Shown: positions 1 to 58,429 of the stretch, piece after piece
How positions within the stretch are numbered: position 1 is the first letter of the stretch
Layout: every line of letters begins with the position of its first letter
NCBI GenBank assembly: GCA_001825665.1
Contig: MHXZ01000068.1
Coordinates: forward strand, 1-58,429
From: Planctomycetes bacterium GWF2_41_51
GTDB lineage: Bacteria > Planctomycetota > Phycisphaerae > Sedimentisphaerales > UBA12454
DNA: 58,429 nucleotides
Direction: 5' to 3'
Notes under the pieces: generated by a model
The model's database searches: none
Told to the model about the DNA's origin: nothing
Seen by the model: only the letters and a program-made list of their open reading frames with translations
Program-made: the position numbers and the translations under genes

Positions 1-1253
1 TACAAATCCTCATCCAGCAGCATATTATTGCTCGTCATAACAATATTGCTGTCCATCGCCTCGCCGAACCCGTTACAATATCCATTCATCTCGATATCGA
101 CTTTGCCGTGCGATGCTTTCATATTTTTCATTTTCATACTTGTTTCTGTAACATCGATTTTGCCCGCAAGATGTTCGACAAGATATGGAAATTGGTAAAA
201 CTGAATTGAGATATCTTTGCAGTCAAGGAAACCGTCGCAGCGTGTCTTTGCGATTTCTTTCGCTCTGCCCGTAAGGACAACATCAAGTCCGAGCCTGCCC
301 TGTGGATTAAAATTATCAAAAAACACTTGCAGCAACGGTATGAAACTCTCGAAGATCCTGCTCCCGAACGCAAAGCAATTATCCGCCGGGTCGCGCCTGA
401 TATTCAGGTCTTTCATCTTCACCCCGAACACAAATGCAGGATCAGTCTTGTAATCAGTTATTGTACCGTTTACATCAATTATCGTCTGCGGCCCGATAGC
501 AACGCTCGATTTGCCGAATGTAATTTTATTCTCATCAATAATTATATTAGAATAAAAACTGTTTACGTTGCACTTGCTTCCGAATAGCGCCAGCTTAAGC
601 CTCGGCAAATTGCCCTCAACAGAAATCTTCTGTACATCCTTTTGCGTCCATTTGACAGTTATACTATTGCCCGCTTTTTCTTTAGGATTGTCTTCGGTTA
701 CATTAAACAGCATTTCTCCGTTTTCAGCTATTGCCGTCGTATGTCCCCCGTTGATATTGCACGAAACGGTTTTAATTTCCACACCCTTATTGATTTGTGC
801 AAATTTTATTTCTCCCCGTTTGAATCGCAGTTCCGGAAGTATCTGCCCCTTCTTTTTCGCCGGCACTTTCAGCGATGCCACGTTCCATTCTTTTTTGTCC
901 CCGTTAAATTGAATATTCACTACAAAATCCGAAATCCTCACTCGGTCAAGTTTCGGACTGAATTTCAAAAAACTCCATGGCGAAAAATATGCATCAAGTC
1001 TTTTCGCCGTCAATATCGCGTTATCAGGTTCGAGTTTCACCAGCGGCCCAATGCTGATATCCTTGAAACTGATTCTGCCGCTCAAATGAAATGCTACATC
1101 GTTAATATCCACACGTGCGCCGGTCAATTGCTTCAACTGACTTATTGCAACAGGTTTCAACAAATTCCCGCCAAGATTATACAAAAACCACAGCACTACT
1201 GCCGCGATTATTATAACTATCCACCTGATTATTTTTCTATTTTTTTTTGTCAC
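1..1253 (-). CDS. AsmA-like / DUF748-type membrane-anchored protein, C-terminus outside window
   Basis: An open frame runs on the minus strand from a GTG at 1253 to the window edge, so only the first ~417 residues are visible. An in-frame TAG lies three codons upstream of the GTG, and a weak AGGA precedes it. Residues 1-12 are basic (VTKKNRKIIRW), followed by one hydrophobic helix (IVIIIAAVVLWFLYNL), then long beta-rich sequence with 'ISFKDISIGPLVKLEPDNAIL' type repeats. This is the look of AsmA/DUF748 proteins, which sit in the inner membrane with a periplasmic beta-groove and take part in outer-membrane lipid homeostasis. It lies 41 bp behind purD and is probably co-transcribed with it. Family assignment is by eye and the exact substrate is unknown. 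Confidence 0.6.
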   Translation of the reverse strand, partial: MTKKNRKIIRWIVIIIAAVVLWFLYNLGGNLLKPVAISQLKQLTGARVDINDVAFHLSGRISFKDISIGPLVKLEPDNAILTAKRLDAYFSPWSFLKFSPKLDRVRISDFVVNIQFNGDKKEWNVASLKVPAKKKGQILPELRFKRGEIKFAQINKGVEIKTVSCNINGGHTTAIAENGEMLFNVTEDNPKEKAGNSITVKWTQKDVQKISVEGNLPRLKLALFGSKCNVNSFYSNIIIDENKITFGKSSVAIGPQTIIDVNGTITDYKTDPAFVFGVKMKDLNIRRDPADNCFAFGSRIFESFIPLLQVFFDNFNPQGRLGLDVVLTGRAKEIAKTRCDGFLDCKDISIQFYQFPYLVEHLAGKIDVTETSMKMKNMKASHGKVDIEMNGYCNGFGEAMDSNIVMTSNNMLLDEDL

Positions 1254-1294
1254 TGTTCGCTAATCCTTGCTTTAGGCCCGCATACAGGAAAAAT

Positions 1295-2575
1295 TTAAAT
1301 TTTCGATTTCTTTATCGCTTTATCCGCAATGTCTTTCCTGTAATACGCTTTATCAAATTTAATTTTCGCAACACCCTCATAAGCCTTAGCCTTAGCGTCC
1401 GCAATTGTATTGCCAAGCCCCGTAACCCCCAGCACTCTTCCGCCCGCGCTCACGATTTTACCATCCTGTTCAGCAGTCCCCGCATGAAACACCATCACAT
1501 CTTTATCGCTCTCCGCTTCTTCAATTCCCGTAATCACTTTCCCTTTCTCGTAATCGTCCGGGTATCCGCCCGATGCCATCACAACACAAACCGCCGCTCT
1601 CTTATCCCATTGCAGCGTTACATCATCAAGCTTTCCATCACACGTCGCAAGCATCACTTCAACCAAATCGCTTTTAAGCCTCGCCAATATCGGCTGCGTC
1701 TCAGGGTCGCCAAACCGAACATTAAACTCCAGAACCCTTGGCCCGCCCTGTGTCAGCATAACACCCGCGTATAAAATACCTCGATATGGAGTTCCGTTCC
1801 TGTTCATCCCGTCAACTGTAGGAACCAGAATTTCCCGAACAATCTGATCCATCATTTTCTCTGTAACAACCGGTGCCGGACAATATGCCCCCATTCCGCC
1901 CGTATTAGGTCCTGTGTCGCCGTCCCCGATCGCCTTGTGGTCTTGCGCACTTTCCATAACATAAATATTTCTGCCGTCAACAAAGGCAAGTATCGAAGCT
2001 TCCTGTCCCAGCAGTTTATCTTCAACAAGGATTTTTTCGCCCGCCTTGCCGAAAATTTTACCTTCCATAATCTTTTCCGCCGCGATAATTCCCTCCGATG
2101 GCTCATCGCAAACAAAAACGCCCTTTCCCTTCGCAAGCCCCGTCGCCTTGATTACGACCGCTTCATCTCTGCTTGCGATATACGATTTGGCATCCTGAAA
2201 ATTATCGAAAATTCGGCTCTCCGCCGTGGGAATAGAATTAGTTTTCATTATCTGCTTGGAAAAAGCCTTATCCGCCTCCAGTTGTGCCGCCGCTCCGCTC
2301 GGCCCGAACGCCTTTATCCCCGCCTTTTCAAACATATCAATCAATCCCGCCGACAACGGGTCTTCCGGTCCGATAATCGCCAATCCAACTTTCATTTCCT
2401 TGGCAAAATTGAGCAGCTTGTCATATTCATTGACTCCAATATCAATATTTTGCCCGCATCTCGCCGTCCCGGGGTTCCCAGGTGCTATGTAGAGCTTCTT
2501 TATCTCTTTTGACTTCGCCAGCTTCCACGCAATTGCATGTTCACGACCGCCGTTTCCTACCAATAATACGTTCAT
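1295..2575 (-). CDS. purD: Phosphoribosylamine--glycine ligase (GAR synthetase)
   Basis: PurD joins glycine to 5-phosphoribosylamine with ATP, the second step of de novo purine synthesis, in the cytoplasm. At 426 residues it has the usual length. The N-terminal Rossmann-like domain opens with MNVLLVGNGGREHAIAWKLA, the classic GARS start; the ATP-grasp domain follows from about residue 100, with the K(A)TGLAKGKGV lysine loop, GDGDTGPNTGGMGAYCPAP near residue 220 and EFNVRFGDPETQ near 285. The C-terminal domain ends GLGNTIADAKAKAYEGVAKI, as in the family. The start ATG has GAGGT five bases upstream. The gene is divergent from the DUF1573 gene. Identification is firm. Confidence 0.97.
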   Translation of the reverse strand: MNVLLVGNGGREHAIAWKLAKSKEIKKLYIAPGNPGTARCGQNIDIGVNEYDKLLNFAKEMKVGLAIIGPEDPLSAGLIDMFEKAGIKAFGPSGAAAQLEADKAFSKQIMKTNSIPTAESRIFDNFQDAKSYIASRDEAVVIKATGLAKGKGVFVCDEPSEGIIAAEKIMEGKIFGKAGEKILVEDKLLGQEASILAFVDGRNIYVMESAQDHKAIGDGDTGPNTGGMGAYCPAPVVTEKMMDQIVREILVPTVDGMNRNGTPYRGILYAGVMLTQGGPRVLEFNVRFGDPETQPILARLKSDLVEVMLATCDGKLDDVTLQWDKRAAVCVVMASGGYPDDYEKGKVITGIEEAESDKDVMVFHAGTAEQDGKIVSAGGRVLGVTGLGNTIADAKAKAYEGVAKIKFDKAYYRKDIADKAIKKSKI

Positions 2576-2671
2576 TTTTACCTCAATTTAAAAATTAGAA
2601 ACGCTAATTTACCATAGCACGCACGCTTTCTCAAGCGCCCTTTATAATAGGATTTACGCACTAATTTGAGG

Positions 2672-2700
2672 TTGATACGTAAATTATCGTATGTTATACT
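2672..2700 (+). promoter_or_regulatory. Sigma-70-type promoter for the DUF1573 gene
   Basis: TTGATA (2672-2677) and TATACT (2695-2700) are separated by 17 bp. Predicted transcription start is near 2707, leaving a leader of about 36 nt that carries the GGAG ribosome site before the ATG at 2743. Confidence 0.6.
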
Positions 2701-2742
2701 TTAATTTGAGCTATTTTATTGATTTTTTTATGGAGAATCGCT

Positions 2743-3828
2743 ATGAACGGCAAAACTCTTAATTTGTTAGTCATCACTCTGGCTTTATCTTTTATTTTTG
2801 GCACTGCCACACCCGCAAATGCTAAACTTTTCGAAAAGAAAGAAAAGCCAAAACAGGTTAAAGAAGAATCAGCCCCGAAAGAAAATGAGACAAAAAAAGA
2901 GTCGCTTGTCCCCGCTTCAAAAGCAAAAATCAAGATTGATAACCCCGTTTATGATTTCGGCGAAATAGCACCGGACAGTATGAATGAGGCCAAATTCGCT
3001 TTCAAAAACGTTGGCGAAGATATCCTGAAAATAGACCATCTTCAGGGCACCTGCAAATGCACTGTTCCCGACTTGGCGAAAAAAGAATATGCCCCCGGCG
3101 AAACCGGCGAAGTCACCGTCCAGTTCCACGCCCCCAAGTACCAGGGCCCAACTTCTCAGCACGTTATCGTCTTCAGCAATGACGCGCAAACACCAAGAGC
3201 CGAATTGGAAATCAAAGCCTATATAAAACTCGCTGTCCACGTTTCTCCTGAAAATCTAAACCTCTCGCTTCTCGACCCAAACGCCGGCGCCCAGCCGATT
3301 ACTTTCGTTTCCACTGATAATGAAAAATTCGCAATAACTAAAATCGAGTCCACTGGAAACGTCATTTCATTTGATTTCGATCCGAACAATGTTTCAGAAA
3401 AACACGTTCTCGAGCCAATCGTTAATACGACATATCTTCGCAATAATCTTTCCGGCGCAATATCATTCACCGTTAATCATCCTAAATGCAAAGACCTGCG
3501 CGTTCAATGGACATCTCTAAAGGAGTTCGAAGCTTCGCCGTCAGTCATCATTCTCCGAAACGCAAACCCAGGCGAAATCCAAAAAAGAAGCATTTACCTG
3601 ACAAGCAATTATAATCAGCCTATCGTCATTGAATCGGTTACTTCCGACAAGGGAATCGTAAAAGTTACAAATCAGGTTCAGACCGAAAACAGGTTCCAGT
3701 TCGATGTTGACATCGTTCCACCCGCAAAGGAGGGCCAACTCCGCGTTTTCTCTGATACGCTGCACATTAAAATCAATGGCAAGGATGAGATCAATATCCC
3801 CTGCCGTGGCTTTTACAAAAGCAACTAA
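2743..3828 (+). CDS. Secreted DUF1573-domain protein
   Basis: The ATG at 2743 is chosen over the TTG at 2719 because it has GGAG eight bases upstream and begins a good signal peptide (MNGKTLNLLVITLALSFIFG...ANA). A lysine/glutamate-rich linker follows, then at about residues 65-150 a DUF1573 (Ig-like, ASH/MSP-related) domain with NPVYDFGEI, FKNVGEDILKI and the paired cysteines of TCKCTVP. The remaining ~210 residues look like two further beta-sandwich repeats of the same general kind. Such proteins are abundant in planctomycetes and Bacteroidetes and are exported; their function is not established. It is followed after 5 bp by a small membrane protein, probably in one transcript. Confidence 0.8.
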   Translation: MNGKTLNLLVITLALSFIFGTATPANAKLFEKKEKPKQVKEESAPKENETKKESLVPASKAKIKIDNPVYDFGEIAPDSMNEAKFAFKNVGEDILKIDHLQGTCKCTVPDLAKKEYAPGETGEVTVQFHAPKYQGPTSQHVIVFSNDAQTPRAELEIKAYIKLAVHVSPENLNLSLLDPNAGAQPITFVSTDNEKFAITKIESTGNVISFDFDPNNVSEKHVLEPIVNTTYLRNNLSGAISFTVNHPKCKDLRVQWTSLKEFEASPSVIILRNANPGEIQKRSIYLTSNYNQPIVIESVTSDKGIVKVTNQVQTENRFQFDVDIVPPAKEGQLRVFSDTLHIKINGKDEINIPCRGFYKSN

Positions 3829-3833
3829 ATAAG

Positions 3834-4148
3834 ATGATAACTTGTCCGCATTGCGGCAAAGAATTCGATGAGAGAAACAAACCCAAAGGGAAGTGGTATT
3901 TCTCTAATTATTGGGTAATAATCGCACTCCTTTGCGCCGGCCCGCTCGCACTCCCGCTCATTTGGTTCAACCCCAATTACACAAAAATCACAAAATGGGT
4001 TGCGACTATAATAATTATCATCGCCACTGTTTTCATTATTGTTTTGTCAGTTAAATTAATCGCTATTTTAATAGAACAATTTAAAAATATTACCCAGCTT
4101 ATATCATTTGATTTTTCAAATCATTCAGGTATAATAGGTTGCTTATAA
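3834..4148 (+). CDS. Small zinc-ribbon membrane protein
   Basis: The 104-residue product starts with a half zinc ribbon, MITCPHCGKEFDE, which has one CxxC pair, and then two hydrophobic segments: about residues 26-45 (NYWVIIALLCAGPLALPLIW, with a short FNPN turn) and 53-77 (VATIIIIIATVFIIVLSVKL). This resembles small planctomycete 'zinc ribbon + two transmembrane helix' proteins of unknown role. It begins 5 bp after the DUF1573 stop and has no clear ribosome site of its own, which suggests translational coupling. No function can be assigned. The promoter of the next gene lies inside its 3' end. Confidence 0.65.
   Translation: MITCPHCGKEFDERNKPKGKWYFSNYWVIIALLCAGPLALPLIWFNPNYTKITKWVATIIIIIATVFIIVLSVKLIAILIEQFKNITQLISFDFSNHSGIIGCL
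4109..4136 (+). promoter_or_regulatory. Promoter for the RRM protein gene
   Basis: TTGATT (4109-4114) and TATAAT (4131-4136) with a 16-bp spacer, inside the 3' end of the preceding gene. The predicted start lies near 4143, about 23 nt before the ATG at 4166. Confidence 0.5.
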
Positions 4149-4165
4149 ATTTTGGATGACAATTT

Positions 4166-4414
4166 ATGGGTAAAAAGTTATACATCGGCAATTTAGGTCC
4201 GGGCGCAACACAAGAACACTTGCAGGCTTTATTTTCAGTTTTCGGCAAAGTAAAAAAAGCCTACATAGTCAACGATAAGGACACTGGCAAAAGCAAGGGG
4301 TTTGGTTTTGTCGAAATGAGCAGCGACACCGAAGCAAAAGCCGCCATCGAAGCACTCGACGGCAAAGACTGCGGCGGTTTCACCGTCAAAGTCAACGAAG
4401 CTAAAGGAAAATGA
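4166..4414 (+). CDS. RNA-recognition-motif (RRM) RNA-binding protein
   Basis: An 82-residue single-domain RRM protein. RNP2 is visible as KLYIGNL at residues 3-9 and RNP1 as KSKGFGFVEM at about 43-52, with the aromatic residues that stack on RNA. The whole protein is one beta-alpha-beta-beta-alpha-beta fold plus a short basic tail. Bacterial RRM proteins of this size are common in cyanobacteria and planctomycetes and are often cold-induced; a role in RNA chaperoning is known for relatives and inferred here. The gene has its own promoter and is followed by a hairpin, so it is likely monocistronic. Confidence 0.9.
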   Translation: MGKKLYIGNLGPGATQEHLQALFSVFGKVKKAYIVNDKDTGKSKGFGFVEMSSDTEAKAAIEALDGKDCGGFTVKVNEAKGK

Positions 4415-4440
4415 CAAATTGACATTTATGTCAATTGTCA
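4412..4440 (+). terminator. Hairpin after the RRM gene
   Basis: An imperfect inverted repeat (TGACAAATTGACA / TGTCAATTGTCA) with a TTA loop begins at the stop codon of the RRM gene. There is no T-run after it, so termination is only a possibility; it could instead protect the 3' end. Confidence 0.35.
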
Positions 4441-4466
4441 TCCTGAGCTTCCTGTGGCGAAGGATC
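4438..4466. repeat. Short 'CATCCTGAGC...GCGAAGGATC' intergenic repeat
   Basis: ATCCT (4440-4444) and AGGAT (4461-4465) frame the segment CATCCTGAGCTTCCTGTGGCG. This resembles the dispersed 'CATCCTGAGCgaaGCGAAGGATC' palindromic repeat known from many unrelated bacterial genomes. Only one copy is seen in this window. Confidence 0.35.
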
Positions 4467-4469
4467 TCG

Positions 4470-5285
4470 TCAGCTATTGATTATCTCAATCAATTTCTTA
4501 TGTACTTTCTTATTCGCTGCCAAGACTTTAAACGGTTCACCGTTATAAGCATTCATATCTACCGGCCAAAGACTCTTTCCCTGCCAGTCTGTAACAGCAG
4601 CCCCTGCCGCTTCCGCAATAAATGCGCCGGCCGCGATGTCCCATAGTTTCGGATTATTCATCACACCCGCCACAAACGACCCTTTTGCGACGTATGCAAG
4701 ATGAAGCGCCGTCGTCCCAAGGCTTCTGCATCGCAGCATTCCCTGCAATCGCGTGATCCATCCCGGCACACCTTCACTGTACAAACTCTCAATACCTATC
4801 GTCTGGTAATATTCGATATCTTTATCATTCACCTGGATACGTGCATCATTGAACAGCGCTGGCCCGTCCCCCGCCGCCGTAAACATCGAATCCGTCGCAG
4901 GGTCATAAATTACACCCAGCACCGGTTTGCCATTATTGATTATGCCGATACTTACCGCGAAACTTAAAATTCTTTGCGAATAATTATTTGTCCCATCAAT
5001 CGGGTCAATCACCCACCATATATCATTATCGCCGCGCGGAAGCTGCTTGGAAAGTTTATTGTCTTTCCCTTCTTCAGCTATAATGCCGTGCGAAGGAAAA
5101 TTCTGCATTATATTATCGATGATGATTTTCTGACAGTGCGCATCGGCTTCAGTTACAAGTTCGGTATCGCTTTTAGCGGTGGTCTTGACATAATTAATCT
5201 CTTCCATCGCGTTCTGCCCCGCCAGCCTCGCCGCTACTACAGCTACTTCCAATAAATTTCGTATATCTTTATTATCTATAGTCAT
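4470..5285 (-). CDS. Inositol monophosphatase family phosphatase
   Basis: A 271-residue member of the Mg2+-dependent, lithium-sensitive phosphatase family (IMPase/SuhB/CysQ/HisN-like). Metal-binding motifs are present in order: IIAEEGKD near residue 65, WVIDPIDGTNNY near 90 and LWDIAAGAFIAEAAGA near 210. Length fits the family. The family hydrolyses small phosphate monoesters such as myo-inositol-1-phosphate, histidinol phosphate or PAP; sequence alone does not tell which. A TATAAT sits only eight bases before the ATG, so the mRNA may be leaderless. The gene faces the RRM gene tail to tail. Confidence 0.88.
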   Translation of the reverse strand: MTIDNKDIRNLLEVAVVAARLAGQNAMEEINYVKTTAKSDTELVTEADAHCQKIIIDNIMQNFPSHGIIAEEGKDNKLSKQLPRGDNDIWWVIDPIDGTNNYSQRILSFAVSIGIINNGKPVLGVIYDPATDSMFTAAGDGPALFNDARIQVNDKDIEYYQTIGIESLYSEGVPGWITRLQGMLRCRSLGTTALHLAYVAKGSFVAGVMNNPKLWDIAAGAFIAEAAGAAVTDWQGKSLWPVDMNAYNGEPFKVLAANKKVHKKLIEIINS

Positions 5286-5293
5286 AATGGAAT

Positions 5294-5299
5294 ATTATA
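5294..5299 (-). promoter_or_regulatory. -10 box of a possibly leaderless promoter (IMPase gene)
   Basis: A perfect TATAAT on the minus strand ends nine bases before the ATG at 5285. The predicted start leaves two or three nucleotides of leader. The -35 region is weak (TTTTAA-like), which lowers confidence. Confidence 0.4.
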
Positions 5300-5455
5300 C
5301 CCGTTTCTCAGAAATTTAAAACCTTAAAAATTCACTGGAAGCGGGAATATATAAAAGGCCGGCCGGAACAGCATAAATCATCATATATCATAGCTCTTTT
5401 AGCGTAAATGGGGTTCAAACCTTTTACTCTTTGGCAACATGTTATTTGAAATTTA

Positions 5456-5580
5456 TTATTTAAATTCTTCCAGATATTTCTTAATTTTTTGCTTTTCCTG
5501 CTCTCTGAAGCAATGGAAAGGTTCTTCTATAAAGTCGCTGCAAATGTTCATCAGATTCAAAGAACATTTTACTCCCTTTA
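5456..5580 (-). pseudogene. Probable C-terminal remnant of a DapA/NanA-type aldolase
   Basis: About 41 codons in one minus-strand frame end at a TAA at 5456-5458. They read GVKCSLNLMNICSDFIEEPF then a charged tail ending KKYLEEFK. That pattern (a helix with 'alk..L.lmgI', a 'Pf' turn and a final 'eqek.kI.k.L.ef' helix) is the typical C-terminus of dihydrodipicolinate synthase / N-acetylneuraminate lyase family proteins. Nothing of the catalytic barrel is left. With the epimerase gene and symporter pseudogene nearby, a decayed sialic-acid or amino-sugar locus is possible, but this is an inference from a short match by eye. Confidence 0.35.
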
Positions 5581-5613
5581 GAAAACTTGAACTGTGTTTT
5601 CCTGTACTGTAAA

Positions 5614-6460
5614 TTGTTGTGCTGCAAACTACTATTCAGCGATATTACACAACTAAAAATATTCACGAGGCAAGAAAGGCAATGTGGGTACTTGCTGGTT
5701 TTTGCATTCCGATATGGGCGTTCTATATGTTCTTGGAACTGCATTATATGTTTTCTTTATTGTGTTTCCTGCTGGTCCTGCTTCTGAAATGCTCGACAGA
5801 ACTCGCAAGGCAGAGCAAATACTTCCATATTTCATTATAAACTATTTACCAAAAGGTTGATTGGTTTAGTACTTGCATCCGCTCTGGCAGCGGCTATATC
5901 TTCATTAAGCGCGAATATAAATTCAATATCAGCAACTTTCGTGGTGAATATATATATATATATAGACGATATATTGCAAAAACAAAAAATGATAAACATT
6001 ATTTGCGTATCGCGATTATGATGGCAAGTCTGGCTTCTGCACTGATGATAGTTGGTGCGATAATTATAGTTGACATCAAAACTACGACGCTTCAGGATGC
6101 GGCCAATATTTTAACATCTCTGCTGGGTGGCGGTATATTGGCTATATATATGGTTGGATTTTTTACAAAGCTCGGCGATTGGCGTGCAGTATTAATCGAT
6201 TTGGCTTTCACATGACTTTTACTGTATGGACAGTTTTTGCTCAAAGACAATTATTACCAGAATGGCTCAATGTACCGTTTGAACTTTATTATACGATAAT
6301 GGTTGGCAATATAATAATGTTTGTAACAACTGTAATTGCATCTTTTGTCTTACCAAGGAAACACTCTTTATCTCATGATTTAACAATCTGGACGCACAAA
6401 CAAGAGTCTTTAGAAATTAGACCCGAAAATACCGCACACTTGCTAAAAAATCCTGAATAA
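5614..6460 (+). pseudogene. Sodium:solute symporter (SSS) pseudogene, four frameshifts, N-terminus missing
   Basis: The C-terminal half of an SSS transporter can be read only by changing frame four times: LQTTIQRYYTTKNIHEARKA..., then GTALYVFFIVFPAGPASEML from ~5735, then LIGLVLASALAAAISSLSAN from ~5857, then RRYIAKTKNDKHYLRIAIMM from ~5964, and finally HMTFTVWTVFAQRQ from ~6208. Each change is in the same sense, as single-base losses would produce; one lies in a (TA)n run at 5948-5963. The QRY..TK and SSLSANINSISATFV motifs are hallmarks of the family. The first ~250 residues are absent. It is the only such wreck between intact genes, so real decay is more likely than sequencing error. Its subfamily differs from the intact symporter at 11790-13682. 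Confidence 0.85.
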
Positions 6461-6661
6461 ATCTGTAGAGCAAGAAAGGCAGTAGGGCATCCAGCAAGAA
6501 AGGATACCACTGGTATACTGTATTTCGCAAGACATATCCAAAACAAAAAATAGCTCAAAGGCTTATAATTTGCCAATACTCTCGCCAGTTTGAATTTAGT
6601 TCCGGCGCATTGGGCGTGCCTTCAAGCTCCCAATACTCTGCCCAATTTTCACCCGTTCCAC

Positions 6662-7855
6662 CTACGCATTAACCGGATGGACCAAATTTTCAAGCTCTTT
6701 GCCGCAAAGCAAAAACGCACGAGGAACATGGAAGCAACCTTTCCATTTTCCGCCTTTAGACTGAAACAAAACTTCTCCGCGTTTGTTTAGATAGCCGAAC
6801 CATTCGCCATATTTTCTGTCATAAAAATGCTGCCAGGAATAATCGTGCACCTTCTCAAACCACTGCCAATATTCTCTTTTGCCGGTAGCTGCGTAAGCCT
6901 TTAGAAGAGCCACCAGCGTTTCAAGATGAACCCACCAGAGTTTTTGATCCCATTCGAGCTGCTGTGTTGGACGTCCTTGAATATCCATAAAATAAAAAAT
7001 GCCGCCGTATTTTTTGTCCCAGCCATATTCAATGGTATTAAGAATTATATCGCAGCATTTTTTCGTCAAATCTTTATCAGTGCGGCGTTTAGCAATATCC
7101 ATCATAAACCACATTGCTTCAATGCCATGGCCGGGATTTATTAATCTGCCTTCAAAACAATCAATCTTTTTACCATCAGGCGCAACATTTTCCAAAAGCA
7201 AACCTGACTTTTTATCATAGAACAATTCCGTCACTTCCTTAACGCACATATCCAGCGCAGAATCGAGATGTTCGGCTGACAAAAGCCACTCCAATTCGAG
7301 CGACAGGTTAGCCAATATCATCGGCACAGCCATTGTAATCATAGGCCTTGAGCCGGGGATGGCTTTTGTATAGCGTCCCTTCGGATTGGATTTGCGTTTT
7401 AGAATATTTCGATAAGTATTCAACGCGATTGTTTTTGCCTTTTCATCTCCGTTTGCCAGGGCATACTGACTGAAAGCCATCGCTGCGAAACAATCGCTGA
7501 AAATATTATAAGGAGCTATAAGTGAGGTTCCTTTCCTATCAAGCGAAAAATACCAATTCCCGTCTCGATCCATTCCATTTTTAGAAAGGAAATTCGCGCC
7601 GAGCTTTGCGATATCAAGCCATTCTTTTTTTTGTTCAAGTCTATTGAATAGAACCGAGAACATCCAAACCTGCCTGCATTGAAGCCAGATAAATTTATCA
7701 GTATCGTAAACTTTGCCTTTATTGTCTAAGCAGGTAAAATATCCGCCATACTGCTTATCAAGCGAATGTTTTGACCAAAAATCGATTACTTCTAATAAAG
7801 CCGCTTTATAGAAAGCTGCAAATCTTTTAAAATCTTTCTTTTCCGTCATTTTCAT
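6662..7855 (-). CDS. AGE-family epimerase (N-acylglucosamine 2-epimerase / RenBP-like)
   Basis: A 397-residue (alpha/alpha)6-barrel enzyme of the AGE superfamily, which includes N-acylglucosamine 2-epimerase, cellobiose 2-epimerase and mannose isomerase. Recognisable landmarks are [11 protein letters not shown] near residue 60, [11 protein letters not shown] near 245 and [12 protein letters not shown] near 310; the histidines in the last two are the usual catalytic pair. No signal peptide, so cytoplasmic. The ATG lies 3 bp after the stop of the upstream NAGPA-like gene, with no ribosome site, so it is probably translationally coupled as the last gene of the module-1 operon. N-acetylglucosamine/N-acetylmannosamine interconversion is plausible, but cellobiose or mannose chemistry cannot be excluded by eye. 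Confidence 0.85.
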
Positions 7856-7858
7856 CTA

Positions 7859-9649
7859 TCAATCGCAATATAACCATAAAAGGCTAATTTCATATAAATC
7901 ATAAAAATCTATTTTTCCATCCGGATAATTATCCGGGCCGGTAATATCGGCAAAAGTCATCTGCTGGTTCCAGAAGTCTGCAAGTATTGAAAAATCAGCC
8001 ATATTAACATAACCATTTCTGCTTAAATCCGCTTTGGGATCATTGATTGTAACAGCTTCAAAACAGGTGCCTAATCGCAGTTCATCGAAATCGGTTGAAT
8101 ATCTTCCAAATATTTCCACTCTTAAAAAATGCAAATCATCTATTGTTATTACCATATCGGGTGTCCCCAAATCGGATTCCTTTGATAATGGCGGATTCAG
8201 CCAGACTTTTACTGTATCCTGTAAACTGCCGAACTCTATTTTTGCCAAATACATAACAACCTGGTCTGTGCAGATAGCTGATTCAGCAACATTGCCGTCG
8301 GCCCAAACAGCCCAATTAGATTTTTGAGCAATCTTTCCGAGCCTTAATGATTCATCCAATTGCACATACGCCCATCGGTCGCCTCCGATACAGGCGGCAG
8401 ATTGCGCAAGAAAACTGAGCCAAATATTTTTATTATCTGTTCCGAACTGTCCATTGGTTATATAGTTTTGAGGTGCATACCTGGTATCAATATAGCGAAC
8501 ACATTTTGAAGTTGGCCCGGCGGAAGTTCGCAATTGATTGCCATTTGTCAGCAGTTTTCTGCCAGATGAATCAGAAAATGATAATGGTTCAATCTTTGGC
8601 CCAGATTCAGAGCCTGGAAAAACAGCTATGCCGGTCAATCTTGTCGCATTTTCCAAATCGTCATGCCAGGCGGATCTCCAGCCAAATCCTCCGTTTAACC
8701 CGTCAAGTCCGCCATTTGGAGGGACAGGATTCGAATCTATCCCCCATTGGCTGAAAGGATAGTCAAAGCCTTTGTATGCGATAAGCGTTCTTGGTATAAA
8801 TGCGACAGGTTCAGAATACGCATAAACACCTATATTATTACCGACCAGTCGTTGCGTGCCATTTGGAGGATGATTCAAAATAACTGCGCTGCCATTTTCT
8901 GCGGCTTTTATCATAGTAGTTGAACCGCCGCCATCAAAGTTTATCCCATTTGCTGCTCCAAAGCGCTGAAGCCATTGCGCAGTTTCGTAATATGTTGCTC
9001 CTTCGCTATATCCGTCCTGACGGCCGTCAATTGCGATAAAAAATAAATATCTTCCTTCAACAGATGTGCCGACAGCCGTGCGAGGTTCAGGATCACCACC
9101 CGTATCAACAAGAATTACATTATCCCCAAGCAGTATTGGTCCGCCAGCAACTGCGTTTTTAATGCCAACAAGACTTGAAACTTGAGAATAATCAAGAAAC
9201 GTTACAATGTTATCAGCGGAGATAAGCATTACAGCAGTACCTTTTATGTTCCCATTTGGAATATTGTACGAAATAAGATGAAAATCTGAAATTGCCAAAC
9301 CATCAAGGTTTTTATTCTCTACACTGCTTGAACAGCAGGGACTAAAATAATTCGCATTTATAGCAGCCTGAAGCTCATATTGTTGTAAAAAATTACCTGT
9401 AGTTTGGCTGACAGTTTCCAACGGTAAGGCACCATTTGAAGGTGTGGTAAAAAAAGAGATTTCTGGATTATCGAGGTCTATCTTCAAAACGTTAACTTTC
9501 TGTAAACGTACCTCATAAGCGTCTGCTCGTCCGGTTGCATGGTAAATGCCGGGATGAAGTTCCTGCCATTGACTAATTGCGATAGCAGCGAAAGAGAACC
9601 TGACAGCTATGCCGCAAAGAATCACCAAAAAACAATTTATTTTATTCAC
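7859..9649 (-). CDS. Secreted phosphodiester glycosidase (NAGPA-like) with C-terminal dockerin-like tail
   Basis: The 596-residue product starts at a GTG with AAGGTG seven bases upstream and has a signal peptide. Residues ~30-285 form a phosphodiester glycosidase domain (NAGPA / DUF2233): KIDLDNPEISFFTTPSNG, AINANYF, EPRTAVG, IDGRQDGYSEGATYYETAQW and FDGGGSTTM, all family signatures. In mammals NAGPA removes N-acetylglucosamine from phosphate diesters. Residues ~300-540 look like a LamG-type beta sandwich, and ~550-596 carry two EF-hand-like repeats (VNMADFSILADFW and GKIDFYDLYEISLLW). A paralogue of the catalytic domain lies at 15112-15957. Substrate unknown; a glycan with sugar-phosphate diesters is inferred. 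Confidence 0.85.
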   Translation of the reverse strand: MNKINCFLVILCGIAVRFSFAAIAISQWQELHPGIYHATGRADAYEVRLQKVNVLKIDLDNPEISFFTTPSNGALPLETVSQTTGNFLQQYELQAAINANYFSPCCSSSVENKNLDGLAISDFHLISYNIPNGNIKGTAVMLISADNIVTFLDYSQVSSLVGIKNAVAGGPILLGDNVILVDTGGDPEPRTAVGTSVEGRYLFFIAIDGRQDGYSEGATYYETAQWLQRFGAANGINFDGGGSTTMIKAAENGSAVILNHPPNGTQRLVGNNIGVYAYSEPVAFIPRTLIAYKGFDYPFSQWGIDSNPVPPNGGLDGLNGGFGWRSAWHDDLENATRLTGIAVFPGSESGPKIEPLSFSDSSGRKLLTNGNQLRTSAGPTSKCVRYIDTRYAPQNYITNGQFGTDNKNIWLSFLAQSAACIGGDRWAYVQLDESLRLGKIAQKSNWAVWADGNVAESAICTDQVVMYLAKIEFGSLQDTVKVWLNPPLSKESDLGTPDMVITIDDLHFLRVEIFGRYSTDFDELRLGTCFEAVTINDPKADLSRNGYVNMADFSILADFWNQQMTFADITGPDNYPDGKIDFYDLYEISLLWLYCD

Positions 9650-9683
9650 TTAATAGCACCTTAAATTTGAATCAGTAATTGAT

Positions 9684-11645
9684 TCAAGGCTGTAATGTAA
9701 TTTCAGTCAAAACTGCATCATGGTCGGAGACTGTATTGCTAATTACATCCCCAAAATTCACCTGCTCATCACAATCATGATTAATAAATACAAAATCAAT
9801 TTTACCATCCGGAGGGTCATTTATCACATCTAAAATTGAATGATTAAAACTGTCTATAAAAACATTTCTAAGCCTTTTAAAAGGAATATTGTAATATCTG
9901 AAGTTAAAATCACCTGTAAGGAATTTATTACCGGGGTAAAGAGCAAAAATATCCATGAGTTCGTCTACCTGCAATACCTGTCCCTCAGTCGTTCCAAAAG
10001 TTATATGTGTATTTGCAATTGTGTAAACTTTTTCTTTGATTTTTATTTTCGCTACAATACAGGAACGAGTTTCTTCAGATTGATATTGCGGCAATGCGTG
10101 GTTAGTCACGGAAATTATAGGGTATTTACTGAGAATCGCATTGCCATAGGCGCCGCTGTATGAAGCCCCCCCGAAACTGAAACTCATACCCAGTTCGTTG
10201 GCCAGCAAGGCTGCCTGGTTTACGTAATTACTGCGAGCCATACCATTGTCAACTTCCTGTAAACCAATAATGTCTGGGCCGATTTCTTTAATGAAATTTG
10301 CTACAGTGCTTAGAGATGCTGTTTGACAGGCTTGGATATTAAAACTCATAATTCTGACTACATTGCTGTTTTTTTCAGAATACAAATCAGATACTTCCCT
10401 GCTGCTTAGTGGATAACTATAAAACATGGCATCATCAATCAAGCCATCAAAGTGATAGTCATAATTTGGCGCAGAGTCATTTGCGCCGGCACCTATCAAA
10501 AATGGAATACTTGTACCGACATTATCATTGTAAGTAACATTTTGTGAACCTATCAGCTTACCGTCAATATATAGTCTCTTTGTGCCAGTTATATTGCTGC
10601 CGGAAGTACCAGTCTTTTGGAAAGTAACTAAAAGGAACGTCCATTTACCTTCTACAACCGTTGGGCCAATAAGTTTATTCCATGTTGTGCTGCTTCCTGT
10701 CCAAAAAGACCATTTATTAGTGTTATCCGCATAAAGAACCCATCCGCTATAGGCTGTGTCAGCAGTGCTGCGATTGCTGAAAACAGAACGATATACGCCG
10801 CCGCTGCCGGGAGTAACCTTCACCCATGCAGCAGCGGTAAAATTCTCCGGATTCAATGCTGAAGAATATGACCGCAGCATACCATAGCCCACACTTGAGC
10901 CGTACATATTCAGTGATTTTGTGTCAATCGCAGCATCAGTATAAATTACTGACCTGCTCGGCAGGGCTGACCCATTGTGATTGCCCATTGTATCATTAAG
11001 ATTATTATCATATTTCCAATGTGCCGTCCGCCTGAATCCTTTCATTGATACATTATCAACAACTGCTATAGCATAGTCAGAAGGACTGTAGGAAGTTTGA
11101 TTGTGAAATCTGACAGCAATCGGATTAGAAGGCAGTACTGTTGAATCTAAACTGAAAACAACTGTTCTGGAAACTATCATATCCACATTGGGATGTTGAC
11201 TTGAATCAACTCCGGGAGCTGATATTATCAATGTTTCGCCAGCTATCTCCGAATTAGTGGTAATATCCCAAAGTGAAACCCGAACTACGATATTTGCTGT
11301 GGAATGATAATCATTTTTATAGCCGATGTAAAATGAAGCTTCATACCTGTCGTAATCATTTGCGGTTATGCCGTCCAATATCTGCTGAATGCAAACAGTA
11401 CCATCGGAAGGCATTGTGGCTGCGCGCCCGTATATTATACCAGTGCCTTCATTATAAGTTCCTGCTCCAGGCAGAAAATATGCACCTCCACCGGGCTCAT
11501 CCCAATTTGTTGCTGTTTGGCCGTCAGGCCCGGTTTCAAAACCAGGATTAGAAATTGTTATGGTATCCGCATTTAAATCAGCAATAACAAAAGAAAACAA
11601 AAAAACTATAATAAGCTTAAAAAATTTAACTTTATTGAAGTTCAT
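9684..11645 (-). CDS. Secreted LamG + endonuclease/exonuclease/phosphatase (EEP) protein
   Basis: A 653-residue exported protein (signal peptide FFKLIIVFLFSFVIADLNA) with strong GGAGG upstream of its ATG. Residues ~25-205 form a jelly-roll/PEP-like domain (ISNPGFETGPDG), ~215-430 a LamG domain (MGNHNGSALPSRS, FTAAAWVKVTPGSGG, FDGLIDDAMFYSYPLSSREV), and ~432-653 an EEP domain with MSFNIQ, IGLQEVD, NTHITFG, GDFNFRY and SDHDAVL, so the catalytic Asn, Glu, Asp and His all appear intact. EEP enzymes cleave phosphodiesters in nucleic acids, lipids or other molecules. Being placed among phosphodiester glycosidases in a glycan operon, it may act on a phosphate-linked polymer, or it may be a secreted nuclease. 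Confidence 0.85.
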   Translation of the reverse strand: MNFNKVKFFKLIIVFLFSFVIADLNADTITISNPGFETGPDGQTATNWDEPGGGAYFLPGAGTYNEGTGIIYGRAATMPSDGTVCIQQILDGITANDYDRYEASFYIGYKNDYHSTANIVVRVSLWDITTNSEIAGETLIISAPGVDSSQHPNVDMIVSRTVVFSLDSTVLPSNPIAVRFHNQTSYSPSDYAIAVVDNVSMKGFRRTAHWKYDNNLNDTMGNHNGSALPSRSVIYTDAAIDTKSLNMYGSSVGYGMLRSYSSALNPENFTAAAWVKVTPGSGGVYRSVFSNRSTADTAYSGWVLYADNTNKWSFWTGSSTTWNKLIGPTVVEGKWTFLLVTFQKTGTSGSNITGTKRLYIDGKLIGSQNVTYNDNVGTSIPFLIGAGANDSAPNYDYHFDGLIDDAMFYSYPLSSREVSDLYSEKNSNVVRIMSFNIQACQTASLSTVANFIKEIGPDIIGLQEVDNGMARSNYVNQAALLANELGMSFSFGGASYSGAYGNAILSKYPIISVTNHALPQYQSEETRSCIVAKIKIKEKVYTIANTHITFGTTEGQVLQVDELMDIFALYPGNKFLTGDFNFRYYNIPFKRLRNVFIDSFNHSILDVINDPPDGKIDFVFINHDCDEQVNFGDVISNTVSDHDAVLTEITLQP

Positions 11646-11682
11646 AAAACCTCCTTGCTTAGTTAGACTAAAACTCTTACAG

Positions 11683-11700
11683 GCAGTATCACAATACTGC
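11683..11700. other. Short hairpin between the symporter and the LamG-EEP gene
   Basis: GCAGTAT and ATACTGC form a 7-bp stem with a CACA loop. It could modulate expression of the downstream genes; there is no T-run to make it a convincing terminator. Confidence 0.3.
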
Positions 11701-11789
11701 TGCTTAAAAAACTTTGTTTTTACATAAATGTTGATATCAACAATATCAAAGATGTCTTACTATGCTCTAACGGCCGGTATAAGTACCGT

Positions 11790-13682
11790 CTAATTATCTA
11801 TCTCACATATATTTGATAATTGGCTCGCTTCGCGGCTGCAATCCGCAACTTTGACTGCTCCTTCATTGGCATCTGCTCCCATACGTTTCATGTGCCAATC
11901 AAATAATCTTTTAAAGATAATTATGAAAACAATCACACAAATAAGAATAAAAACTGCGGCAATATATCTGCCAACATAAAGCAGCGACAAGCCAAGGATC
12001 AACAATGACATCCAAATAAATCCACAAAGTACTGTGCACAGACCGCCGGATATCAATCCCTTTGGCGTGTTGAATGTATGTCCTTCCAATTCAAGTTGTT
12101 TTTTTATAGGCCCCCAATATCCCATAGGTTTTGCTTTTAAATAAAACTTTTTAAGAACACTCATATCCTCGGGTTGGGTAAGCAATGTTACAATAAACCA
12201 CACAAGCGTATTTATCACAACACAGATCGCAGCCTTCAGCAATCCTAATTGCTGCTGCATAGTGCCATCCATTGCCATATGCTGCTGCCACCAGTCGAAA
12301 TTTTGTAAAATAAAACCTGATGATAAATATATAACAGGACCGAAAACATTGGCGGTAATCCATGAATATATGTTAATCCGCCACCACCACCACTGTGCCC
12401 AATTCATCAAGGCAACTGAACTGAATAATCCAATAACCGTTATAGCAATACCTATAAGACTGGTAGCAAAATAAACCACCATTATCGATGCAAGCATAAT
12501 TACAAGCATAAATATACGCCCGAACCATACCTGATGAGTCCGTAAATAATTTGATTTTGTCAAAGGAATAGCTACATCATTAACCAGTGTCTGTGAACCA
12601 TAACTTAAATGACCGCTTATAGTAGACATTACCGCTGCTACCAATGCGGCAAGCGCAATTCCTCTCATTCCTGTCGGCAAAAACTCGGAAAGCATCATTC
12701 CGTAAACCATTTCTCTTTCGACGGGACCGGCCGTATAAAGTTTCGGATGAAGAGCCAAAGCACCCAAGGCAGGCAGAGTCAGTAAAAGCAGTATCACAAA
12801 TAATGCCATAAGGCCCCAAATACTTACTTTTACTGCTTCTTTAGAACTGCTGCACGACAGAACCCTTTGGCCTTCAAACTCGACCGTTCCGCCTTTACCT
12901 ATCGTTGCCAAGAAAAACCAGCCCAATATTATAAGAGGACTGAGTGCTCTGTGGCCCATAACAGGCATAATGGATAATATCTCACCGCTCTTTTCCGGCA
13001 TAGCCGCTATAATACTATCAGCTAATCCCTGCGGCCCACCAAATCGCACCAGTACCGTTACACAAAGAATGACACTGGCGAAAATTATGACCATGGCCTG
13101 CAGAAAATCCGTAATCAGTACGCCTGAAAAACCGGCGATCCATATATATAACAAAAGCATGGGGATTATGATCAGCAGCGTGATTGTCTTATCTTCTATG
13201 TGCAGATAAGGTGCCAATATCATATGGATTCCAAGAAGACCCGCGCCTATCCACGGTATCATCCCAAAACACACTGACCATAAAGAAGTGTACAGCCTTA
13301 CAAATATTCCGCCTCCGCCGCTAAATCTTAGTGAGAAAAATTCAGGCCCTGTAGAAACTTTTAATCTTCGCCATAACGGGAAAAAGAGCAGCCCGGCTAT
13401 AAGCATCATAAAGCCAAAACGTGATAAATAAAACCAGCAGATAGGAAGCCCGACAATCACCGCCATTCCGACGTACGCAGGTGCTACATCGGCATTTATT
13501 GCAGTTGCCGCGAATGAAATACCGGTTAACCATCCCGGCATATTTCTTCCCGCAAGGAAATATCCTTCGGACTCCTTTGAATTACTTTTGAGAATTCTGC
13601 TGCCGAATATGCCTAATATAAAAGTTGCCGCTAAATGGATCGTGATAACAGTTATATCAATATAATTTATGGTATATTCCAT
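11790..13682 (-). CDS. Sodium:solute symporter (SSS family)
   Basis: A 630-residue inner-membrane protein with about 14 hydrophobic helices. N-terminal ESEGYFLAGRNMPGWLTGISFAATAI and ISGFSGVLITDF/LQAMVIIF regions are typical of SSS (SLC5-like) transporters, which import sugars, sialic acid or other solutes with Na+. The 'NWAQWWWWRINIYSWITA' stretch near residue 425 marks the subfamily common in polysaccharide loci of planctomycetes and Bacteroidetes. The C-terminal ~130 residues hold additional helices and a cytoplasmic tail. It probably brings the end product of module 1 into the cell. The DUF4434 gene lies upstream, separated by a perfect hairpin. Confidence 0.9.
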   Translation of the reverse strand: MEYTINYIDITVITIHLAATFILGIFGSRILKSNSKESEGYFLAGRNMPGWLTGISFAATAINADVAPAYVGMAVIVGLPICWFYLSRFGFMMLIAGLLFFPLWRRLKVSTGPEFFSLRFSGGGGIFVRLYTSLWSVCFGMIPWIGAGLLGIHMILAPYLHIEDKTITLLIIIPMLLLYIWIAGFSGVLITDFLQAMVIIFASVILCVTVLVRFGGPQGLADSIIAAMPEKSGEILSIMPVMGHRALSPLIILGWFFLATIGKGGTVEFEGQRVLSCSSSKEAVKVSIWGLMALFVILLLLTLPALGALALHPKLYTAGPVEREMVYGMMLSEFLPTGMRGIALAALVAAVMSTISGHLSYGSQTLVNDVAIPLTKSNYLRTHQVWFGRIFMLVIMLASIMVVYFATSLIGIAITVIGLFSSVALMNWAQWWWWRINIYSWITANVFGPVIYLSSGFILQNFDWWQQHMAMDGTMQQQLGLLKAAICVVINTLVWFIVTLLTQPEDMSVLKKFYLKAKPMGYWGPIKKQLELEGHTFNTPKGLISGGLCTVLCGFIWMSLLILGLSLLYVGRYIAAVFILICVIVFIIIFKRLFDWHMKRMGADANEGAVKVADCSREASQLSNICEIDN

Positions 13683-13698
13683 TATGATTTCCGTTATT

Positions 13699-13736
13699 TA
13701 TTAAGTTATTTCTTCAAATGAAGAAATAACTTAATA
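13699..13736 (-). terminator. 17-bp hairpin between the DUF4434 gene and the symporter gene
   Basis: A perfect inverted repeat (half-site TTAAGTTATTTCTTC) with an AAAT loop lies between the stop of the DUF4434 gene and the start of the symporter gene. It is AT-rich and lacks a clear T-run. It may be a partial terminator or an mRNA-stabilising element that sets different levels of the transporter and the upstream secreted proteins. Confidence 0.45.
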
Positions 13737-13772
13737 GGATTTCTGAAAAAACAATCCATGGATAAAAATTAA

Positions 13773-15098
13773 TCAAGCTAATACTTTGTCTGAATGATCT
13801 TTTTTGAGAAAACTTTTGTAATCGTTGAATAGTTTGACAGTACGAATACCGCCCGGCTTCTTGCGTGCCCAGGGAGCATTCATCAGACCTGGATATTGAT
13901 AACACAATATCTTTTCAAAATTCGGAAGCATTTTCATATCTTCGATTATTTGTTCTATTGGTCGCGGATAAAGTGATACCCCATTTTCAAAAAGAAAAAC
14001 TTCCATATCAAGCCACATATGACAGCCTGCATCATCGCAAAGTTTTTGCAGTAGATTAGCGGATTCTTTGGGGCTTATATCATCTTCCGGCATTCGATGA
14101 AAAGCGAAAGGGCAAAGTATATCAACATTCTTAAGCAGTTTAGGCCAATACTCACCCCCTGCCGGCACATGGTAGCAATTAGGCGCCAGCATTACAGGCT
14201 TGTCAGGACATAATTTACGTGTAAACGCCTTAAGCTCTTTGAAAAAATGCACTATCTCCTGGCGTCTGGTATCTGAACCGCCAAGATCGCCCGGACCTTC
14301 TTCTGATACATACCAGCCATAAAAAGATTTATGATGGCCGTACATATCCCATAACTCTTCAGCTATTTTTTTGTGCCATTCCAAAGAACCTTCTGTGTAA
14401 TCAAACCACGCGTACAGCCCGACTCCCGGCAGCACATAAGAACCGGTTTTATCAGCTTCATCAAGGATAGCTTCTATTGGATCTACGGCAGCTATATTCA
14501 TTTTTCCCGGATATAATTTCGAAGGATAAAAAGGAATACCTTTATAACCGTTCTTTTCAATATTATGTTTGCCCACGTATTCCTGATTTCTGAAAACTTC
14601 CTGAATGACTATCGTATTCATGTCGATTTCATTCATTCCTCTGACAATCTGTCGCCAGTCTTCATCCGTCATTTCTTTTATTTCATCTTTCCAGTACTTG
14701 GATTCCTTCTCGCACCAGTGATTAATACCAACCCATGCACCTGAAATTTTTTCCAATGTTCTTGTGCCTGATTTAATTACATTGACCGGACAGGATTTAA
14801 CTGAAGTCTTGCCGTTAATTATAACTTTTGCATATACTATATGCAGACCTGCCTTGCCTGTCGTCTTCCATTTAAAATTATGAAAAGCCCACTTATGAGG
14901 ATCAGATTCAATTTTACAATTTGAAACAAGCCCAGTTTGGTCAAATTCATCAACATAAATAAAAAAAACAGCATTCTGCTTTGTTGCCGAATCGTTAAAA
15001 ACCGCCACTCTAATTTCAAGGTCTGCTGCCTCAGAACATTCTGATGGCGGAATAAGCGTCATTTTAAAATCATTGTTCGTTTTCATCATTGTTTCCAT
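13773..15098 (-). CDS. DUF4434 glycoside-hydrolase-like protein
   Basis: The start is placed at the ATG at 15098, just after the stop of the upstream gene; ATGs at 15089 and 15086 are also possible, the former with GGA six bases upstream. Residues ~15-115 look like an Ig-like domain. From ~120 the protein matches the DUF4434 TIM barrel: MTDEDWRQIVRGMNEIDM, IVIQEVF, FYPSKLYPG, IEAILDEADKTG, YGWYVSEEG near the middle (a likely acidic catalytic site) and MLAPNCYH. No signal peptide is evident. DUF4434 proteins are found in glycan loci, but the activity is unknown to me. It is probably co-translated with the NAGPA-like gene before it. Confidence 0.75.
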   Translation of the reverse strand: METMMKTNNDFKMTLIPPSECSEAADLEIRVAVFNDSATKQNAVFFIYVDEFDQTGLVSNCKIESDPHKWAFHNFKWKTTGKAGLHIVYAKVIINGKTSVKSCPVNVIKSGTRTLEKISGAWVGINHWCEKESKYWKDEIKEMTDEDWRQIVRGMNEIDMNTIVIQEVFRNQEYVGKHNIEKNGYKGIPFYPSKLYPGKMNIAAVDPIEAILDEADKTGSYVLPGVGLYAWFDYTEGSLEWHKKIAEELWDMYGHHKSFYGWYVSEEGPGDLGGSDTRRQEIVHFFKELKAFTRKLCPDKPVMLAPNCYHVPAGGEYWPKLLKNVDILCPFAFHRMPEDDISPKESANLLQKLCDDAGCHMWLDMEVFLFENGVSLYPRPIEQIIEDMKMLPNFEKILCYQYPGLMNAPWARKKPGGIRTVKLFNDYKSFLKKDHSDKVLA

Positions 15099-15111
15099 TT
15101 TTTCAATATAA

Positions 15112-15957
15112 TTATTCTGAATATACACCGATGTTGTTACCAACTACACGTTCGCCCCCTTCACCTTTGTAACCACTGGGACGATTAAGTATGATTGCAC
15201 CATTGCCTTCATCGCTGCGAACCATTGCAGCTGACCCGCCCCCGTCAAGATTTAAAGCATCATACGCTCCATAAGCTTTCAGCCATTCGGCAGTTTCGTA
15301 GTGACTTGCACCTTCACTGTAACCCGGCTGTCGACCGTCAATTATTATAAAATACAAATATCGACCATTCTTTGAAACTCCCGCTGCTGTCCTTGGCTCA
15401 GGCTTTCTGTCTTCCTTAACTTTAATTTCACCTTTTGACAACAGAATCGGAATCCCACTAACGGCATTATAAACATCGTTCATATTTATCAGTTCATTCG
15501 AATCTGATATTTTCACTTTGTTCGCTCTGTCAATCAGCAGCACGGCACTGCCGACTTCTCCATAACCCACTGGAGGTGAAACTACCACCCCTTTTGACAC
15601 GGCAAGGCCTCTTATATCCTTTGGCTCACCATCAATACAGCATTTATCCCAAGGCTTAAAAAAACCGGCATTAACTGCGATTTGAAGTTTGTGTTCTTTA
15701 AGAAAATTAACTGTTGTGCGGCCAGTCACTTCCAAAGGTTCATCGCCATTTGATGGAGTTGTAAAAAAACGTATGCCTGGCTCATTCAAATCTATTCGCA
15801 AAACATTTGCAACCTCTAATCGGGGTTGATTACAATGGCCGGTTGAATGATAAACGCCTTTATAAATCTCTGTCCAATCGGAAATTGTAAATTTTTCATT
15901 TGCAAACGCAAATGAGCATACAACAAGTTCAACAATTAATATTAACTTCTTAGTCAT
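15112..15957 (-). CDS. Phosphodiester glycosidase domain protein (NAGPA-like), single domain
   Basis: A 281-residue exported protein (MTKKLILIVELVVCSFAFA signal peptide) that is almost entirely a NAGPA/DUF2233 domain: RIDLNEPGIRFFTTPSNG, AVNAGFF, EPRTAAG, IDGRQPGYSEGASHYETAEW and LDGGGSAAM. It lacks the LamG and dockerin-like parts of its paralogue at 7859-9649, so the two share only the catalytic unit. There is no good ribosome site before the ATG. The gene lies between the Ig/LamG gene and the DUF4434 gene in the same direction. The pair suggests that sugar-phosphate diester cleavage is central to the substrate of this locus, which is inference. Confidence 0.85.
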   Translation of the reverse strand: MTKKLILIVELVVCSFAFANEKFTISDWTEIYKGVYHSTGHCNQPRLEVANVLRIDLNEPGIRFFTTPSNGDEPLEVTGRTTVNFLKEHKLQIAVNAGFFKPWDKCCIDGEPKDIRGLAVSKGVVVSPPVGYGEVGSAVLLIDRANKVKISDSNELINMNDVYNAVSGIPILLSKGEIKVKEDRKPEPRTAAGVSKNGRYLYFIIIDGRQPGYSEGASHYETAEWLKAYGAYDALNLDGGGSAAMVRSDEGNGAIILNRPSGYKGEGGERVVGNNIGVYSE

Positions 15958-15990
15958 TTTTTCAGTTATCGTAAATTTTTAGAAATTAAA

Positions 15991-16012
15991 GGCGGGAAAG
16001 AACATTCCCGCC
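15991..16012 (-). terminator. GC-rich hairpin after the Ig/LamG gene
   Basis: GGCGGGAA and TTCCCGCC form an 8-bp stem with a six-base loop, 27 bp after the stop of the minus-strand Ig/LamG gene, and is followed by TTTAATTT in the direction of transcription. It probably terminates or attenuates transcription into the NAGPA-like gene. Confidence 0.5.
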
Positions 16013-16038
16013 CATTATCGTATCAAAGACGCATTAAA

Positions 16039-18042
16039 TTAATTTGGATGTACAATATTGCTTTGAAGCCAGGATTCTGCCCATGCTGCAAAATCTGTGA
16101 AGTTAACAACACAATCCTGGTTGTAATCATGTTCAGGGAAAGACACACAGACGTCCTGTCCGGTTGTATCCGCGTAATGCTGCGCTATTACTTCCGGCGG
16201 CAGGACATAATCATAATATTTTACATCATCAATTAAACCCACGAAATTCAGAGTTGAAACTGTTGCAGAACCAATTAAGAATCTCAAAGAGTTATCAAGG
16301 TAAATCGGGTTGGCGTTGACTTTCGATGCCAAAACTCCATTGACATATATGCTCTGTTCATTTGTCTCGCTATTGTATGTACCAACAAGGTAAGCCCACT
16401 CGTTAAGAACAGCAGTCCCATCTGTAGCCCTGTTATTCCATAGAGTGGTATTATCGCCTGTCCAGAAAGTCCATCGATTATCTTCTCCGGCAGCTATAAA
16501 GTAACCGCAACTGTTGCCACTGTCAGGCCGGGTGCTCATAATTGCTCGATAGTAAGTTCCACCGGTGAGTTTGGCCCACGCGGATACAGTGAATGTTGGA
16601 AGCTTTAAAAATGGAGAACTGACTTCAACTCTGTCATCTATTGTGGACACTTGCAGAGCCTTGGAGCCCATTCTTCCCTGACCAAATACAGATGAACCGC
16701 CTGTGTTTCTTGTTAAATCCAAGTCACCAATAGAATCTGTCAAATTATTTTCAAATTCCCAGTGAGCTATAAGACGTTCAGCCATTGCATACACTGCGTT
16801 GGTTGCTTGACTATCAGAGCTGTTTGAAATCACACAATAATAAAAGCCTTCATTAGCCAATTGGAAATTGATAATAGTCAGTGTATTCGAATCCATTCCA
16901 ATTGCAGTATCATCACTCGGTGTGCTATTGCTCCAATCCGAAGATTTATACCATGCGTACGTAAGCGGATTTGGATCTACAGCATTTACCTTGAATTCCA
17001 TCGTATTACCGACAGCAGCAACTTTTGACTGCGGCTGTACCATTATCACCGGTTTACCGGATTTTTCAGAATATAAACTTGCGATTTGTGCGGGCGACAA
17101 TGGATAACTATAATATCTTACATCATCAATTGAACCAACAAAAGGAAGTGTAGAAGCTGTTACTGAACCAATAAGAAGATCACTTGCCGTACTGGGCATC
17201 ATCGGTGTGGCAACCACACTTTTCGATAAAGTCGCATCAACATATAAATTTTGAACATTCGTCTGAGCATCGTAGGTTCCAACCAGGAAGACCCATTGAT
17301 CGTTGACTATCGGCACATTGCCGCCTACTTTATTCCATTGATTTCCATATCCCGTCCAGAAACTCCAGGTATTATCACTTTGAGCATAGAAGTAGTATCC
17401 TGTATTAGGTGCATCGTGACGTGTACTCAAAACCGCACGATAACCACTTCCGCCTGTTACTTTGGCCCAAGCGCAAATTGTAAAGGAATTGAGATTTAAT
17501 TTTCTTTTGAAAGGAGTAACAAATACGGTATCACCTGTAGTACCGCTGAAATAAGCAGCATATGTTCCCGGAACAACACCTTCAACAATAGCTGGATAAT
17601 CCGGATAACTCGGTGAAGCACCATCATAACCGCTAACGGCATCCTCAAAACTGTTATCTTCAAGCTCCCACTTTGAAACAAGTCTCATGGTCATCACCGT
17701 AACAACATTGGAAATTGTGTTTCCGCTGCCGTTCGTCAATACGCAATAATAGGCTCCCTCTTTTGAAAGGTCAACATTAGTAATCGTAAGAGTGTTAGTA
17801 CCACCCTGATAAATATCACTTGCGGGAACAGGGGTTGTCATTTCATCCATGTTCGACCTTTTGTACCATGCGTAACTTGTAACGACATCTCCTGCAATTG
17901 TTAAAACCACCGTTCCGCCGCTATCTGCAACCTGTGAAACCGGCTGTAAAGTAATAACAGGCACTGCTGCATTTGCAAGACCTGCAAAGACTGCTATTAA
18001 CACTAAAATTATAACATTTTTTTTATTAAACATAGTATTCAT
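16039..18042 (-). CDS. Secreted Ig-LamG-Ig-LamG protein with dockerin-like tail
   Basis: A 667-residue exported protein, start ATG preceded by GAAAGGG. Order: signal peptide (~1-25, ending ANA), Ig-like domain ~28-118 (ITLQPVSQVADSGG, YYCVLTNGSG), LamG ~122-330 (FEDAVSGYDG, FTICAWAKVTGGSG, SIDDVRYYSYPLSPAQIA), a second Ig ~335-420 (VQPQSKVAAVGN, YYCVISNSSD), a second LamG ~424-630 (LIDDVKYYDYVLPPEV) and an EF-hand-like C-terminus at ~640-662 (DYNQDCVVNFTDFAAWAESW). No catalytic domain is apparent, so it is likely a carbohydrate-binding or adhesion protein at the cell surface. It follows the prepilin-like gene in the operon. Confidence 0.85.
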   Translation of the reverse strand: MNTMFNKKNVIILVLIAVFAGLANAAVPVITLQPVSQVADSGGTVVLTIAGDVVTSYAWYKRSNMDEMTTPVPASDIYQGGTNTLTITNVDLSKEGAYYCVLTNGSGNTISNVVTVMTMRLVSKWELEDNSFEDAVSGYDGASPSYPDYPAIVEGVVPGTYAAYFSGTTGDTVFVTPFKRKLNLNSFTICAWAKVTGGSGYRAVLSTRHDAPNTGYYFYAQSDNTWSFWTGYGNQWNKVGGNVPIVNDQWVFLVGTYDAQTNVQNLYVDATLSKSVVATPMMPSTASDLLIGSVTASTLPFVGSIDDVRYYSYPLSPAQIASLYSEKSGKPVIMVQPQSKVAAVGNTMEFKVNAVDPNPLTYAWYKSSDWSNSTPSDDTAIGMDSNTLTIINFQLANEGFYYCVISNSSDSQATNAVYAMAERLIAHWEFENNLTDSIGDLDLTRNTGGSSVFGQGRMGSKALQVSTIDDRVEVSSPFLKLPTFTVSAWAKLTGGTYYRAIMSTRPDSGNSCGYFIAAGEDNRWTFWTGDNTTLWNNRATDGTAVLNEWAYLVGTYNSETNEQSIYVNGVLASKVNANPIYLDNSLRFLIGSATVSTLNFVGLIDDVKYYDYVLPPEVIAQHYADTTGQDVCVSFPEHDYNQDCVVNFTDFAAWAESWLQSNIVHPN

Positions 18043-18124
18043 TTCGATACCCTTTCCACTCCTGAATTAATTATGTTTACTCATTAACGTTGCTAATGAT
18101 TATTTTTTAAGTATGGAAATAGAA

Positions 18125-19084
18125 TTATTTAATTCCCCAACAAGCATATCTTAGAAAAGCAAAATCCGTCTTTCTCTCTTCAACTGTAACCGCCTCCCTT
18201 GGGGAGAAAGTCGGAGCTGAGTATTTTTTCGAATTATTCCATTTATTATAAGCTGTATGTCCATCTGCATAAGACATACTCGTGCCTGTACGCCCCATAT
18301 GCACTGTTGGCGGAATATCACTCCACGCTGTGGTACCTATATTTACAGAAAAACATTCTACCCTGTTATTACGGGCTGCCACACCGCCTTGGCATATCAT
18401 AGCAAGCCGTTCCCCTGGTGTACGAATGTCTGCCATTTTTGTTACTATATATTTGCGTCTGACCCCGTATTCGCTGCCGGCAGGCACTGGGTCTTTCCCC
18501 TGACAATATCCATTCATAATTGAACTAACCGCATAACTGCAAAAATTATTTTGAGTCTGGGGATTTCCTGTGACTATCGATGACGGGCAGCGATAAACGT
18601 CTGTTTGTTGTACATAAGGAAACAGCAGACCTGCTATTATGAATCTATCCTGATATCCGGGCCGATAAGCCCAATTGCCGAATTTTGGTTCGCCGTCTGA
18701 ATCTGTGCCCTCAAATCGAGGAACTGCCACCCAGCTTTTTTCAGGATGCCAGCTTGTGATATCCCATTTGATTTCGTATGGCGGCGTTTTAACTGAACCC
18801 CAGATACAACGAGTGGTATAACCGGGTACAAGCTTGCCGTCATTTTGCACAGAGTAGTTAATCCATCCCACAATAAGCTGCTTTTGGTTACTCATACAAA
18901 CAATCTTTTTGCCCGTATCCCTTGCTTTATTCATCGCCGGCAGCATTATAGCCAGCAACATTGCAATTACCGATATCACTACAAGCAATTCTACCAATGT
19001 GAAACCATGTAAACATGAGAAATAAGATTTTTTGCAATTGTGCCTGTTACTCACACCGAAAGGCATAATAGGTTTCAGTCCCAT
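18125..19084 (-). CDS. Prepilin-leader protein, DUF1559-like (type II secretion pseudopilin-like)
   Basis: The 319-residue product has a 27-residue basic leader, then the prepilin peptidase site HG|FTLVELLVVISVIAMLLAIMLPAM and a KARDTGKKIVCMSNQKQL segment, followed by a globular part ending with SMSYADGHTAYNKW. This architecture defines the huge planctomycete family of H-x9-DG-G / DUF1559-like proteins that carry a type II pseudopilin N-terminus. Their function is unknown. Here it heads the module-1 operon; AAGGA precedes the ATG and a tandem operator with promoter lies 50-120 bp upstream. A second member at 35185-36057 heads the equivalent operon in module 2. Confidence 0.88.
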   Translation of the reverse strand: MGLKPIMPFGVSNRHNCKKSYFSCLHGFTLVELLVVISVIAMLLAIMLPAMNKARDTGKKIVCMSNQKQLIVGWINYSVQNDGKLVPGYTTRCIWGSVKTPPYEIKWDITSWHPEKSWVAVPRFEGTDSDGEPKFGNWAYRPGYQDRFIIAGLLFPYVQQTDVYRCPSSIVTGNPQTQNNFCSYAVSSIMNGYCQGKDPVPAGSEYGVRRKYIVTKMADIRTPGERLAMICQGGVAARNNRVECFSVNIGTTAWSDIPPTVHMGRTGTSMSYADGHTAYNKWNNSKKYSAPTFSPREAVTVEERKTDFAFLRYACWGIK

Positions 19085-19133
19085 AAACTTTTCCTTCCAA
19101 AAATGATTTTAGATTCCGTGCTTATATAATTAA

Positions 19134-19163
19134 ATATTACCATTTAATGGCAGGGTATCACAA
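19134..19163 (-). promoter_or_regulatory. Predicted promoter of the module-1 operon
   Basis: On the minus strand, TTGTGA (19158-19163) and TAATAT (19134-19139) are 18 bp apart. The -35 box touches the tandem operator. The same 18-bp arrangement occurs before the PEP-CTERM gene at 22714. Confidence 0.45.
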
Positions 19164-19201
19164 AGCCAATTTCTGCCAAAGGATAGCCATTTCAGGCCAA
19201 A
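19161..19201 (-). promoter_or_regulatory. Tandem operator, copy 1 (predicted XylR/AraC regulator site)
   Basis: Two related 16-mers, GCCAATTTCTGCCAAA (19165-19180) and GCCATTTCAGGCCAAA (19186-19201), are direct repeats with a 21-bp period, about two helical turns, as expected for AraC-family activators. The first 20 bases (19161-19180) are identical to the copy at 22794-22813. It lies directly upstream of the -35 box of the prepilin gene promoter. Confidence 0.65.
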
Positions 19202-19304
19202 GCACATTCATACATAGAACAAAAGACAAGAGTAAATATTTACATCTAATTAAAATCTGTAAGCACCCCAAAAAAAAGGACTTAGCACAAGAAAAGAAGG
19301 CAAT

Positions 19305-20837
19305 TTATTCTTTACCCGCTTTTATCCTAAAAATTCTATTTGAAAAATATTCTTGTCCATACATATCAGTCGTGCAAAAATATAAAATATGCGTTCCCTC
19401 ACTTAAATTATCGGGCAAATATGCTTTCCAGATATGTTCGGTTTCTCTCGGTTCCTTACTCCAGTCGTATCTTGGAAATCCATATTTTTCTTCTTCTTTA
19501 ACAGCTGCAAGATAATGTGGTGAATTATCCGATTTTCGTTCCATTTTTTGCCAATTTCCCGAATCGACTTTGATTTCTGCTGTACTTTTCTCTGAACCTG
19601 CAAAAACGTTTAAAATTACTTCTGTCCGGCTGGCCCCTTCGGGTGTGATTTCATCAGGCATATAAGCCATCATTTGATAATTTTCATCTTTTCCAAAAGC
19701 TTTGAATTTTATTGAATATTTATTTCTATTAAAACTTATAACTGAATATCCGTTTGGCACTCCATTGGACATCATTGCATGCGGAATACCGTCTTCTCCC
19801 GGAAAGCCCTGCCACCATGCTCCACACACAGCTCCGCTGATATAAATATGATGAAAATCTTTGCCTTGCCATCCGTCGTCTGATTTAAGAAATACATTTT
19901 CGGTCTCATGTACGTGACCCGCAATAGAAAGTGTATTGGGAAATTGCGAAAGCAAATCTAATATTTCATTTTTATTTTTTTTGAATTGTTTAAGTGTCGC
20001 ATGTCCCATTACGATTATTAATTTATCTTTGCTTACAAAAGACAAGTCATTTTTTACAAACTCCAGTTGTCTATCAGTCAATCCCTCCTCATATCGCAGC
20101 CATTGATCATCTATTCTCTTTGCGATAATATTATCAAGTACAATAAAATGTACATCTCCGTAATTAAAAGAATAATAAGTCGGACCATAGAAATTTTTAT
20201 ATGTCTCAAGCGATTGCTCATCACCTTCGGCATCATAATTCATATCGTGATTTCCCGGAAGATTATAAAAGTTAATTCCAATTAGCGAAACAGCACGGCT
20301 TACATCTTCATACAAACCAAGATTATCAAAAACTATATCGCCGAGTATAACTCCGAAAGCAGCATCTATGCCCACGACTCCTTCAACTGCATCGTGGTAA
20401 AAATAACCAAGTTCTTTTTCATCTTTAATCTGCGGATCTCCGAATATTACAACGTCAAAACTATGAGATTCCTTATTCTTATTAAGCGCAAAATCCACAC
20501 TATCGGGTGAGCCTTGCGGTTTATGAATATAATAAAAACGCGGAATATTTAACTCGTCCGCTCTCGTTATCCATCCCGCGGGTTTTATTACAAATATTAC
20601 TCCGCCATCCTTTACAGGCAGTTCATATCTGCCTTTTTCATCGGTCTGTACCACTTGTATTCCATTGGATACCAGTATGTCTGTAAGACCCTTTTCATTT
20701 TTATCTTTTTTGTTATTTTTGTTTTTATCTTCAAAAACAAAACCTTTTATTGCGTTTACACCGAAACAGCTAAAAGTAAAAAAAGAAATGATAAAGAAGA
20801 AATGAAGCATTTTGAAATTCAATTTTGTCGGATACAT
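19305..20837 (-). CDS. Secreted calcineurin-like metallophosphoesterase
   Basis: A 510-residue exported phosphoesterase; ATG with AAGGA upstream, signal peptide around residues 8-28. Residues ~30-100 are an SdrD-like beta domain (GFVFEDKNKNNKKDKNEKGL, TDEKGRYELPV) typical of the calcineurin-like N-terminal domain. The catalytic domain has FGDPQIK, GVILGDIVFD, YNLPGNHDMN, VMGHATLKQ and SIAGHVHETE, which give the usual Asp, His, Asn and His metal ligands. The C-terminal ~120 residues form the calcineurin-like C-terminal beta domain. It probably removes phosphate from extracellular substrates. A paralogue lies at 40277-41854. It is upstream of the module-1 operon but has no operator of its own in front of it. 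Confidence 0.9.
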   Translation of the reverse strand: MYPTKLNFKMLHFFFIISFFTFSCFGVNAIKGFVFEDKNKNNKKDKNEKGLTDILVSNGIQVVQTDEKGRYELPVKDGGVIFVIKPAGWITRADELNIPRFYYIHKPQGSPDSVDFALNKNKESHSFDVVIFGDPQIKDEKELGYFYHDAVEGVVGIDAAFGVILGDIVFDNLGLYEDVSRAVSLIGINFYNLPGNHDMNYDAEGDEQSLETYKNFYGPTYYSFNYGDVHFIVLDNIIAKRIDDQWLRYEEGLTDRQLEFVKNDLSFVSKDKLIIVMGHATLKQFKKNKNEILDLLSQFPNTLSIAGHVHETENVFLKSDDGWQGKDFHHIYISGAVCGAWWQGFPGEDGIPHAMMSNGVPNGYSVISFNRNKYSIKFKAFGKDENYQMMAYMPDEITPEGASRTEVILNVFAGSEKSTAEIKVDSGNWQKMERKSDNSPHYLAAVKEEEKYGFPRYDWSKEPRETEHIWKAYLPDNLSEGTHILYFCTTDMYGQEYFSNRIFRIKAGKE

Positions 20838-20885
20838 TTCGTTTCCTTAAAAAGAATTAAAAGTAAAGACAATTATACAAAAAAT

Positions 20886-20920
20886 AAAGGGCAGGTGTAA
20901 CAAAAAACCTGCCCTTTTTA
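20886..20920. terminator. Strong bidirectional-looking terminator
   Basis: AAAGGGCAGGT (20886-20896) and ACCTGCCCTTT (20907-20917) form a perfect 11-bp stem with a ten-base loop and T-rich flank on both strands. It lies just after the stop of the minus-strand PEP-CTERM gene and separates it from the phosphoesterase gene. Confidence 0.85.
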
Positions 20921-20944
20921 TTTATTCCGCTATTCTGATATGGA

Positions 20945-22714
20945 TTATCTGCGGCGAACCAGCAACAATCCGATACTCAATAAAGTAATTGTTACAGGTT
21001 CAGGAACAACCAATTGCATCAACTGGCCGCTTGTATACCCGTAATCTGCTGCGTTGACTATTTGATAAATAAATGGTGTTGAACTAAGATTTACAAATGA
21101 TAAGCCGGTATCATCTATTGTCGTTGCAGACCATAACACATTATATCTATCTCCTGTTTGACCATCAAAACCCAAAAGTGTATCAACCTCCAGAGAAATA
21201 CCTGCGAGCATCGCACCATTATATGGATTGGTATCTGAACCAGTAACTTGTATTAATGTGCTGCCATCTTCATCCAGTTTAATTGCCAATTTAGATCCCG
21301 CAACCATTTCCATCCTCGACATCTCTATTTTAGATGCTTCAGAACCCAAAATAGTAATTACATCCAGCTGACTCGAAGAGCGAAGATAAGTATCTGCATC
21401 AAACGCCCCACCCGATATTGTCAGACTTGACCCCTGTATAGCCTGTAAAGCAGAACTGAGACTATTATGATTATATGACATTTCAACCCTGCTGGCGTTC
21501 AATGTACCGCTGCCTGATAAATTGAATTGTCCGATACCCGACCATCCGATATTTAAAGCAGCATTGATGTTCATTGTTCCGCCTGAAAGATTTACGATAC
21601 CTTTGTTAAGTTCCTGATAAGTAGTGCCATTTCCATAATAACCAAGAGTCATACCTATAGCATCCGCGGTTGTAACATTCAAAGTTCCGCCGCTCATATT
21701 TAAAGTACTGGTATTATTGGCTGTTCCTCTGCCGATCACAGCATAACTTGGATATTGTGTACCGCCTGACACATTTATAGTGCCATTATTGAAATTCATA
21801 GAACTGCTTGTGTTCCAGCCGATGTAGAGTCTTGGAGCGGTAATGTTTAATGTTCCGCCGGTTTGATTTACTGTGCCGTTACCGCTATAGCCTATTATAG
21901 CCCCATTCGGACCGGTAGAGTTGATGTTGACAGTACCGCCCTGCACATTAAGCGAGCCAGAGCTGCCTGCATTTTTAGCGATGTAAAATTGATTAGCATT
22001 AGTAGAAAGTGAAACATTTGCATTACCTGAAACATTCATAGTTCCGCTTCCGCTGGTTCCAAGGTAAAGCTCCTTGGATGATATTGTAAAATTGCCTCCT
22101 TCTATGTCAAATTGGCCTGAAGAGCCTGCCGCATTCCCTACATAAAAATGTTGAGCTGTATCATTTGCAAGAAAACTGCCGCCCGTCTGATTGAATTGAG
22201 ATGTTGCACCTGCGCTGCCGCCAAATATACCATTATTAGACAAAGTAAGAGAGCCGCCGGAAAGATTATATGAAGAACTGCCGTTAACTCCGAAAGTCGA
22301 TAGGCCGCCGCCATTACGAATGGTTACATTGCCGCCGGTCTGATTGATTGTTCCAGTCTGATCACCTTCATTAGCTGTTAAAACTCGGTTAAATTCCACA
22401 TTTCCAGAGATGTCAACCGATGCTCCGCCGGTTCCGCCTATAACAAGTTTCTCAACTCTGCCATCCGGTGCCGACCCTGAGGTAATTTGAGCCGTTCCGC
22501 TGGTAATTACAGCTACACCCTTGTTCCAGTCATACCCCTCAACTCCGACATATCCCGGAATACTCCAGTCCGGAAGTGCCGGATCATCCGTCCAATTAGC
22601 CCCATCCATCCAAAGACCGGTTCCCCCGTTCCAGTAAACATTGTCAGCCGGTTCATCACCTATCGCTATTGCTCCGAAAACCAGCAGGATACATAAAATT
22701 AATTTCTTCTTCAT
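20945..22714 (-). CDS. Beta-strand-repeat surface protein with PEP-CTERM tail
   Basis: A 589-residue exported protein. After the signal peptide, residues ~25-70 contain WNGGTGLWMDGANWTDD, seen in autotransporter-associated and PEP-CTERM proteins. Residues ~110-440 consist of some 13 degenerate repeats of the form 'G.(L/F)N.(S/T)GG(T/S)(L/F).(I/V)', such as INQTGGNVTI, YNLSGGSLTL, FNQTGGSF and VNLSGGTMNI, predicted to make a right-handed beta helix. The C-terminus is VPEPVTITLLSIGLLLVRRR, a PEP-CTERM sorting signal used by exosortase. No exosortase is encoded in this window. A tandem operator lies upstream, divergent with the regulator gene. Confidence 0.85.
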   Translation of the reverse strand: MKKKLILCILLVFGAIAIGDEPADNVYWNGGTGLWMDGANWTDDPALPDWSIPGYVGVEGYDWNKGVAVITSGTAQITSGSAPDGRVEKLVIGGTGGASVDISGNVEFNRVLTANEGDQTGTINQTGGNVTIRNGGGLSTFGVNGSSSYNLSGGSLTLSNNGIFGGSAGATSQFNQTGGSFLANDTAQHFYVGNAAGSSGQFDIEGGNFTISSKELYLGTSGSGTMNVSGNANVSLSTNANQFYIAKNAGSSGSLNVQGGTVNINSTGPNGAIIGYSGNGTVNQTGGTLNITAPRLYIGWNTSSSMNFNNGTINVSGGTQYPSYAVIGRGTANNTSTLNMSGGTLNVTTADAIGMTLGYYGNGTTYQELNKGIVNLSGGTMNINAALNIGWSGIGQFNLSGSGTLNASRVEMSYNHNSLSSALQAIQGSSLTISGGAFDADTYLRSSSQLDVITILGSEASKIEMSRMEMVAGSKLAIKLDEDGSTLIQVTGSDTNPYNGAMLAGISLEVDTLLGFDGQTGDRYNVLWSATTIDDTGLSFVNLSSTPFIYQIVNAADYGYTSGQLMQLVVPEPVTITLLSIGLLLVRRR

Positions 22715-22766
22715 TTCGTTTCCTCCAAAAAATGGTTTATAAGATTACTTTGAATAGCCAAACGTC

Positions 22767-22796
22767 AGCATAACATTAAATTGCTTCCAACCTCAA
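22767..22796 (-). promoter_or_regulatory. Predicted promoter of the PEP-CTERM repeat gene
   Basis: On the minus strand TTGAGG (22791-22796) and TATGCT (22767-22772) are 18 bp apart. The -35 box directly abuts the tandem operator, as at 19134-19163. Confidence 0.4.
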
Positions 22797-22834
22797 AGCC
22801 AATTTCTGCCAAAGCGCAGCCATTTTAGGCCAAA
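22794..22834. promoter_or_regulatory. Tandem operator, copy 2 (between PEP-CTERM gene and regulator)
   Basis: GCCAATTTCTGCCAAA (22798-22813) and GCCATTTTAGGCCAAA (22819-22834) repeat with a 21-bp period; the sequence is nearly the same as at 19161-19201. It is placed to activate the minus-strand PEP-CTERM gene and, ending six bases before the -35 box of the regulator, to autoregulate it. Confidence 0.65.
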
Positions 22835-22839
22835 TAAAT

Positions 22840-22868
22840 TTGACATTGATATTAAAATATTCTATAAT
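22840..22868 (+). promoter_or_regulatory. Consensus promoter of the XylR-type regulator gene
   Basis: TTGACA (22840-22845) and TATAAT (22863-22868) match the sigma-70 consensus perfectly with a 17-bp spacer. The predicted start near 22875 is only about three bases before the ATG at 22878, so the mRNA should be leaderless. Confidence 0.75.
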
Positions 22869-22877
22869 CAGCACATC

Positions 22878-24056
22878 ATGACTTCCAAAATCAAAAACAT
22901 AATGATTATGATTTCACGAGACGATTCTTTTGGAAACAACCTCATTGCAGGAATCATCGAATACTCAAAACTTTGCGGAAATTGGACGTTAACAACGCAA
23001 TTACCCCAGTACCTGGAAAAGCATCAATCACAATATTCTTTCAAAGGCACCGGCATTGATGGCGTAATAGCGTATATACCCAACAAAGAAAAAGCCGATA
23101 AAATTTTCTTTGGCGATATTCCCGCCGTTATCGCTCATGAAACCGAAGAAAATAAAATTCACAAGATTACTTCTATTGTTTGTGATCATAGAAAAATTGG
23201 AACATTGGCTTCAAATTTCTTTAAAGAACGCGGTTTCCACAATATAGGCTTTTTGGGATTTGAGGAATTCAACTGGTCTATTGAACGCCAAAAAGGATTT
23301 GAAAATGCGAATGCTTTATTCGGCTGCAAAACCAAAACTTTTCTTTTACCGGCACAAGCCTTTAAGCCGCGGCCGCAAAATGAAAAAAAAATTATATCTT
23401 GGCTCAAAAGCCTGCATTATCCGGCATGCGTCCTATGTGCAAATGACGATTTGGGACTTTACCTTATTAAAACATGCATAAAAGCAGAAATAAAAGTTCC
23501 TGGTCAAGTTGCTATTTTAGGTGTTGATAATAACGAAATGGATTGTAACTTAACTACGCCATCTCTTTCGAGTATTTCGTATAACAGCCAAAAGGCAGGT
23601 TTCCAGGCAGCCGAGACTCTTGATAGCCTAATGCTCGGAAAACCAGCTTTATACGAAAAAATAATTGTTTCTCCGATCGGAGTGATTAACAGGATGTCAA
23701 CTGATAGTTTTGCGGTATTGGACGAGGATGTTATTAAAGCTATAAATTACATAAAAATAAATAACCGTACTCTTATCCAGGTTGATGATGTCGCACATGC
23801 AATTAACATTTCAAGGAGAAATCTTTCAAGAAAATTTAAAAATACATTAGGTCGCTCAATCTCAGATGAAATTAGGCGAACAAAGGCTGAATATATATGT
23901 CACTTATTGGCAGATACAAATACATCTGTTTCAGAAATAGCATATAGGACAGGCTTCAATGATGCCACTCATATTTCAAGATTTTTTAAAGAGCAGACAG
24001 GAATTACACCCTTGGAATATCGTAGAAACTATTCATTAAAAACGAATTATTATTAA
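22878..24056 (+). CDS. XylR-type transcriptional regulator (LacI-like sensor + AraC DNA-binding domain)
   Basis: A 392-residue regulator. Residues ~5-275 are a periplasmic-binding-protein-like sensor (NIMIMISRDDSFGNNLIAGI, SIVCDHRKIGTLASNFF, GFLGFEEFNWSIERQKGF, VLCANDDLGLYL, VAILGVDNNEMDCNLTTPSLSSI), and ~290-390 an AraC HTH domain (VDDVAHAINISRRNLSRKFK, VSEIAYRTGFNDATHISRFF). This is the XylR arrangement, in which sugar binding triggers activation. Starting at the later ATG would lose the first sensor strand, so 22878 is preferred although no ribosome site can fit. It is divergent from the PEP-CTERM gene and probably controls module 1 through the tandem operators. Its ligand is unknown. Confidence 0.9.
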   Translation: MTSKIKNIMIMISRDDSFGNNLIAGIIEYSKLCGNWTLTTQLPQYLEKHQSQYSFKGTGIDGVIAYIPNKEKADKIFFGDIPAVIAHETEENKIHKITSIVCDHRKIGTLASNFFKERGFHNIGFLGFEEFNWSIERQKGFENANALFGCKTKTFLLPAQAFKPRPQNEKKIISWLKSLHYPACVLCANDDLGLYLIKTCIKAEIKVPGQVAILGVDNNEMDCNLTTPSLSSISYNSQKAGFQAAETLDSLMLGKPALYEKIIVSPIGVINRMSTDSFAVLDEDVIKAINYIKINNRTLIQVDDVAHAINISRRNLSRKFKNTLGRSISDEIRRTKAEYICHLLADTNTSVSEIAYRTGFNDATHISRFFKEQTGITPLEYRRNYSLKTNYY

Positions 24057-24127
24057 TTACCTAAAGGACTAACTGATAAAGTTGCTCTATTCTTAACTTA
24101 CAACCTCTTATGCCCGAGATATTCATA

Positions 24128-24156
24128 TTGTATATCAGTTTTAATTTTATTACAAT
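24128..24156 (+). promoter_or_regulatory. Predicted promoter of the GT-D gene
   Basis: TTGTAT (24128-24133) and TACAAT (24151-24156) with a 17-bp spacer, about 95 bp before the likely start. The rest of the 24057-24255 gap holds nothing else that I can support. Confidence 0.4.
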
Positions 24157-24255
24157 AACTCATTGCGAACACCCCGTCTTAGGATTCGAGATTGATAATA
24201 ATCTTCTACTAACGCGTAATCCGGATGGTTATCTGAAGTGCTGCAAGGATTAATC

Positions 24256-25086
24256 TTGAACAACTTTTCAGAAAGCATATTAATGATATCAGCTGCCATA
24301 AAAGCAAAGATAGGTTATTACGCCTTTAAAAATCTCATGAAGCTAAAGTATTATCAATTAAAAGCTAAAAAGTACATCTTATTAATGCCTTTTGTTTATA
24401 ATGAAATTAGTACTCTTAAAGAGATTGCTAAAAGAAAATGCTCAATAGCAAGATTTGGAGATGGTGAAACTGCACTTTGCAATAGAGAAGGAATTCATTT
24501 TCAGGAGTATAATGATGTATTAGCTCAGCGACTTAAGGAAATACTAAAAAATAACTCATGCGAAAAATTATTAGTTTGTATAGCTCCACATTTCAATAGC
24601 TCCTATGCCCTGTCGCCGAGAGGCTATAATTTTGTTTATAAATTCTTTGCTAAACGCGGCCAAATATATATAAACCTTTTGAATCTAAATTATAAATATG
24701 GTTCAGCTTTAATAAGCAGACCGGATGTATTTAAGTTTGAAAAGAAAGAATTGGATAAATATGTATCCCTTTTAAGAAATCTTTGGAATGGCAGAGATTT
24801 ATTGATAGTTACTGGGAAAAATAGCCGCTTTGTATTGTCCCCTGAACTTTTTGATAATATAAAATCAAATGAATTTATATATGGTCTTTCTGAAAATGCT
24901 TTTGTTCAATATGAAGAACTTCTTAATCGCATTAAATCTCATTCTAAGGACAAGCTTGTTCTCCTGGCAATGGGTCCAACAGCAACTGTTTTAGCTTATG
25001 ATCTTGCAAAAGAAGGTTATCAGGCAATTGACATCGGACACTTGCCAAGCTGCTACCAAATTACCAAAAACATTTTATCCGCATAA
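24256..25086 (+). CDS. GT-D fold glycosyltransferase (DUF1792-like)
   Basis: The frame is open from a GTG at 24238; the TTG at 24256 is preferred since AAGGA lies six bases before it, with the ATG at 24283 as alternative. The protein (~276 residues) carries CSIARFGDGETALCNREG, the signature of the DUF1792 / GT-D domain (SP_1767 family), followed by LVCIAPHFN, LIVTGKNSRFVL and VLLAMGPTATVLAYDLAKEGYQAIDIGHL, all typical. GT-D enzymes add glucose in streptococcal glycoprotein glycosylation; others act in capsule synthesis. This is the only plus-strand gene of the glycosyltransferase cluster. The DNA is clearly more AT-rich than the CODH/ACS region. Confidence 0.8.
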   Translation: MNNFSESILMISAAIKAKIGYYAFKNLMKLKYYQLKAKKYILLMPFVYNEISTLKEIAKRKCSIARFGDGETALCNREGIHFQEYNDVLAQRLKEILKNNSCEKLLVCIAPHFNSSYALSPRGYNFVYKFFAKRGQIYINLLNLNYKYGSALISRPDVFKFEKKELDKYVSLLRNLWNGRDLLIVTGKNSRFVLSPELFDNIKSNEFIYGLSENAFVQYEELLNRIKSHSKDKLVLLAMGPTATVLAYDLAKEGYQAIDIGHLPSCYQITKNILSA

Positions 25087-25127
25087 ACTATCAAAAAACT
25101 GTATTATGCGTTAAGCCTAAATTGACT

Positions 25128-26063
25128 CTATAGATTTTTTTCTAAAGGTGTTGGCATTTTCCATTTTGGATTTTTATCCTTATTTTTTTGCAGCATCCAA
25201 CTTTTATACACACAGACATAAAGGCGCATATCAAATGGCCAGTATTTTATTGCTCTAAAATATAAATACAAGGCTGCCTTGCGGCAACTAATACTATAAA
25301 AATTTTGAGCAACGTGATGATAAGCATGGCTAATTTTACGCCTTGCCGTTGCGGCATCAACAAATCTATTTCCGCCAAGTTTATAATAAAATCTTTCCAG
25401 GATTCTAATTCGATTGCAATTGAACGTAGATGAATTCAGCCTTGGTGAAATTCCATGGTTTAATCGTAAAATCCCATGAGTTTCCGTCACAAAAAGAAAT
25501 TTTATTTTAGTCGATAGTCTTAACAATGCATCAGTATCGGCGGCGTTGCGAATAGAATTGTCAAAATGAAAATCTGCGAGAGCCTCTCTTCGAAAAACTG
25601 ATGTTTGAAGCCAAATGAAACCAGTTTTAAATAAATCTTTTGTTATTTTTCCTGATTTGCACAGTCTTGCTTCATGTTTAACTTCTTCTTTTCCGTCAGG
25701 ATATCTGCCATAAATCAAACAATAAGATGCACCATAATCGGGATTGCTTTGAAGTTTTCCGATCATAATTTCAAGAAAATTCTCAGGCCACAAATCATCG
25801 GAATCCAGAAATGCGATGTATTGGCCTGTACAATTTTTTATACCGAAATTTCGAGCACTTGCGCAGCCGCCATTTTCTTTGTAGAAATATTTGATTCTGC
25901 TGTCGGTAAATGACTCAATGACTGACTTTGTATCATCCGTTGAGCCGTCGTCTATAATAACTATTTCAAAATCCTGAAAACTTTGATTTAGAACAGAGTT
26001 GATGGCATCTTTAATAAGAATGCTTCTATTGTAAGTAGGTATTGTAACAGATACGGTAGGCAT
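25128..26063 (-). CDS. Family 2 glycosyltransferase
   Basis: A 311-residue GT-A fold glycosyltransferase: MPTVSVTIPTYNRSILIKDA at the N-terminus, VIIDDGSTDDTKSVI, GGCASARNFGIKNCTGQYIAFLDSDDLW with the DxD-type metal site, and a C-terminal helical region ending KWKMPTPLEKNL. It is soluble and cytoplasmic, probably adding a sugar to a lipid-linked surface glycan. There is no ribosome site, and a TATAAA lies 12 bases before the ATG. The truncated gene at 28854-29255 is a decayed relative, sharing the tail 'W.MP.PL'. Confidence 0.88.
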   Translation of the reverse strand: MPTVSVTIPTYNRSILIKDAINSVLNQSFQDFEIVIIDDGSTDDTKSVIESFTDSRIKYFYKENGGCASARNFGIKNCTGQYIAFLDSDDLWPENFLEIMIGKLQSNPDYGASYCLIYGRYPDGKEEVKHEARLCKSGKITKDLFKTGFIWLQTSVFRREALADFHFDNSIRNAADTDALLRLSTKIKFLFVTETHGILRLNHGISPRLNSSTFNCNRIRILERFYYKLGGNRFVDAATARRKISHAYHHVAQNFYSISCRKAALYLYFRAIKYWPFDMRLYVCVYKSWMLQKNKDKNPKWKMPTPLEKNL

Positions 26064-26074
26064 AAAAACGGTCG

Positions 26075-26102
26075 TTTATATAAAACTAATTTTGTAAAGC
26101 AA
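26075..26102 (-). promoter_or_regulatory. Predicted promoter of the GT2 gene
   Basis: On the minus strand TTGCTT (26097-26102) and TATAAA (26075-26080) are 16 bp apart. The expected start would leave a leader of about five nucleotides before the ATG at 26063. Confidence 0.35.
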
Positions 26103-26109
26103 TATCATA

Positions 26110-26817
26110 TTATTTTATACTTTTCGCAAAAACATTATATCCCAGGCACATTATCTCATGTGATGAACGGTCTTTTTTTTCAAATCGTTGCAGCATTTTA
26201 AGTAAAATGTGAATAGCACCTTGTTCGATAAGATTTGGTTTATCATTTACATATTCTATTGCTCGATTTTTAATTAGGCGCATTCCTTCAGCAGCCCATT
26301 CAAAAAAGCTGCCATTAGGGACTATCTCAAGGATTTCCAAAGTATTTTTTTTCAGATGTGTTTCGTAAAAATAATGATTAAATCCTGAATAGAAATGATA
26401 AGGAGAATAATGTGTCAGACTGCTGCGCGGTGCAGTAAGAACAAGATAACCTCCAGTTTTTAATAAACGCGAAAACTCGCGAATTGCTGCAATAGGATCT
26501 GGCAAATGTTCAAAGACTTCTATGCACATTATGGCATCGAATGAATTATCAGGCTCAGGAATATTCGTAATATCACAAACAATATCCAACTCGCCTTGAT
26601 CCCATTTTTCCTTTTGTTTTCCTTTTCCATCACCTACGCCGTCGTACTGAGCAAAATCCTGTGAGACATATTTCAAATGTGAGCACAATGGCTTGAATCT
26701 CAATTGACCTGCCCCTGCGTCTAGAATTCGGCTCCCATTTGGAATCTTCTTGAGAGTCTTTTCAAGCCATTCAGTTCTTATTTGTCCGGACCTTTTACCA
26801 AATCTTTTAATTTCCAT
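26110..26817 (-). CDS. Class I SAM-dependent methyltransferase
   Basis: A 235-residue Methyltransf_11-type protein. Motif I is SRILDAGAGQLRFKPLC near residue 35; motif II/III DIVCDITNIPEPDNSFDAIM; post-motif IEVFEHLPDPIAAIREFSRLLKTGG near 125; then YLVLTAPRSSLTHYSPYHFY. The AAGG before the ATG supports the start. Its place between glycosyltransferases suggests modification of a sugar or lipid head group in surface polysaccharide synthesis, but the substrate cannot be read from sequence. Confidence 0.85.
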   Translation of the reverse strand: MEIKRFGKRSGQIRTEWLEKTLKKIPNGSRILDAGAGQLRFKPLCSHLKYVSQDFAQYDGVGDGKGKQKEKWDQGELDIVCDITNIPEPDNSFDAIMCIEVFEHLPDPIAAIREFSRLLKTGGYLVLTAPRSSLTHYSPYHFYSGFNHYFYETHLKKNTLEILEIVPNGSFFEWAAEGMRLIKNRAIEYVNDKPNLIEQGAIHILLKMLQRFEKKDRSSHEIMCLGYNVFAKSIK

Positions 26818-26950
26818 TATTACCTTTTAATAACTTTGCTTTACAATGTACCTAATGTTTTTTTTAGTGTCAATAAAATAGGAAAATTATATTAATTAAT
26901 CATAAACAATGTTGCTTAATCATCAAAGTATTAATAGAAAAAACTGAAAT

Positions 26951-28081
26951 TTATCCTTGAGTCAAACTCTCGCAGGTTTGCTCATAAATTTCAAAAACCT
27001 TATCCAATGAAAAATGTTCAATAGTATATTTTCGTGCATTTTTACCAAGATATTCGCGCAATGACTCATCACTCATAAGTTGTTCGACTGCTTTACGGAT
27101 ATGTTTAGGTTCTGGTTCGACCAGCAAGCCTGTCTGACCATCAATAATCAAATTTTCTATTCCCGGAGATTTTGCTCCGATACAGGCCATACCGCAGGAC
27201 ATCGCCTCGATAAGTGCCTTTGGATTTCCTTCCCATGAAGCTATATTGACGTATATTCTCGAGGCATTAAAAAAACTTGGTAAATCGCTGTTTTCAACTC
27301 TGTTTATAAGATTAACTTCGCAGTTTGAATTAGAAGCAATTGTTTTAAGATCCTCCTTCATATTGCCTTGGCCGATAATTTTAATTTTATAAGTTGCATC
27401 TGAAACTGAGTTAATCAATAAATCGTGACGTTTTTTTCTTACGAGTCTGCCTACAGAAATTATATCTGTATCTTTCTTTATGTTAGATGGCTTAAATAAT
27501 TCGGTATCTACATTATTTGGTGCGATTAAGATTTTTTCGGAATTTACTTTATAGTTTTTAATTACCCAGTCAGCTAATTCCTTTGTTGGAATGATACATT
27601 TATCTGCCTTTTGAAATGTCTTTTTCTCACATTGCAGTTTTTTTTGGTCTCGCTTTCCCGTTTTTTTTAATACCTCAGCCGATTCCCCAAAAACCATTCC
27701 ACAGCGAGCTACAACTTTTGCTCCCCATAATTTCCCCGCAGCTATAGCTGCAGGAAACGAAAACCCCTGAAGAGTTATAATTACATCAGTTTTTTTGCCT
27801 GAACCAAAATGCAATAATGGAAAAAACAACTGATATAACCCGTCCAGTTTTTTAGGAAGAACATAAGGCCACTGTGGATGAATTTCTGCTTTAAATCCTA
27901 TTTCGGGAATTTCTCGTTGCTTATCGCGGCTGTAAATTGAAATTTCCCAGCCGTTTTCATGAAATTTCCTGTATATATCCAATGCACGATGTAACGATCC
28001 GACTTCATTAAGGCTATTTAATGAACTGCAAAATACCGATAAATGCGGCTTATGATTTTTTGTTTTTCTATTCCTAAGCAA
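26951..28081 (-). CDS. Family 4 glycosyltransferase (GT-B fold)
   Basis: A 376-residue retaining glycosyltransferase. The start is a TTG at 28081 with AGGAAG upstream, two bases after the stop of the preceding gene. The N-terminal acceptor domain holds SLNEVGSLHRALDIYRKF; the C-terminal donor domain has IISVGRLVRKKRHDLLINSV, the EAMSCGMACIGAKSPGIENL (EX7E) motif and DGQTGLLVEPE. GT4 enzymes use nucleotide sugars to extend exopolysaccharide or O-antigen-like chains at the cytoplasmic membrane face. It is co-transcribed with the methyltransferase gene before it. Confidence 0.9.
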   Translation of the reverse strand: MLRNRKTKNHKPHLSVFCSSLNSLNEVGSLHRALDIYRKFHENGWEISIYSRDKQREIPEIGFKAEIHPQWPYVLPKKLDGLYQLFFPLLHFGSGKKTDVIITLQGFSFPAAIAAGKLWGAKVVARCGMVFGESAEVLKKTGKRDQKKLQCEKKTFQKADKCIIPTKELADWVIKNYKVNSEKILIAPNNVDTELFKPSNIKKDTDIISVGRLVRKKRHDLLINSVSDATYKIKIIGQGNMKEDLKTIASNSNCEVNLINRVENSDLPSFFNASRIYVNIASWEGNPKALIEAMSCGMACIGAKSPGIENLIIDGQTGLLVEPEPKHIRKAVEQLMSDESLREYLGKNARKYTIEHFSLDKVFEIYEQTCESLTQG

Positions 28082-28082
28082 T

Positions 28083-28847
28083 TTAAACTTCCTGTTTTTT
28101 AAAAATTAAATGTACCGTATAAATATAGATATTATCATACTCAAATATGCCTGCCTTACGCAAATATTTTTTATTGTAGTCGTTGAGAGGATAAACCGGT
28201 AAATCTGAATGTTTTCGCCTCCATGTTTCGAACTTTGCGATCTTGAAACCAGTTTTTAATAAAATATTCTGTATCTTATCGAAATTGCCTAAAACAAAAT
28301 CTTTCTCTCCATGCAGATGAATCGGAGCTGTCAAAGACACAAATCCATCATCCTTTAAAACCCGATATATCTCTTTCAATGCTTTGTGAGGTTTTTTCCA
28401 GTGTTCAAAGGTATGGCTACCGATCGCAACATCAAAAGATTTGTCCGGAAATGGCATTTTCTCAACGCTGCAAACATGAGTTGCAAGGTCTGTAGATAAA
28501 ATATCAACGCCGGTCCATCTGCAATTATTTGCTTCTACTAAGGCTTTTATGTATCCGCCTTTTTCCTTTGCTCCGCAGCCGATTTCAAGGATATCCAAAT
28601 TTTGCAGATTGCCATAATTTTCTTTCTCAATAGTTCGCTGACAGCGTCTGATCGACTGTTCACCTCGGCTATCGCAATGCTTACATTGACCATAGTTTGA
28701 GCATTCTGAGCAAACAATATCTGTTGCAGGCACAAACCAATTGAATTTTGACTTCGGTTTAAAAGAGGTTTTCCTGACTATATCGTAATAAATTTCCTCA
28801 AGAAAGATAAATATATTCTCGCAAATAGAACCGAAAAATCCATTCAT
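28083..28847 (-). CDS. SAM-dependent methyltransferase with N-terminal cysteine-rich segment
   Basis: A 254-residue protein with AGGG before its ATG. Residues ~45-65 contain a cysteine cluster (CSECSNYGQCKHC) that may bind zinc, and ~80-215 form a Methyltransf_11 domain: LDILEIGCGAKEKGGYIKAL, GVDILSTDLATH, FPDKSFDVAIGSHTFEHW and EIYRVLKDDGFVSLTAPIHL. The Cys-rich segment is like small treble-clef elements found in some glycan-modifying enzymes. It is followed directly by the GT4 gene. Probable role is methylation of a sugar residue; the substrate is unknown. Confidence 0.82.
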   Translation of the reverse strand: MNGFFGSICENIFIFLEEIYYDIVRKTSFKPKSKFNWFVPATDIVCSECSNYGQCKHCDSRGEQSIRRCQRTIEKENYGNLQNLDILEIGCGAKEKGGYIKALVEANNCRWTGVDILSTDLATHVCSVEKMPFPDKSFDVAIGSHTFEHWKKPHKALKEIYRVLKDDGFVSLTAPIHLHGEKDFVLGNFDKIQNILLKTGFKIAKFETWRRKHSDLPVYPLNDYNKKYLRKAGIFEYDNIYIYTVHLIFKKQEV

Positions 28848-28853
28848 ATTATT

Positions 28854-29255
28854 TTACCCTCGATAAAGGTTCATATATTTTTCTTTTCTTTTTATCATTA
28901 CGGAATAATTTATTTCTGTCGAGATTGGAATAAAATCTATCGAGAGATTTTTTTGCAGATGACATAAAGGCTCTACCAGCGGCTCTGGCATTGCCCAGCT
29001 TGGATCCTTGCCAGAAGTCTTTATAAAAGCTGTAAATAGTCCCACATATAATTTTATAAAAAGCGGATTATATGCAATGCCATACTCGCTGTTTTGCTCT
29101 AATTTTACCGTCATCATTTTTAGGAAATCCGCAGGCCATAAATCATTGGAATCGAGAAAGGCAATGTATTTGCCTTTTGCCTGTGCTACTTTGTTAGCAC
29201 GTTTGACAATATAACCACGATTATAGGTTGGTATTATTATGGATACAGTAATCAT
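28854..29255 (-). pseudogene. Doubly deleted GT2 glycosyltransferase remnant
   Basis: The 133-codon frame is a GT2 protein with two in-frame losses, seen by comparison with the intact paralogue at 25128-26063. The start VSIIIPTYNRGYIVKRA jumps straight to NKVAQAKGKYIAFLDSNDLW, losing about 50 residues that include the nucleotide-binding IDDGS strand. After YGIAYNPLF it jumps to KLYVGLFTAFIKTSG, losing about 145 residues, and then ends with SWAMPEPLVEPL. The DxD site is SND rather than SDD. The frame stays open, so it could still be translated, but no glycosyltransferase activity is expected. Confidence 0.75.
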
Positions 29256-29546
29256 TTGAATCTAAGTTTTTTACAAAACTTTTGAATGAAAAGTATAAAT
29301 ATCTTAACTCCGTTTAAAATTCTTCTGACAAAGCCTAATCAATATAGATAAAAAAAGCTATTTTACAAGAAAAACTTGAGAACCCGCAGATTGTTTGTTC
29401 AAGTTTTTATCAAAGGTTTTTTGCTTAACAAGCCTTCATCACGATATCCAATTCGCGAAATCCCTGCATTCCTGCCGAGTGATGATAGAGTTTGGGCACA
29501 AAAGATTTGATTGTTTGAACAGCGGTCACGGCGTTTTCCTTTCAAA
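29256..29546. other. Gene-poor gap with a 34-codon remnant
   Basis: The only coding-like stretch is a minus-strand frame from a GTG at 29529, with AAGGA upstream, to a TAA at 29425: VTAVQTIKSFVPKLYHHSAG and a further 14 residues. It resembles no family I know and may be the start of a lost gene. The rest is AT-rich and has no recognisable feature. Confidence 0.25.
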
Positions 29547-29623
29547 AAAAGAGTAGTACTACTCTTTTACAAGAAGGTTACGGCCGCGCCGCCGACATGG
29601 GGGGTATTCATAAGTTTTGAATT
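29547..29623 (+). repeat. ~76-bp repeat, copy A, with a perfect 22-bp palindrome
   Basis: The segment starts with a perfect inverted repeat at 29547-29568 (half-site AAAAGAGTAGT) and continues through GGTTACGGCCGCGCC and GGGTATTCATAAGT to TGAATT. It matches 41871-41945 along its whole length in the same orientation with only about ten differences. The remaining 29624-29767 holds no gene. Its nature is unknown; it could be the end of a mobile element. Confidence 0.8.
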
Positions 29624-29767
29624 CAGCGTAAACAAGGTTGACCTCTCAGAAGTCGCTAAAAACCATAACTAATTACGCCATAATGATTTACATTATATTT
29701 ATATCGCACGTGAACAACAATTCTCGACATATTGCAAGCTGTTTCAAAATGTTAGACATTTAAAAAA

Positions 29768-30841
29768 TTAAAAAACCCAGGAATTGTTTTTTATGTAATC
29801 GACAAGCTCATCGACTTGGGTGTAAACAAGGCAAGTACATGTATCAGCCGCTCCATAATAAACCGCTATCCTTCCAGTCGGTGCATCACAAACAGCAGCA
29901 CAAGGGAAAACAACATTAGGTACAAACCCGGCTGTTTCATAATTAGTCTCAGGTGTGAGTATGTGCTCACGAGTTCGATAAAGCACCTTCCATGGCTCAT
30001 CTAAATCAAGCAGGCATGCTCCTGCACTGTAAACAAATCCGTTGCAATTCGTAATAACACCATGATAAAAAAGCAGCCAGCCATGCCTGGTCTCGATAGG
30101 AACCGGTCCTGCGCCTATCTTGGTGCTTTGCCACATATTTCCGCCTTTGCCCATTACATATCGATGCTTACCCCAAAAACACATATCAGGGCTTTGGCTG
30201 TAAAATATATCACCGAATGGTGTGTGCCCTGTATCGCTCGGACGGCTTAACATAGCAAAATTGCCGTTTATTTTTCGCGGAAATAGAACGCCATTACGGT
30301 TATATGGCAGTAAAGCATTTTCGAGTTGAATAAAAGTTTTGAAATCTTTTGTTTTTGCAACCCCTATAGTATAACCATGATACATGTTGCACCATGTTAC
30401 ATAATATTCATCGTCTATCTTGCATACACGAGGATCATAGCTGTATGTTTTTTCTGCAAGTTCCGGATCACTGTTTATAAAAATAATCTCATTTTGTTCG
30501 ATATCCCATTTCAATCCATCTGGGCTGGTCCCGAAATGCAAATGCGACATCCTATCCTTGTATTCTGTTCTGAATACACCTGCAAATCCGCCATTAAAAG
30601 GAACGACAGCGCTGTTGTATATGCCCTGGACTCGCGGCAACGGTTTAACACCTATAATAGGATTCCTGTTGTCTCGCCACATGACTTCGTCGCAACCTGC
30701 TGGTTTACCCTGCCATGGCATGTTCGGCAAAGGCTTACCTATGATTGTATGATTTCGAACCACATCTGCTATTTTTGTGGATTTAAATTTAGTTATCAAT
30801 GATTGCTTGTTTTCAGTATTTTTCTGCAAATCCGATTTCAT
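29768..30841 (-). CDS. GH130 family beta-mannoside phosphorylase-like enzyme
   Basis: A 357-residue five-bladed propeller enzyme of GH130; AAGGAG lies nine bases before the ATG. Visible signatures are RDNRNPIIG, YNSAVVPFNGGFAGVFR, GTSPDGLKW, YDPRVCKIDDEYYVTWC, containing the catalytic Asp region, IGAGPVPIETRHGWLLFYHG and FPCAAVCD...VYYGAADTCTCL. GH130 enzymes phosphorolyse or hydrolyse beta-1,2- or beta-1,4-mannosides. No signal peptide, so cytoplasmic. With an AGE-family epimerase in module 1, a mannobiose epimerase/phosphorylase route is conceivable, but the genes are 22 kb apart. It follows the PEP-CTERM gene across a terminator. Confidence 0.9.
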   Translation of the reverse strand: MKSDLQKNTENKQSLITKFKSTKIADVVRNHTIIGKPLPNMPWQGKPAGCDEVMWRDNRNPIIGVKPLPRVQGIYNSAVVPFNGGFAGVFRTEYKDRMSHLHFGTSPDGLKWDIEQNEIIFINSDPELAEKTYSYDPRVCKIDDEYYVTWCNMYHGYTIGVAKTKDFKTFIQLENALLPYNRNGVLFPRKINGNFAMLSRPSDTGHTPFGDIFYSQSPDMCFWGKHRYVMGKGGNMWQSTKIGAGPVPIETRHGWLLFYHGVITNCNGFVYSAGACLLDLDEPWKVLYRTREHILTPETNYETAGFVPNVVFPCAAVCDAPTGRIAVYYGAADTCTCLVYTQVDELVDYIKNNSWVF

Positions 30842-30925
30842 CTATGTTGCTCCTTTTCGGAACTTATATGGCGATCCGAAAAACCCCTGATAGCTTGTAT
30901 CGATTCTGAAGCCCCCGGGGAAATT

Positions 30926-30959
30926 AAATTGTGGCCTCCAATTTAAGAGGCCACAATTT
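30926..30959 (-). terminator. Strong hairpin terminator after the PEP-CTERM protein gene
   Basis: AAATTGTGGCCTC and GAGGCCACAATTT pair perfectly (13 bp) around an eight-base loop, 11 bp after the stop of the 30971-31849 gene. In the minus direction the 3' arm is followed by AATTTCCCC, so the U-run is weak, but the stem is very stable. Confidence 0.75.
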
Positions 30960-30970
30960 CGAAATAAAAA

Positions 30971-31849
30971 TTATTTACGACGTCTGATTAAACCAAAAGC
31001 TCCTAAAACAAGAAGAGACATCGTTGTTGGTTCTGGAACCATACCTGGTGTAAATTCATAGGTATATCCCGTTGCTCTTGGATTTTGATCAGATACCATC
31101 CAAAATTCATCGATGTAAACCTTAGTATCAGCACTTCCGCCAATAATGCCGATTTCAAACCAGCTTTTATATTTGTTATCTTCCCATGGTTCAATAACAT
31201 CATCGAATGTAGATTTCGGAAGTGTAAACTGCAAATTCTGCCATGTATAATCGGTAAAATCATCAAGGTCGATTAATACATAGCCGTTTGGAGTTAATAC
31301 GCTTGAATCGTTCCACGGCTGGGTAGCGCCAGTATTGATGTAACCATAGGCCTGTACAAAAAGTTTTGCGCCTGCGCCATTAACGACAGATATTCTTGCA
31401 TCAGATCTGAAGAAAGTCTTTTCCCATGGCCATTTTGGATGATAAATCTGGTATCCCTGACTTTCCTGTCCCATAACAACACCTGGAGTAATGTAGGAAG
31501 CAACCACAGCTTTATCTGCTGGTTTGCCGCTCCATGAAGGATCAATCCATTCAATGCCATATTTACTAACGTCTGCTGCCGGTCTGCCGCTGGCATAGTC
31601 ATTCTGCGACCTCATTTTCCACCAGCCTGGTTCGATGCTTTTCTGTGCACCCGGAGCAGCAAGATATGCAGTACTATCCCAAGGCCAAATTTTAATTTGA
31701 TCACCTGCCATGCTCATGATGTCATACATTTGAGGATTGTTCAGAGTCCTCCAGCCATCCGTCCATATTGGGTCTTCCATTGAGTAGGCCTGCAATGATG
31801 CTGCAAGACAAGCCACTACAACTAACATCGATATACTTCTCATTCTCAT
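30971..31849 (-). CDS. PEP-CTERM secreted protein with 'GIEWIDPSWSG' domain
   Basis: The ATG at 31849 is chosen because GGAGG lies eight bases upstream and a signal peptide starts there (MRMRSISMLVVVACLAASLQA); the frame itself extends back to 31912. Residues ~45-265 form one domain with KYGIEWIDPSWSGKPADKAV, YITPGVVM, YQIYHPKWPWEKTFFRSDAR and KVYIDEFWMVSD, which is shared with the middle of the 1049-residue protein next door but belongs to no family I recognise. It looks like a beta-sandwich carbohydrate-binding fold. The C-terminus VPEPTTMSLLVLGAFGLIRRRK is a PEP-CTERM sorting signal. Third gene of the module-2 minus-strand operon. Confidence 0.8.
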   Translation of the reverse strand: MRMRSISMLVVVACLAASLQAYSMEDPIWTDGWRTLNNPQMYDIMSMAGDQIKIWPWDSTAYLAAPGAQKSIEPGWWKMRSQNDYASGRPAADVSKYGIEWIDPSWSGKPADKAVVASYITPGVVMGQESQGYQIYHPKWPWEKTFFRSDARISVVNGAGAKLFVQAYGYINTGATQPWNDSSVLTPNGYVLIDLDDFTDYTWQNLQFTLPKSTFDDVIEPWEDNKYKSWFEIGIIGGSADTKVYIDEFWMVSDQNPRATGYTYEFTPGMVPEPTTMSLLVLGAFGLIRRRK

Positions 31850-31941
31850 AACTTCAACCTCCAAAAAATCGTGTAAAAATAATAATCCCGAAAGAAACGC
31901 TCTTCCAGCCAATGATGATATTTTTTTATAAAGAACCTAAT

Positions 31942-31977
31942 TGTTCAACTGCCATGCTGACAGCACAGCAGTTGAAC
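31942..31977 (-). terminator. Hairpin after the 1049-residue protein gene
   Basis: GTTCAACTGC and GCAGTTGAAC form a 10-bp stem with a 15-base loop just past the stop codon at 31995. The T-run is poor, so it may attenuate rather than stop transcription into the PEP-CTERM gene. Confidence 0.45.
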
Positions 31978-31994
31978 CAAAATTTACAATTAAC

Positions 31995-34900
31995 TTACGG
32001 TGTTACAGCAGGAAATAAATCTTCAACCCAGTTTTCCGCTAAAGCCGCAAAATCTCTTAAATTTACAACGCAGTTATCATCGACATCACCCAGTGGTGCA
32101 TCGAGTCCCATTAAACCAGCATGGTAACAATCATATGGTCCCAGAACTTCATACTGCATAGCCGGTGAAATATTAAAAGTAAGTGAGCCGCCCGGAACTT
32201 TTCTCTTTTGAGTTGAAAGATATACATCGCTAAAAGCAAACGATGGATGCGGAGCAGTTACACTGTTTGTTCCATAGACTCTCAAATATACATTCGTATC
32301 CGCAGATGCGGCAGTATATGAAGTTCCAATAAGCTGCCATTTTGATCTTGGCGGAGCAAAGCCTTCACCCTTGATATCGCCTGTTGAATTTACATCAGCA
32401 CTCGATATTTTGACATATCCAGGCTGTAATGTAGTTATGCCGGTATGAATAGTTGCACCATCAGTTACACCGGCAGGAATACGCCATAATTCGATATGGA
32501 ATTTTGGAACAGGATTTTGCCACGGTGTATCGTATGCGCCCCATTGTGTATGTTCAATACTTACACCTGCGGCCATGTCAAGATAGTATGTTGTCCCCGC
32601 TGTTAAAGCTCCGACGATTTGGCCAAGAATCAAATCACTGCCGGCATACATCAAAACATCGTACATTCCCGTCGATGGCAATGGAGGAGCATAAACTCCA
32701 CCTGCCCACATACCGCCTTTGTTATTCAAGTCAAAGCCGGCAGGTACTTCGTAAATCCAGCCCGGAAGTGCCGGCATTCCGCTAAGATACCATGCACCCC
32801 AATTCGATGTGGTTCTAAGATACCTGGCAAGTTTTGCCGTCCCTTCAGGAATATTAGCATCAAGAACTGACAAATCTTCGAATCCGCCATTGACAAGTTT
32901 ATTGTTACGACCATCCGGCCATTCTTGCGGCATAGTAGTACCCAGGTAAGCATTGCCGATATACATATTTCCAGGTGCAGTCCAGTCTCTTACATTGGTG
33001 TTGGCATAAGAGAATCTGATTTCAATTGATTTGCCTGCATCAGCGGGCAAAGCGGTGTATGTTCCATATATAGGCCGCCAAATATGCCTTGGAAGTACAC
33101 GTGAGAAAGATGCTTTTTCAACACCATCTATAGCAATGCTCATTGTCGCAGTATCATTATAACTGGTCCAGGCATCGTCAGATGTACTTGCGCCGTAACT
33201 GCCCAATACATATCCCATAGCATAATAAGTCTGACCAGCGACGGCATTAGCTGAAGCTGTCTGCTTGAGAACGCCATAGGGATCGCCCGGGGTCATATCT
33301 GTTGTATAAGCTGAGACAGAGCCGCCTAACGGAACTTTTGTATTCACAGTCCAGAAGTTATTCATCAAACCATACTGTGCGGTACGAACTAAGCCGTAAT
33401 TACCATCTCCGGTAAATGTCCAGCCTGTTGGATTGCCATCCAATTTAGATTGCTCTCCTGCCGGGATAAGAGTCATATCTTCTGAGAAGTCTGCATTTGT
33501 GAGAAGACCTCCATCTCTTGGTTCCATCAAACCTTCTATTCCATCAAGCCAATCCGTTGAAAGCTCAGCAATATCTTCATAATATACAATGCCGCTCTTA
33601 TCAATATCACCGGCTTTAAAAGCAAGATCTTCGCCGGAAATAGGATTAAACTCATCTATGTAAAGGATTGTGTTCGGATTAGCATCAAGGATTGATATTT
33701 CAACCCAAATCTTTGTTTCCGCATTGCCGTCTATCGGCTTGGGAAAAGCGTATTTGAATTCCTGCCACTGGTAATTACCTGCATAATAAAGAGGCCAATG
33801 AACTTCATCAAGATATGTCAGCACAGTCGGATCCTCAACTGGTGAATTGCCGCTGTTAGGATATGTATAAATCTTTACTCGCATTTTTGCATTACCTGCG
33901 TTAACAGCAGCTACTCGTGCATAAGTCTGAAAATATGCTTTGTTTTCCCATGGATAAAGTTCCGGTCTGTACAACTGATAACCGCGATCTAAAGTATCCT
34001 GACATATACTTATGCCCGGCGTAATATAAATCGCAAACTTAGCGATATTATTCGGAAAACCACTCCATGCAGGGTCTATCCATTCGATACCGAATTTATT
34101 TTTATCTTTGGCGGGATGAGTATAATCATTTAAATTTCTGAAGAACCATTTATTCATATCCCATAGACTGCTTCTGCTGCCCGCAATAAGAGGAGAATCA
34201 ATAGCCCAGGATGTTGCAGTATTATCAGCATTCAAAGTAATCGCTTCACTAAACCCAACTTCCCATAGTAATCTCCAATGAAGGCATTCTGGAACTCGAC
34301 CTGGAACTATTGGCCAAGCTATATCAGTCTCTTTTGTATAATAGGATGGCGGAATGGGATCATTTGGGTTGGATTCCACAACTGTCAAAGGAGTTACCGT
34401 ACCATTAGCTAATTTTGCTACTTCCACGGAAGACAAGTATTTTCCAGACCATATCGCAACATCATCAAGTGCGCCTGTGAAATAAACATCATCTGAACGG
34501 CCGCCTATTAAGAGATCTGTAGTTGCTGAAAGAGAGAAACTTGTTGGTGCGCCTTTGATGTAAGTAAGAACGCCGTTTACATATTTCCTAAGAAAGTTGC
34601 CGTCGTATGTTATTGCAAGATGATACCAACTGCCCAGAATTTTTTGTTCGGAAGTCGATATTCCGAAATCCAATTGCCAATTTGAGGACAAATCGCAGTA
34701 GAAATACTCATGAGAATCTGTACTTATTTCAGCCGCATCTGGGTAGGTTGCCAGGTCATATTCGTATGCATCTGTATAAATTATCGAAGGCCATTGCACT
34801 CCAGTTACCACATCTCGTCTGACCCACATGGAAATTGTGAAGCCTTCGCCAAGATTCGCCAAAGCTTCAGACCCCGTTAAAGCAACAACTACCCTGTTTG

Positions 34901-35144
34901 AATTTGAAGCGCCATTAGTATTGGCATTAAAAATAAGAGCGCCGCCAGTTCCATTAGCACCGGTTGTCCATTGAGGATAATTACCACCCCCTGCTGTGTA
35001 AAAAGAACCGTTTTTATTATTTCCAGATGAATCTGCTGTTGTTGTTCCAGTTCCTTCGTCGAATTTCCAATACCCCGCCAATTGCCCCATTGCCATAGTT
35101 GCGGTCAATGTTACTATAGAAAATAAAAATAATGCTTTTTTCAT
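31995..35144 (-). CDS. Large secreted LamG multidomain protein with two dockerin-like motifs
   Basis: A 1049-residue exported protein with AAGGAGG before the ATG. Order by eye: signal peptide 1-20; LamG ~22-245 (ADSSGNNKNGSFYTAGGG, FTGALDDVAIWSGKYLS); an unrecognised domain ~270-505 shared with the 30971-31849 protein (KFGIEWIDPAWSGFPNN, YITPGISI, TILYIDEFNPIS); a dockerin-like motif ~510-535 (AGDIDKSGIVYYEDIAELS); two jelly-roll, CBM-like modules ~545-745 and ~750-985, beginning LLTNADFSEDM and LVNGGFEDLS; and a C-terminal dockerin-like tail (DVDDNCVVNLRDFAALAENW). No catalytic site is obvious, so it is probably a glycan-binding surface protein. Second gene of the module-2 operon. Confidence 0.82.
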   Translation of the reverse strand: MKKALFLFSIVTLTATMAMGQLAGYWKFDEGTGTTTADSSGNNKNGSFYTAGGGNYPQWTTGANGTGGALIFNANTNGASNSNRVVVALTGSEALANLGEGFTISMWVRRDVVTGVQWPSIIYTDAYEYDLATYPDAAEISTDSHEYFYCDLSSNWQLDFGISTSEQKILGSWYHLAITYDGNFLRKYVNGVLTYIKGAPTSFSLSATTDLLIGGRSDDVYFTGALDDVAIWSGKYLSSVEVAKLANGTVTPLTVVESNPNDPIPPSYYTKETDIAWPIVPGRVPECLHWRLLWEVGFSEAITLNADNTATSWAIDSPLIAGSRSSLWDMNKWFFRNLNDYTHPAKDKNKFGIEWIDPAWSGFPNNIAKFAIYITPGISICQDTLDRGYQLYRPELYPWENKAYFQTYARVAAVNAGNAKMRVKIYTYPNSGNSPVEDPTVLTYLDEVHWPLYYAGNYQWQEFKYAFPKPIDGNAETKIWVEISILDANPNTILYIDEFNPISGEDLAFKAGDIDKSGIVYYEDIAELSTDWLDGIEGLMEPRDGGLLTNADFSEDMTLIPAGEQSKLDGNPTGWTFTGDGNYGLVRTAQYGLMNNFWTVNTKVPLGGSVSAYTTDMTPGDPYGVLKQTASANAVAGQTYYAMGYVLGSYGASTSDDAWTSYNDTATMSIAIDGVEKASFSRVLPRHIWRPIYGTYTALPADAGKSIEIRFSYANTNVRDWTAPGNMYIGNAYLGTTMPQEWPDGRNNKLVNGGFEDLSVLDANIPEGTAKLARYLRTTSNWGAWYLSGMPALPGWIYEVPAGFDLNNKGGMWAGGVYAPPLPSTGMYDVLMYAGSDLILGQIVGALTAGTTYYLDMAAGVSIEHTQWGAYDTPWQNPVPKFHIELWRIPAGVTDGATIHTGITTLQPGYVKISSADVNSTGDIKGEGFAPPRSKWQLIGTSYTAASADTNVYLRVYGTNSVTAPHPSFAFSDVYLSTQKRKVPGGSLTFNISPAMQYEVLGPYDCYHAGLMGLDAPLGDVDDNCVVNLRDFAALAENWVEDLFPAVTP

Positions 35145-35184
35145 ACTTCAACCTCCTTAATAAGTTAGCTTTCAATTTCAAAAA

Positions 35185-36057
35185 TTACCAGGTAGCTAAA
35201 TCCTCATCGCCGTCAAATGGTCTACCGTATTCCCAATAAGCGTTGTAACCAGCCAGCCCGCGAACAGCTTTGACATGTCCGTCAACATAGATAATATTTC
35301 CCATTCCCTCATCTCTTTTTGCGGTGCTTACTTTATGATAGGTCGCAATGTTATCTACGCCCCTATCCTTAAAGTCTCTCCAGGCAGACATAAATAATAA
35401 ATTGTCGTTTAATACTGCACCGCTATATGTATAGTCTCCGTCACCGGCTCTTGCAGGGTGGTGATTTTCATCATATTGAATGCCCTTTTTGCCAATAGTC
35501 CACAAATTCTCTTCAGAAAAAGCCAGACATTGAGCAGGCCTTCTAACATTTGTAAGTTTAAGTGAATGATATGGCGATTGTAACGGCAGCTTTCTCGTAA
35601 GAGAAACGTTTACTGAATAGCTGTAATTTGCGGCAAATTTAAGTGTGCTGTTATGAGCTATTTTGTTCGGACAGGCATTGAGTCCTCCGCTTTGAGCGAA
35701 ATTGCGAAAAGTCGGACATAAATGAACATCTTTATTCTTTAAATATGACCATAAGCTTCCATCTGGAATGTCTTTATCATAATGCCATCTGCATGCACCA
35801 GGACAACTATCTCGGCCTGTCTTACTGAGAGTTTTATATGAATACAACCAAAAAGTGTCACAAGAACTCCCATCATTACTGTTAGAATACATATTTATAG
35901 CAAGGCCATAATTCTTCAGATTTGATGCACATACAACTGTTCTTCCCTGTTCACGAGCTTTGCTTAGTGCCGGCATCATAACTGCTAAAAGCAATGCAAT
36001 GATAGAAATAACTACCAGCAATTCAACAAGCGTAAAACCTTTGTTTATTTTCCTCAT
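35185..36057 (-). CDS. Prepilin-leader protein, DUF1559-like
   Basis: The ATG at 36057 (MRKINKG|FTLVELLVVISIIALLLA) is preferred over upstream ATGs because AAAGG lies seven bases before it and it gives a short basic leader. After the pseudopilin helix the protein has ALSKAREQGRTVVCASNLKN and ends with GNIIYVDGHVKAVRG, the H-x-DG block of the family; total 290 residues. It heads the minus-strand operon of module 2, as its relative does in module 1. Both recruit type II secretion prepilin peptidase processing by sequence, but their biological role is unknown. Confidence 0.88.
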   Translation of the reverse strand: MRKINKGFTLVELLVVISIIALLLAVMMPALSKAREQGRTVVCASNLKNYGLAINMYSNSNDGSSCDTFWLYSYKTLSKTGRDSCPGACRWHYDKDIPDGSLWSYLKNKDVHLCPTFRNFAQSGGLNACPNKIAHNSTLKFAANYSYSVNVSLTRKLPLQSPYHSLKLTNVRRPAQCLAFSEENLWTIGKKGIQYDENHHPARAGDGDYTYSGAVLNDNLLFMSAWRDFKDRGVDNIATYHKVSTAKRDEGMGNIIYVDGHVKAVRGLAGYNAYWEYGRPFDGDEDLATW

Positions 36058-36106
36058 TTTCGACCTTTCCATAAATAACATCAACATTCAATGCTACCAT
36101 TTATGT

Positions 36107-36135
36107 ATATTATCAATTTCGAGCCAAATGGTCAA
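36107..36135 (-). promoter_or_regulatory. Promoter of the module-2 minus-strand operon
   Basis: On the minus strand TTGACC (36130-36135) and TAATAT (36107-36112) are 17 bp apart. The palindrome at 36147-36162 ends 11 bp upstream of the -35 box. Confidence 0.6.
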
Positions 36136-36146
36136 GCAGGATTATT

Positions 36147-36162
36147 GCACAAACTTTTGTGC
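36147..36162. promoter_or_regulatory. 16-bp palindromic operator, copy 1
   Basis: GCACAAACTTTTGTGC, a 7-2-7 inverted repeat, identical to 36344-36359. It sits 11 bp upstream of the -35 box of the minus-strand operon, a position suited to an activator. Confidence 0.65.
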
Positions 36163-36244
36163 TTAACGTTAATAGGTCTGATAACAATAAAAACACCTAC
36201 AAGATTTATATACTTTCATATCTTAACTACCTTTTAGATATATA

Positions 36245-36284
36245 TTTATAAGTTTAAAATATGTTTTTATAAGTTTTAAATATG
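36245..36284. repeat. AT-rich 19-bp direct repeat, 21-bp period
   Basis: TTTATAAGTTTAAAATATG (36245-36263) and TTTATAAGTTTTAAATATG (36266-36284) are direct repeats 21 bp apart in the 321-bp gap between the divergent operons. The spacing equals that of the AraC-type operators in module 1, but the sequence differs. It may be a regulator site or bendable DNA. Confidence 0.45.
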
Positions 36285-36343
36285 CTTTAAAATATAGACC
36301 TACCTATTATCTGAATATGCCCATTTTTACAGATAAATCCAAA

Positions 36344-36359
36344 GCACAAACTTTTGTGC
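36344..36359. promoter_or_regulatory. 16-bp palindromic operator, copy 2
   Basis: GCACAAACTTTTGTGC, identical to 36147-36162, ends 12 bp upstream of the -35 box of the GH9 gene. The two sites have the same geometry to their divergent promoters. Confidence 0.65.
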
Positions 36360-36371
36360 CGAATAATAAAC

Positions 36372-36401
36372 TTGATTTTTTTCTGTGATTTTTGTTAATA
36401 T
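36372..36401 (+). promoter_or_regulatory. Promoter of the GH9 operon, probably leaderless
   Basis: TTGATT (36372-36377) and TAATAT (36396-36401) are 18 bp apart. The predicted transcription start coincides with the ATG at 36409, and there is no ribosome site. Confidence 0.5.
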
Positions 36402-36408
36402 ATTCAAA

Positions 36409-39021
36409 ATGACCAATAAAATACTTAGAATCTTATTGATTAATTCAATTTTCCTATGCCATCAATTCGTTATGGCATCACAGGAAGGCATAGGCATCAA
36501 TTTTTTTGATTTGGCACATTCAGACGCAGGAACTCCTTTATATTGGGATAACAATAAATCCTACGTCTATTTGGGTGCCCCAGCTACATTTGTAATGGAT
36601 GCTAATCACGCTGTTCCTGTAGACATGTCTGTTGGTTCAGGTTCATTGGTCTTTACTACTACTTTCACAGGCGGCTGGTGGAGTGCCTGGTTTAATCTTG
36701 ATTGGGGCCATTCTGTAAATTTCCTCCGATATGGTTCTAACCCTATGCTCCATTTACGTGTAAAATGGGGAGCAATAGCAACAGGGGCAGATGTAAGAAT
36801 CACTTTAAGAGATAATCACGATATATGGAACTTATACAATCAATACGCCGGACAAGGCAACTCTTACACCTTTAAAGAAGCAGCTTTAAAATTATCAACT
36901 TATGTTACTCCCTCTACTGCTCAATGGCAGGATGTCTATATCCCTATGTCAGATTTTTTGGCAAACAACCCGAATGTAGACCTGACAAGAATCAGCGTTC
37001 TAATTTTACAGAATGGAAATAACCACTATAGTGCGACTAATAAGCTTTACATTGAAAAAATCAAAATTGTTCCGGATGTCGATAATCTATACACAGATGT
37101 TATAAAGGTCAATCTATTAGGATATTTGACAAATCAAAGAAAATTAGCTTTTGTAAGTTACGAAACTGGCACAATAAATCCTGCCCCCACTTACTTTCAA
37201 GTCAAGGACGTTTCAAACGGCAATGTCGTTTATCAGGCAAATCTTGTATTAGATACACCTTACGGCAGTCATTGGGATTATAGCAATGACACTGTATTTG
37301 ATGCGGTTTTCACTTCTTTTACAACGCCAGGCCGATACGTTATTCATTGCCCTCAGATTAATCAGACTTCCCCACCCTTTGATATAGGTAATAAAGTATT
37401 CGACAAACCATTGCGTGACGTCCTTCGATATTTTTATTATGCTCGGTGTTCACAGCAGATTGCAGAACCTTTTTCTGAAGGACACATACGGCCGGCAATT
37501 TATGCGAATAACACAATATGCGTTTACGATTACGACGACGAGGACCCGACCAAGATGTATGACTATGACTATGATAACCGCAGAGGCAATAGGAGGGATG
37601 TCAGCGGTGGCTTGTTCGATGCCGGAGACCTTCATCTGGATATTCACAACAATGTAGTACCTATGTGGTTTTTACTGGAGACGTTCAAAGATTTTAAGAA
37701 CAAACTTGGACCTGACGTTCTGAACATTCCTGTAGACAGCCAAATCAATGATCTTGTATTTCTGATTAAGTATCAATTGGATTGGTTTAAGAAAATGCAG
37801 AACAGCGATGGAAGCGTTCATTTCATTGTCATTTCAGAAAACGGAGACTTGAGTTGTCAGCAGGTTTCAGATGTATCTACCGGTTCAGCTTGTGTTTTAG
37901 CAGGCATTTTTGCTAAAGCATCTGCTCTCTTTTCAAACGTGCCAGGAATGGAATCGTATAGTGCCGACCTCTTAAACCGTGCACAATTATCATGGTCATG
38001 GCTTATGGCTCATCCGGATACATACGACCCAACAGGCACCAACGGAAGTACGTGGTCGTATGAAATCGTTGATGATACATCTTATCGTTCTTTCGCAGCC
38101 ATAGAGCTTTATCTTGCGACAGCTAACAATATTTATAATGATTATTTTGTAAATGCTTTCAACACAGATGGACATGGCGGTGATGGAATTGGCGGAGACG
38201 CTGTGACTGCTTATGGCAGTGTTCGGGGAAATCGCGGCTCCAACCGCTACGGATATATCAACCTGATGTGCGGTATGCAGGGAATCGTTTCAGGTTATAT
38301 GGATTATGTTGATACTGCACTGCCCGTGAACGAGACCATAGCAAACAACATCAAGGATAATTTTCTAAACGAGGCATATCAGATGCTTCTTCATAATGAA
38401 TACTCCACTTATAAAATTCCATTACTTATGTATAACGATATTTCATGGGGCACCAGCGGATATTTATGTGGTAATGCATATGTTCTGCTTCGTGCTTACA
38501 AATGGACAGGCAATTCGGCATATCGTGATGCCGCTTTGGATGTACTCGATCATATCGGCGGAAGAAATCCGGTTGCTCGTATCTTTATCACAGGCAACAG
38601 TTATAGCGATTATGCTCATGGTACAGACGTGTATTCTTTTTATTGGTTCAATCTCGAAAATCCAGTGCCCGGTTATTTATGCGGCAATATCAATGCGTTC
38701 GGTTCTGATTGGGGAATGCATCCTTTGAGCAATCATATCAAAGGTAAATATAAATATTATCTTAATCTTATGAATCCATCGCTTCTTGAGCCTGGATTAC
38801 CTTCGCAGGCTATGCTGGCATATCTATTGGGCTACTTCGCTTATGATTTGAAACTGCCTGAAAAAGTCGATTTGGAATACATTGCCGAATTTTGTAGTGC
38901 ATGGCTGAGTGAACCCAACGATAATAATTGGAATCCAAATTTTGACTTGTCAAATCCTCAAGACCATGTCATTAATTTTTCAGATTTTACAATTCTTGCC
39001 GGTAAGTGGATGGAACAATAA
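36409..39021 (+). CDS. Family 9 glycoside hydrolase with N-terminal CBM-like and Ig-like domains and dockerin-like tail
   Basis: The ATG at 36409 starts a signal peptide (KILRILLINSIFLCHQFVMA) and replaces the GTG at 36385, which would precede the transcription start. Residues ~25-230 look like a carbohydrate-binding beta sandwich; ~232-325 are the CelD_N Ig-like domain (VIKVNLLGYLTNQRKLAFV, TTPGRYVIHC); ~330-820 are the GH9 (alpha/alpha)6 barrel with GGLFDAGDLHLDIHNN, which holds the DAGD acid pair, and DHIGGRNPVARIFITG. The usual NE..D acid motif near the end appears as LEPGLPSQAMLAYL, so the general acid needs checking. The C-terminus VINFSDFTILAGKW is dockerin-like. Likely an extracellular beta-glucan or related endo-glycanase. 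Confidence 0.85.
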   Translation: MTNKILRILLINSIFLCHQFVMASQEGIGINFFDLAHSDAGTPLYWDNNKSYVYLGAPATFVMDANHAVPVDMSVGSGSLVFTTTFTGGWWSAWFNLDWGHSVNFLRYGSNPMLHLRVKWGAIATGADVRITLRDNHDIWNLYNQYAGQGNSYTFKEAALKLSTYVTPSTAQWQDVYIPMSDFLANNPNVDLTRISVLILQNGNNHYSATNKLYIEKIKIVPDVDNLYTDVIKVNLLGYLTNQRKLAFVSYETGTINPAPTYFQVKDVSNGNVVYQANLVLDTPYGSHWDYSNDTVFDAVFTSFTTPGRYVIHCPQINQTSPPFDIGNKVFDKPLRDVLRYFYYARCSQQIAEPFSEGHIRPAIYANNTICVYDYDDEDPTKMYDYDYDNRRGNRRDVSGGLFDAGDLHLDIHNNVVPMWFLLETFKDFKNKLGPDVLNIPVDSQINDLVFLIKYQLDWFKKMQNSDGSVHFIVISENGDLSCQQVSDVSTGSACVLAGIFAKASALFSNVPGMESYSADLLNRAQLSWSWLMAHPDTYDPTGTNGSTWSYEIVDDTSYRSFAAIELYLATANNIYNDYFVNAFNTDGHGGDGIGGDAVTAYGSVRGNRGSNRYGYINLMCGMQGIVSGYMDYVDTALPVNETIANNIKDNFLNEAYQMLLHNEYSTYKIPLLMYNDISWGTSGYLCGNAYVLLRAYKWTGNSAYRDAALDVLDHIGGRNPVARIFITGNSYSDYAHGTDVYSFYWFNLENPVPGYLCGNINAFGSDWGMHPLSNHIKGKYKYYLNLMNPSLLEPGLPSQAMLAYLLGYFAYDLKLPEKVDLEYIAEFCSAWLSEPNDNNWNPNFDLSNPQDHVINFSDFTILAGKWMEQ

Positions 39022-39056
39022 ATTTATCTGTAAAGAAATCAGAAAGGAATTTCAAA

Positions 39057-40238
39057 ATGAAACACATTGCAGTCAGGTTTATCACTCTAATTTTAACTTC
39101 TGTATCTTTCCTCGCCTCTGCTGCGTCTTTACCAGCAGTAAGCAATAAAGCAGAAACCTTGCCGCTGATTCCTAAAGGAGTATCAAGTCGTGCAATTTCA
39201 TGGGAAAATAGGAATGGCGAAGTCGGAAAAGGTGGAATGGCTGCAAGCCGGATTGGTGTCGGAAGAAAAGGTTCACCATGTATGGGACTGGTCAAAAACG
39301 GAGAAACTGCAACCCTTATGGATATAGCCGGAACAGGCGTTATTCGACACATCTGGATGACTTTGCCCGGCAGAGACCCCGCTGAATATCGTAATTTAAT
39401 ACTTAGAATGTATTGGGACAACAGCAAAGTTCCAAGTGTCGAAGTTCCGATTGGCGATTTCTTCGGGCTTTCACATGGCAAAGCTGTAAATGTAAACAGC
39501 GCTTACATAACAAATGTTTTAGGCAAAGGATTTAATTGCTGGTTTTCAATGCCGTTTAGAAAACATGCAAAAATTACAATACAAAATGATATGCCTGACG
39601 GAAGAGACTTGTCTTTAATTTTTTTCCAGATTGATTACGAGCTGCATGATTCACTGCCGGCCAATATCGGCCTTTTCCATGCTCAATTTAGAAGACAAAA
39701 TCCAACCGTTCAAAAACAGGATTTTATTTTAATCGATAATGCAGAAGGTCCCGGCTACTTCGCAGGTTGCGTTATTGGCGTAAGAACCCTTGGCGGACAC
39801 TGGTGGGGTGAAGGCGAAATGAAATTTTACATCGATGGCGATAAGGATTTTCCAACTATATGCGGAACCGGTGCTGAAGATTATTTCGGCAATGCATGGG
39901 GAATGGATTTATTTCATACTCCGTATATAGGCTGTACTTTGCTTGAGCCGGTTCCTCAGGGAATGAAAGGCTTGGAACTGATAAGTATGTATCGCTTCCA
40001 TGTAACAGACCCAATTTATTTCAAAAAAGATTTAAAAGTTACTATTCAGCAAATCGGCTGGATGGACGACGGCTTGGGAGAAAGAAGCGATGATTGGTGC
40101 AGTGTTGCTTACTGGTATCAGGCCAAACCGGTTAAAAAGATGCCTTCTTTGCCGGATAGAGCCGCAAGATCTGCCGATGTTGTTCTCGACACCAAAGCAA
40201 AAGATGCCACTGGCGGCCAATGGACAAATCCGCAGTAA
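39057..40238 (+). CDS. DUF2961 / GH172 family glycosidase
   Basis: The ATG at 39057 is chosen over 39006 because GAAAGGA precedes it and a signal peptide begins there (MKHIAVRFITLILTSVSFLASA). The 393-residue product is a DUF2961 protein: SRAISWENRNGE, GTGVIRHIWMTLPG, VEVPIGDFFGLSHGK, NCWFSMPFRKHA, and CGTGAEDYFGNAWG near residue 280, where the conserved Glu-Asp lies. DUF2961 is now GH172, which includes difructose dianhydride I synthase/hydrolase and furanosidases acting on arabinofuranosides. It is 35 bp behind the GH9 gene and probably co-expressed, so an arabinofuranose- or fructofuranose-decorated glucan is a possible target. Confidence 0.87.
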   Translation: MKHIAVRFITLILTSVSFLASAASLPAVSNKAETLPLIPKGVSSRAISWENRNGEVGKGGMAASRIGVGRKGSPCMGLVKNGETATLMDIAGTGVIRHIWMTLPGRDPAEYRNLILRMYWDNSKVPSVEVPIGDFFGLSHGKAVNVNSAYITNVLGKGFNCWFSMPFRKHAKITIQNDMPDGRDLSLIFFQIDYELHDSLPANIGLFHAQFRRQNPTVQKQDFILIDNAEGPGYFAGCVIGVRTLGGHWWGEGEMKFYIDGDKDFPTICGTGAEDYFGNAWGMDLFHTPYIGCTLLEPVPQGMKGLELISMYRFHVTDPIYFKKDLKVTIQQIGWMDDGLGERSDDWCSVAYWYQAKPVKKMPSLPDRAARSADVVLDTKAKDATGGQWTNPQ

Positions 40239-40276
40239 AGATAATTTATTTTCAATTATTTGGGAGTTAGCCTGTA

Positions 40277-41854
40277 ATGAGAACATTATACCTGGTTATC
40301 TGTTTATCATTGTTTGCGGCAGATTGTTTTGCTGCTAATAACAAAATGGCTTCTGGCACAGTTTATTGCGATACTAATCGAAATAATCTTCGTGACAAAG
40401 GTGAAAAAGGCATTCCTGATGTTCGCATCTCTAATGGTAAAGATATAGTTTCTACAGACAAACAAGGACGTTATCAAATTACAGTTGATGATGAAACGCT
40501 GATTTTCATAATCAAACCAAAAAATTGGATGACGCCGGTAAATGAATTTCAGCTTCCTCAATTTTATTATATTCACAAGCCGAAAGGTTCACCAGCCAAA
40601 TTCGAATTTCCCGGCAGTGCACCTACAGGTCCCCTTCCGGCTTCTGTAGATTTCCCATTATATCCTGTGAAAGAACCAACCAGATTTAAAGTCGCTGTAT
40701 TTGGCGATACCCAGATTTCATCGGAAAAGGGAATTAATTCGTATGCACGCGAACTTGAGGAATTAGTTGGCAAATTGGATGTCGCTTTTGGCATTTCTCT
40801 TGGCGATAATACAGGTAATTGGCTTCTTATGTTTGATGTTTCAAACAGAATAACATCGACGTTAGGCAAACCATGGTATAATGTGCAGGGTAATCATGAC
40901 CTAAATCTTGACGCCGAAAATGAAAAATATTCAAATGAAACTTTTGAGCGAGTCTATGGCCCGGCATATTATGCTTTTGATTATGGAGATGTTCACTTTA
41001 TTGTCTTGGATACTGTTTTAACTATGAGATGGAAAGAGGATGATAAATATTTGGGTTACCGAGGCGGGTTAGAATCAGACCAAATTGCATTTGTTCGTAA
41101 CGATTTGGCTTATTTGCCAAAAGGAAAATTAGTGGTTCTTACCATGCATATCCCTCTGGATTACCGTGCTTATGACAAAGAGAATTTAAAAGCATTTTTC
41201 AATGAGATATCAGATAGAGAAAATATAATAGCTTTAGCAGGTCATAATCACATTCTCGAAAATTCTTTTTTGGATGCAAATAGTTTGTGGCCGGTATTTA
41301 AACCTCTGCATACCATGATTGTTGGTGCTGTTTGCGGCTCCTGGTGGGAAGGTTCGCTCAACGAAGAAAATATTGCACTGGGAACTATGGGTTGCGGCGC
41401 CCCCAATGGCTATGGGATATTTCAGTTCGACGGCAACAAGTACACAATGAAATATCATGCCTTTGATTTTCCTGAAGATTACCAGATGCGAATATGGACT
41501 CCAGGCAAAATCTTTGCTAATCAATCGGCACAAACTAATATCTATGTGAATTTCTTCGCTGGTTCCAGAAAAGATACTGTAGAAATGAAATTTGGCGAAC
41601 GAGGACAATGGACTAAAATGAAGTGGTGCCCGGATGTTGACCCCTTTATTAAGGAGCGTAATGAGATAGAAAAGGCAGCAAAGGGCGACACATCAGTTAC
41701 AATATATGATGCTAATCAATACTACTTTTCTCAACATATTTGGTCAGCCCTTCTTCCTGCCAATCCGCCGGCAGGTATCCATGTCGTATATGTACGGGCC
41801 ACGGATAGATACGGACAAGTGTTTGATGGCAAACGCATTATACGAGTTGAATAA
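40277..41854 (+). CDS. Secreted calcineurin-like metallophosphoesterase
   Basis: A 525-residue paralogue of the 19305-20837 protein with the same three parts: signal peptide; SdrD-like N-terminal beta domain (GTVYCDTNRNNLRDKGEKGI, TDKQGRYQITV); catalytic domain with VFGDTQISS, FGISLGDNTGNW, YNVQGNHDLN, VLTMHIPLD and IALAGHNHILEN; and a C-terminal beta domain ending RYGQVFDGKRIIRVE. Metal ligands appear intact. It is the last gene of the plus-strand module-2 operon, and its GGGAG lies ten bases before the ATG. A repeat element follows 16 bp after the stop. Substrate unknown; extracellular phosphate ester or diester cleavage is inferred. Confidence 0.9.
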   Translation: MRTLYLVICLSLFAADCFAANNKMASGTVYCDTNRNNLRDKGEKGIPDVRISNGKDIVSTDKQGRYQITVDDETLIFIIKPKNWMTPVNEFQLPQFYYIHKPKGSPAKFEFPGSAPTGPLPASVDFPLYPVKEPTRFKVAVFGDTQISSEKGINSYARELEELVGKLDVAFGISLGDNTGNWLLMFDVSNRITSTLGKPWYNVQGNHDLNLDAENEKYSNETFERVYGPAYYAFDYGDVHFIVLDTVLTMRWKEDDKYLGYRGGLESDQIAFVRNDLAYLPKGKLVVLTMHIPLDYRAYDKENLKAFFNEISDRENIIALAGHNHILENSFLDANSLWPVFKPLHTMIVGAVCGSWWEGSLNEENIALGTMGCGAPNGYGIFQFDGNKYTMKYHAFDFPEDYQMRIWTPGKIFANQSAQTNIYVNFFAGSRKDTVEMKFGERGQWTKMKWCPDVDPFIKERNEIEKAAKGDTSVTIYDANQYYFSQHIWSALLPANPPAGIHVVYVRATDRYGQVFDGKRIIRVE

Positions 41855-41870
41855 AAATGTTATATAAAGT

Positions 41871-41945
41871 AAAAGAGTAGTGCTATTCTTTTACTAAAGG
41901 TTACGGCCGCGCCCTGACATGGCGGGTATTCATAAGTCTTGAATT
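41871..41945 (+). repeat. ~76-bp repeat, copy B, with imperfect 22-bp palindrome
   Basis: A near copy of 29547-29623 in the same orientation. The inverted repeat at 41871-41892 has two changes relative to copy A. The truncated IS3 remnant begins immediately after it, at about 41946. The two copies bracket the 12.3-kb module 2. Confidence 0.8.
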
Positions 41946-42665
41946 GCTGTCTTTAATAAAATCCATACTCCAGATATGATTCGGATAAGCCGGTTTCGGC
42001 ATCTCTGTTCTCAATTGTGAGGACATTTTCTTTCTGAGGCGTATACGCAGTATAAGCCCAAGCTGGCTGTATATGCGTTCTGTTCGTTTATGGTTAATCT
42101 TAAATCCTTCACGCCTTAACATTATATGTAATCTCGGACAGCCGAAACGTCTTCTTGTCTCTGCCAGCTTCTTTAATCGCTTGATGATAATATCTTCATC
42201 CGGTTTTGACACCGGCTTATAATAAAAGCTTGTTCTCGATAATCCTATCATCTTACATGCCTTCCACATACTTAGCCCAAAGCGTTCAATTATGTGTTTA
42301 ATTGCCGACATTTGGCTTTAGGCTTTAAAAGTTTTTTGAGACAACACTCTTGAGTGCTGTATTTCCAGAACCTGGTCTCCAACAATATGTCTTAAGCGTC
42401 TGTTCTCATCCTCCAGCAGCTTGACACGTTTAGCCTCATTGAGAGAAAGACCGCCGTATTTGGCCTTCCAGTTGTAAAATGTGCCATCACTTATGCCGTA
42501 TTAACGGCATAAATCGGCCACACTGATGCCCGCCTCTGCCTCCTTGAGGATTGGAATGATCTGTTCCTGTTTAAATCTTTTACCACGCATGGTACACCTC
42601 CTTTTAAAGGTTTTATCATGCCGGTACTCCAATTCAACTGGTACAGTTTTCGGGGGGAAGGTCAA
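41946..42665 (-). mobile_element. IS3-family insertion sequence remnant (orfA with internal stop, truncated orfB)
   Basis: OrfA starts at an ATG at 42590 with GGAGG upstream and reads RGKRFKQEQIIPILKEAEAG...VADLCR, then an in-frame TAA at 42501-42503, then YGISDGTFYNWKAKYGGLSL with a leucine-zipper-like tail, ending at 42318. OrfB begins at about 42311 (MSAIKHIIERFGLSMWKACK) with GLSRTSFYYKP and GCPRLHIMLRREGFKINHKR, and stops at NHIWSMDFIKDS, i.e. at the first catalytic Asp. The rest of the DDE domain is gone. A likely left end with TGTACCAG lies near 42640-42665. The element is dead. Confidence 0.85.
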
Positions 42666-42809
42666 AACTGCCACTTGAACTAATCGGGGCAATCAATATG
42701 GCTTGAAAAATAGATACCATTGCCATAAAAGGAATAAGTATTTGCAAACGTAATCTTTCTGTGAATACATGGTCGCCAAGTGTTCAATCTGTCCTATCCT
42801 CATTTATTT

Positions 42810-43028
42810 CTACGAGCGCTTACTACGAAAACATTCATTTGCGAATTTGCACCATTTGGCACAATCAGGTTTAATGTTCGGGTTACGCACTTCGCAATTG
42901 CAGCCGCGGCACATTCTGAATGGTTCGTCTTTCCAAATCTCCATCTCTGCACCACAATTAGGGCATAACACAGTAGCTATGTCTTTAGGCACCCAATAAC
43001 GCATATCTTGTCCAGGACAACGCGGCAT
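42810..43028 (-). CDS. Small zinc-ribbon protein at the end of the CODH/ACS operon
   Basis: A 72-residue protein; the ATG at 43028 is chosen for the GGGGGA upstream. It begins MPRCPGQDMRYWVPKDI, then has CPNCGAEMEIWKDEPFRMCRGCNCEV (a four-cysteine ribbon) and a last cysteine-rich helix PDCAKWCKFANECF. I recall similar short proteins close to CO dehydrogenase genes in anaerobes, sometimes as fusions to HD-domain proteins, but no function is established. It starts 17 bp after the DUF3786 gene and is probably the last gene of the operon. The 42666-42809 stretch behind it has no recognisable feature. Confidence 0.7.
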   Translation of the reverse strand: MPRCPGQDMRYWVPKDIATVLCPNCGAEMEIWKDEPFRMCRGCNCEVRNPNIKPDCAKWCKFANECFRSKRS

Positions 43029-43045
43029 AATCAATCCCCCAAATT

Positions 43046-43645
43046 TTAATATAATAACGCAAGGCAAATACGCCCTGCTAACCACGCAACATCTTCAGTA
43101 TTAAATACCTTTTTGATACATGAATCAAACATAATATTTGCGGCAGGCTGGAACTCATCATCGCCGAGATGATAGACCAGAGTCGCATCGATTTTTCCGA
43201 CAGCGTGAATAGTCACGGCAAGATCGCCGCCAGTCGCAGGTTTCCAATCAAATTTATTCAAACGCTTTCGGAGCAATTCAATATCATTTCCAATTTGTGA
43301 AATAAGCGGATTTATGCTTCGTGATAAAAACGGATTCCAATAAAATTGTCCACCCGGCAAATCTCGAAACGTAATAAGCTGCCCTGTCGGCTCAAGAGGT
43401 CCATCGTAAAGCAAATAATGCAGGATAATAATATGATCGCCAAGTTTGGCAGGTTTGCCGGATTTTGCTTCTATGATGTCGAAATTTTCATCGATGCTCA
43501 TATCGATCCCGAATGCGCGAAAATTCAATTTGCCATTCTGCGGGTTCGGCAGGCCGAGATTCGCATATCTTGAATCCAGGTTTATGCCGGCAAGTTTTTC
43601 TTTTGCCAGCTTAATCGTTTTTAAATATGCCTCTTGCTTCGACAT
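43046..43645 (-). CDS. DUF3786 domain protein
   Basis: A 199-residue soluble protein recognisable as DUF3786: AFGIDMSIDENFDII, ILHYLLYDGPLEPTGQLITF, FRDLPGGQFYWNPFLSRSI, TIHAVGKIDATLVYHLGDDE and ANIMFDSCIKKVFNTEDVAWLAGRIC. This domain is found almost only in anaerobes and next to CODH/ACS or corrinoid-protein genes; its biochemical role is unknown. The ATG follows the acsV stop by 7 bp without a ribosome site, so translation is probably coupled. A role in assembling or protecting the corrinoid iron-sulfur protein is only a guess from context. Confidence 0.8.
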   Translation of the reverse strand: MSKQEAYLKTIKLAKEKLAGINLDSRYANLGLPNPQNGKLNFRAFGIDMSIDENFDIIEAKSGKPAKLGDHIIILHYLLYDGPLEPTGQLITFRDLPGGQFYWNPFLSRSINPLISQIGNDIELLRKRLNKFDWKPATGGDLAVTIHAVGKIDATLVYHLGDDEFQPAANIMFDSCIKKVFNTEDVAWLAGRICLALLY

Positions 43646-43652
43646 AAATCAA

Positions 43653-45548
43653 TTAATTTTTTACAGAAGGGAAAAGTTTTGAATCTGTATGCGGCAAAAA
43701 CATCGCAGCCGTATATTGATCCATATAGCTCGGCTCAGTGCTAAGATCGATGTAAGTCATTCGTTTTGCCAATTCAAGCTGACGGTCGCGATAATCATCC
43801 GATACCAGCACCATATATGAGCCCATCAATGAAGAATTTCCAATATATTGAAATTTCTCGTGAGGCAAATCGGGAATAAGTCCTATGACGATGGCTTTTC
43901 TGATATCAAGAAAGCGACCGAAACCACCGCCGATGTAAATTTTTTCAAGGTCTGCAAGTTCACAACCAAGCATTTGAACCATAAGCGAACATGCCGAATA
44001 AATCGCGGCCTTGGCTCGAATAATATTTTCGATGTCAACTTCGGAAATAGTAAGCGCTTTTTCGCTGTAAGTCTCATCTGCTTGGGCGATAATATACTTC
44101 GCGTGGCGGCCATCAATAATTATAGCATCAGATTTTCGCTGACGATTAAGTTTTCCGGCACCATCGAGCCATCCGGTTAAAAACAATTCCGCCAGAAGCG
44201 ATATCATACCTGAACCGCATATTCCGCGTGGTTTTGTATTTCCGATAGTGGAATAGTTCGGCACACCTGTTTGAGGATTAACTTCAATTCGTTCGATAGC
44301 ACCAATTGCGGCACGCATACCAAATTCAATCCCGCCTCCCTCAAACGCTGGGCCGGCCGAACAAGCACAAGTCATCAGGACTTCATTATCGCCGATAACA
44401 ATTTCGCCGTTGGTTCCGATATCAATAAACAATCTAAAGCCATTCGCACCAATGGCAATATCCGTACAGAGCAAACCGGCAGTTATATCACCCCCTACAT
44501 AGCTTCCGACACTTGGAGAAATATAAACCCATGATTCGGGACTAATATCAATGCCGATATCAGAAGCACTTAAATACGGAACTTCGAGCAATGTCGGTGT
44601 GTAAGGTTCGAGACGGATATATTCAGGATTAAGACCTAAAAGCAGATGCGTCATTGTCGTATTAGCAGATATTACAGCATTGCAAATTCGCTGGGGAGTG
44701 ACGTTATGGCTTTCAGCAACCTGCCTGATAAGATTATTAATTGTGCTTAGTACGCGCGTTCGCAGTTCTTCGCGTCTATCTTCGCGGCGAGCATAATTAA
44801 TTCTGCTAATAACATCCTGGCCGCACCAAATCTGACTATTATAATCACTTCTGACGGCAACTATTTTTGCAAGCGGCAGAAAAACGAGCTGTACAGCAAT
44901 AGTCGTTGTGCCAACATCAATCGCGATACCATAATGCTCAACGGTAGAATTGCCGGGCTCGATGCCTATGATATGATAGCGGTCGGATTCTCTGACCATC
45001 GTGACAGTTACCTGCCCATTCTGCACGCGAAGGCAGCCGGCTAATAATCGCATGACAGATAAAGGACAAACAAATTCTTTCTTGCCCCATTCCAACTGAA
45101 GACGGCGAACAAGCCTGTCGAAATCAGAAAGACCTTCTCCTGCCTGCGGCGGCGGCACATCAACAAACCATTTTATAGCCAAGGGGTCATATTGCCAATT
45201 TTTGGGAAGAAGCTCATGGCGAATAAGATTGACATCATCAGTCTCGTCACCAAATTTACCGCCCTTTCTTCCTGCCTGTTCAGGCACATCAACGACAATC
45301 GGGGTATCGAGGACACGAGTCTTGCAAGCAAGCACATTTCCAGCCGATACCACTGCCTGTGAAAGCGCGCCAAGGCTGTCTGTATCAACGTCACCTGAGC
45401 GAATGAGAACAACACATTTTCCACAGGTGCCTTTTCCTCCGCACGGTGAATCTATATCAACGCCCGCAATACGAGCGGCATCAAGCAGTTCTGTGCCTGG
45501 CGGCACATCAACCGTTTTCCCAGTTGGTAAAAATGTTACTATAGGCAT
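43653..45548 (-). CDS. acsV: Reductive activator of corrinoid iron-sulfur protein (RACo), ferredoxin-ASKHA protein
   Basis: This 631-residue protein reactivates Co(II) corrinoid in CoFeSP to Co(I) using ATP. The N-terminal [2Fe-2S] ferredoxin domain has ligands C36, C42, C45 and C75 (SPCGGKGTCGKC ... LACKTR). A linker and middle domain follow to ~210, then the ASKHA/DUF4445 ATPase part with YGIAIDVGTTTIAVQLV, NAVISANTTMTHLLLGL, LFIDIGTNGEIVIG and ACSAGPAFEGGGI, and a C-terminal IYIGGGFGRFLDI. AGGT precedes the ATG. It lies directly behind acsC, the gene for its substrate. Confidence 0.93.
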   Translation of the reverse strand: MPIVTFLPTGKTVDVPPGTELLDAARIAGVDIDSPCGGKGTCGKCVVLIRSGDVDTDSLGALSQAVVSAGNVLACKTRVLDTPIVVDVPEQAGRKGGKFGDETDDVNLIRHELLPKNWQYDPLAIKWFVDVPPPQAGEGLSDFDRLVRRLQLEWGKKEFVCPLSVMRLLAGCLRVQNGQVTVTMVRESDRYHIIGIEPGNSTVEHYGIAIDVGTTTIAVQLVFLPLAKIVAVRSDYNSQIWCGQDVISRINYARREDRREELRTRVLSTINNLIRQVAESHNVTPQRICNAVISANTTMTHLLLGLNPEYIRLEPYTPTLLEVPYLSASDIGIDISPESWVYISPSVGSYVGGDITAGLLCTDIAIGANGFRLFIDIGTNGEIVIGDNEVLMTCACSAGPAFEGGGIEFGMRAAIGAIERIEVNPQTGVPNYSTIGNTKPRGICGSGMISLLAELFLTGWLDGAGKLNRQRKSDAIIIDGRHAKYIIAQADETYSEKALTISEVDIENIIRAKAAIYSACSLMVQMLGCELADLEKIYIGGGFGRFLDIRKAIVIGLIPDLPHEKFQYIGNSSLMGSYMVLVSDDYRDRQLELAKRMTYIDLSTEPSYMDQYTAAMFLPHTDSKLFPSVKN

Positions 45549-45555
45549 TTGTTAC

Positions 45556-46899
45556 CTAATTGTTACTTATTCTGGCTTTTACAAAGCTTTCAATATCTCC
45601 AGCTTCCTGCGGACCAACAATAACTTTCCAGCCTGGCAAACTTTCTTCCAATTCGCCGCTGATTTGCGCCACATAGCCGGGAATGATAATATTACGAGTC
45701 GTAACCTGCTCTTCGAGTCCTACAGATTTTACGAATTTGGCAATCGAGGCTCCGGAAAATTTGCCTGCCGCCCAAGCTGTAAGCACGCTCATGCCTTCAC
45801 ATTCAGGTATTACAAGCCATGCGTTTGAGCCGCTATTTTCTATTTCGCCGGAAACGATGAAATATGTCAAAGAGAAATTAGTTGTTACGAATACCGGAGA
45901 ATCAGCCTTTGGTTCACCTACCTGATACACCTTAGGCTCAACCTGAATCGGCTTTTGCGGGTCAGTGTAGATATTAAGCCGTAAAGTCATCAATGGCGCA
46001 AGCAGAGCGGGATCAAAATGCGGAAGAACACAAATCCCACCATATTTAGAAATCTCAGTCGTCGCGATTGCTGAAATATCGAAAATATTATCAGTATCGA
46101 TAAAACTTACGCTCGGGTATCCAAGCGGCTTGAATTCATCTTTCAATGCAGATCTGCGCGCGATTGAACTGGTCTGGAATTGTTCAGCAAGGGAATAGGT
46201 ATTAAAATTCAAAAGCAGATTGTTAAATCCATCTTCTTTCAGCTTAGCTGTCAGAGAAGCAATTTCATCGAGGTTTGTTCCCGTTACTGCAAGTGAATGA
46301 CCATTTTCATTCGCAGCAGATTTGAGCAATTCAGCAGTTTCTTCCGTTGCGGCGACAAGAACACTGCCCGAACCTTTTACTACTGCTGCCGCCGCTGCCA
46401 GAGCTTTGGCATCGGAACTTCGAAGAACAAGAGGGCGTTTTGTCGTATCAAATGCCTTCTTAGCAAGAGCCGCAAAAGCATCTGCATCGCCGCCCTTTTG
46501 TGTTACGCCCACCATATCGATAATGAGCTTTTCGCCAACTCGTTCAAGAACGTAATCGCTAATCGCTTTGAGAGTCGCATCGATTGATTGAGCTGAATCG
46601 GTTTCATTGACATTAATCGCAAGAGCAGTCTGGTTTATGAACGTCTTTTCATGACGATATAAAACCGTCTCGCCGCCGATTTTCAAATTCTTTTCAGAGC
46701 CAAGCTCGATACATTTGACAGGCGGTTCACTCGCCGCTCCAAGAATTTTTTTGGCTTCATCGGAAGCATATGGGCATTGAGAAAGCTCAGCTTTCTTGCC
46801 TGCCAGTTTCATCGCGAATGCAAGGCAGGTATTCGAGCCGCACTCTTTGCAATTAGTTTTAGGTAAAAGTTTTTGTATTTGTAAACCGGTAAGAGCCAT
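45556..46899 (-). CDS. acsC: Corrinoid iron-sulfur protein large (gamma) subunit
   Basis: AcsC (CdhE) carries the [4Fe-4S] cluster and, at its C-terminus, the corrinoid-binding domain of CoFeSP, which delivers the methyl group to acetyl-CoA synthase. The N-terminal cluster motif is clear: C17, C20, C25 and C42 in TNCKECGSNTCLAFAMKLAG...SQCPY. The middle TIM barrel and C-terminal Rossmann-like domain (VTTNFSLTYFIVSGEIENS, WLVIPECEGMSVLTAWAAGKF) match the family, and 447 residues is the normal length. AAGGAG precedes the ATG. It follows the acsB-acsD fusion by 10 bp. Confidence 0.95.
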   Translation of the reverse strand: MALTGLQIQKLLPKTNCKECGSNTCLAFAMKLAGKKAELSQCPYASDEAKKILGAASEPPVKCIELGSEKNLKIGGETVLYRHEKTFINQTALAINVNETDSAQSIDATLKAISDYVLERVGEKLIIDMVGVTQKGGDADAFAALAKKAFDTTKRPLVLRSSDAKALAAAAAVVKGSGSVLVAATEETAELLKSAANENGHSLAVTGTNLDEIASLTAKLKEDGFNNLLLNFNTYSLAEQFQTSSIARRSALKDEFKPLGYPSVSFIDTDNIFDISAIATTEISKYGGICVLPHFDPALLAPLMTLRLNIYTDPQKPIQVEPKVYQVGEPKADSPVFVTTNFSLTYFIVSGEIENSGSNAWLVIPECEGMSVLTAWAAGKFSGASIAKFVKSVGLEEQVTTRNIIIPGYVAQISGELEESLPGWKVIVGPQEAGDIESFVKARISNN

Positions 46900-46909
46900 T
46901 TTACTCTCC

Positions 46910-49900
46910 TTATTTATTTATCTGACCATCCATAAGTTTAAAAATAGTTTGCTTCAACGCCATCATCGCATCCGGATTATACATCACAAAAATATCCGCA
47001 CCGGCATAAAGAAGGTTCGTCGCTGTAACCAACTCCCACATAGCAGCACGTTTGTCTAATTGACCCCATGCAGGGAAGTCAGCCTGCGAAGCTTTTGCTT
47101 CTTTTGTTTTTGCACATTCCTGGCCTGTAAGCACGATGATCGGGCTTGCGAGCATTTTATCGCCGCCAAGAGCCGTCATACGCATACGTTCCATAACCGA
47201 ATATGTGTACTCTATGCCGTAGCCAGTTGCGCCAGTGATAGGATCCATCATAATCTGCTCAGGTTTGACATCCATATTCGTAAGCAGAATGTTCATCTGC
47301 TTTGCGATGTTTACGTCAATTGGACTTTGCGAAACAATAGAATGTCCATAAGCTATCGCGGCACCGGCAATCGTGCGGTAATTATCCTGTTCAACCCAGT
47401 TGAGCAGCAGATTCTCGCCCGCACAGGCCTGTGCGACAGCCTTTAATACTTCGTTGTTTTTATCGAAATGGTTATGACCCATTATAATCAAAGGCACATC
47501 AATCGCGGCAAGTATGGACTTGACCAAATCAACAGCTTGTTGTGAACTTCTGTTTCCTTTTTCCGGATGAGTTCCTTCGAGCCTGACACTGATAAGGTCA
47601 GCGCCATATTTATCAACGCATACTTTTGCCATTTCGACAGGATTATTTAGGAGCTTGCCGTAAATATCCCGCAGACTGAGCGGATATTTATCATTAACTT
47701 CGTCAAAAACCTCGAGTGCAACAAGCGGCCGATTTTTCATTTGCCCTTCCCAGAGATGGAAAGGCATACAGGTAGCCCCGCCGACTTTGTAGGTTCTGCC
47801 GCGTGTGCCGCCTTCGGCTTTGGCAGCTCCGAGTTTGACTTCAATAACAGGTACTTCACATTTTTCCTTGCGAACCTTGACGGTTTTGATTTCGCTTATT
47901 CTTTGTGCAGCGCTTGGGCCGTTTGATTTAACCTCAATTTTAGCTTGCGCCTTTACAGGTTCAGATTTGGCAGCAATGGCCGGTGCCTGCTCACCAAGAA
48001 ATTTTACTGAAAGCGTGCTGATAATATCTTTTACGATTTCCTGCGTAAGCAAAGTACGAATATTCTTTGTAACTTCATCAGTTATCTGCGTCTTTATCTG
48101 CGCAATCATTTCAGCAGTAAGCATTGTTTCTGATTTTGTTGTTTCATTGGCAGCAACGGCAACTGCTTTTGCCTCGTCTACAGCCTGTTCAACCGCTTTT
48201 TCAGAATCCACCATTCTATCTTCGACGTTCGTTTCGGCATAATCAGCCATATCTTTCATAGTCAGTGAAGGATGACCAACTTTTTCAAGATATGCCTTAA
48301 TACTTGCAGCATCAGTGCCGACAGACTCATCTGCTATCTTATCAAATAAGTCGGGCACATCCTGTTCTGCAAATCGTTTCTTAAGGTCCTGCTCCAACAA
48401 AGTCTTGAGTTCTTTAGGCATCCAGACAAGCCGTTTGAATCCGCCTTCAGCGTGAAGAAATTTCCTCGAAGTCAGGAACACTTTACCCACACCCATAAAG
48501 CCGGGCGTCTGCTGGCCGCCACCGACACTTCCTGCCAGCGACGAGAATGTCATTCCTATCGGCGTTTCACCCTCATATTCACGGTTGACGACCATTACGC
48601 CGTTGCACTCCGGGACATAAGCACAAATCGCCTCGAAGCATCCGCAGCTTGTCATCGGTCTATCCATTATTGAATATGCTGTGAAACACTTTGTCGCTTT
48701 GTGGCTGGTAGTATAAACAAAATCGTTGATGCCTTGCCATATACCTCTTACAGGATCAAGGCAATCGCCCTTCTTAACAGGCTGGTTTGGCCCTGTTTCG
48801 TCGATTTCAAAAGCAGCCTTGCCGTCGAGCCAGTTATACGCTCCGCACAATCCCAATCGTTCGGGAGTAATAATGCAAACATGATCGGGCGCAAAAGACT
48901 GACACAATGTGCATGAATAAAATGTTTCGACCGATTCATCTGTCATAGATTCAAGCCTTCGATTACGCTCATCGTAAACCTTGCGTGCGACAACGACACG
49001 TTTTTCAACTTCAGCAGAATCGGTAATAATCGTTACTTTAACCTTATCGACAATTGCAGGGTACTCCGACAGCAGCTTGGCATGAAGAATCTCGCCGTAA
49101 TGCCGTAGCCGCAGACCTTTTTTGAAACCATCTTTGGAGATACGCGTCCAGATTATATCACGCTGTCCCATATGCCAAATACCTTCGGCACCGTTGACAA
49201 GGTGATGAATCTGACGTTCGAGAATAGGTTCGAAATCGGACTGCATCTTGCGTCCTGCGACTTCAACCCAAATCGCAAGAGGCATTGCTGTGCCTTCTTT
49301 CACTGTATCGACATCAGGACCGATTATTTCGATATCGCCATCGTTGATTTGATCCATTTCGACAGTTGTAACAAATTCGAATGCTGTCGTCTTATTACCA
49401 CCGAATTCAACATGCGCATCCTGCTTACGGATACGTTCGCCCTCGAATGCCGGGCCGTATGGCACAGGAATCGGCACTTTGGTAATCTTAATTTTGCATC
49501 CGCGTACTTCCAGCGCCTTTTCAACCATTGTTTCATAAGGCACATTCGCGACAACATGTTCATATGTGCAAACACCTGTCGGCAGAATTTCAGGAATATT
49601 TGTATCTGCGATGACAGGGAAGCCGTAGTTGATAGCACCTGCAGCAGCAGCGTATTTATCCGCTGTAACTTCGCCGAACGCGAGCACAAATGCAAAAATA
49701 CGGTCTTTGTTATATTTCAGATTCGCGGCAAAATCGCCGGGCTTTACACCGCCAAACGACATCGCTGCGCGATTTGCAAATCCGAGTGCGTAAATCAATG
49801 AGGAAACATCTCTGCCAAATGGCACCAGACGTGTTTCCCAGCCGAGCTGAACGCCTTCTTCAGCAAGCTGCTCTGCGAATTGTTTGCCGTTTGTGCAGCC

Positions 49901-50422
49901 GCCCATAAATACATACAGATTTTTTTGCTGGAGTTCTTTGGCAATCTTTACCGCAATCTCATTTGTCGGAGCAGCTCCTGTAATCGCCGCAAATCCCGGC
50001 GCAGAGCCGTCTACGAATTCTATGCCTCGTTCGCGCATTATTACATCATTGGCAGCGCCAAGCCAGATACCACCAACAGGATTTGGCCCGACCAGATACT
50101 TGCAAGCTTCAATGATTTCGCAAGCAAACAACGCCGCAACACCGGCATCGAGCGTATTGCCGAGATAAGGCAGCCATACATTATCGGAAGGCCTTGCGGG
50201 CAGGAGTTCTTTTGCTTTGCTGAGCATTTTACGCATATCCGCAAGAGTCTGCATCTTCTCGCCGGTGAACGAATATATTACAGGCAGAAAATACGCTGTA
50301 TTCGGGAACGCCACTGCACAGTTTTCACCTTTTGCAGCGATAGCTTCACTAAGTTTTGCGTCAGCTTTGGCAACCCATCCAACTGCACCATCTATCGCAT
50401 TTGTTGCAATATATTTAGACAT
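46910..50422 (-). CDS. acsB-acsD: Fusion of acetyl-CoA synthase (AcsB) and CoFeSP small subunit (AcsD)
   Basis: One uninterrupted 1170-codon frame. Residues ~1-735 are CO-methylating acetyl-CoA synthase; the A-cluster cysteines C504, C507, C516, C526 and the CGC motif C593-G-C595 match Moorella C506, C509, C518, C528, C595 and C597 with a constant offset of two. Residues ~736-845 form a helical, then Ala/Lys/Pro-rich linker (TAEMIAQIKTQITDEVTKNI). Residues ~846-1170 are the CoFeSP small (delta) subunit TIM barrel: GGATCMPFHLWEGQM, VRLEGTHPEKGN, MGHNHFDKN, TGATGYGIEYTYSVMERMR. The ATG overlaps the acsA stop by 8 bp and has AGGAGGGAG upstream. The normal system has two separate genes, so methyl donor and acceptor are tethered here. 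Confidence 0.95.
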   Translation of the reverse strand: MSKYIATNAIDGAVGWVAKADAKLSEAIAAKGENCAVAFPNTAYFLPVIYSFTGEKMQTLADMRKMLSKAKELLPARPSDNVWLPYLGNTLDAGVAALFACEIIEACKYLVGPNPVGGIWLGAANDVIMRERGIEFVDGSAPGFAAITGAAPTNEIAVKIAKELQQKNLYVFMGGCTNGKQFAEQLAEEGVQLGWETRLVPFGRDVSSLIYALGFANRAAMSFGGVKPGDFAANLKYNKDRIFAFVLAFGEVTADKYAAAAGAINYGFPVIADTNIPEILPTGVCTYEHVVANVPYETMVEKALEVRGCKIKITKVPIPVPYGPAFEGERIRKQDAHVEFGGNKTTAFEFVTTVEMDQINDGDIEIIGPDVDTVKEGTAMPLAIWVEVAGRKMQSDFEPILERQIHHLVNGAEGIWHMGQRDIIWTRISKDGFKKGLRLRHYGEILHAKLLSEYPAIVDKVKVTIITDSAEVEKRVVVARKVYDERNRRLESMTDESVETFYSCTLCQSFAPDHVCIITPERLGLCGAYNWLDGKAAFEIDETGPNQPVKKGDCLDPVRGIWQGINDFVYTTSHKATKCFTAYSIMDRPMTSCGCFEAICAYVPECNGVMVVNREYEGETPIGMTFSSLAGSVGGGQQTPGFMGVGKVFLTSRKFLHAEGGFKRLVWMPKELKTLLEQDLKKRFAEQDVPDLFDKIADESVGTDAASIKAYLEKVGHPSLTMKDMADYAETNVEDRMVDSEKAVEQAVDEAKAVAVAANETTKSETMLTAEMIAQIKTQITDEVTKNIRTLLTQEIVKDIISTLSVKFLGEQAPAIAAKSEPVKAQAKIEVKSNGPSAAQRISEIKTVKVRKEKCEVPVIEVKLGAAKAEGGTRGRTYKVGGATCMPFHLWEGQMKNRPLVALEVFDEVNDKYPLSLRDIYGKLLNNPVEMAKVCVDKYGADLISVRLEGTHPEKGNRSSQQAVDLVKSILAAIDVPLIIMGHNHFDKNNEVLKAVAQACAGENLLLNWVEQDNYRTIAGAAIAYGHSIVSQSPIDVNIAKQMNILLTNMDVKPEQIMMDPITGATGYGIEYTYSVMERMRMTALGGDKMLASPIIVLTGQECAKTKEAKASQADFPAWGQLDKRAAMWELVTATNLLYAGADIFVMYNPDAMMALKQTIFKLMDGQINK

Positions 50423-52364
50423 TCAACTCCCTCCTATCTTTCATATCCAGCAATTTACGTTCGGCCTTTTTATTTATGCCAAGCTTTTCGCGAGCGTCAT
50501 TCAGGATATCCATAATTTTAGTAACCGCTTCGTGCGGGTCTTCGGCAACGTGAAATGAGCCGCCGAAAATATTCTTTGTTTCTTCGTTTAGGAATTTTGT
50601 TACGTTCTCAGAGCCATTGATATGGAAAGGATGTCCCAATACCACGTCAACGCCGGAAGCCACAAAATAGCAGCCGATAGCGACCGCTTTTTCACTCATC
50701 CATTCAGGAGCAACGCCCACTGCAGGAACCTGTGCTAAATCATCTCCGAGCCCGCCTTCTCTGACTACTTCCGTAGCTGCTTCGAGAATACGTGTATTAT
50801 CCACGCAGCTTCCCATGTGCAGCACCGGTGCGATGCCCACTGCTTCACAAACTTCCCTCAAACCGGGGCCCGCATGCTCCAGCGCCGCTTCAGGAGTCAT
50901 CGCTCCCTCTTTACCGGAAGCTATCGCAGCACAACCTGTTTTTAGAATCAGAACATCTCGTTTGATTAATTCCTTTGTCAGCACATTCATGTAATGATCC
51001 ATTTTCTGTTTCGGATTATTGCATCCGACAATACCAACTACACCTTTGATTCTGCCCTGCATAATAGCATCATTCAAAGGTCTAAACGAAGCTCTGAATT
51101 TTCCGCCGAGCATATACTTAATCGCTTCCACGCTGTAACCGGCAATCATTGGACTGTTTGCTTTTGGTATGCTCATCTTTTTGATATCGCGATTTTTATA
51201 ATTATCGATAGCCTGCCTTATTATATTCTTTGCCGAAGTCAGCGCATCATTTCCATCAAACCCAAGATGCTCTGCCCCGACCATTTTAGCGATATGGCTT
51301 GTCGTTACGATTTGGGTGTGATATGACTTAGCTACATCGGGCAGCGAAGGCATAACGCACTGAACATCTGTTATCATCATTTCAACTGCGCCTGTTATAA
51401 TAGCAAGTTCCTGCTGAAGGAAATTTCCCGCGACCGGAATACCATGCCGCATCAGTATTTCATTTGCCGTGCAGCATATACCGGCAAGAGTAACACCATC
51501 AGCGCCTACATTTTTCGCATATTCCTTTATCTCCGGCATTTTAACGGCCACCGCCAGCATTTCCGAAAGTTCCGGTTCATGACCGTGTACAACAATATTC
51601 ACTGTTTTTTCGCCAAGTACACCAAGGTTCACTTTCGCCTTAATCGGGGTCGGTGTTCCAAAAAGAATATCTGAACATATTGTAGCCACACGCGATCCGC
51701 CCCATCCGTCTGCAAGCGAAGTTCTAAAGGCATGCATCAAAATATGTTTGTAATCATGATCAACTCCCATGTGCGTCCTGTGCATTGCCTCAACGCACAT
51801 ACGGTCAATGCTTTGGGGTTTTAAATTAAGCTGTTCCCACATCCCCTGCCGCTTTATCGGCGCAAGACTCAGTGTTTTAAGCGGGTCTTCCTGCGATGTA
51901 AATTCTCCGATGAATAAATTAGCAAGGTCAATAGCTACCGCTTCTTTGGTTCTGCCTGCTTCCTCTATATTATAATCATTAGCCGCACGTCGAAGCGCCG
52001 CTTCATCCTTTATCTGGTATCCGCCGCCATTTCCTTCGGCTACTTTTTTTAACCTTAAAACAAGATGACGGCCGTGATCCGAATGCGCTGCTGTCCCGCC
52101 GACAACCTCGCGAAGGAAGTTGCGAGCCACAATGGTATCTGCATCAGCGCCGCATACGCCTTTCGGTGATTTTGGTGTTATACGGCAAGGCCCCATGTGG
52201 CATATTCGACAGCAAACCCCCAAGGTGCCGAATTTACACTGATTGGACTGTGTATCCATACGCGCAAAACAGGTATCAACGCAATCTCGCTCTGCTTTAA
52301 GCAGAGTTTCAACCGACGCTGCGTCCCATGCCCTGTCTTTGGCACTTAACGATTCTTTTGCCAT
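50415..52364 (-). CDS. acsA: Ni-containing carbon monoxide dehydrogenase catalytic subunit
   Basis: A 649-residue CooS/AcsA protein that interconverts CO2 and CO; in this operon CO is passed to acetyl-CoA synthase. The N-terminal cysteines of the D and B clusters are in CVDTCFARMD, CKFGTLGVCCRICHMGPCRI and KGVCGADAD. C-cluster ligands are seen in GGTAAHSDHGRH (His), GICCTANEIL, GIVGCNNPK, LKTGCAAIASGK and MGSCVDNTR. Length fits the bifunctional, ACS-associated group. GGAGG lies ten bases before the ATG. It is preceded by two CooC ATPase genes that probably insert nickel into it. Confidence 0.95.
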   Translation of the reverse strand: MAKESLSAKDRAWDAASVETLLKAERDCVDTCFARMDTQSNQCKFGTLGVCCRICHMGPCRITPKSPKGVCGADADTIVARNFLREVVGGTAAHSDHGRHLVLRLKKVAEGNGGGYQIKDEAALRRAANDYNIEEAGRTKEAVAIDLANLFIGEFTSQEDPLKTLSLAPIKRQGMWEQLNLKPQSIDRMCVEAMHRTHMGVDHDYKHILMHAFRTSLADGWGGSRVATICSDILFGTPTPIKAKVNLGVLGEKTVNIVVHGHEPELSEMLAVAVKMPEIKEYAKNVGADGVTLAGICCTANEILMRHGIPVAGNFLQQELAIITGAVEMMITDVQCVMPSLPDVAKSYHTQIVTTSHIAKMVGAEHLGFDGNDALTSAKNIIRQAIDNYKNRDIKKMSIPKANSPMIAGYSVEAIKYMLGGKFRASFRPLNDAIMQGRIKGVVGIVGCNNPKQKMDHYMNVLTKELIKRDVLILKTGCAAIASGKEGAMTPEAALEHAGPGLREVCEAVGIAPVLHMGSCVDNTRILEAATEVVREGGLGDDLAQVPAVGVAPEWMSEKAVAIGCYFVASGVDVVLGHPFHINGSENVTKFLNEETKNIFGGSFHVAEDPHEAVTKIMDILNDAREKLGINKKAERKLLDMKDRRELNV

Positions 52365-52430
52365 AAATTTGATACCTCCACTGATCCTGATTGAATTTTC
52401 CCGCTGATCCGCGGTTTATGTTTAAAATAA

Positions 52431-53222
52431 TTATTTACTTTTTTCATCACGGATATTACTACCCTTAAGGGTATCCATAATAAAATTGTCAAGCTTCATA
52501 ACGACCGGATTAGATGCAGGGAGTTCAAACATAGTTCGACCATCCTGCGCAAATTGTGCTATTTCTGCATCATCTTCGAGACCGAAAATAAAATCCGCTC
52601 CTGTTTTGGTTTTTAAATCTGCAACTAATGGCGGCAATTCATTTTGCCTGAGCCTGTTAACAACTATCGCCAGCTTTGAGTAACCAATATCCATTTGCTT
52701 CGCCAGAGTCCAAAGCCGCTCAACAGTTTCAAGGCCACGCACAGATGGGTCTGCAACTATCACAAGCACATCGACTCGCGTAACGATTCGCCGCGAGAGG
52801 TTCTCAAGACCTGCCTCGTTATCAAGCACGATATACGGATACTGCGACGAAATCTCGCCAAGTGCCTGTTTGAGAACATTATTGGCATAGCAATAACAGC
52901 CCGGCCCTTCAGGTCTGCCCATCGCAATAAGGTCGAAATTGTGCGCTTCGACAAGGCTCTCGGATATTTTAAGTTCCAAAAGCTGCTGCTTGGACATTCC
53001 ACTTGAAAGCCCTTTTGTGGCGACTTCTTTTGCTTCTTCACGAACACTGCCGATTGTGTTTATTGCTTTTACACCCAGTACAGCATCAAGGCATGTATTA
53101 GGGTCGGCATCAACAGCCAATACAGGCGTACAGCCTCGACTAATCAGCCGGGATATTAAAAGTCCTGCGACTGTTGTCTTGCCTACTCCGCCTTTACCAC
53201 TTATTGCGATTTTAAAACTCAT
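52431..53222 (-). CDS. cooC: CooC-type nickel-insertion ATPase
   Basis: A 263-residue MinD/ParA-family ATPase with the deviant Walker A GKGGVGKTTVAGLL, ADPNTCLDAVLG (switch I), the CooC metal motif CYC in GPGCYCYANNVL near residue 110, and VLDNEAGLENLSRR (Walker B). CooC dimers bind Ni2+ through this CxC and load it into CODH. It lies 66 bp upstream of acsA and 7 bp after the small coiled-coil gene. It is one of two CooC-like proteins here; they differ enough in sequence to be ancient paralogues, perhaps one for CODH and one (AcsF-like) for acetyl-CoA synthase. Confidence 0.9.
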   Translation of the reverse strand: MSFKIAISGKGGVGKTTVAGLLISRLISRGCTPVLAVDADPNTCLDAVLGVKAINTIGSVREEAKEVATKGLSSGMSKQQLLELKISESLVEAHNFDLIAMGRPEGPGCYCYANNVLKQALGEISSQYPYIVLDNEAGLENLSRRIVTRVDVLVIVADPSVRGLETVERLWTLAKQMDIGYSKLAIVVNRLRQNELPPLVADLKTKTGADFIFGLEDDAEIAQFAQDGRTMFELPASNPVVMKLDNFIMDTLKGSNIRDEKSK

Positions 53223-53229
53223 AGTTCAC

Positions 53230-53427
53230 TCATGTAGTCGGGTGAGGCCTGCCGCAGCCATCACTTATGCGAGCAAGTTCACTTCTTTTTTCGGCAAGCT
53301 TTGTTTTAGCCGTTTCAAGTTGAGCTTCCTCAACCGGCTTTTCAATTTCAAGCTCGCTTATACAATCTTCAAGTTTCTCAATTTCTGCCATCAAATGAGA
53401 GTATTTTTCACGATTTAAATCTTTCAT
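53230..53427 (-). CDS. 65-residue coiled-coil protein between the two CooC genes
   Basis: The product is predicted to be one long helix pair with heptad spacing (MKDLNREKYSHLMAEIEKLE ... EAQLETAKTKLAEKRSELAR), ending with a short tail DGCGRPHPTT that has one Cys and one His. The ATG overlaps the stop of the upstream CooC gene as ATGA, and the downstream CooC gene starts 7 bp after its stop, so the three are translationally coupled. No known family is recognised. The tight coupling to two nickel ATPases suggests a partner or metallochaperone scaffold, which is inference. Confidence 0.6.
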   Translation of the reverse strand: MKDLNREKYSHLMAEIEKLEDCISELEIEKPVEEAQLETAKTKLAEKRSELARISDGCGRPHPTT

Positions 53428-54203
53428 CTTTTACCGCTTTCAACAATATTCATAATAGCTTCAAATCTTTTAAGAATATCGCTATCTAATTCGTCAAGCA
53501 CCGATTTGCCATTTCTATCTGCAAGACGAAGCTGGTCGGAATATGGAATAACGCCAATGACACTGTTGCCGCCAAGTGCGTTTCGGATAAATTCTTCATC
53601 GTCAGGGCTTTTGATTTTATTCAGAACAAACGCATAACGTTTCAGCCCTATTTCGCCCGCCATCTGGACAACCTTTTTAGCGCAATCAATCGATCGCTGC
53701 CCCGGCTCAACTACTATCAGCATCAAATCGACTCCACTCGCTGTCGCTCTGCCAAGATGCTCAACTCCGGCTTCCATATCCATTATCAACGCATCATTTT
53801 TATAAAGCACAACATCACTGACAAGCGCGCGGATAAAAATATTTTCCGGGCAAGCACATCCGCTCCCGCCCTGCTTTACAGCGCCAAGAACCAAGAGCGC
53901 GATTCCATTATGAATCGTTGCACACTTCTCTGCGATATCTGAAACTTCAGGATTGATTTTAAACATCTGGCCGTATTGTTTAACCTTTGCTCCGGTACGT
54001 TCTTCAATCAGCGAAATCTGCTCAGAAATCGGAACAATCGTTTTCTGTTTATCAACAGATAAACCCAGCGAGCCGGCCAAACTGGCATTGGGATCGGAAT
54101 CGATAGCCAGCACCTTTCGACCGCTGCGAGCCAGTAAAATTGCCAGTGCCGCCGCAAGTGTGGATTTCCCTACACCGCCTTTTCCGGAAATTGCCAGTTT
54201 CAA
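53424..54203 (-). CDS. CooC/AcsF-type ATPase, second copy
   Basis: A 259-residue MinD-like ATPase starting at a TTG with GGGGGT upstream. Walker A is SGKGGVGKSTLAAALAILLA, switch I DSDPNASLAGSLG, the CxC metal motif GSGCACPENIF near residue 112 and Walker B IMDMEAGVEHLGR. By family it is a nickel-binding maturation ATPase for CODH or acetyl-CoA synthase (AcsF in acetogens). It follows the MetE-like gene and overlaps the coiled-coil gene by four bases. Which of the two ATPases serves which enzyme cannot be told from sequence. Confidence 0.9.
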   Translation of the reverse strand: MKLAISGKGGVGKSTLAAALAILLARSGRKVLAIDSDPNASLAGSLGLSVDKQKTIVPISEQISLIEERTGAKVKQYGQMFKINPEVSDIAEKCATIHNGIALLVLGAVKQGGSGCACPENIFIRALVSDVVLYKNDALIMDMEAGVEHLGRATASGVDLMLIVVEPGQRSIDCAKKVVQMAGEIGLKRYAFVLNKIKSPDDEEFIRNALGGNSVIGVIPYSDQLRLADRNGKSVLDELDSDILKRFEAIMNIVESGKR

Positions 54204-54221
54204 TTAATTACCCCCAAGATA

Positions 54222-55289
54222 CTAAAAACCATACTTGGCTTTCATAGCTTTTGAAACACCTGCCAGAGTCTCGAATACTTTTTCTGCATCTGCCGGGTCC
54301 ATCGAACCTGTACCGCATGATGGCGTTATCAACGCCTGTTCTGCGATAACTTTCTTATCGATGCCTTTTGATGCCAAGTGATCCATAACTTTTTCAAGCT
54401 GATTGCAGAGACTATCAACAGACTGCTCACGAATTTTAACTGATGTCGGTATAACACCCCATGCGAGCATTCCGCCGCGGGAGAGATGTGCCTTTACAGA
54501 ATCAGCATACATAGCGATAGTTTCGCCAAATTCAAAAGCATCAAAGTTTACAATATCGATGCCTGCGTCAATCAAAATGCTCCATTCGGTATTGCCGCAG
54601 CAGTGAATTCCTGCGATGCCGCCGTCCATATGAACCGCATTGATTACTTCATTGAGAATAGCGACAACATCTTCACGTTTCACTGAAACATATGTCGATG
54701 AGCCGAATGCTGAAAGAATCGGCTCGTCAATAAAGCAAATAACGCCCTTTGTTGTATATGGTTTGAATTTTTGTATCTGCCAGCGTGCTTTCATTGCCAA
54801 TGCCTTGACAATCATATCACGAAATTCATCGTTGTAAAAGATTGCCCGCTTGTTCTCATCAACCAGCGTCAAAGCGAAACTGCAAGGTCCTGTTACCTGA
54901 ACCTTTGCAAATGGCAATTTGATATTTTTGCTTTTAAGCCGGTTTTCCATCGCATAAAGGCCTTTTGAAAATTCAGGACTTATCGCCATAGATGAACAAT
55001 CGCCATCGCCTTCCATTGCTGTCATATAGCTTTCATAAAAAACTGCGAATGCTTCTGAATAATCCTTCGATGTATCGAAATACATTCTGTGTTTTGCTTC
55101 ATCAATAACAGCATTGGGCATACCTTCTGAATATTGAATTTCCATCTGCTCATGCAGTCCGAATTTTGGAAGCTGCGGCCAAATCGGCGCTTCGTGCATT
55201 CTTGTCAGACTTACATCAATTGCATGCTCAACATCTGTAAACGGCATCGAGCCAATTCCGGTAGCTAAAAACTTCGGCTTAATTGACAT
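54222..55289 (-). CDS. MetE-like core methionine synthase, probably MesB family
   Basis: The ATG at 55289 is chosen for the AAGGAG ten bases upstream; 55298 would be too close. The 355-residue protein is a single UroD/MetE-type TIM barrel without the MetE N-terminal folate half: ATGIGSMPFTDVEHA at the start, QVTGPCSFAL, ICFIDEPILSAFGSS, and zinc ligands in GIHCCGNTEW and TPSCGTGSM. Core methionine synthases of the MesB family occur in Wood-Ljungdahl anaerobes and are thought to take methyl groups from corrinoid proteins. Placement in the CODH/ACS operon fits this well. Assignment to MesB rather than a related methylcobamide:CoM-type transferase is inferred. Confidence 0.65.
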   Translation of the reverse strand: MSIKPKFLATGIGSMPFTDVEHAIDVSLTRMHEAPIWPQLPKFGLHEQMEIQYSEGMPNAVIDEAKHRMYFDTSKDYSEAFAVFYESYMTAMEGDGDCSSMAISPEFSKGLYAMENRLKSKNIKLPFAKVQVTGPCSFALTLVDENKRAIFYNDEFRDMIVKALAMKARWQIQKFKPYTTKGVICFIDEPILSAFGSSTYVSVKREDVVAILNEVINAVHMDGGIAGIHCCGNTEWSILIDAGIDIVNFDAFEFGETIAMYADSVKAHLSRGGMLAWGVIPTSVKIREQSVDSLCNQLEKVMDHLASKGIDKKVIAEQALITPSCGTGSMDPADAEKVFETLAGVSKAMKAKYGF

Positions 55290-55320
55290 TATTATCATAC
55301 TCCTTAATATCTATAGATGT

Positions 55321-56232
55321 TTATTTTATTGCCTTTTTCATTGCGCTGATATGAGCAGGTGTTGTACCACAGCATCCGCCTACGATATTTGCACCGGCCT
55401 TAACCAGTTCGCCGACCATCTGTCCCATTTTTTCAGGTGTATCGGGGAAGACATCAACGCCGTTAACGTTCTGCGGCAAACCAGCGTTTGCATGAACGAG
55501 TATCGGCGTATCAGGAGCAGCCTTTCTCATTTCTTTTACTATCTCAATCATACGGTCAATTCCGTTTCCGCAGTTTGCGCCTATGATATGAGCGCCTGCT
55601 TCAACGGAGGCTTTTGCCGCGTCTGTCGGAGTTACGCCCATCATTGTGCGATATCCGCCCTTTTCGGTTTTTTCAAAAGTGAATGTGCAGATTACTTCCA
55701 AACCTGTGTTTTCGCGTGTCGCCTTTATCGCTGCTACGGCCTCATCAATCGCGCTCATGGTTTCAATGCAAACTGCATCAGCTCCTCCTTCTTCTAAAGA
55801 GATAACCTGCTCTTTGAACGCGTTATAAAGATCTTTTTCTGTAACATCGCCCATCGCAAGCATTTTGCCTGTTGGCCCTACCGATGCGATTACCCAATTT
55901 TCATGGCCTGCTGCATGATGAGAAATTTTTGCGGCAGCTTTATTAATTTCACTTACACGATTAGCAAGACCATAATGTTCCAGCTTGTAACTTGTTCCGC
56001 CGAAACTGTCTGTTTCGATCATATCCGCACCAGCATCAATATACGCTTTTGCGACACCAAGTACATCATTTGGCCTTGTTACACACCAAAGTTCAGGACA
56101 TTCACCCGGCTTTAGGCCTTTTTTCTGTAAAAAAGTTCCCCATGCGCCATCAGATACAAGCGTTCTCCCTTTTTTGATAGCATCCACAATTCGGCCTTTT
56201 CGTAAACTACTGCAATTGCAACCTTCACACAT
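55321..56232 (-). CDS. Zinc-dependent homocysteine S-methyltransferase (MetH N-terminal-like)
   Basis: The ATG at 56232 has GGAG eight bases upstream and gives MCEGCNCSSLRKGRIVDA; the frame reaches back to 56256. The 303-residue protein is a complete Hcy-methyltransferase barrel: VSDGAWGTFLQKKGLKPGEC, YIDAGADMIETDSFGGT, SVGPTGKML, IETMSAIDEAVAAI, and the zinc cysteines in GANCGNG and GGCCGTTP. It lacks the folate and cobalamin domains of full MetH, so its methyl donor must be another protein, likely the corrinoid protein encoded downstream. First gene of the CODH/ACS operon; the extra cysteines at the N-terminus (CEGCNC) are unusual. Confidence 0.85.
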   Translation of the reverse strand: MCEGCNCSSLRKGRIVDAIKKGRTLVSDGAWGTFLQKKGLKPGECPELWCVTRPNDVLGVAKAYIDAGADMIETDSFGGTSYKLEHYGLANRVSEINKAAAKISHHAAGHENWVIASVGPTGKMLAMGDVTEKDLYNAFKEQVISLEEGGADAVCIETMSAIDEAVAAIKATRENTGLEVICTFTFEKTEKGGYRTMMGVTPTDAAKASVEAGAHIIGANCGNGIDRMIEIVKEMRKAAPDTPILVHANAGLPQNVNGVDVFPDTPEKMGQMVGELVKAGANIVGGCCGTTPAHISAMKKAIK

Positions 56233-56310
56233 AGAATATGCTCCATAATAATTCATAGTTTTACGGTATTTTACATAAGAAATGGCTACCGTTGATTAAC
56301 AATGCATCTA

Positions 56311-56326
56311 TTTTATCATAATAAAA
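56311..56326. promoter_or_regulatory. AT-rich palindrome upstream of the CODH/ACS operon
   Basis: TTTTATCATAATAAAA, an imperfect inverted repeat, lies about 80 bp before the first gene of the operon. It could be a regulator site. No cobalamin riboswitch and no convincing promoter were found in 56233-56565. Confidence 0.25.
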
Positions 56327-56565
56327 TTGTGGAAAATATAATTGGAATAGCTAAGTTTTTGCATTATTATGCTATTCTCATCTTGAATATCAAGGTACTT
56401 GAGCAGTACTATTAAGATCCGCAAATCGCTTTTGAACGGTTGAATATCCATCCGCTTCAATCAATTTCCCAAAATGCAGAAGATATTCGTTCAAATCCTG
56501 CTCATTTATTACTCATAATTGGAGCCACACAGTAGATGAAACCAATGCCTCATTATCAAAATTTT

Positions 56566-57124
56566 TTATGTCATGCAATGTATGTGGCGGTATGTAAAGT
56601 CAATGGCGATAAGTGATTTCCAATGAATTTTTATAAACTCTGCCCATGTTGTTTTTTCTGTCTACCTGGCTGTGGTTCTAATCATTCCTTATTTAATATA
56701 TTCGCAATGGTGCTATGGCTAACTTTGAAGTTAAGATACTTCAATTGCCCTTCAATTCGAGGATAACCCCAACCGCGATTCCTTTTAGCCAATTTAATGA
56801 TAAGCTTTCAAAGTTCATCTGATATTTGAGGTCTGCCATATTTGCGGCACTTGCTTCCATCATATTTTTAAGCGCTCTATGCCATTTGAGCAGTGTATCA
56901 GGTGAAAATACATCACATATTTCGTTTAAAGCTTTACGGCTAATCTTCTTAGCCAGAACCGCTAGTGTTCTGCGTTGCTGGTCAGAAAGGATTATCCGTT
57001 TTTTACCAATTTTTTCTTTGAGTATGGCGTTGTCTGCTTTTAAATAATCAATCATGTCCTGCTGGTGTCTGTTTATCCAGCCAGCAAGCATAACATGCAG
57101 CATTGTCCAAGGTCGAGCTTTCAT
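56566..57124 (-). mobile_element. Decayed integrase/IS3-like transposase (planctomycete type)
   Basis: The N-terminal part reads MKARPWTMLHVMLAGWINRH, KADNAILKEKIGKKRIILSD, RRTLAVLAKKISRKALNEIC and SPDTLLKWHR. After a frameshift near 56860 the reading continues as RPQISDEL, a stop, then KLIIKLAKRNRGWGYPRIEG and HSTIANILNKE, another stop, then TTWAEFIKIHWKSLIAIDFT up to the first catalytic Asp, and ends at 56566. The remainder of the DDE core is absent. This is the helix-turn-helix plus integrase-core transposase common in planctomycetes. The gaps on either side (56327-56565 and 57125-57289) hold nothing else I can support. Confidence 0.8.
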
Positions 57125-57289
57125 AAAAGCCTTAAAATTAAATTAAAAGTTGGCATTATTGAGAATCTGAACTGAAATAAGTCTACAAAATGCAAAAACA
57201 CATGATGGAGCTCTTGCTGAAGATATTCATCGGTCATTTGTTCAGCACCTTGCGGCAAATGCAAAAATATCGTTAAAGCATAGAGTAAT

Positions 57290-58276
57290 TTATACAGTTG
57301 AATAATCTTTATATAACTTTACAACATTTTGCCACGCTACATCTGGATCATCACATTCTTCCGAGCTTAGGCTGGATAATCCAATCCCACCACGATATGA
57401 CCAGGTTGTCAAAATATCAGGCATAGTCGAATTAATAAGGACTTTGCCCTCTGTGTATATCTTTCCTTCAAGGCCTGAAGCTATGCCAAAACAACCGAGA
57501 TATAAAGAAAAAACTTTATTATGTTTTATAGCTAATTTCTTACAATAAATGCTTACATCAATAGCTTTTTTTATATTTAATTCACTATTAGGCATCAACC
57601 AGTATGGATCAGTACTAAATGAATCAATATTATTTAATTTTGCAATTTCCTTAAAATTTTCTATATCCGGAGGCATTACACAAACGGATACCTCAATGTT
57701 TTTATTAATATTTTTTATAATGGCTGCACTATTACTAACAAAGTCAATAGTCGTTTGAGCCTGAAAAGATAAATAATCTACATTTTTTTTACTCTTTACT
57801 AAATCTCCTCCATAAAGCCTGGCAAATTTATTTTTGCAATTTTCACAAAAACATTCTTGAACTGCAGGTTCGTCAATTAATATGCCTGCAATACCATTAT
57901 CTGAACACAATTTTATATACTCGCCATATTTCACCACAGTTAAAGGATTATTGTAACAAGCCATAGGATTGGGGTATCCTCCTCCGTAAGCTTTACTATT
58001 TTCATCGACTCTCCACATTTCAGGGTTTTCTAACATCACCCGAGAACTTCTGCCTCCACCACTGGTGTTTGCAAAACCCCATATTACAGCACTGGATCTT
58101 AATCCAATTTGAGATGCAATTTTCGGACCGAATCTTATACTTCCATTCAGCCATTGAAAGTGATTTTCCTGTAATGCAAATAAAACGTCTGTGCAACCAA
58201 TAGACTTTATATCTTCCAGGTCTCTTGAAAGGTGAACTGGCTGATGTGGAGGTATGTAAGATGTTGAAAGTTTCAT
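57290..58276 (-). CDS. TIM-barrel glycosidase-like protein, unassigned family
   Basis: A 328-residue soluble protein with AAGGA ahead of its ATG and no signal peptide. It reads as a (beta/alpha)8 barrel: HLSRDLEDIKSIGCTDVLFA, SSAVIWGFANTSGG, NPLTVVKYGEYIKLCSDNGI, GILIDEPAVQECFCENCKNK, SVCVMPPDIENFKEI, DSFSTDPYWL and LTTWSYRGGIGLSSL. The DEP strand followed by a CxCxxC...F block is a common pattern in uncharacterised glycoside-hydrolase-like proteins of planctomycetes, where the Asp/Glu lies at the barrel mouth. I do not know its substrate. It stands apart from both polysaccharide modules. Confidence 0.6.
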   Translation of the reverse strand: MKLSTSYIPPHQPVHLSRDLEDIKSIGCTDVLFALQENHFQWLNGSIRFGPKIASQIGLRSSAVIWGFANTSGGGRSSRVMLENPEMWRVDENSKAYGGGYPNPMACYNNPLTVVKYGEYIKLCSDNGIAGILIDEPAVQECFCENCKNKFARLYGGDLVKSKKNVDYLSFQAQTTIDFVSNSAAIIKNINKNIEVSVCVMPPDIENFKEIAKLNNIDSFSTDPYWLMPNSELNIKKAIDVSIYCKKLAIKHNKVFSLYLGCFGIASGLEGKIYTEGKVLINSTMPDILTTWSYRGGIGLSSLSSEECDDPDVAWQNVVKLYKDYSTV

Positions 58277-58332
58277 TAAATAATTCCTTATTTGAATTGC
58301 ATTATTGCAGAATAATTAAAACTTTTTAAACT

Positions 58333-58360
58333 AAAGGCAACCTCTAAAAATTGCCTTTTT
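58333..58360 (+). terminator. Hairpin with T-run near the right edge
   Basis: AAAGGCAA (58333-58340) and TTGCCTTT (58351-58358) form an 8-bp stem with a ten-base loop followed by TT, a terminator-like structure on the plus strand. No plus-strand gene ends here, so its role is unclear; it might be the leader of the 57290-58276 gene. Confidence 0.4.
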
Positions 58361-58429
58361 GACAATAAATTTTTTTATTAACTTTTTATTTGTACTTTTT
58401 TGAACAAAATTTTAAAAAATCACGTTCAT

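Follow-up and report, generated by a model that had tools for sequence, protein, structure and literature searches.

Acetyl-CoA synthase and the corrinoid protein small subunit form a single chain in a bacterial operon lineage spread across many phyla

Acetyl-CoA synthase (AcsB) and the corrinoid protein small subunit (AcsD) are one polypeptide in Planctomycetes bacterium GWF2_41_51, and the fusion is no planctomycete oddity but a clade that extends across at least 14 named phyla. The fusion probably tethers the AcsC-AcsD corrinoid protein (CoFeSP) to acetyl-CoA synthase (ACS) as a swinging methyl donor, with the Wood-Ljungdahl direction the most likely one in this host. The gene was studied within a window of 58,429 nucleotides, the whole stretch of DNA that was analysed.

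Results

The fusion gene lies at 46910..50422 (-) and is a single frame of 1170 codons (1170 aa) with an ATG start, as an earlier note on this DNA had read it. The Pfam domains of AcsB and AcsD are in order along the chain. The AcsB part, residues 1-725 (48248..50422 (-)), scores 1057.8 bits against the NCBIfam model NF040764 over residues 10-725, well above the cut-off of 800. It contains PF18537, PF03598 and PF19436, of which PF18537 is the bacterial N-terminal CODH-binding domain A1 that archaeal ACS lacks. The AcsD part, residues 848-1166 (46925..47881 (-)), is a TIM barrel that passes the cut-off of NF003376 (379.9 bits over residues 848-1164; cut-off 280) and scores under the cut-off of the narrower NF040759. 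In the AF2 model, residues 1-726 align to the solved ACS chains 1ru3, 7zkj and 6ytt (Z 44-48), and residues 846-1169 match AcsD 4djd_D at 1.6 A over 322 residues (Z 47.1). The model as a whole has a low pTM of 0.49, with uncertain domain placement and each catalytic fold intact. C504, C507, C516 and C526 (48845..48913 (-)), the [4Fe-4S] ligands of the A-cluster by homology, and C593-G594-C595 (48638..48646 (-)), its distal nickel site by homology, are invariant in all 47 aligned fusions. We take the six cysteines to be Moorella residues 506, 509, 518, 528, 595 and 597, with an offset of two. Judged by its sequence, the AcsB part is a full bacterial acetyl-CoA synthase with all six A-cluster cysteines and the CGC motif. 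The earlier description of a complete AcsB followed by a complete AcsD barrel was thus accurate. A search of the host genome found the fusion as its sole AcsB and its sole AcsD.

The interdomain linker, residues 726-847 (47882..48247 (-)), is about 120 residues long and consists of two Ala/Pro/Glu-rich arms, predicted to be disordered, that flank one conserved helix (residues 768-812; 47987..48121 (-)). AF2 pLDDT falls below 50 at residues 732-770 and 800-834, and the helix is predicted at about 770-808. No match to the linker region was found among the structures aligned to the AF2 model. A helical or flexible linker of about 110 residues had been proposed; its length is somewhat greater. Across the fusions, the equivalent of residues 726-859 spans 115-222 residues (median 137) and is rich in Ala, Glu and Pro. 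Its sole conserved element is the core of the helix, EIVxxIIxTLxxKFLG, in which L804 is kept in 94% of fusions. Because a profile of this helix matches 91 fused frames in a search over the loci and no intact unfused gene among the sampled loci, unfused AcsD included, the helix is probably an innovation specific to the fusion clade with no recognisable AcsD extension behind it. The idea that part of the linker derives from an N-terminal extension of AcsD therefore finds little footing. It retains a weak opening in NF003375, the NCBIfam model of long AcsDs, which aligns weakly from residue 779 and under its cut-off. The helix motif is missing from the three earliest-branching fusions (L123, L129 and L130), so any specific role of the helix is not universal in fusions. 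In the fusion of another planctomycete genome, G329, the linker (L014) contains ATGILPVDSHGLEAHAT, which resembles an interspersed repeat peptide of planctomycete genomes. The repeat may have been tolerated within the disordered arm.

All genes of the operon lie on the (-) strand. The CODH gene (AcsA, bacterial type; 50415..52364; TIGR01702, 632 bits) is upstream of the fusion and overlaps it by 8 nt. AcsC, the corrinoid protein large subunit with [4Fe-4S] cysteines C17, C20, C25 and C42 (45556..46899; NF003195, 515.8 bits), comes 10 nt after the fusion and directly follows it in nearly all fused loci. It is followed by an AcsV/RACo-type corrinoid reductive activator, assigned by homology (43653..45548), and a DUF3786 protein (43046..43645), which is recurrent in fused operons. 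On the other side of CODH are a CooC/AcsF-type P-loop ATPase, with a role in nickel maturation by homology (52431..53222), a second CooC-type P-loop ATPase, also recognised by homology (53424..54203), a MetE-like zinc methyltransferase (HxC...C) that belongs to no Pfam family (54222..55298), and HcyMT, a homocysteine S-methyltransferase domain protein (PF02574; 55321..56256). With small variations, the order of fused operons is HcyMT - MetE-like - CooC - CooC - CODH - AcsB/AcsD - AcsC - AcsV - DUF3786. Among the 54 fused loci with enough upstream sequence, CODH is present in 54, the MetE-like gene in 47 and HcyMT in 24, and AcsE is in the operon of none (0/54). Seventeen loci were counted as unfused, and three of these (L122, L127 and L146) are frame-disrupted fusions and were left out. 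AcsE is found in 13 of the remaining 14 unfused loci, and the MetE-like gene in 0/14. The earlier note had missed this linked change, namely the departure of AcsE from the operon and the presence of two thiol-methyltransferases. A canonical bacterial acs cluster has separate acsD and acsE within it, and the fused operons have neither. Two other arrangements were seen among the loci: an AcsB frame of 857 aa broken by an insert (about 139 residues) that falls between query positions 408 and 435 (L227:3996-6566 (-)), and a single acs cluster with two AcsB copies in Bacillota genomes (L226 and L228).

The MetE-like protein keeps H232, C234 and C328 in 35 of 35 sequences, and this is the zinc-thiolate arrangement known from MetE-type enzymes. 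In fold, its model (pLDDT 93) most closely resembles MetE 1xpg (E 2.7e-8) and the M. mazei methyltransferase 4ay8. The family scores 37 bits against the methionine synthase model PRK00957, whose cut-off is 258. It had no meaningful Pfam match, and none to a methionine synthase family; a profile search of the PDB with the family gave no match. This family without a Pfam model is tied to the fused operon, occurring at 45 further loci besides the window. HcyMT is nearest to the MetH homocysteine domain 1q7m (E 7e-53), and the intact Cys3 zinc site (C229, C295 and C296) is invariant. Both proteins should act on a thiol, so neither offers itself as a substitute for AcsE.

AcsE appears to have moved out of the fused operon and not simply to have been lost. 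Outright loss was ruled out by AcsE-like proteins found with MTHFR or FTHFS in several fused genomes. On host contig C78, an 816-aa chain (L197:4127-6577 (-)) combines MTHFR with a MetV (PF12225) and an AcsE (NF005719) domain. By its domains, this MetF-MetV-AcsE protein joins methylene-THF reductase to methyl-THF:CoFeSP methyltransferase. Acetate kinase (ackA; L197:8225-9415) lies near it, and FTHFS is on contig C6. The genome G452 (GWF2_50_10), whose AcsB is 90% identical to that of the host, has the same protein adjoining FTHFS. The order is AcsE-MetF-MetV in G460, and other fused genomes have adjacent genes; the matches for AcsE in G440 and a few more genomes were limited to FolP, MetH-type proteins or fragments. 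A 980-aa frame with this reverse order (L202:2778-5717 (+)) is present in a genome that carries the AcsB-AcsD fusion. Another fusion in the pathway, an 801-aa frame joining AcsC and AcsE (L243:1461-3863 (-)), was seen in a Thermodesulfobacteriota-group genome.

The co-occurrence of AcsB and AcsD in single planctomycete proteins, which the earlier note had suggested as a check, was searched in 392 genomes of the phylum Planctomycetota. About 57 of these have ACS, and it is fused in two, the host genome and G329, where the same CODH-fusion-AcsC order is spread over two contigs; the fusion is a minority form in this phylum. A wide scan of 84,980 species genomes used two fusions as queries, and because the best 80 loci were retained its counts are a lower bound. 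Both domains are in a single frame at 73 of these 80 best loci. More than 60 of the fused frames among them are complete ORFs of 1154-1297 aa, and most of the others stop at a contig edge. The fusion is present in at least 70 species besides the host, nearly all of them represented by metagenome-assembled genomes. The named phyla are Spirochaetota, Lentisphaerota, Bacillota, Planctomycetota, Verrucomicrobiota, Fibrobacterota, Acidobacteriota, Myxococcota, Thermodesulfobacteriota, Synergistota, Ignavibacteriota, Bdellovibrionota, Latescibacterota and Bacteroidota. Several unnamed candidate groups also have it; records without an assigned phylum are from Aminicenantes, KSB1 and SAR324, and the Hydrogenedentota copies are frame-disrupted. 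In an even per-phylum sample, the fused share is about 12 of 27 ACS-bearing genomes in Spirochaetota and about 11 of 19 in the phylum of Lentisphaerae and Verrucomicrobia. In the Thermodesulfobacteriota and Bacillota samples only the seed genome is fused, and nearly all genomes have separate genes. Each of 22 fused genomes checked has one fusion, and a second AcsB or AcsD was found in none of the 22.

With divergent Bacillota and Treponema primitia sequences as the root, the AcsB tree gathers the fused proteins into one clade (support 99), which lies among unfused sequences. The support is 100 in another AcsB tree with 77 rows in the fused clade. The outgroup-rooted AcsD tree also places the fused proteins in one clade (support 99). 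The AcsB and AcsD trees are quick trees whose support values are SH-aLRT only. Since each domain tree has one fused clade and host phyla are scattered within it, the simplest reading is that a single fusion event was followed by wide horizontal transfer of the cluster. Long open frames had hinted at a second independent fusion in T. primitia (G672) and at further ones in Bacillota (G1110, G1015, G1149 and G1163). The genes proved to be separate in all of these, including acsE in T. primitia. Splits of acsB and acsD in L120, L122, L127 and L106 appear to be frameshifts in draft contigs.

Discussion

The data show the fusion, its conservation and single origin, the intact catalytic motifs and the co-operonic AcsC and CODH, and the disordered arms are predicted. 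According to the earlier note, a fusion would hold the corrinoid protein on ACS in a 1:1 ratio; the fusion is confirmed and we infer the tethering. In this mechanism, the tethered AcsD would bind AcsC, the product of the following gene, and each CODH-ACS half would carry its own CoFeSP on a flexible arm. The arm would swing methyl-cobalamin to the A-cluster, and no free CoFeSP would be left to capture. In an AlphaFold3 model of ACS-CoFeSP, the CoFeSP beta subunit (AcsD) lies against the ACS N-terminal domain and the AcsC cobalamin domain reaches the A-cluster (PMC12289521); AcsD is accordingly the half that would bear the tether. The tethered AcsD would hold CoFeSP beside ACS through its closed, wobbly and extended states. 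A restriction of the large motions of ACS, also suggested earlier, is unlikely because the arms are long, variable in length and sequence and predicted to be disordered; they would be long enough not to hinder these states. The linker helix is a probable docking or pairing site, and the tether would bring a kinetic or assembly benefit. The host enzyme most likely works in the Wood-Ljungdahl direction, because the genome has FTHFS, acetate kinase and the MetF-MetV-AcsE protein to supply methyl groups.

The probability that an assembly or binning artefact explains the fusion is negligible. The host genome is a draft of 138 contigs and its genus mates lack ACS, but the more than 60 complete ORFs are independent, one of them on the chromosome-scale record CP070691, and the fused proteins form one clade in both domain trees. 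Intact fusions in independent genomes refute an assembly artefact, which the earlier note had named as what would overturn its reading. PurD on the same contig, the sole full-length copy in the genome, is 84-87% identical to that of 5 of 6 genus mates; it thus groups with the genus, which rules out a mis-binned contig. The operon has a GC content of 0.45 against 0.40 for the rest of the window, a mild shift that is compatible with acquisition. It is also conceivable that AcsB and AcsD may be separated by proteolysis after translation.

It is rather doubtful that the fusion serves chiefly to set stoichiometry and assembly, by which one ACS and one AcsD would enter a stable supercomplex like archaeal ACDS and the swinging corrinoid would add little. 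Methanogens do keep ACS and CoFeSP in a stable 2.2 MDa complex (PMC11474084), and a single frame with co-operonic AcsC gives 1:1 expression. However, separate adjacent genes would be a cheaper route to the same end, and the long disordered arms with a conserved helix suggest a mechanical role. We regard as unlikely a methionine-forming or acetyl-CoA-cleaving operon, in which the MetE-like protein, HcyMT or both would transfer the methyl group of methyl-CoFeSP to homocysteine, in the way proposed for the Dehalococcoides core-MetE, and the fusion would serve that branch. The operon counts of these two genes and of AcsE point in this direction, as do the invariant zinc ligands and the MetE fold, and Dehalococcoides uses a core-MetE without acsE (PMC7005905). 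However, MTHFR, FTHFS and an AcsE-like protein are present elsewhere in many fused genomes, so these genomes do have a source of methyl groups for synthesis. The operon always includes CODH, and this explanation leaves the AcsB-AcsD fusion itself unexplained. The swinging methyl donor, as the preferred reading, can be placed in a broader picture that we hold only tentatively. The operon would be a distinct, horizontally mobile Wood-Ljungdahl core in which CoFeSP, permanently tethered to ACS, is a methyl hub. The hub would take methyl groups from an AcsE relocated to, and sometimes fused with, methylene-THF reductase. It would pass them on to the A-cluster and also, with the MetE-like protein and HcyMT as intermediaries, to a thiol (homocysteine or a different one).

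In swinging-arm enzymes such as pyruvate dehydrogenase E2 and MetH, an Ala/Pro-rich flexible linker brings a cofactor-bearing unit to active sites. The present fusion differs in that it tethers the scaffold half, AcsD, with the cofactor held between AcsD and AcsC. The CODH/ACS systems of Moorella thermoacetica, Carboxydothermus hydrogenoformans and Clostridium autoethanogenum resemble the fusion operon in their subunits, A1-A2-A3 ACS, A-cluster ligands, AcsC, CODH, AcsV and CooC. However, these three make AcsB and AcsD as two proteins and keep acsE within the cluster, whereas here there are one chain, two thiol-methyltransferases and no acsE. In methanogen ACDS, ACS is likewise held stably with CoFeSP, but the association is non-covalent; at its C-terminus, methanogen ACS is extended by a flexible stretch of about 75 residues (PMC11474084). 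ACDS also differs in that its ACS lacks A1 and its CODH has an extra epsilon subunit, whereas the fusion has PF18537 and a CODH of the bacterial TIGR01702 type. In Dehalococcoides, where acsE is missing, a zinc methyltransferase of the MetE fold, core-MetE, has been proposed to work with AcsCD (PMC7005905). It shares HxC and C zinc ligands in a MetE barrel with the MetE-like neighbour of the fusion, but the sequence match is weak (37 bits to PRK00957). Dehalococcoides lacks CODH and MTHFR, whereas genomes of the fusion clade have CODH and, in most cases, MTHFR.

The enzymatic parts are all of known kinds, but the covalent joining of AcsB to AcsD, the phyletic spread of this architecture and the rebuilt operon appear to be undescribed in the open-access papers searched. 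No description of the fusion was found there, and priority is uncertain since the main phylogenomic survey of the complex lies outside that scope. The way in which ACS and methyl-CoFeSP come together is an old question, and one cryo-EM study was blocked by crowding of free CoFeSP (PMC12289521). A natural ACS-AcsD tether offers a single-chain handle on this question. In a pathway that is supposedly primordial, the fusion also singles out one lineage of the gene cluster that has passed between at least 14 phyla, which matters for the interpretation of CODH/ACS trees. Annotation pipelines may call acsD or acsE missing in fused operons though the functions are present. An Rfam search of the window gave no match. 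Positions 6662-41854 form a region of glycan degradation, where LamG, PEP-CTERM and N-methylation-motif proteins occur together with GH130, GH9 and DUF2961.
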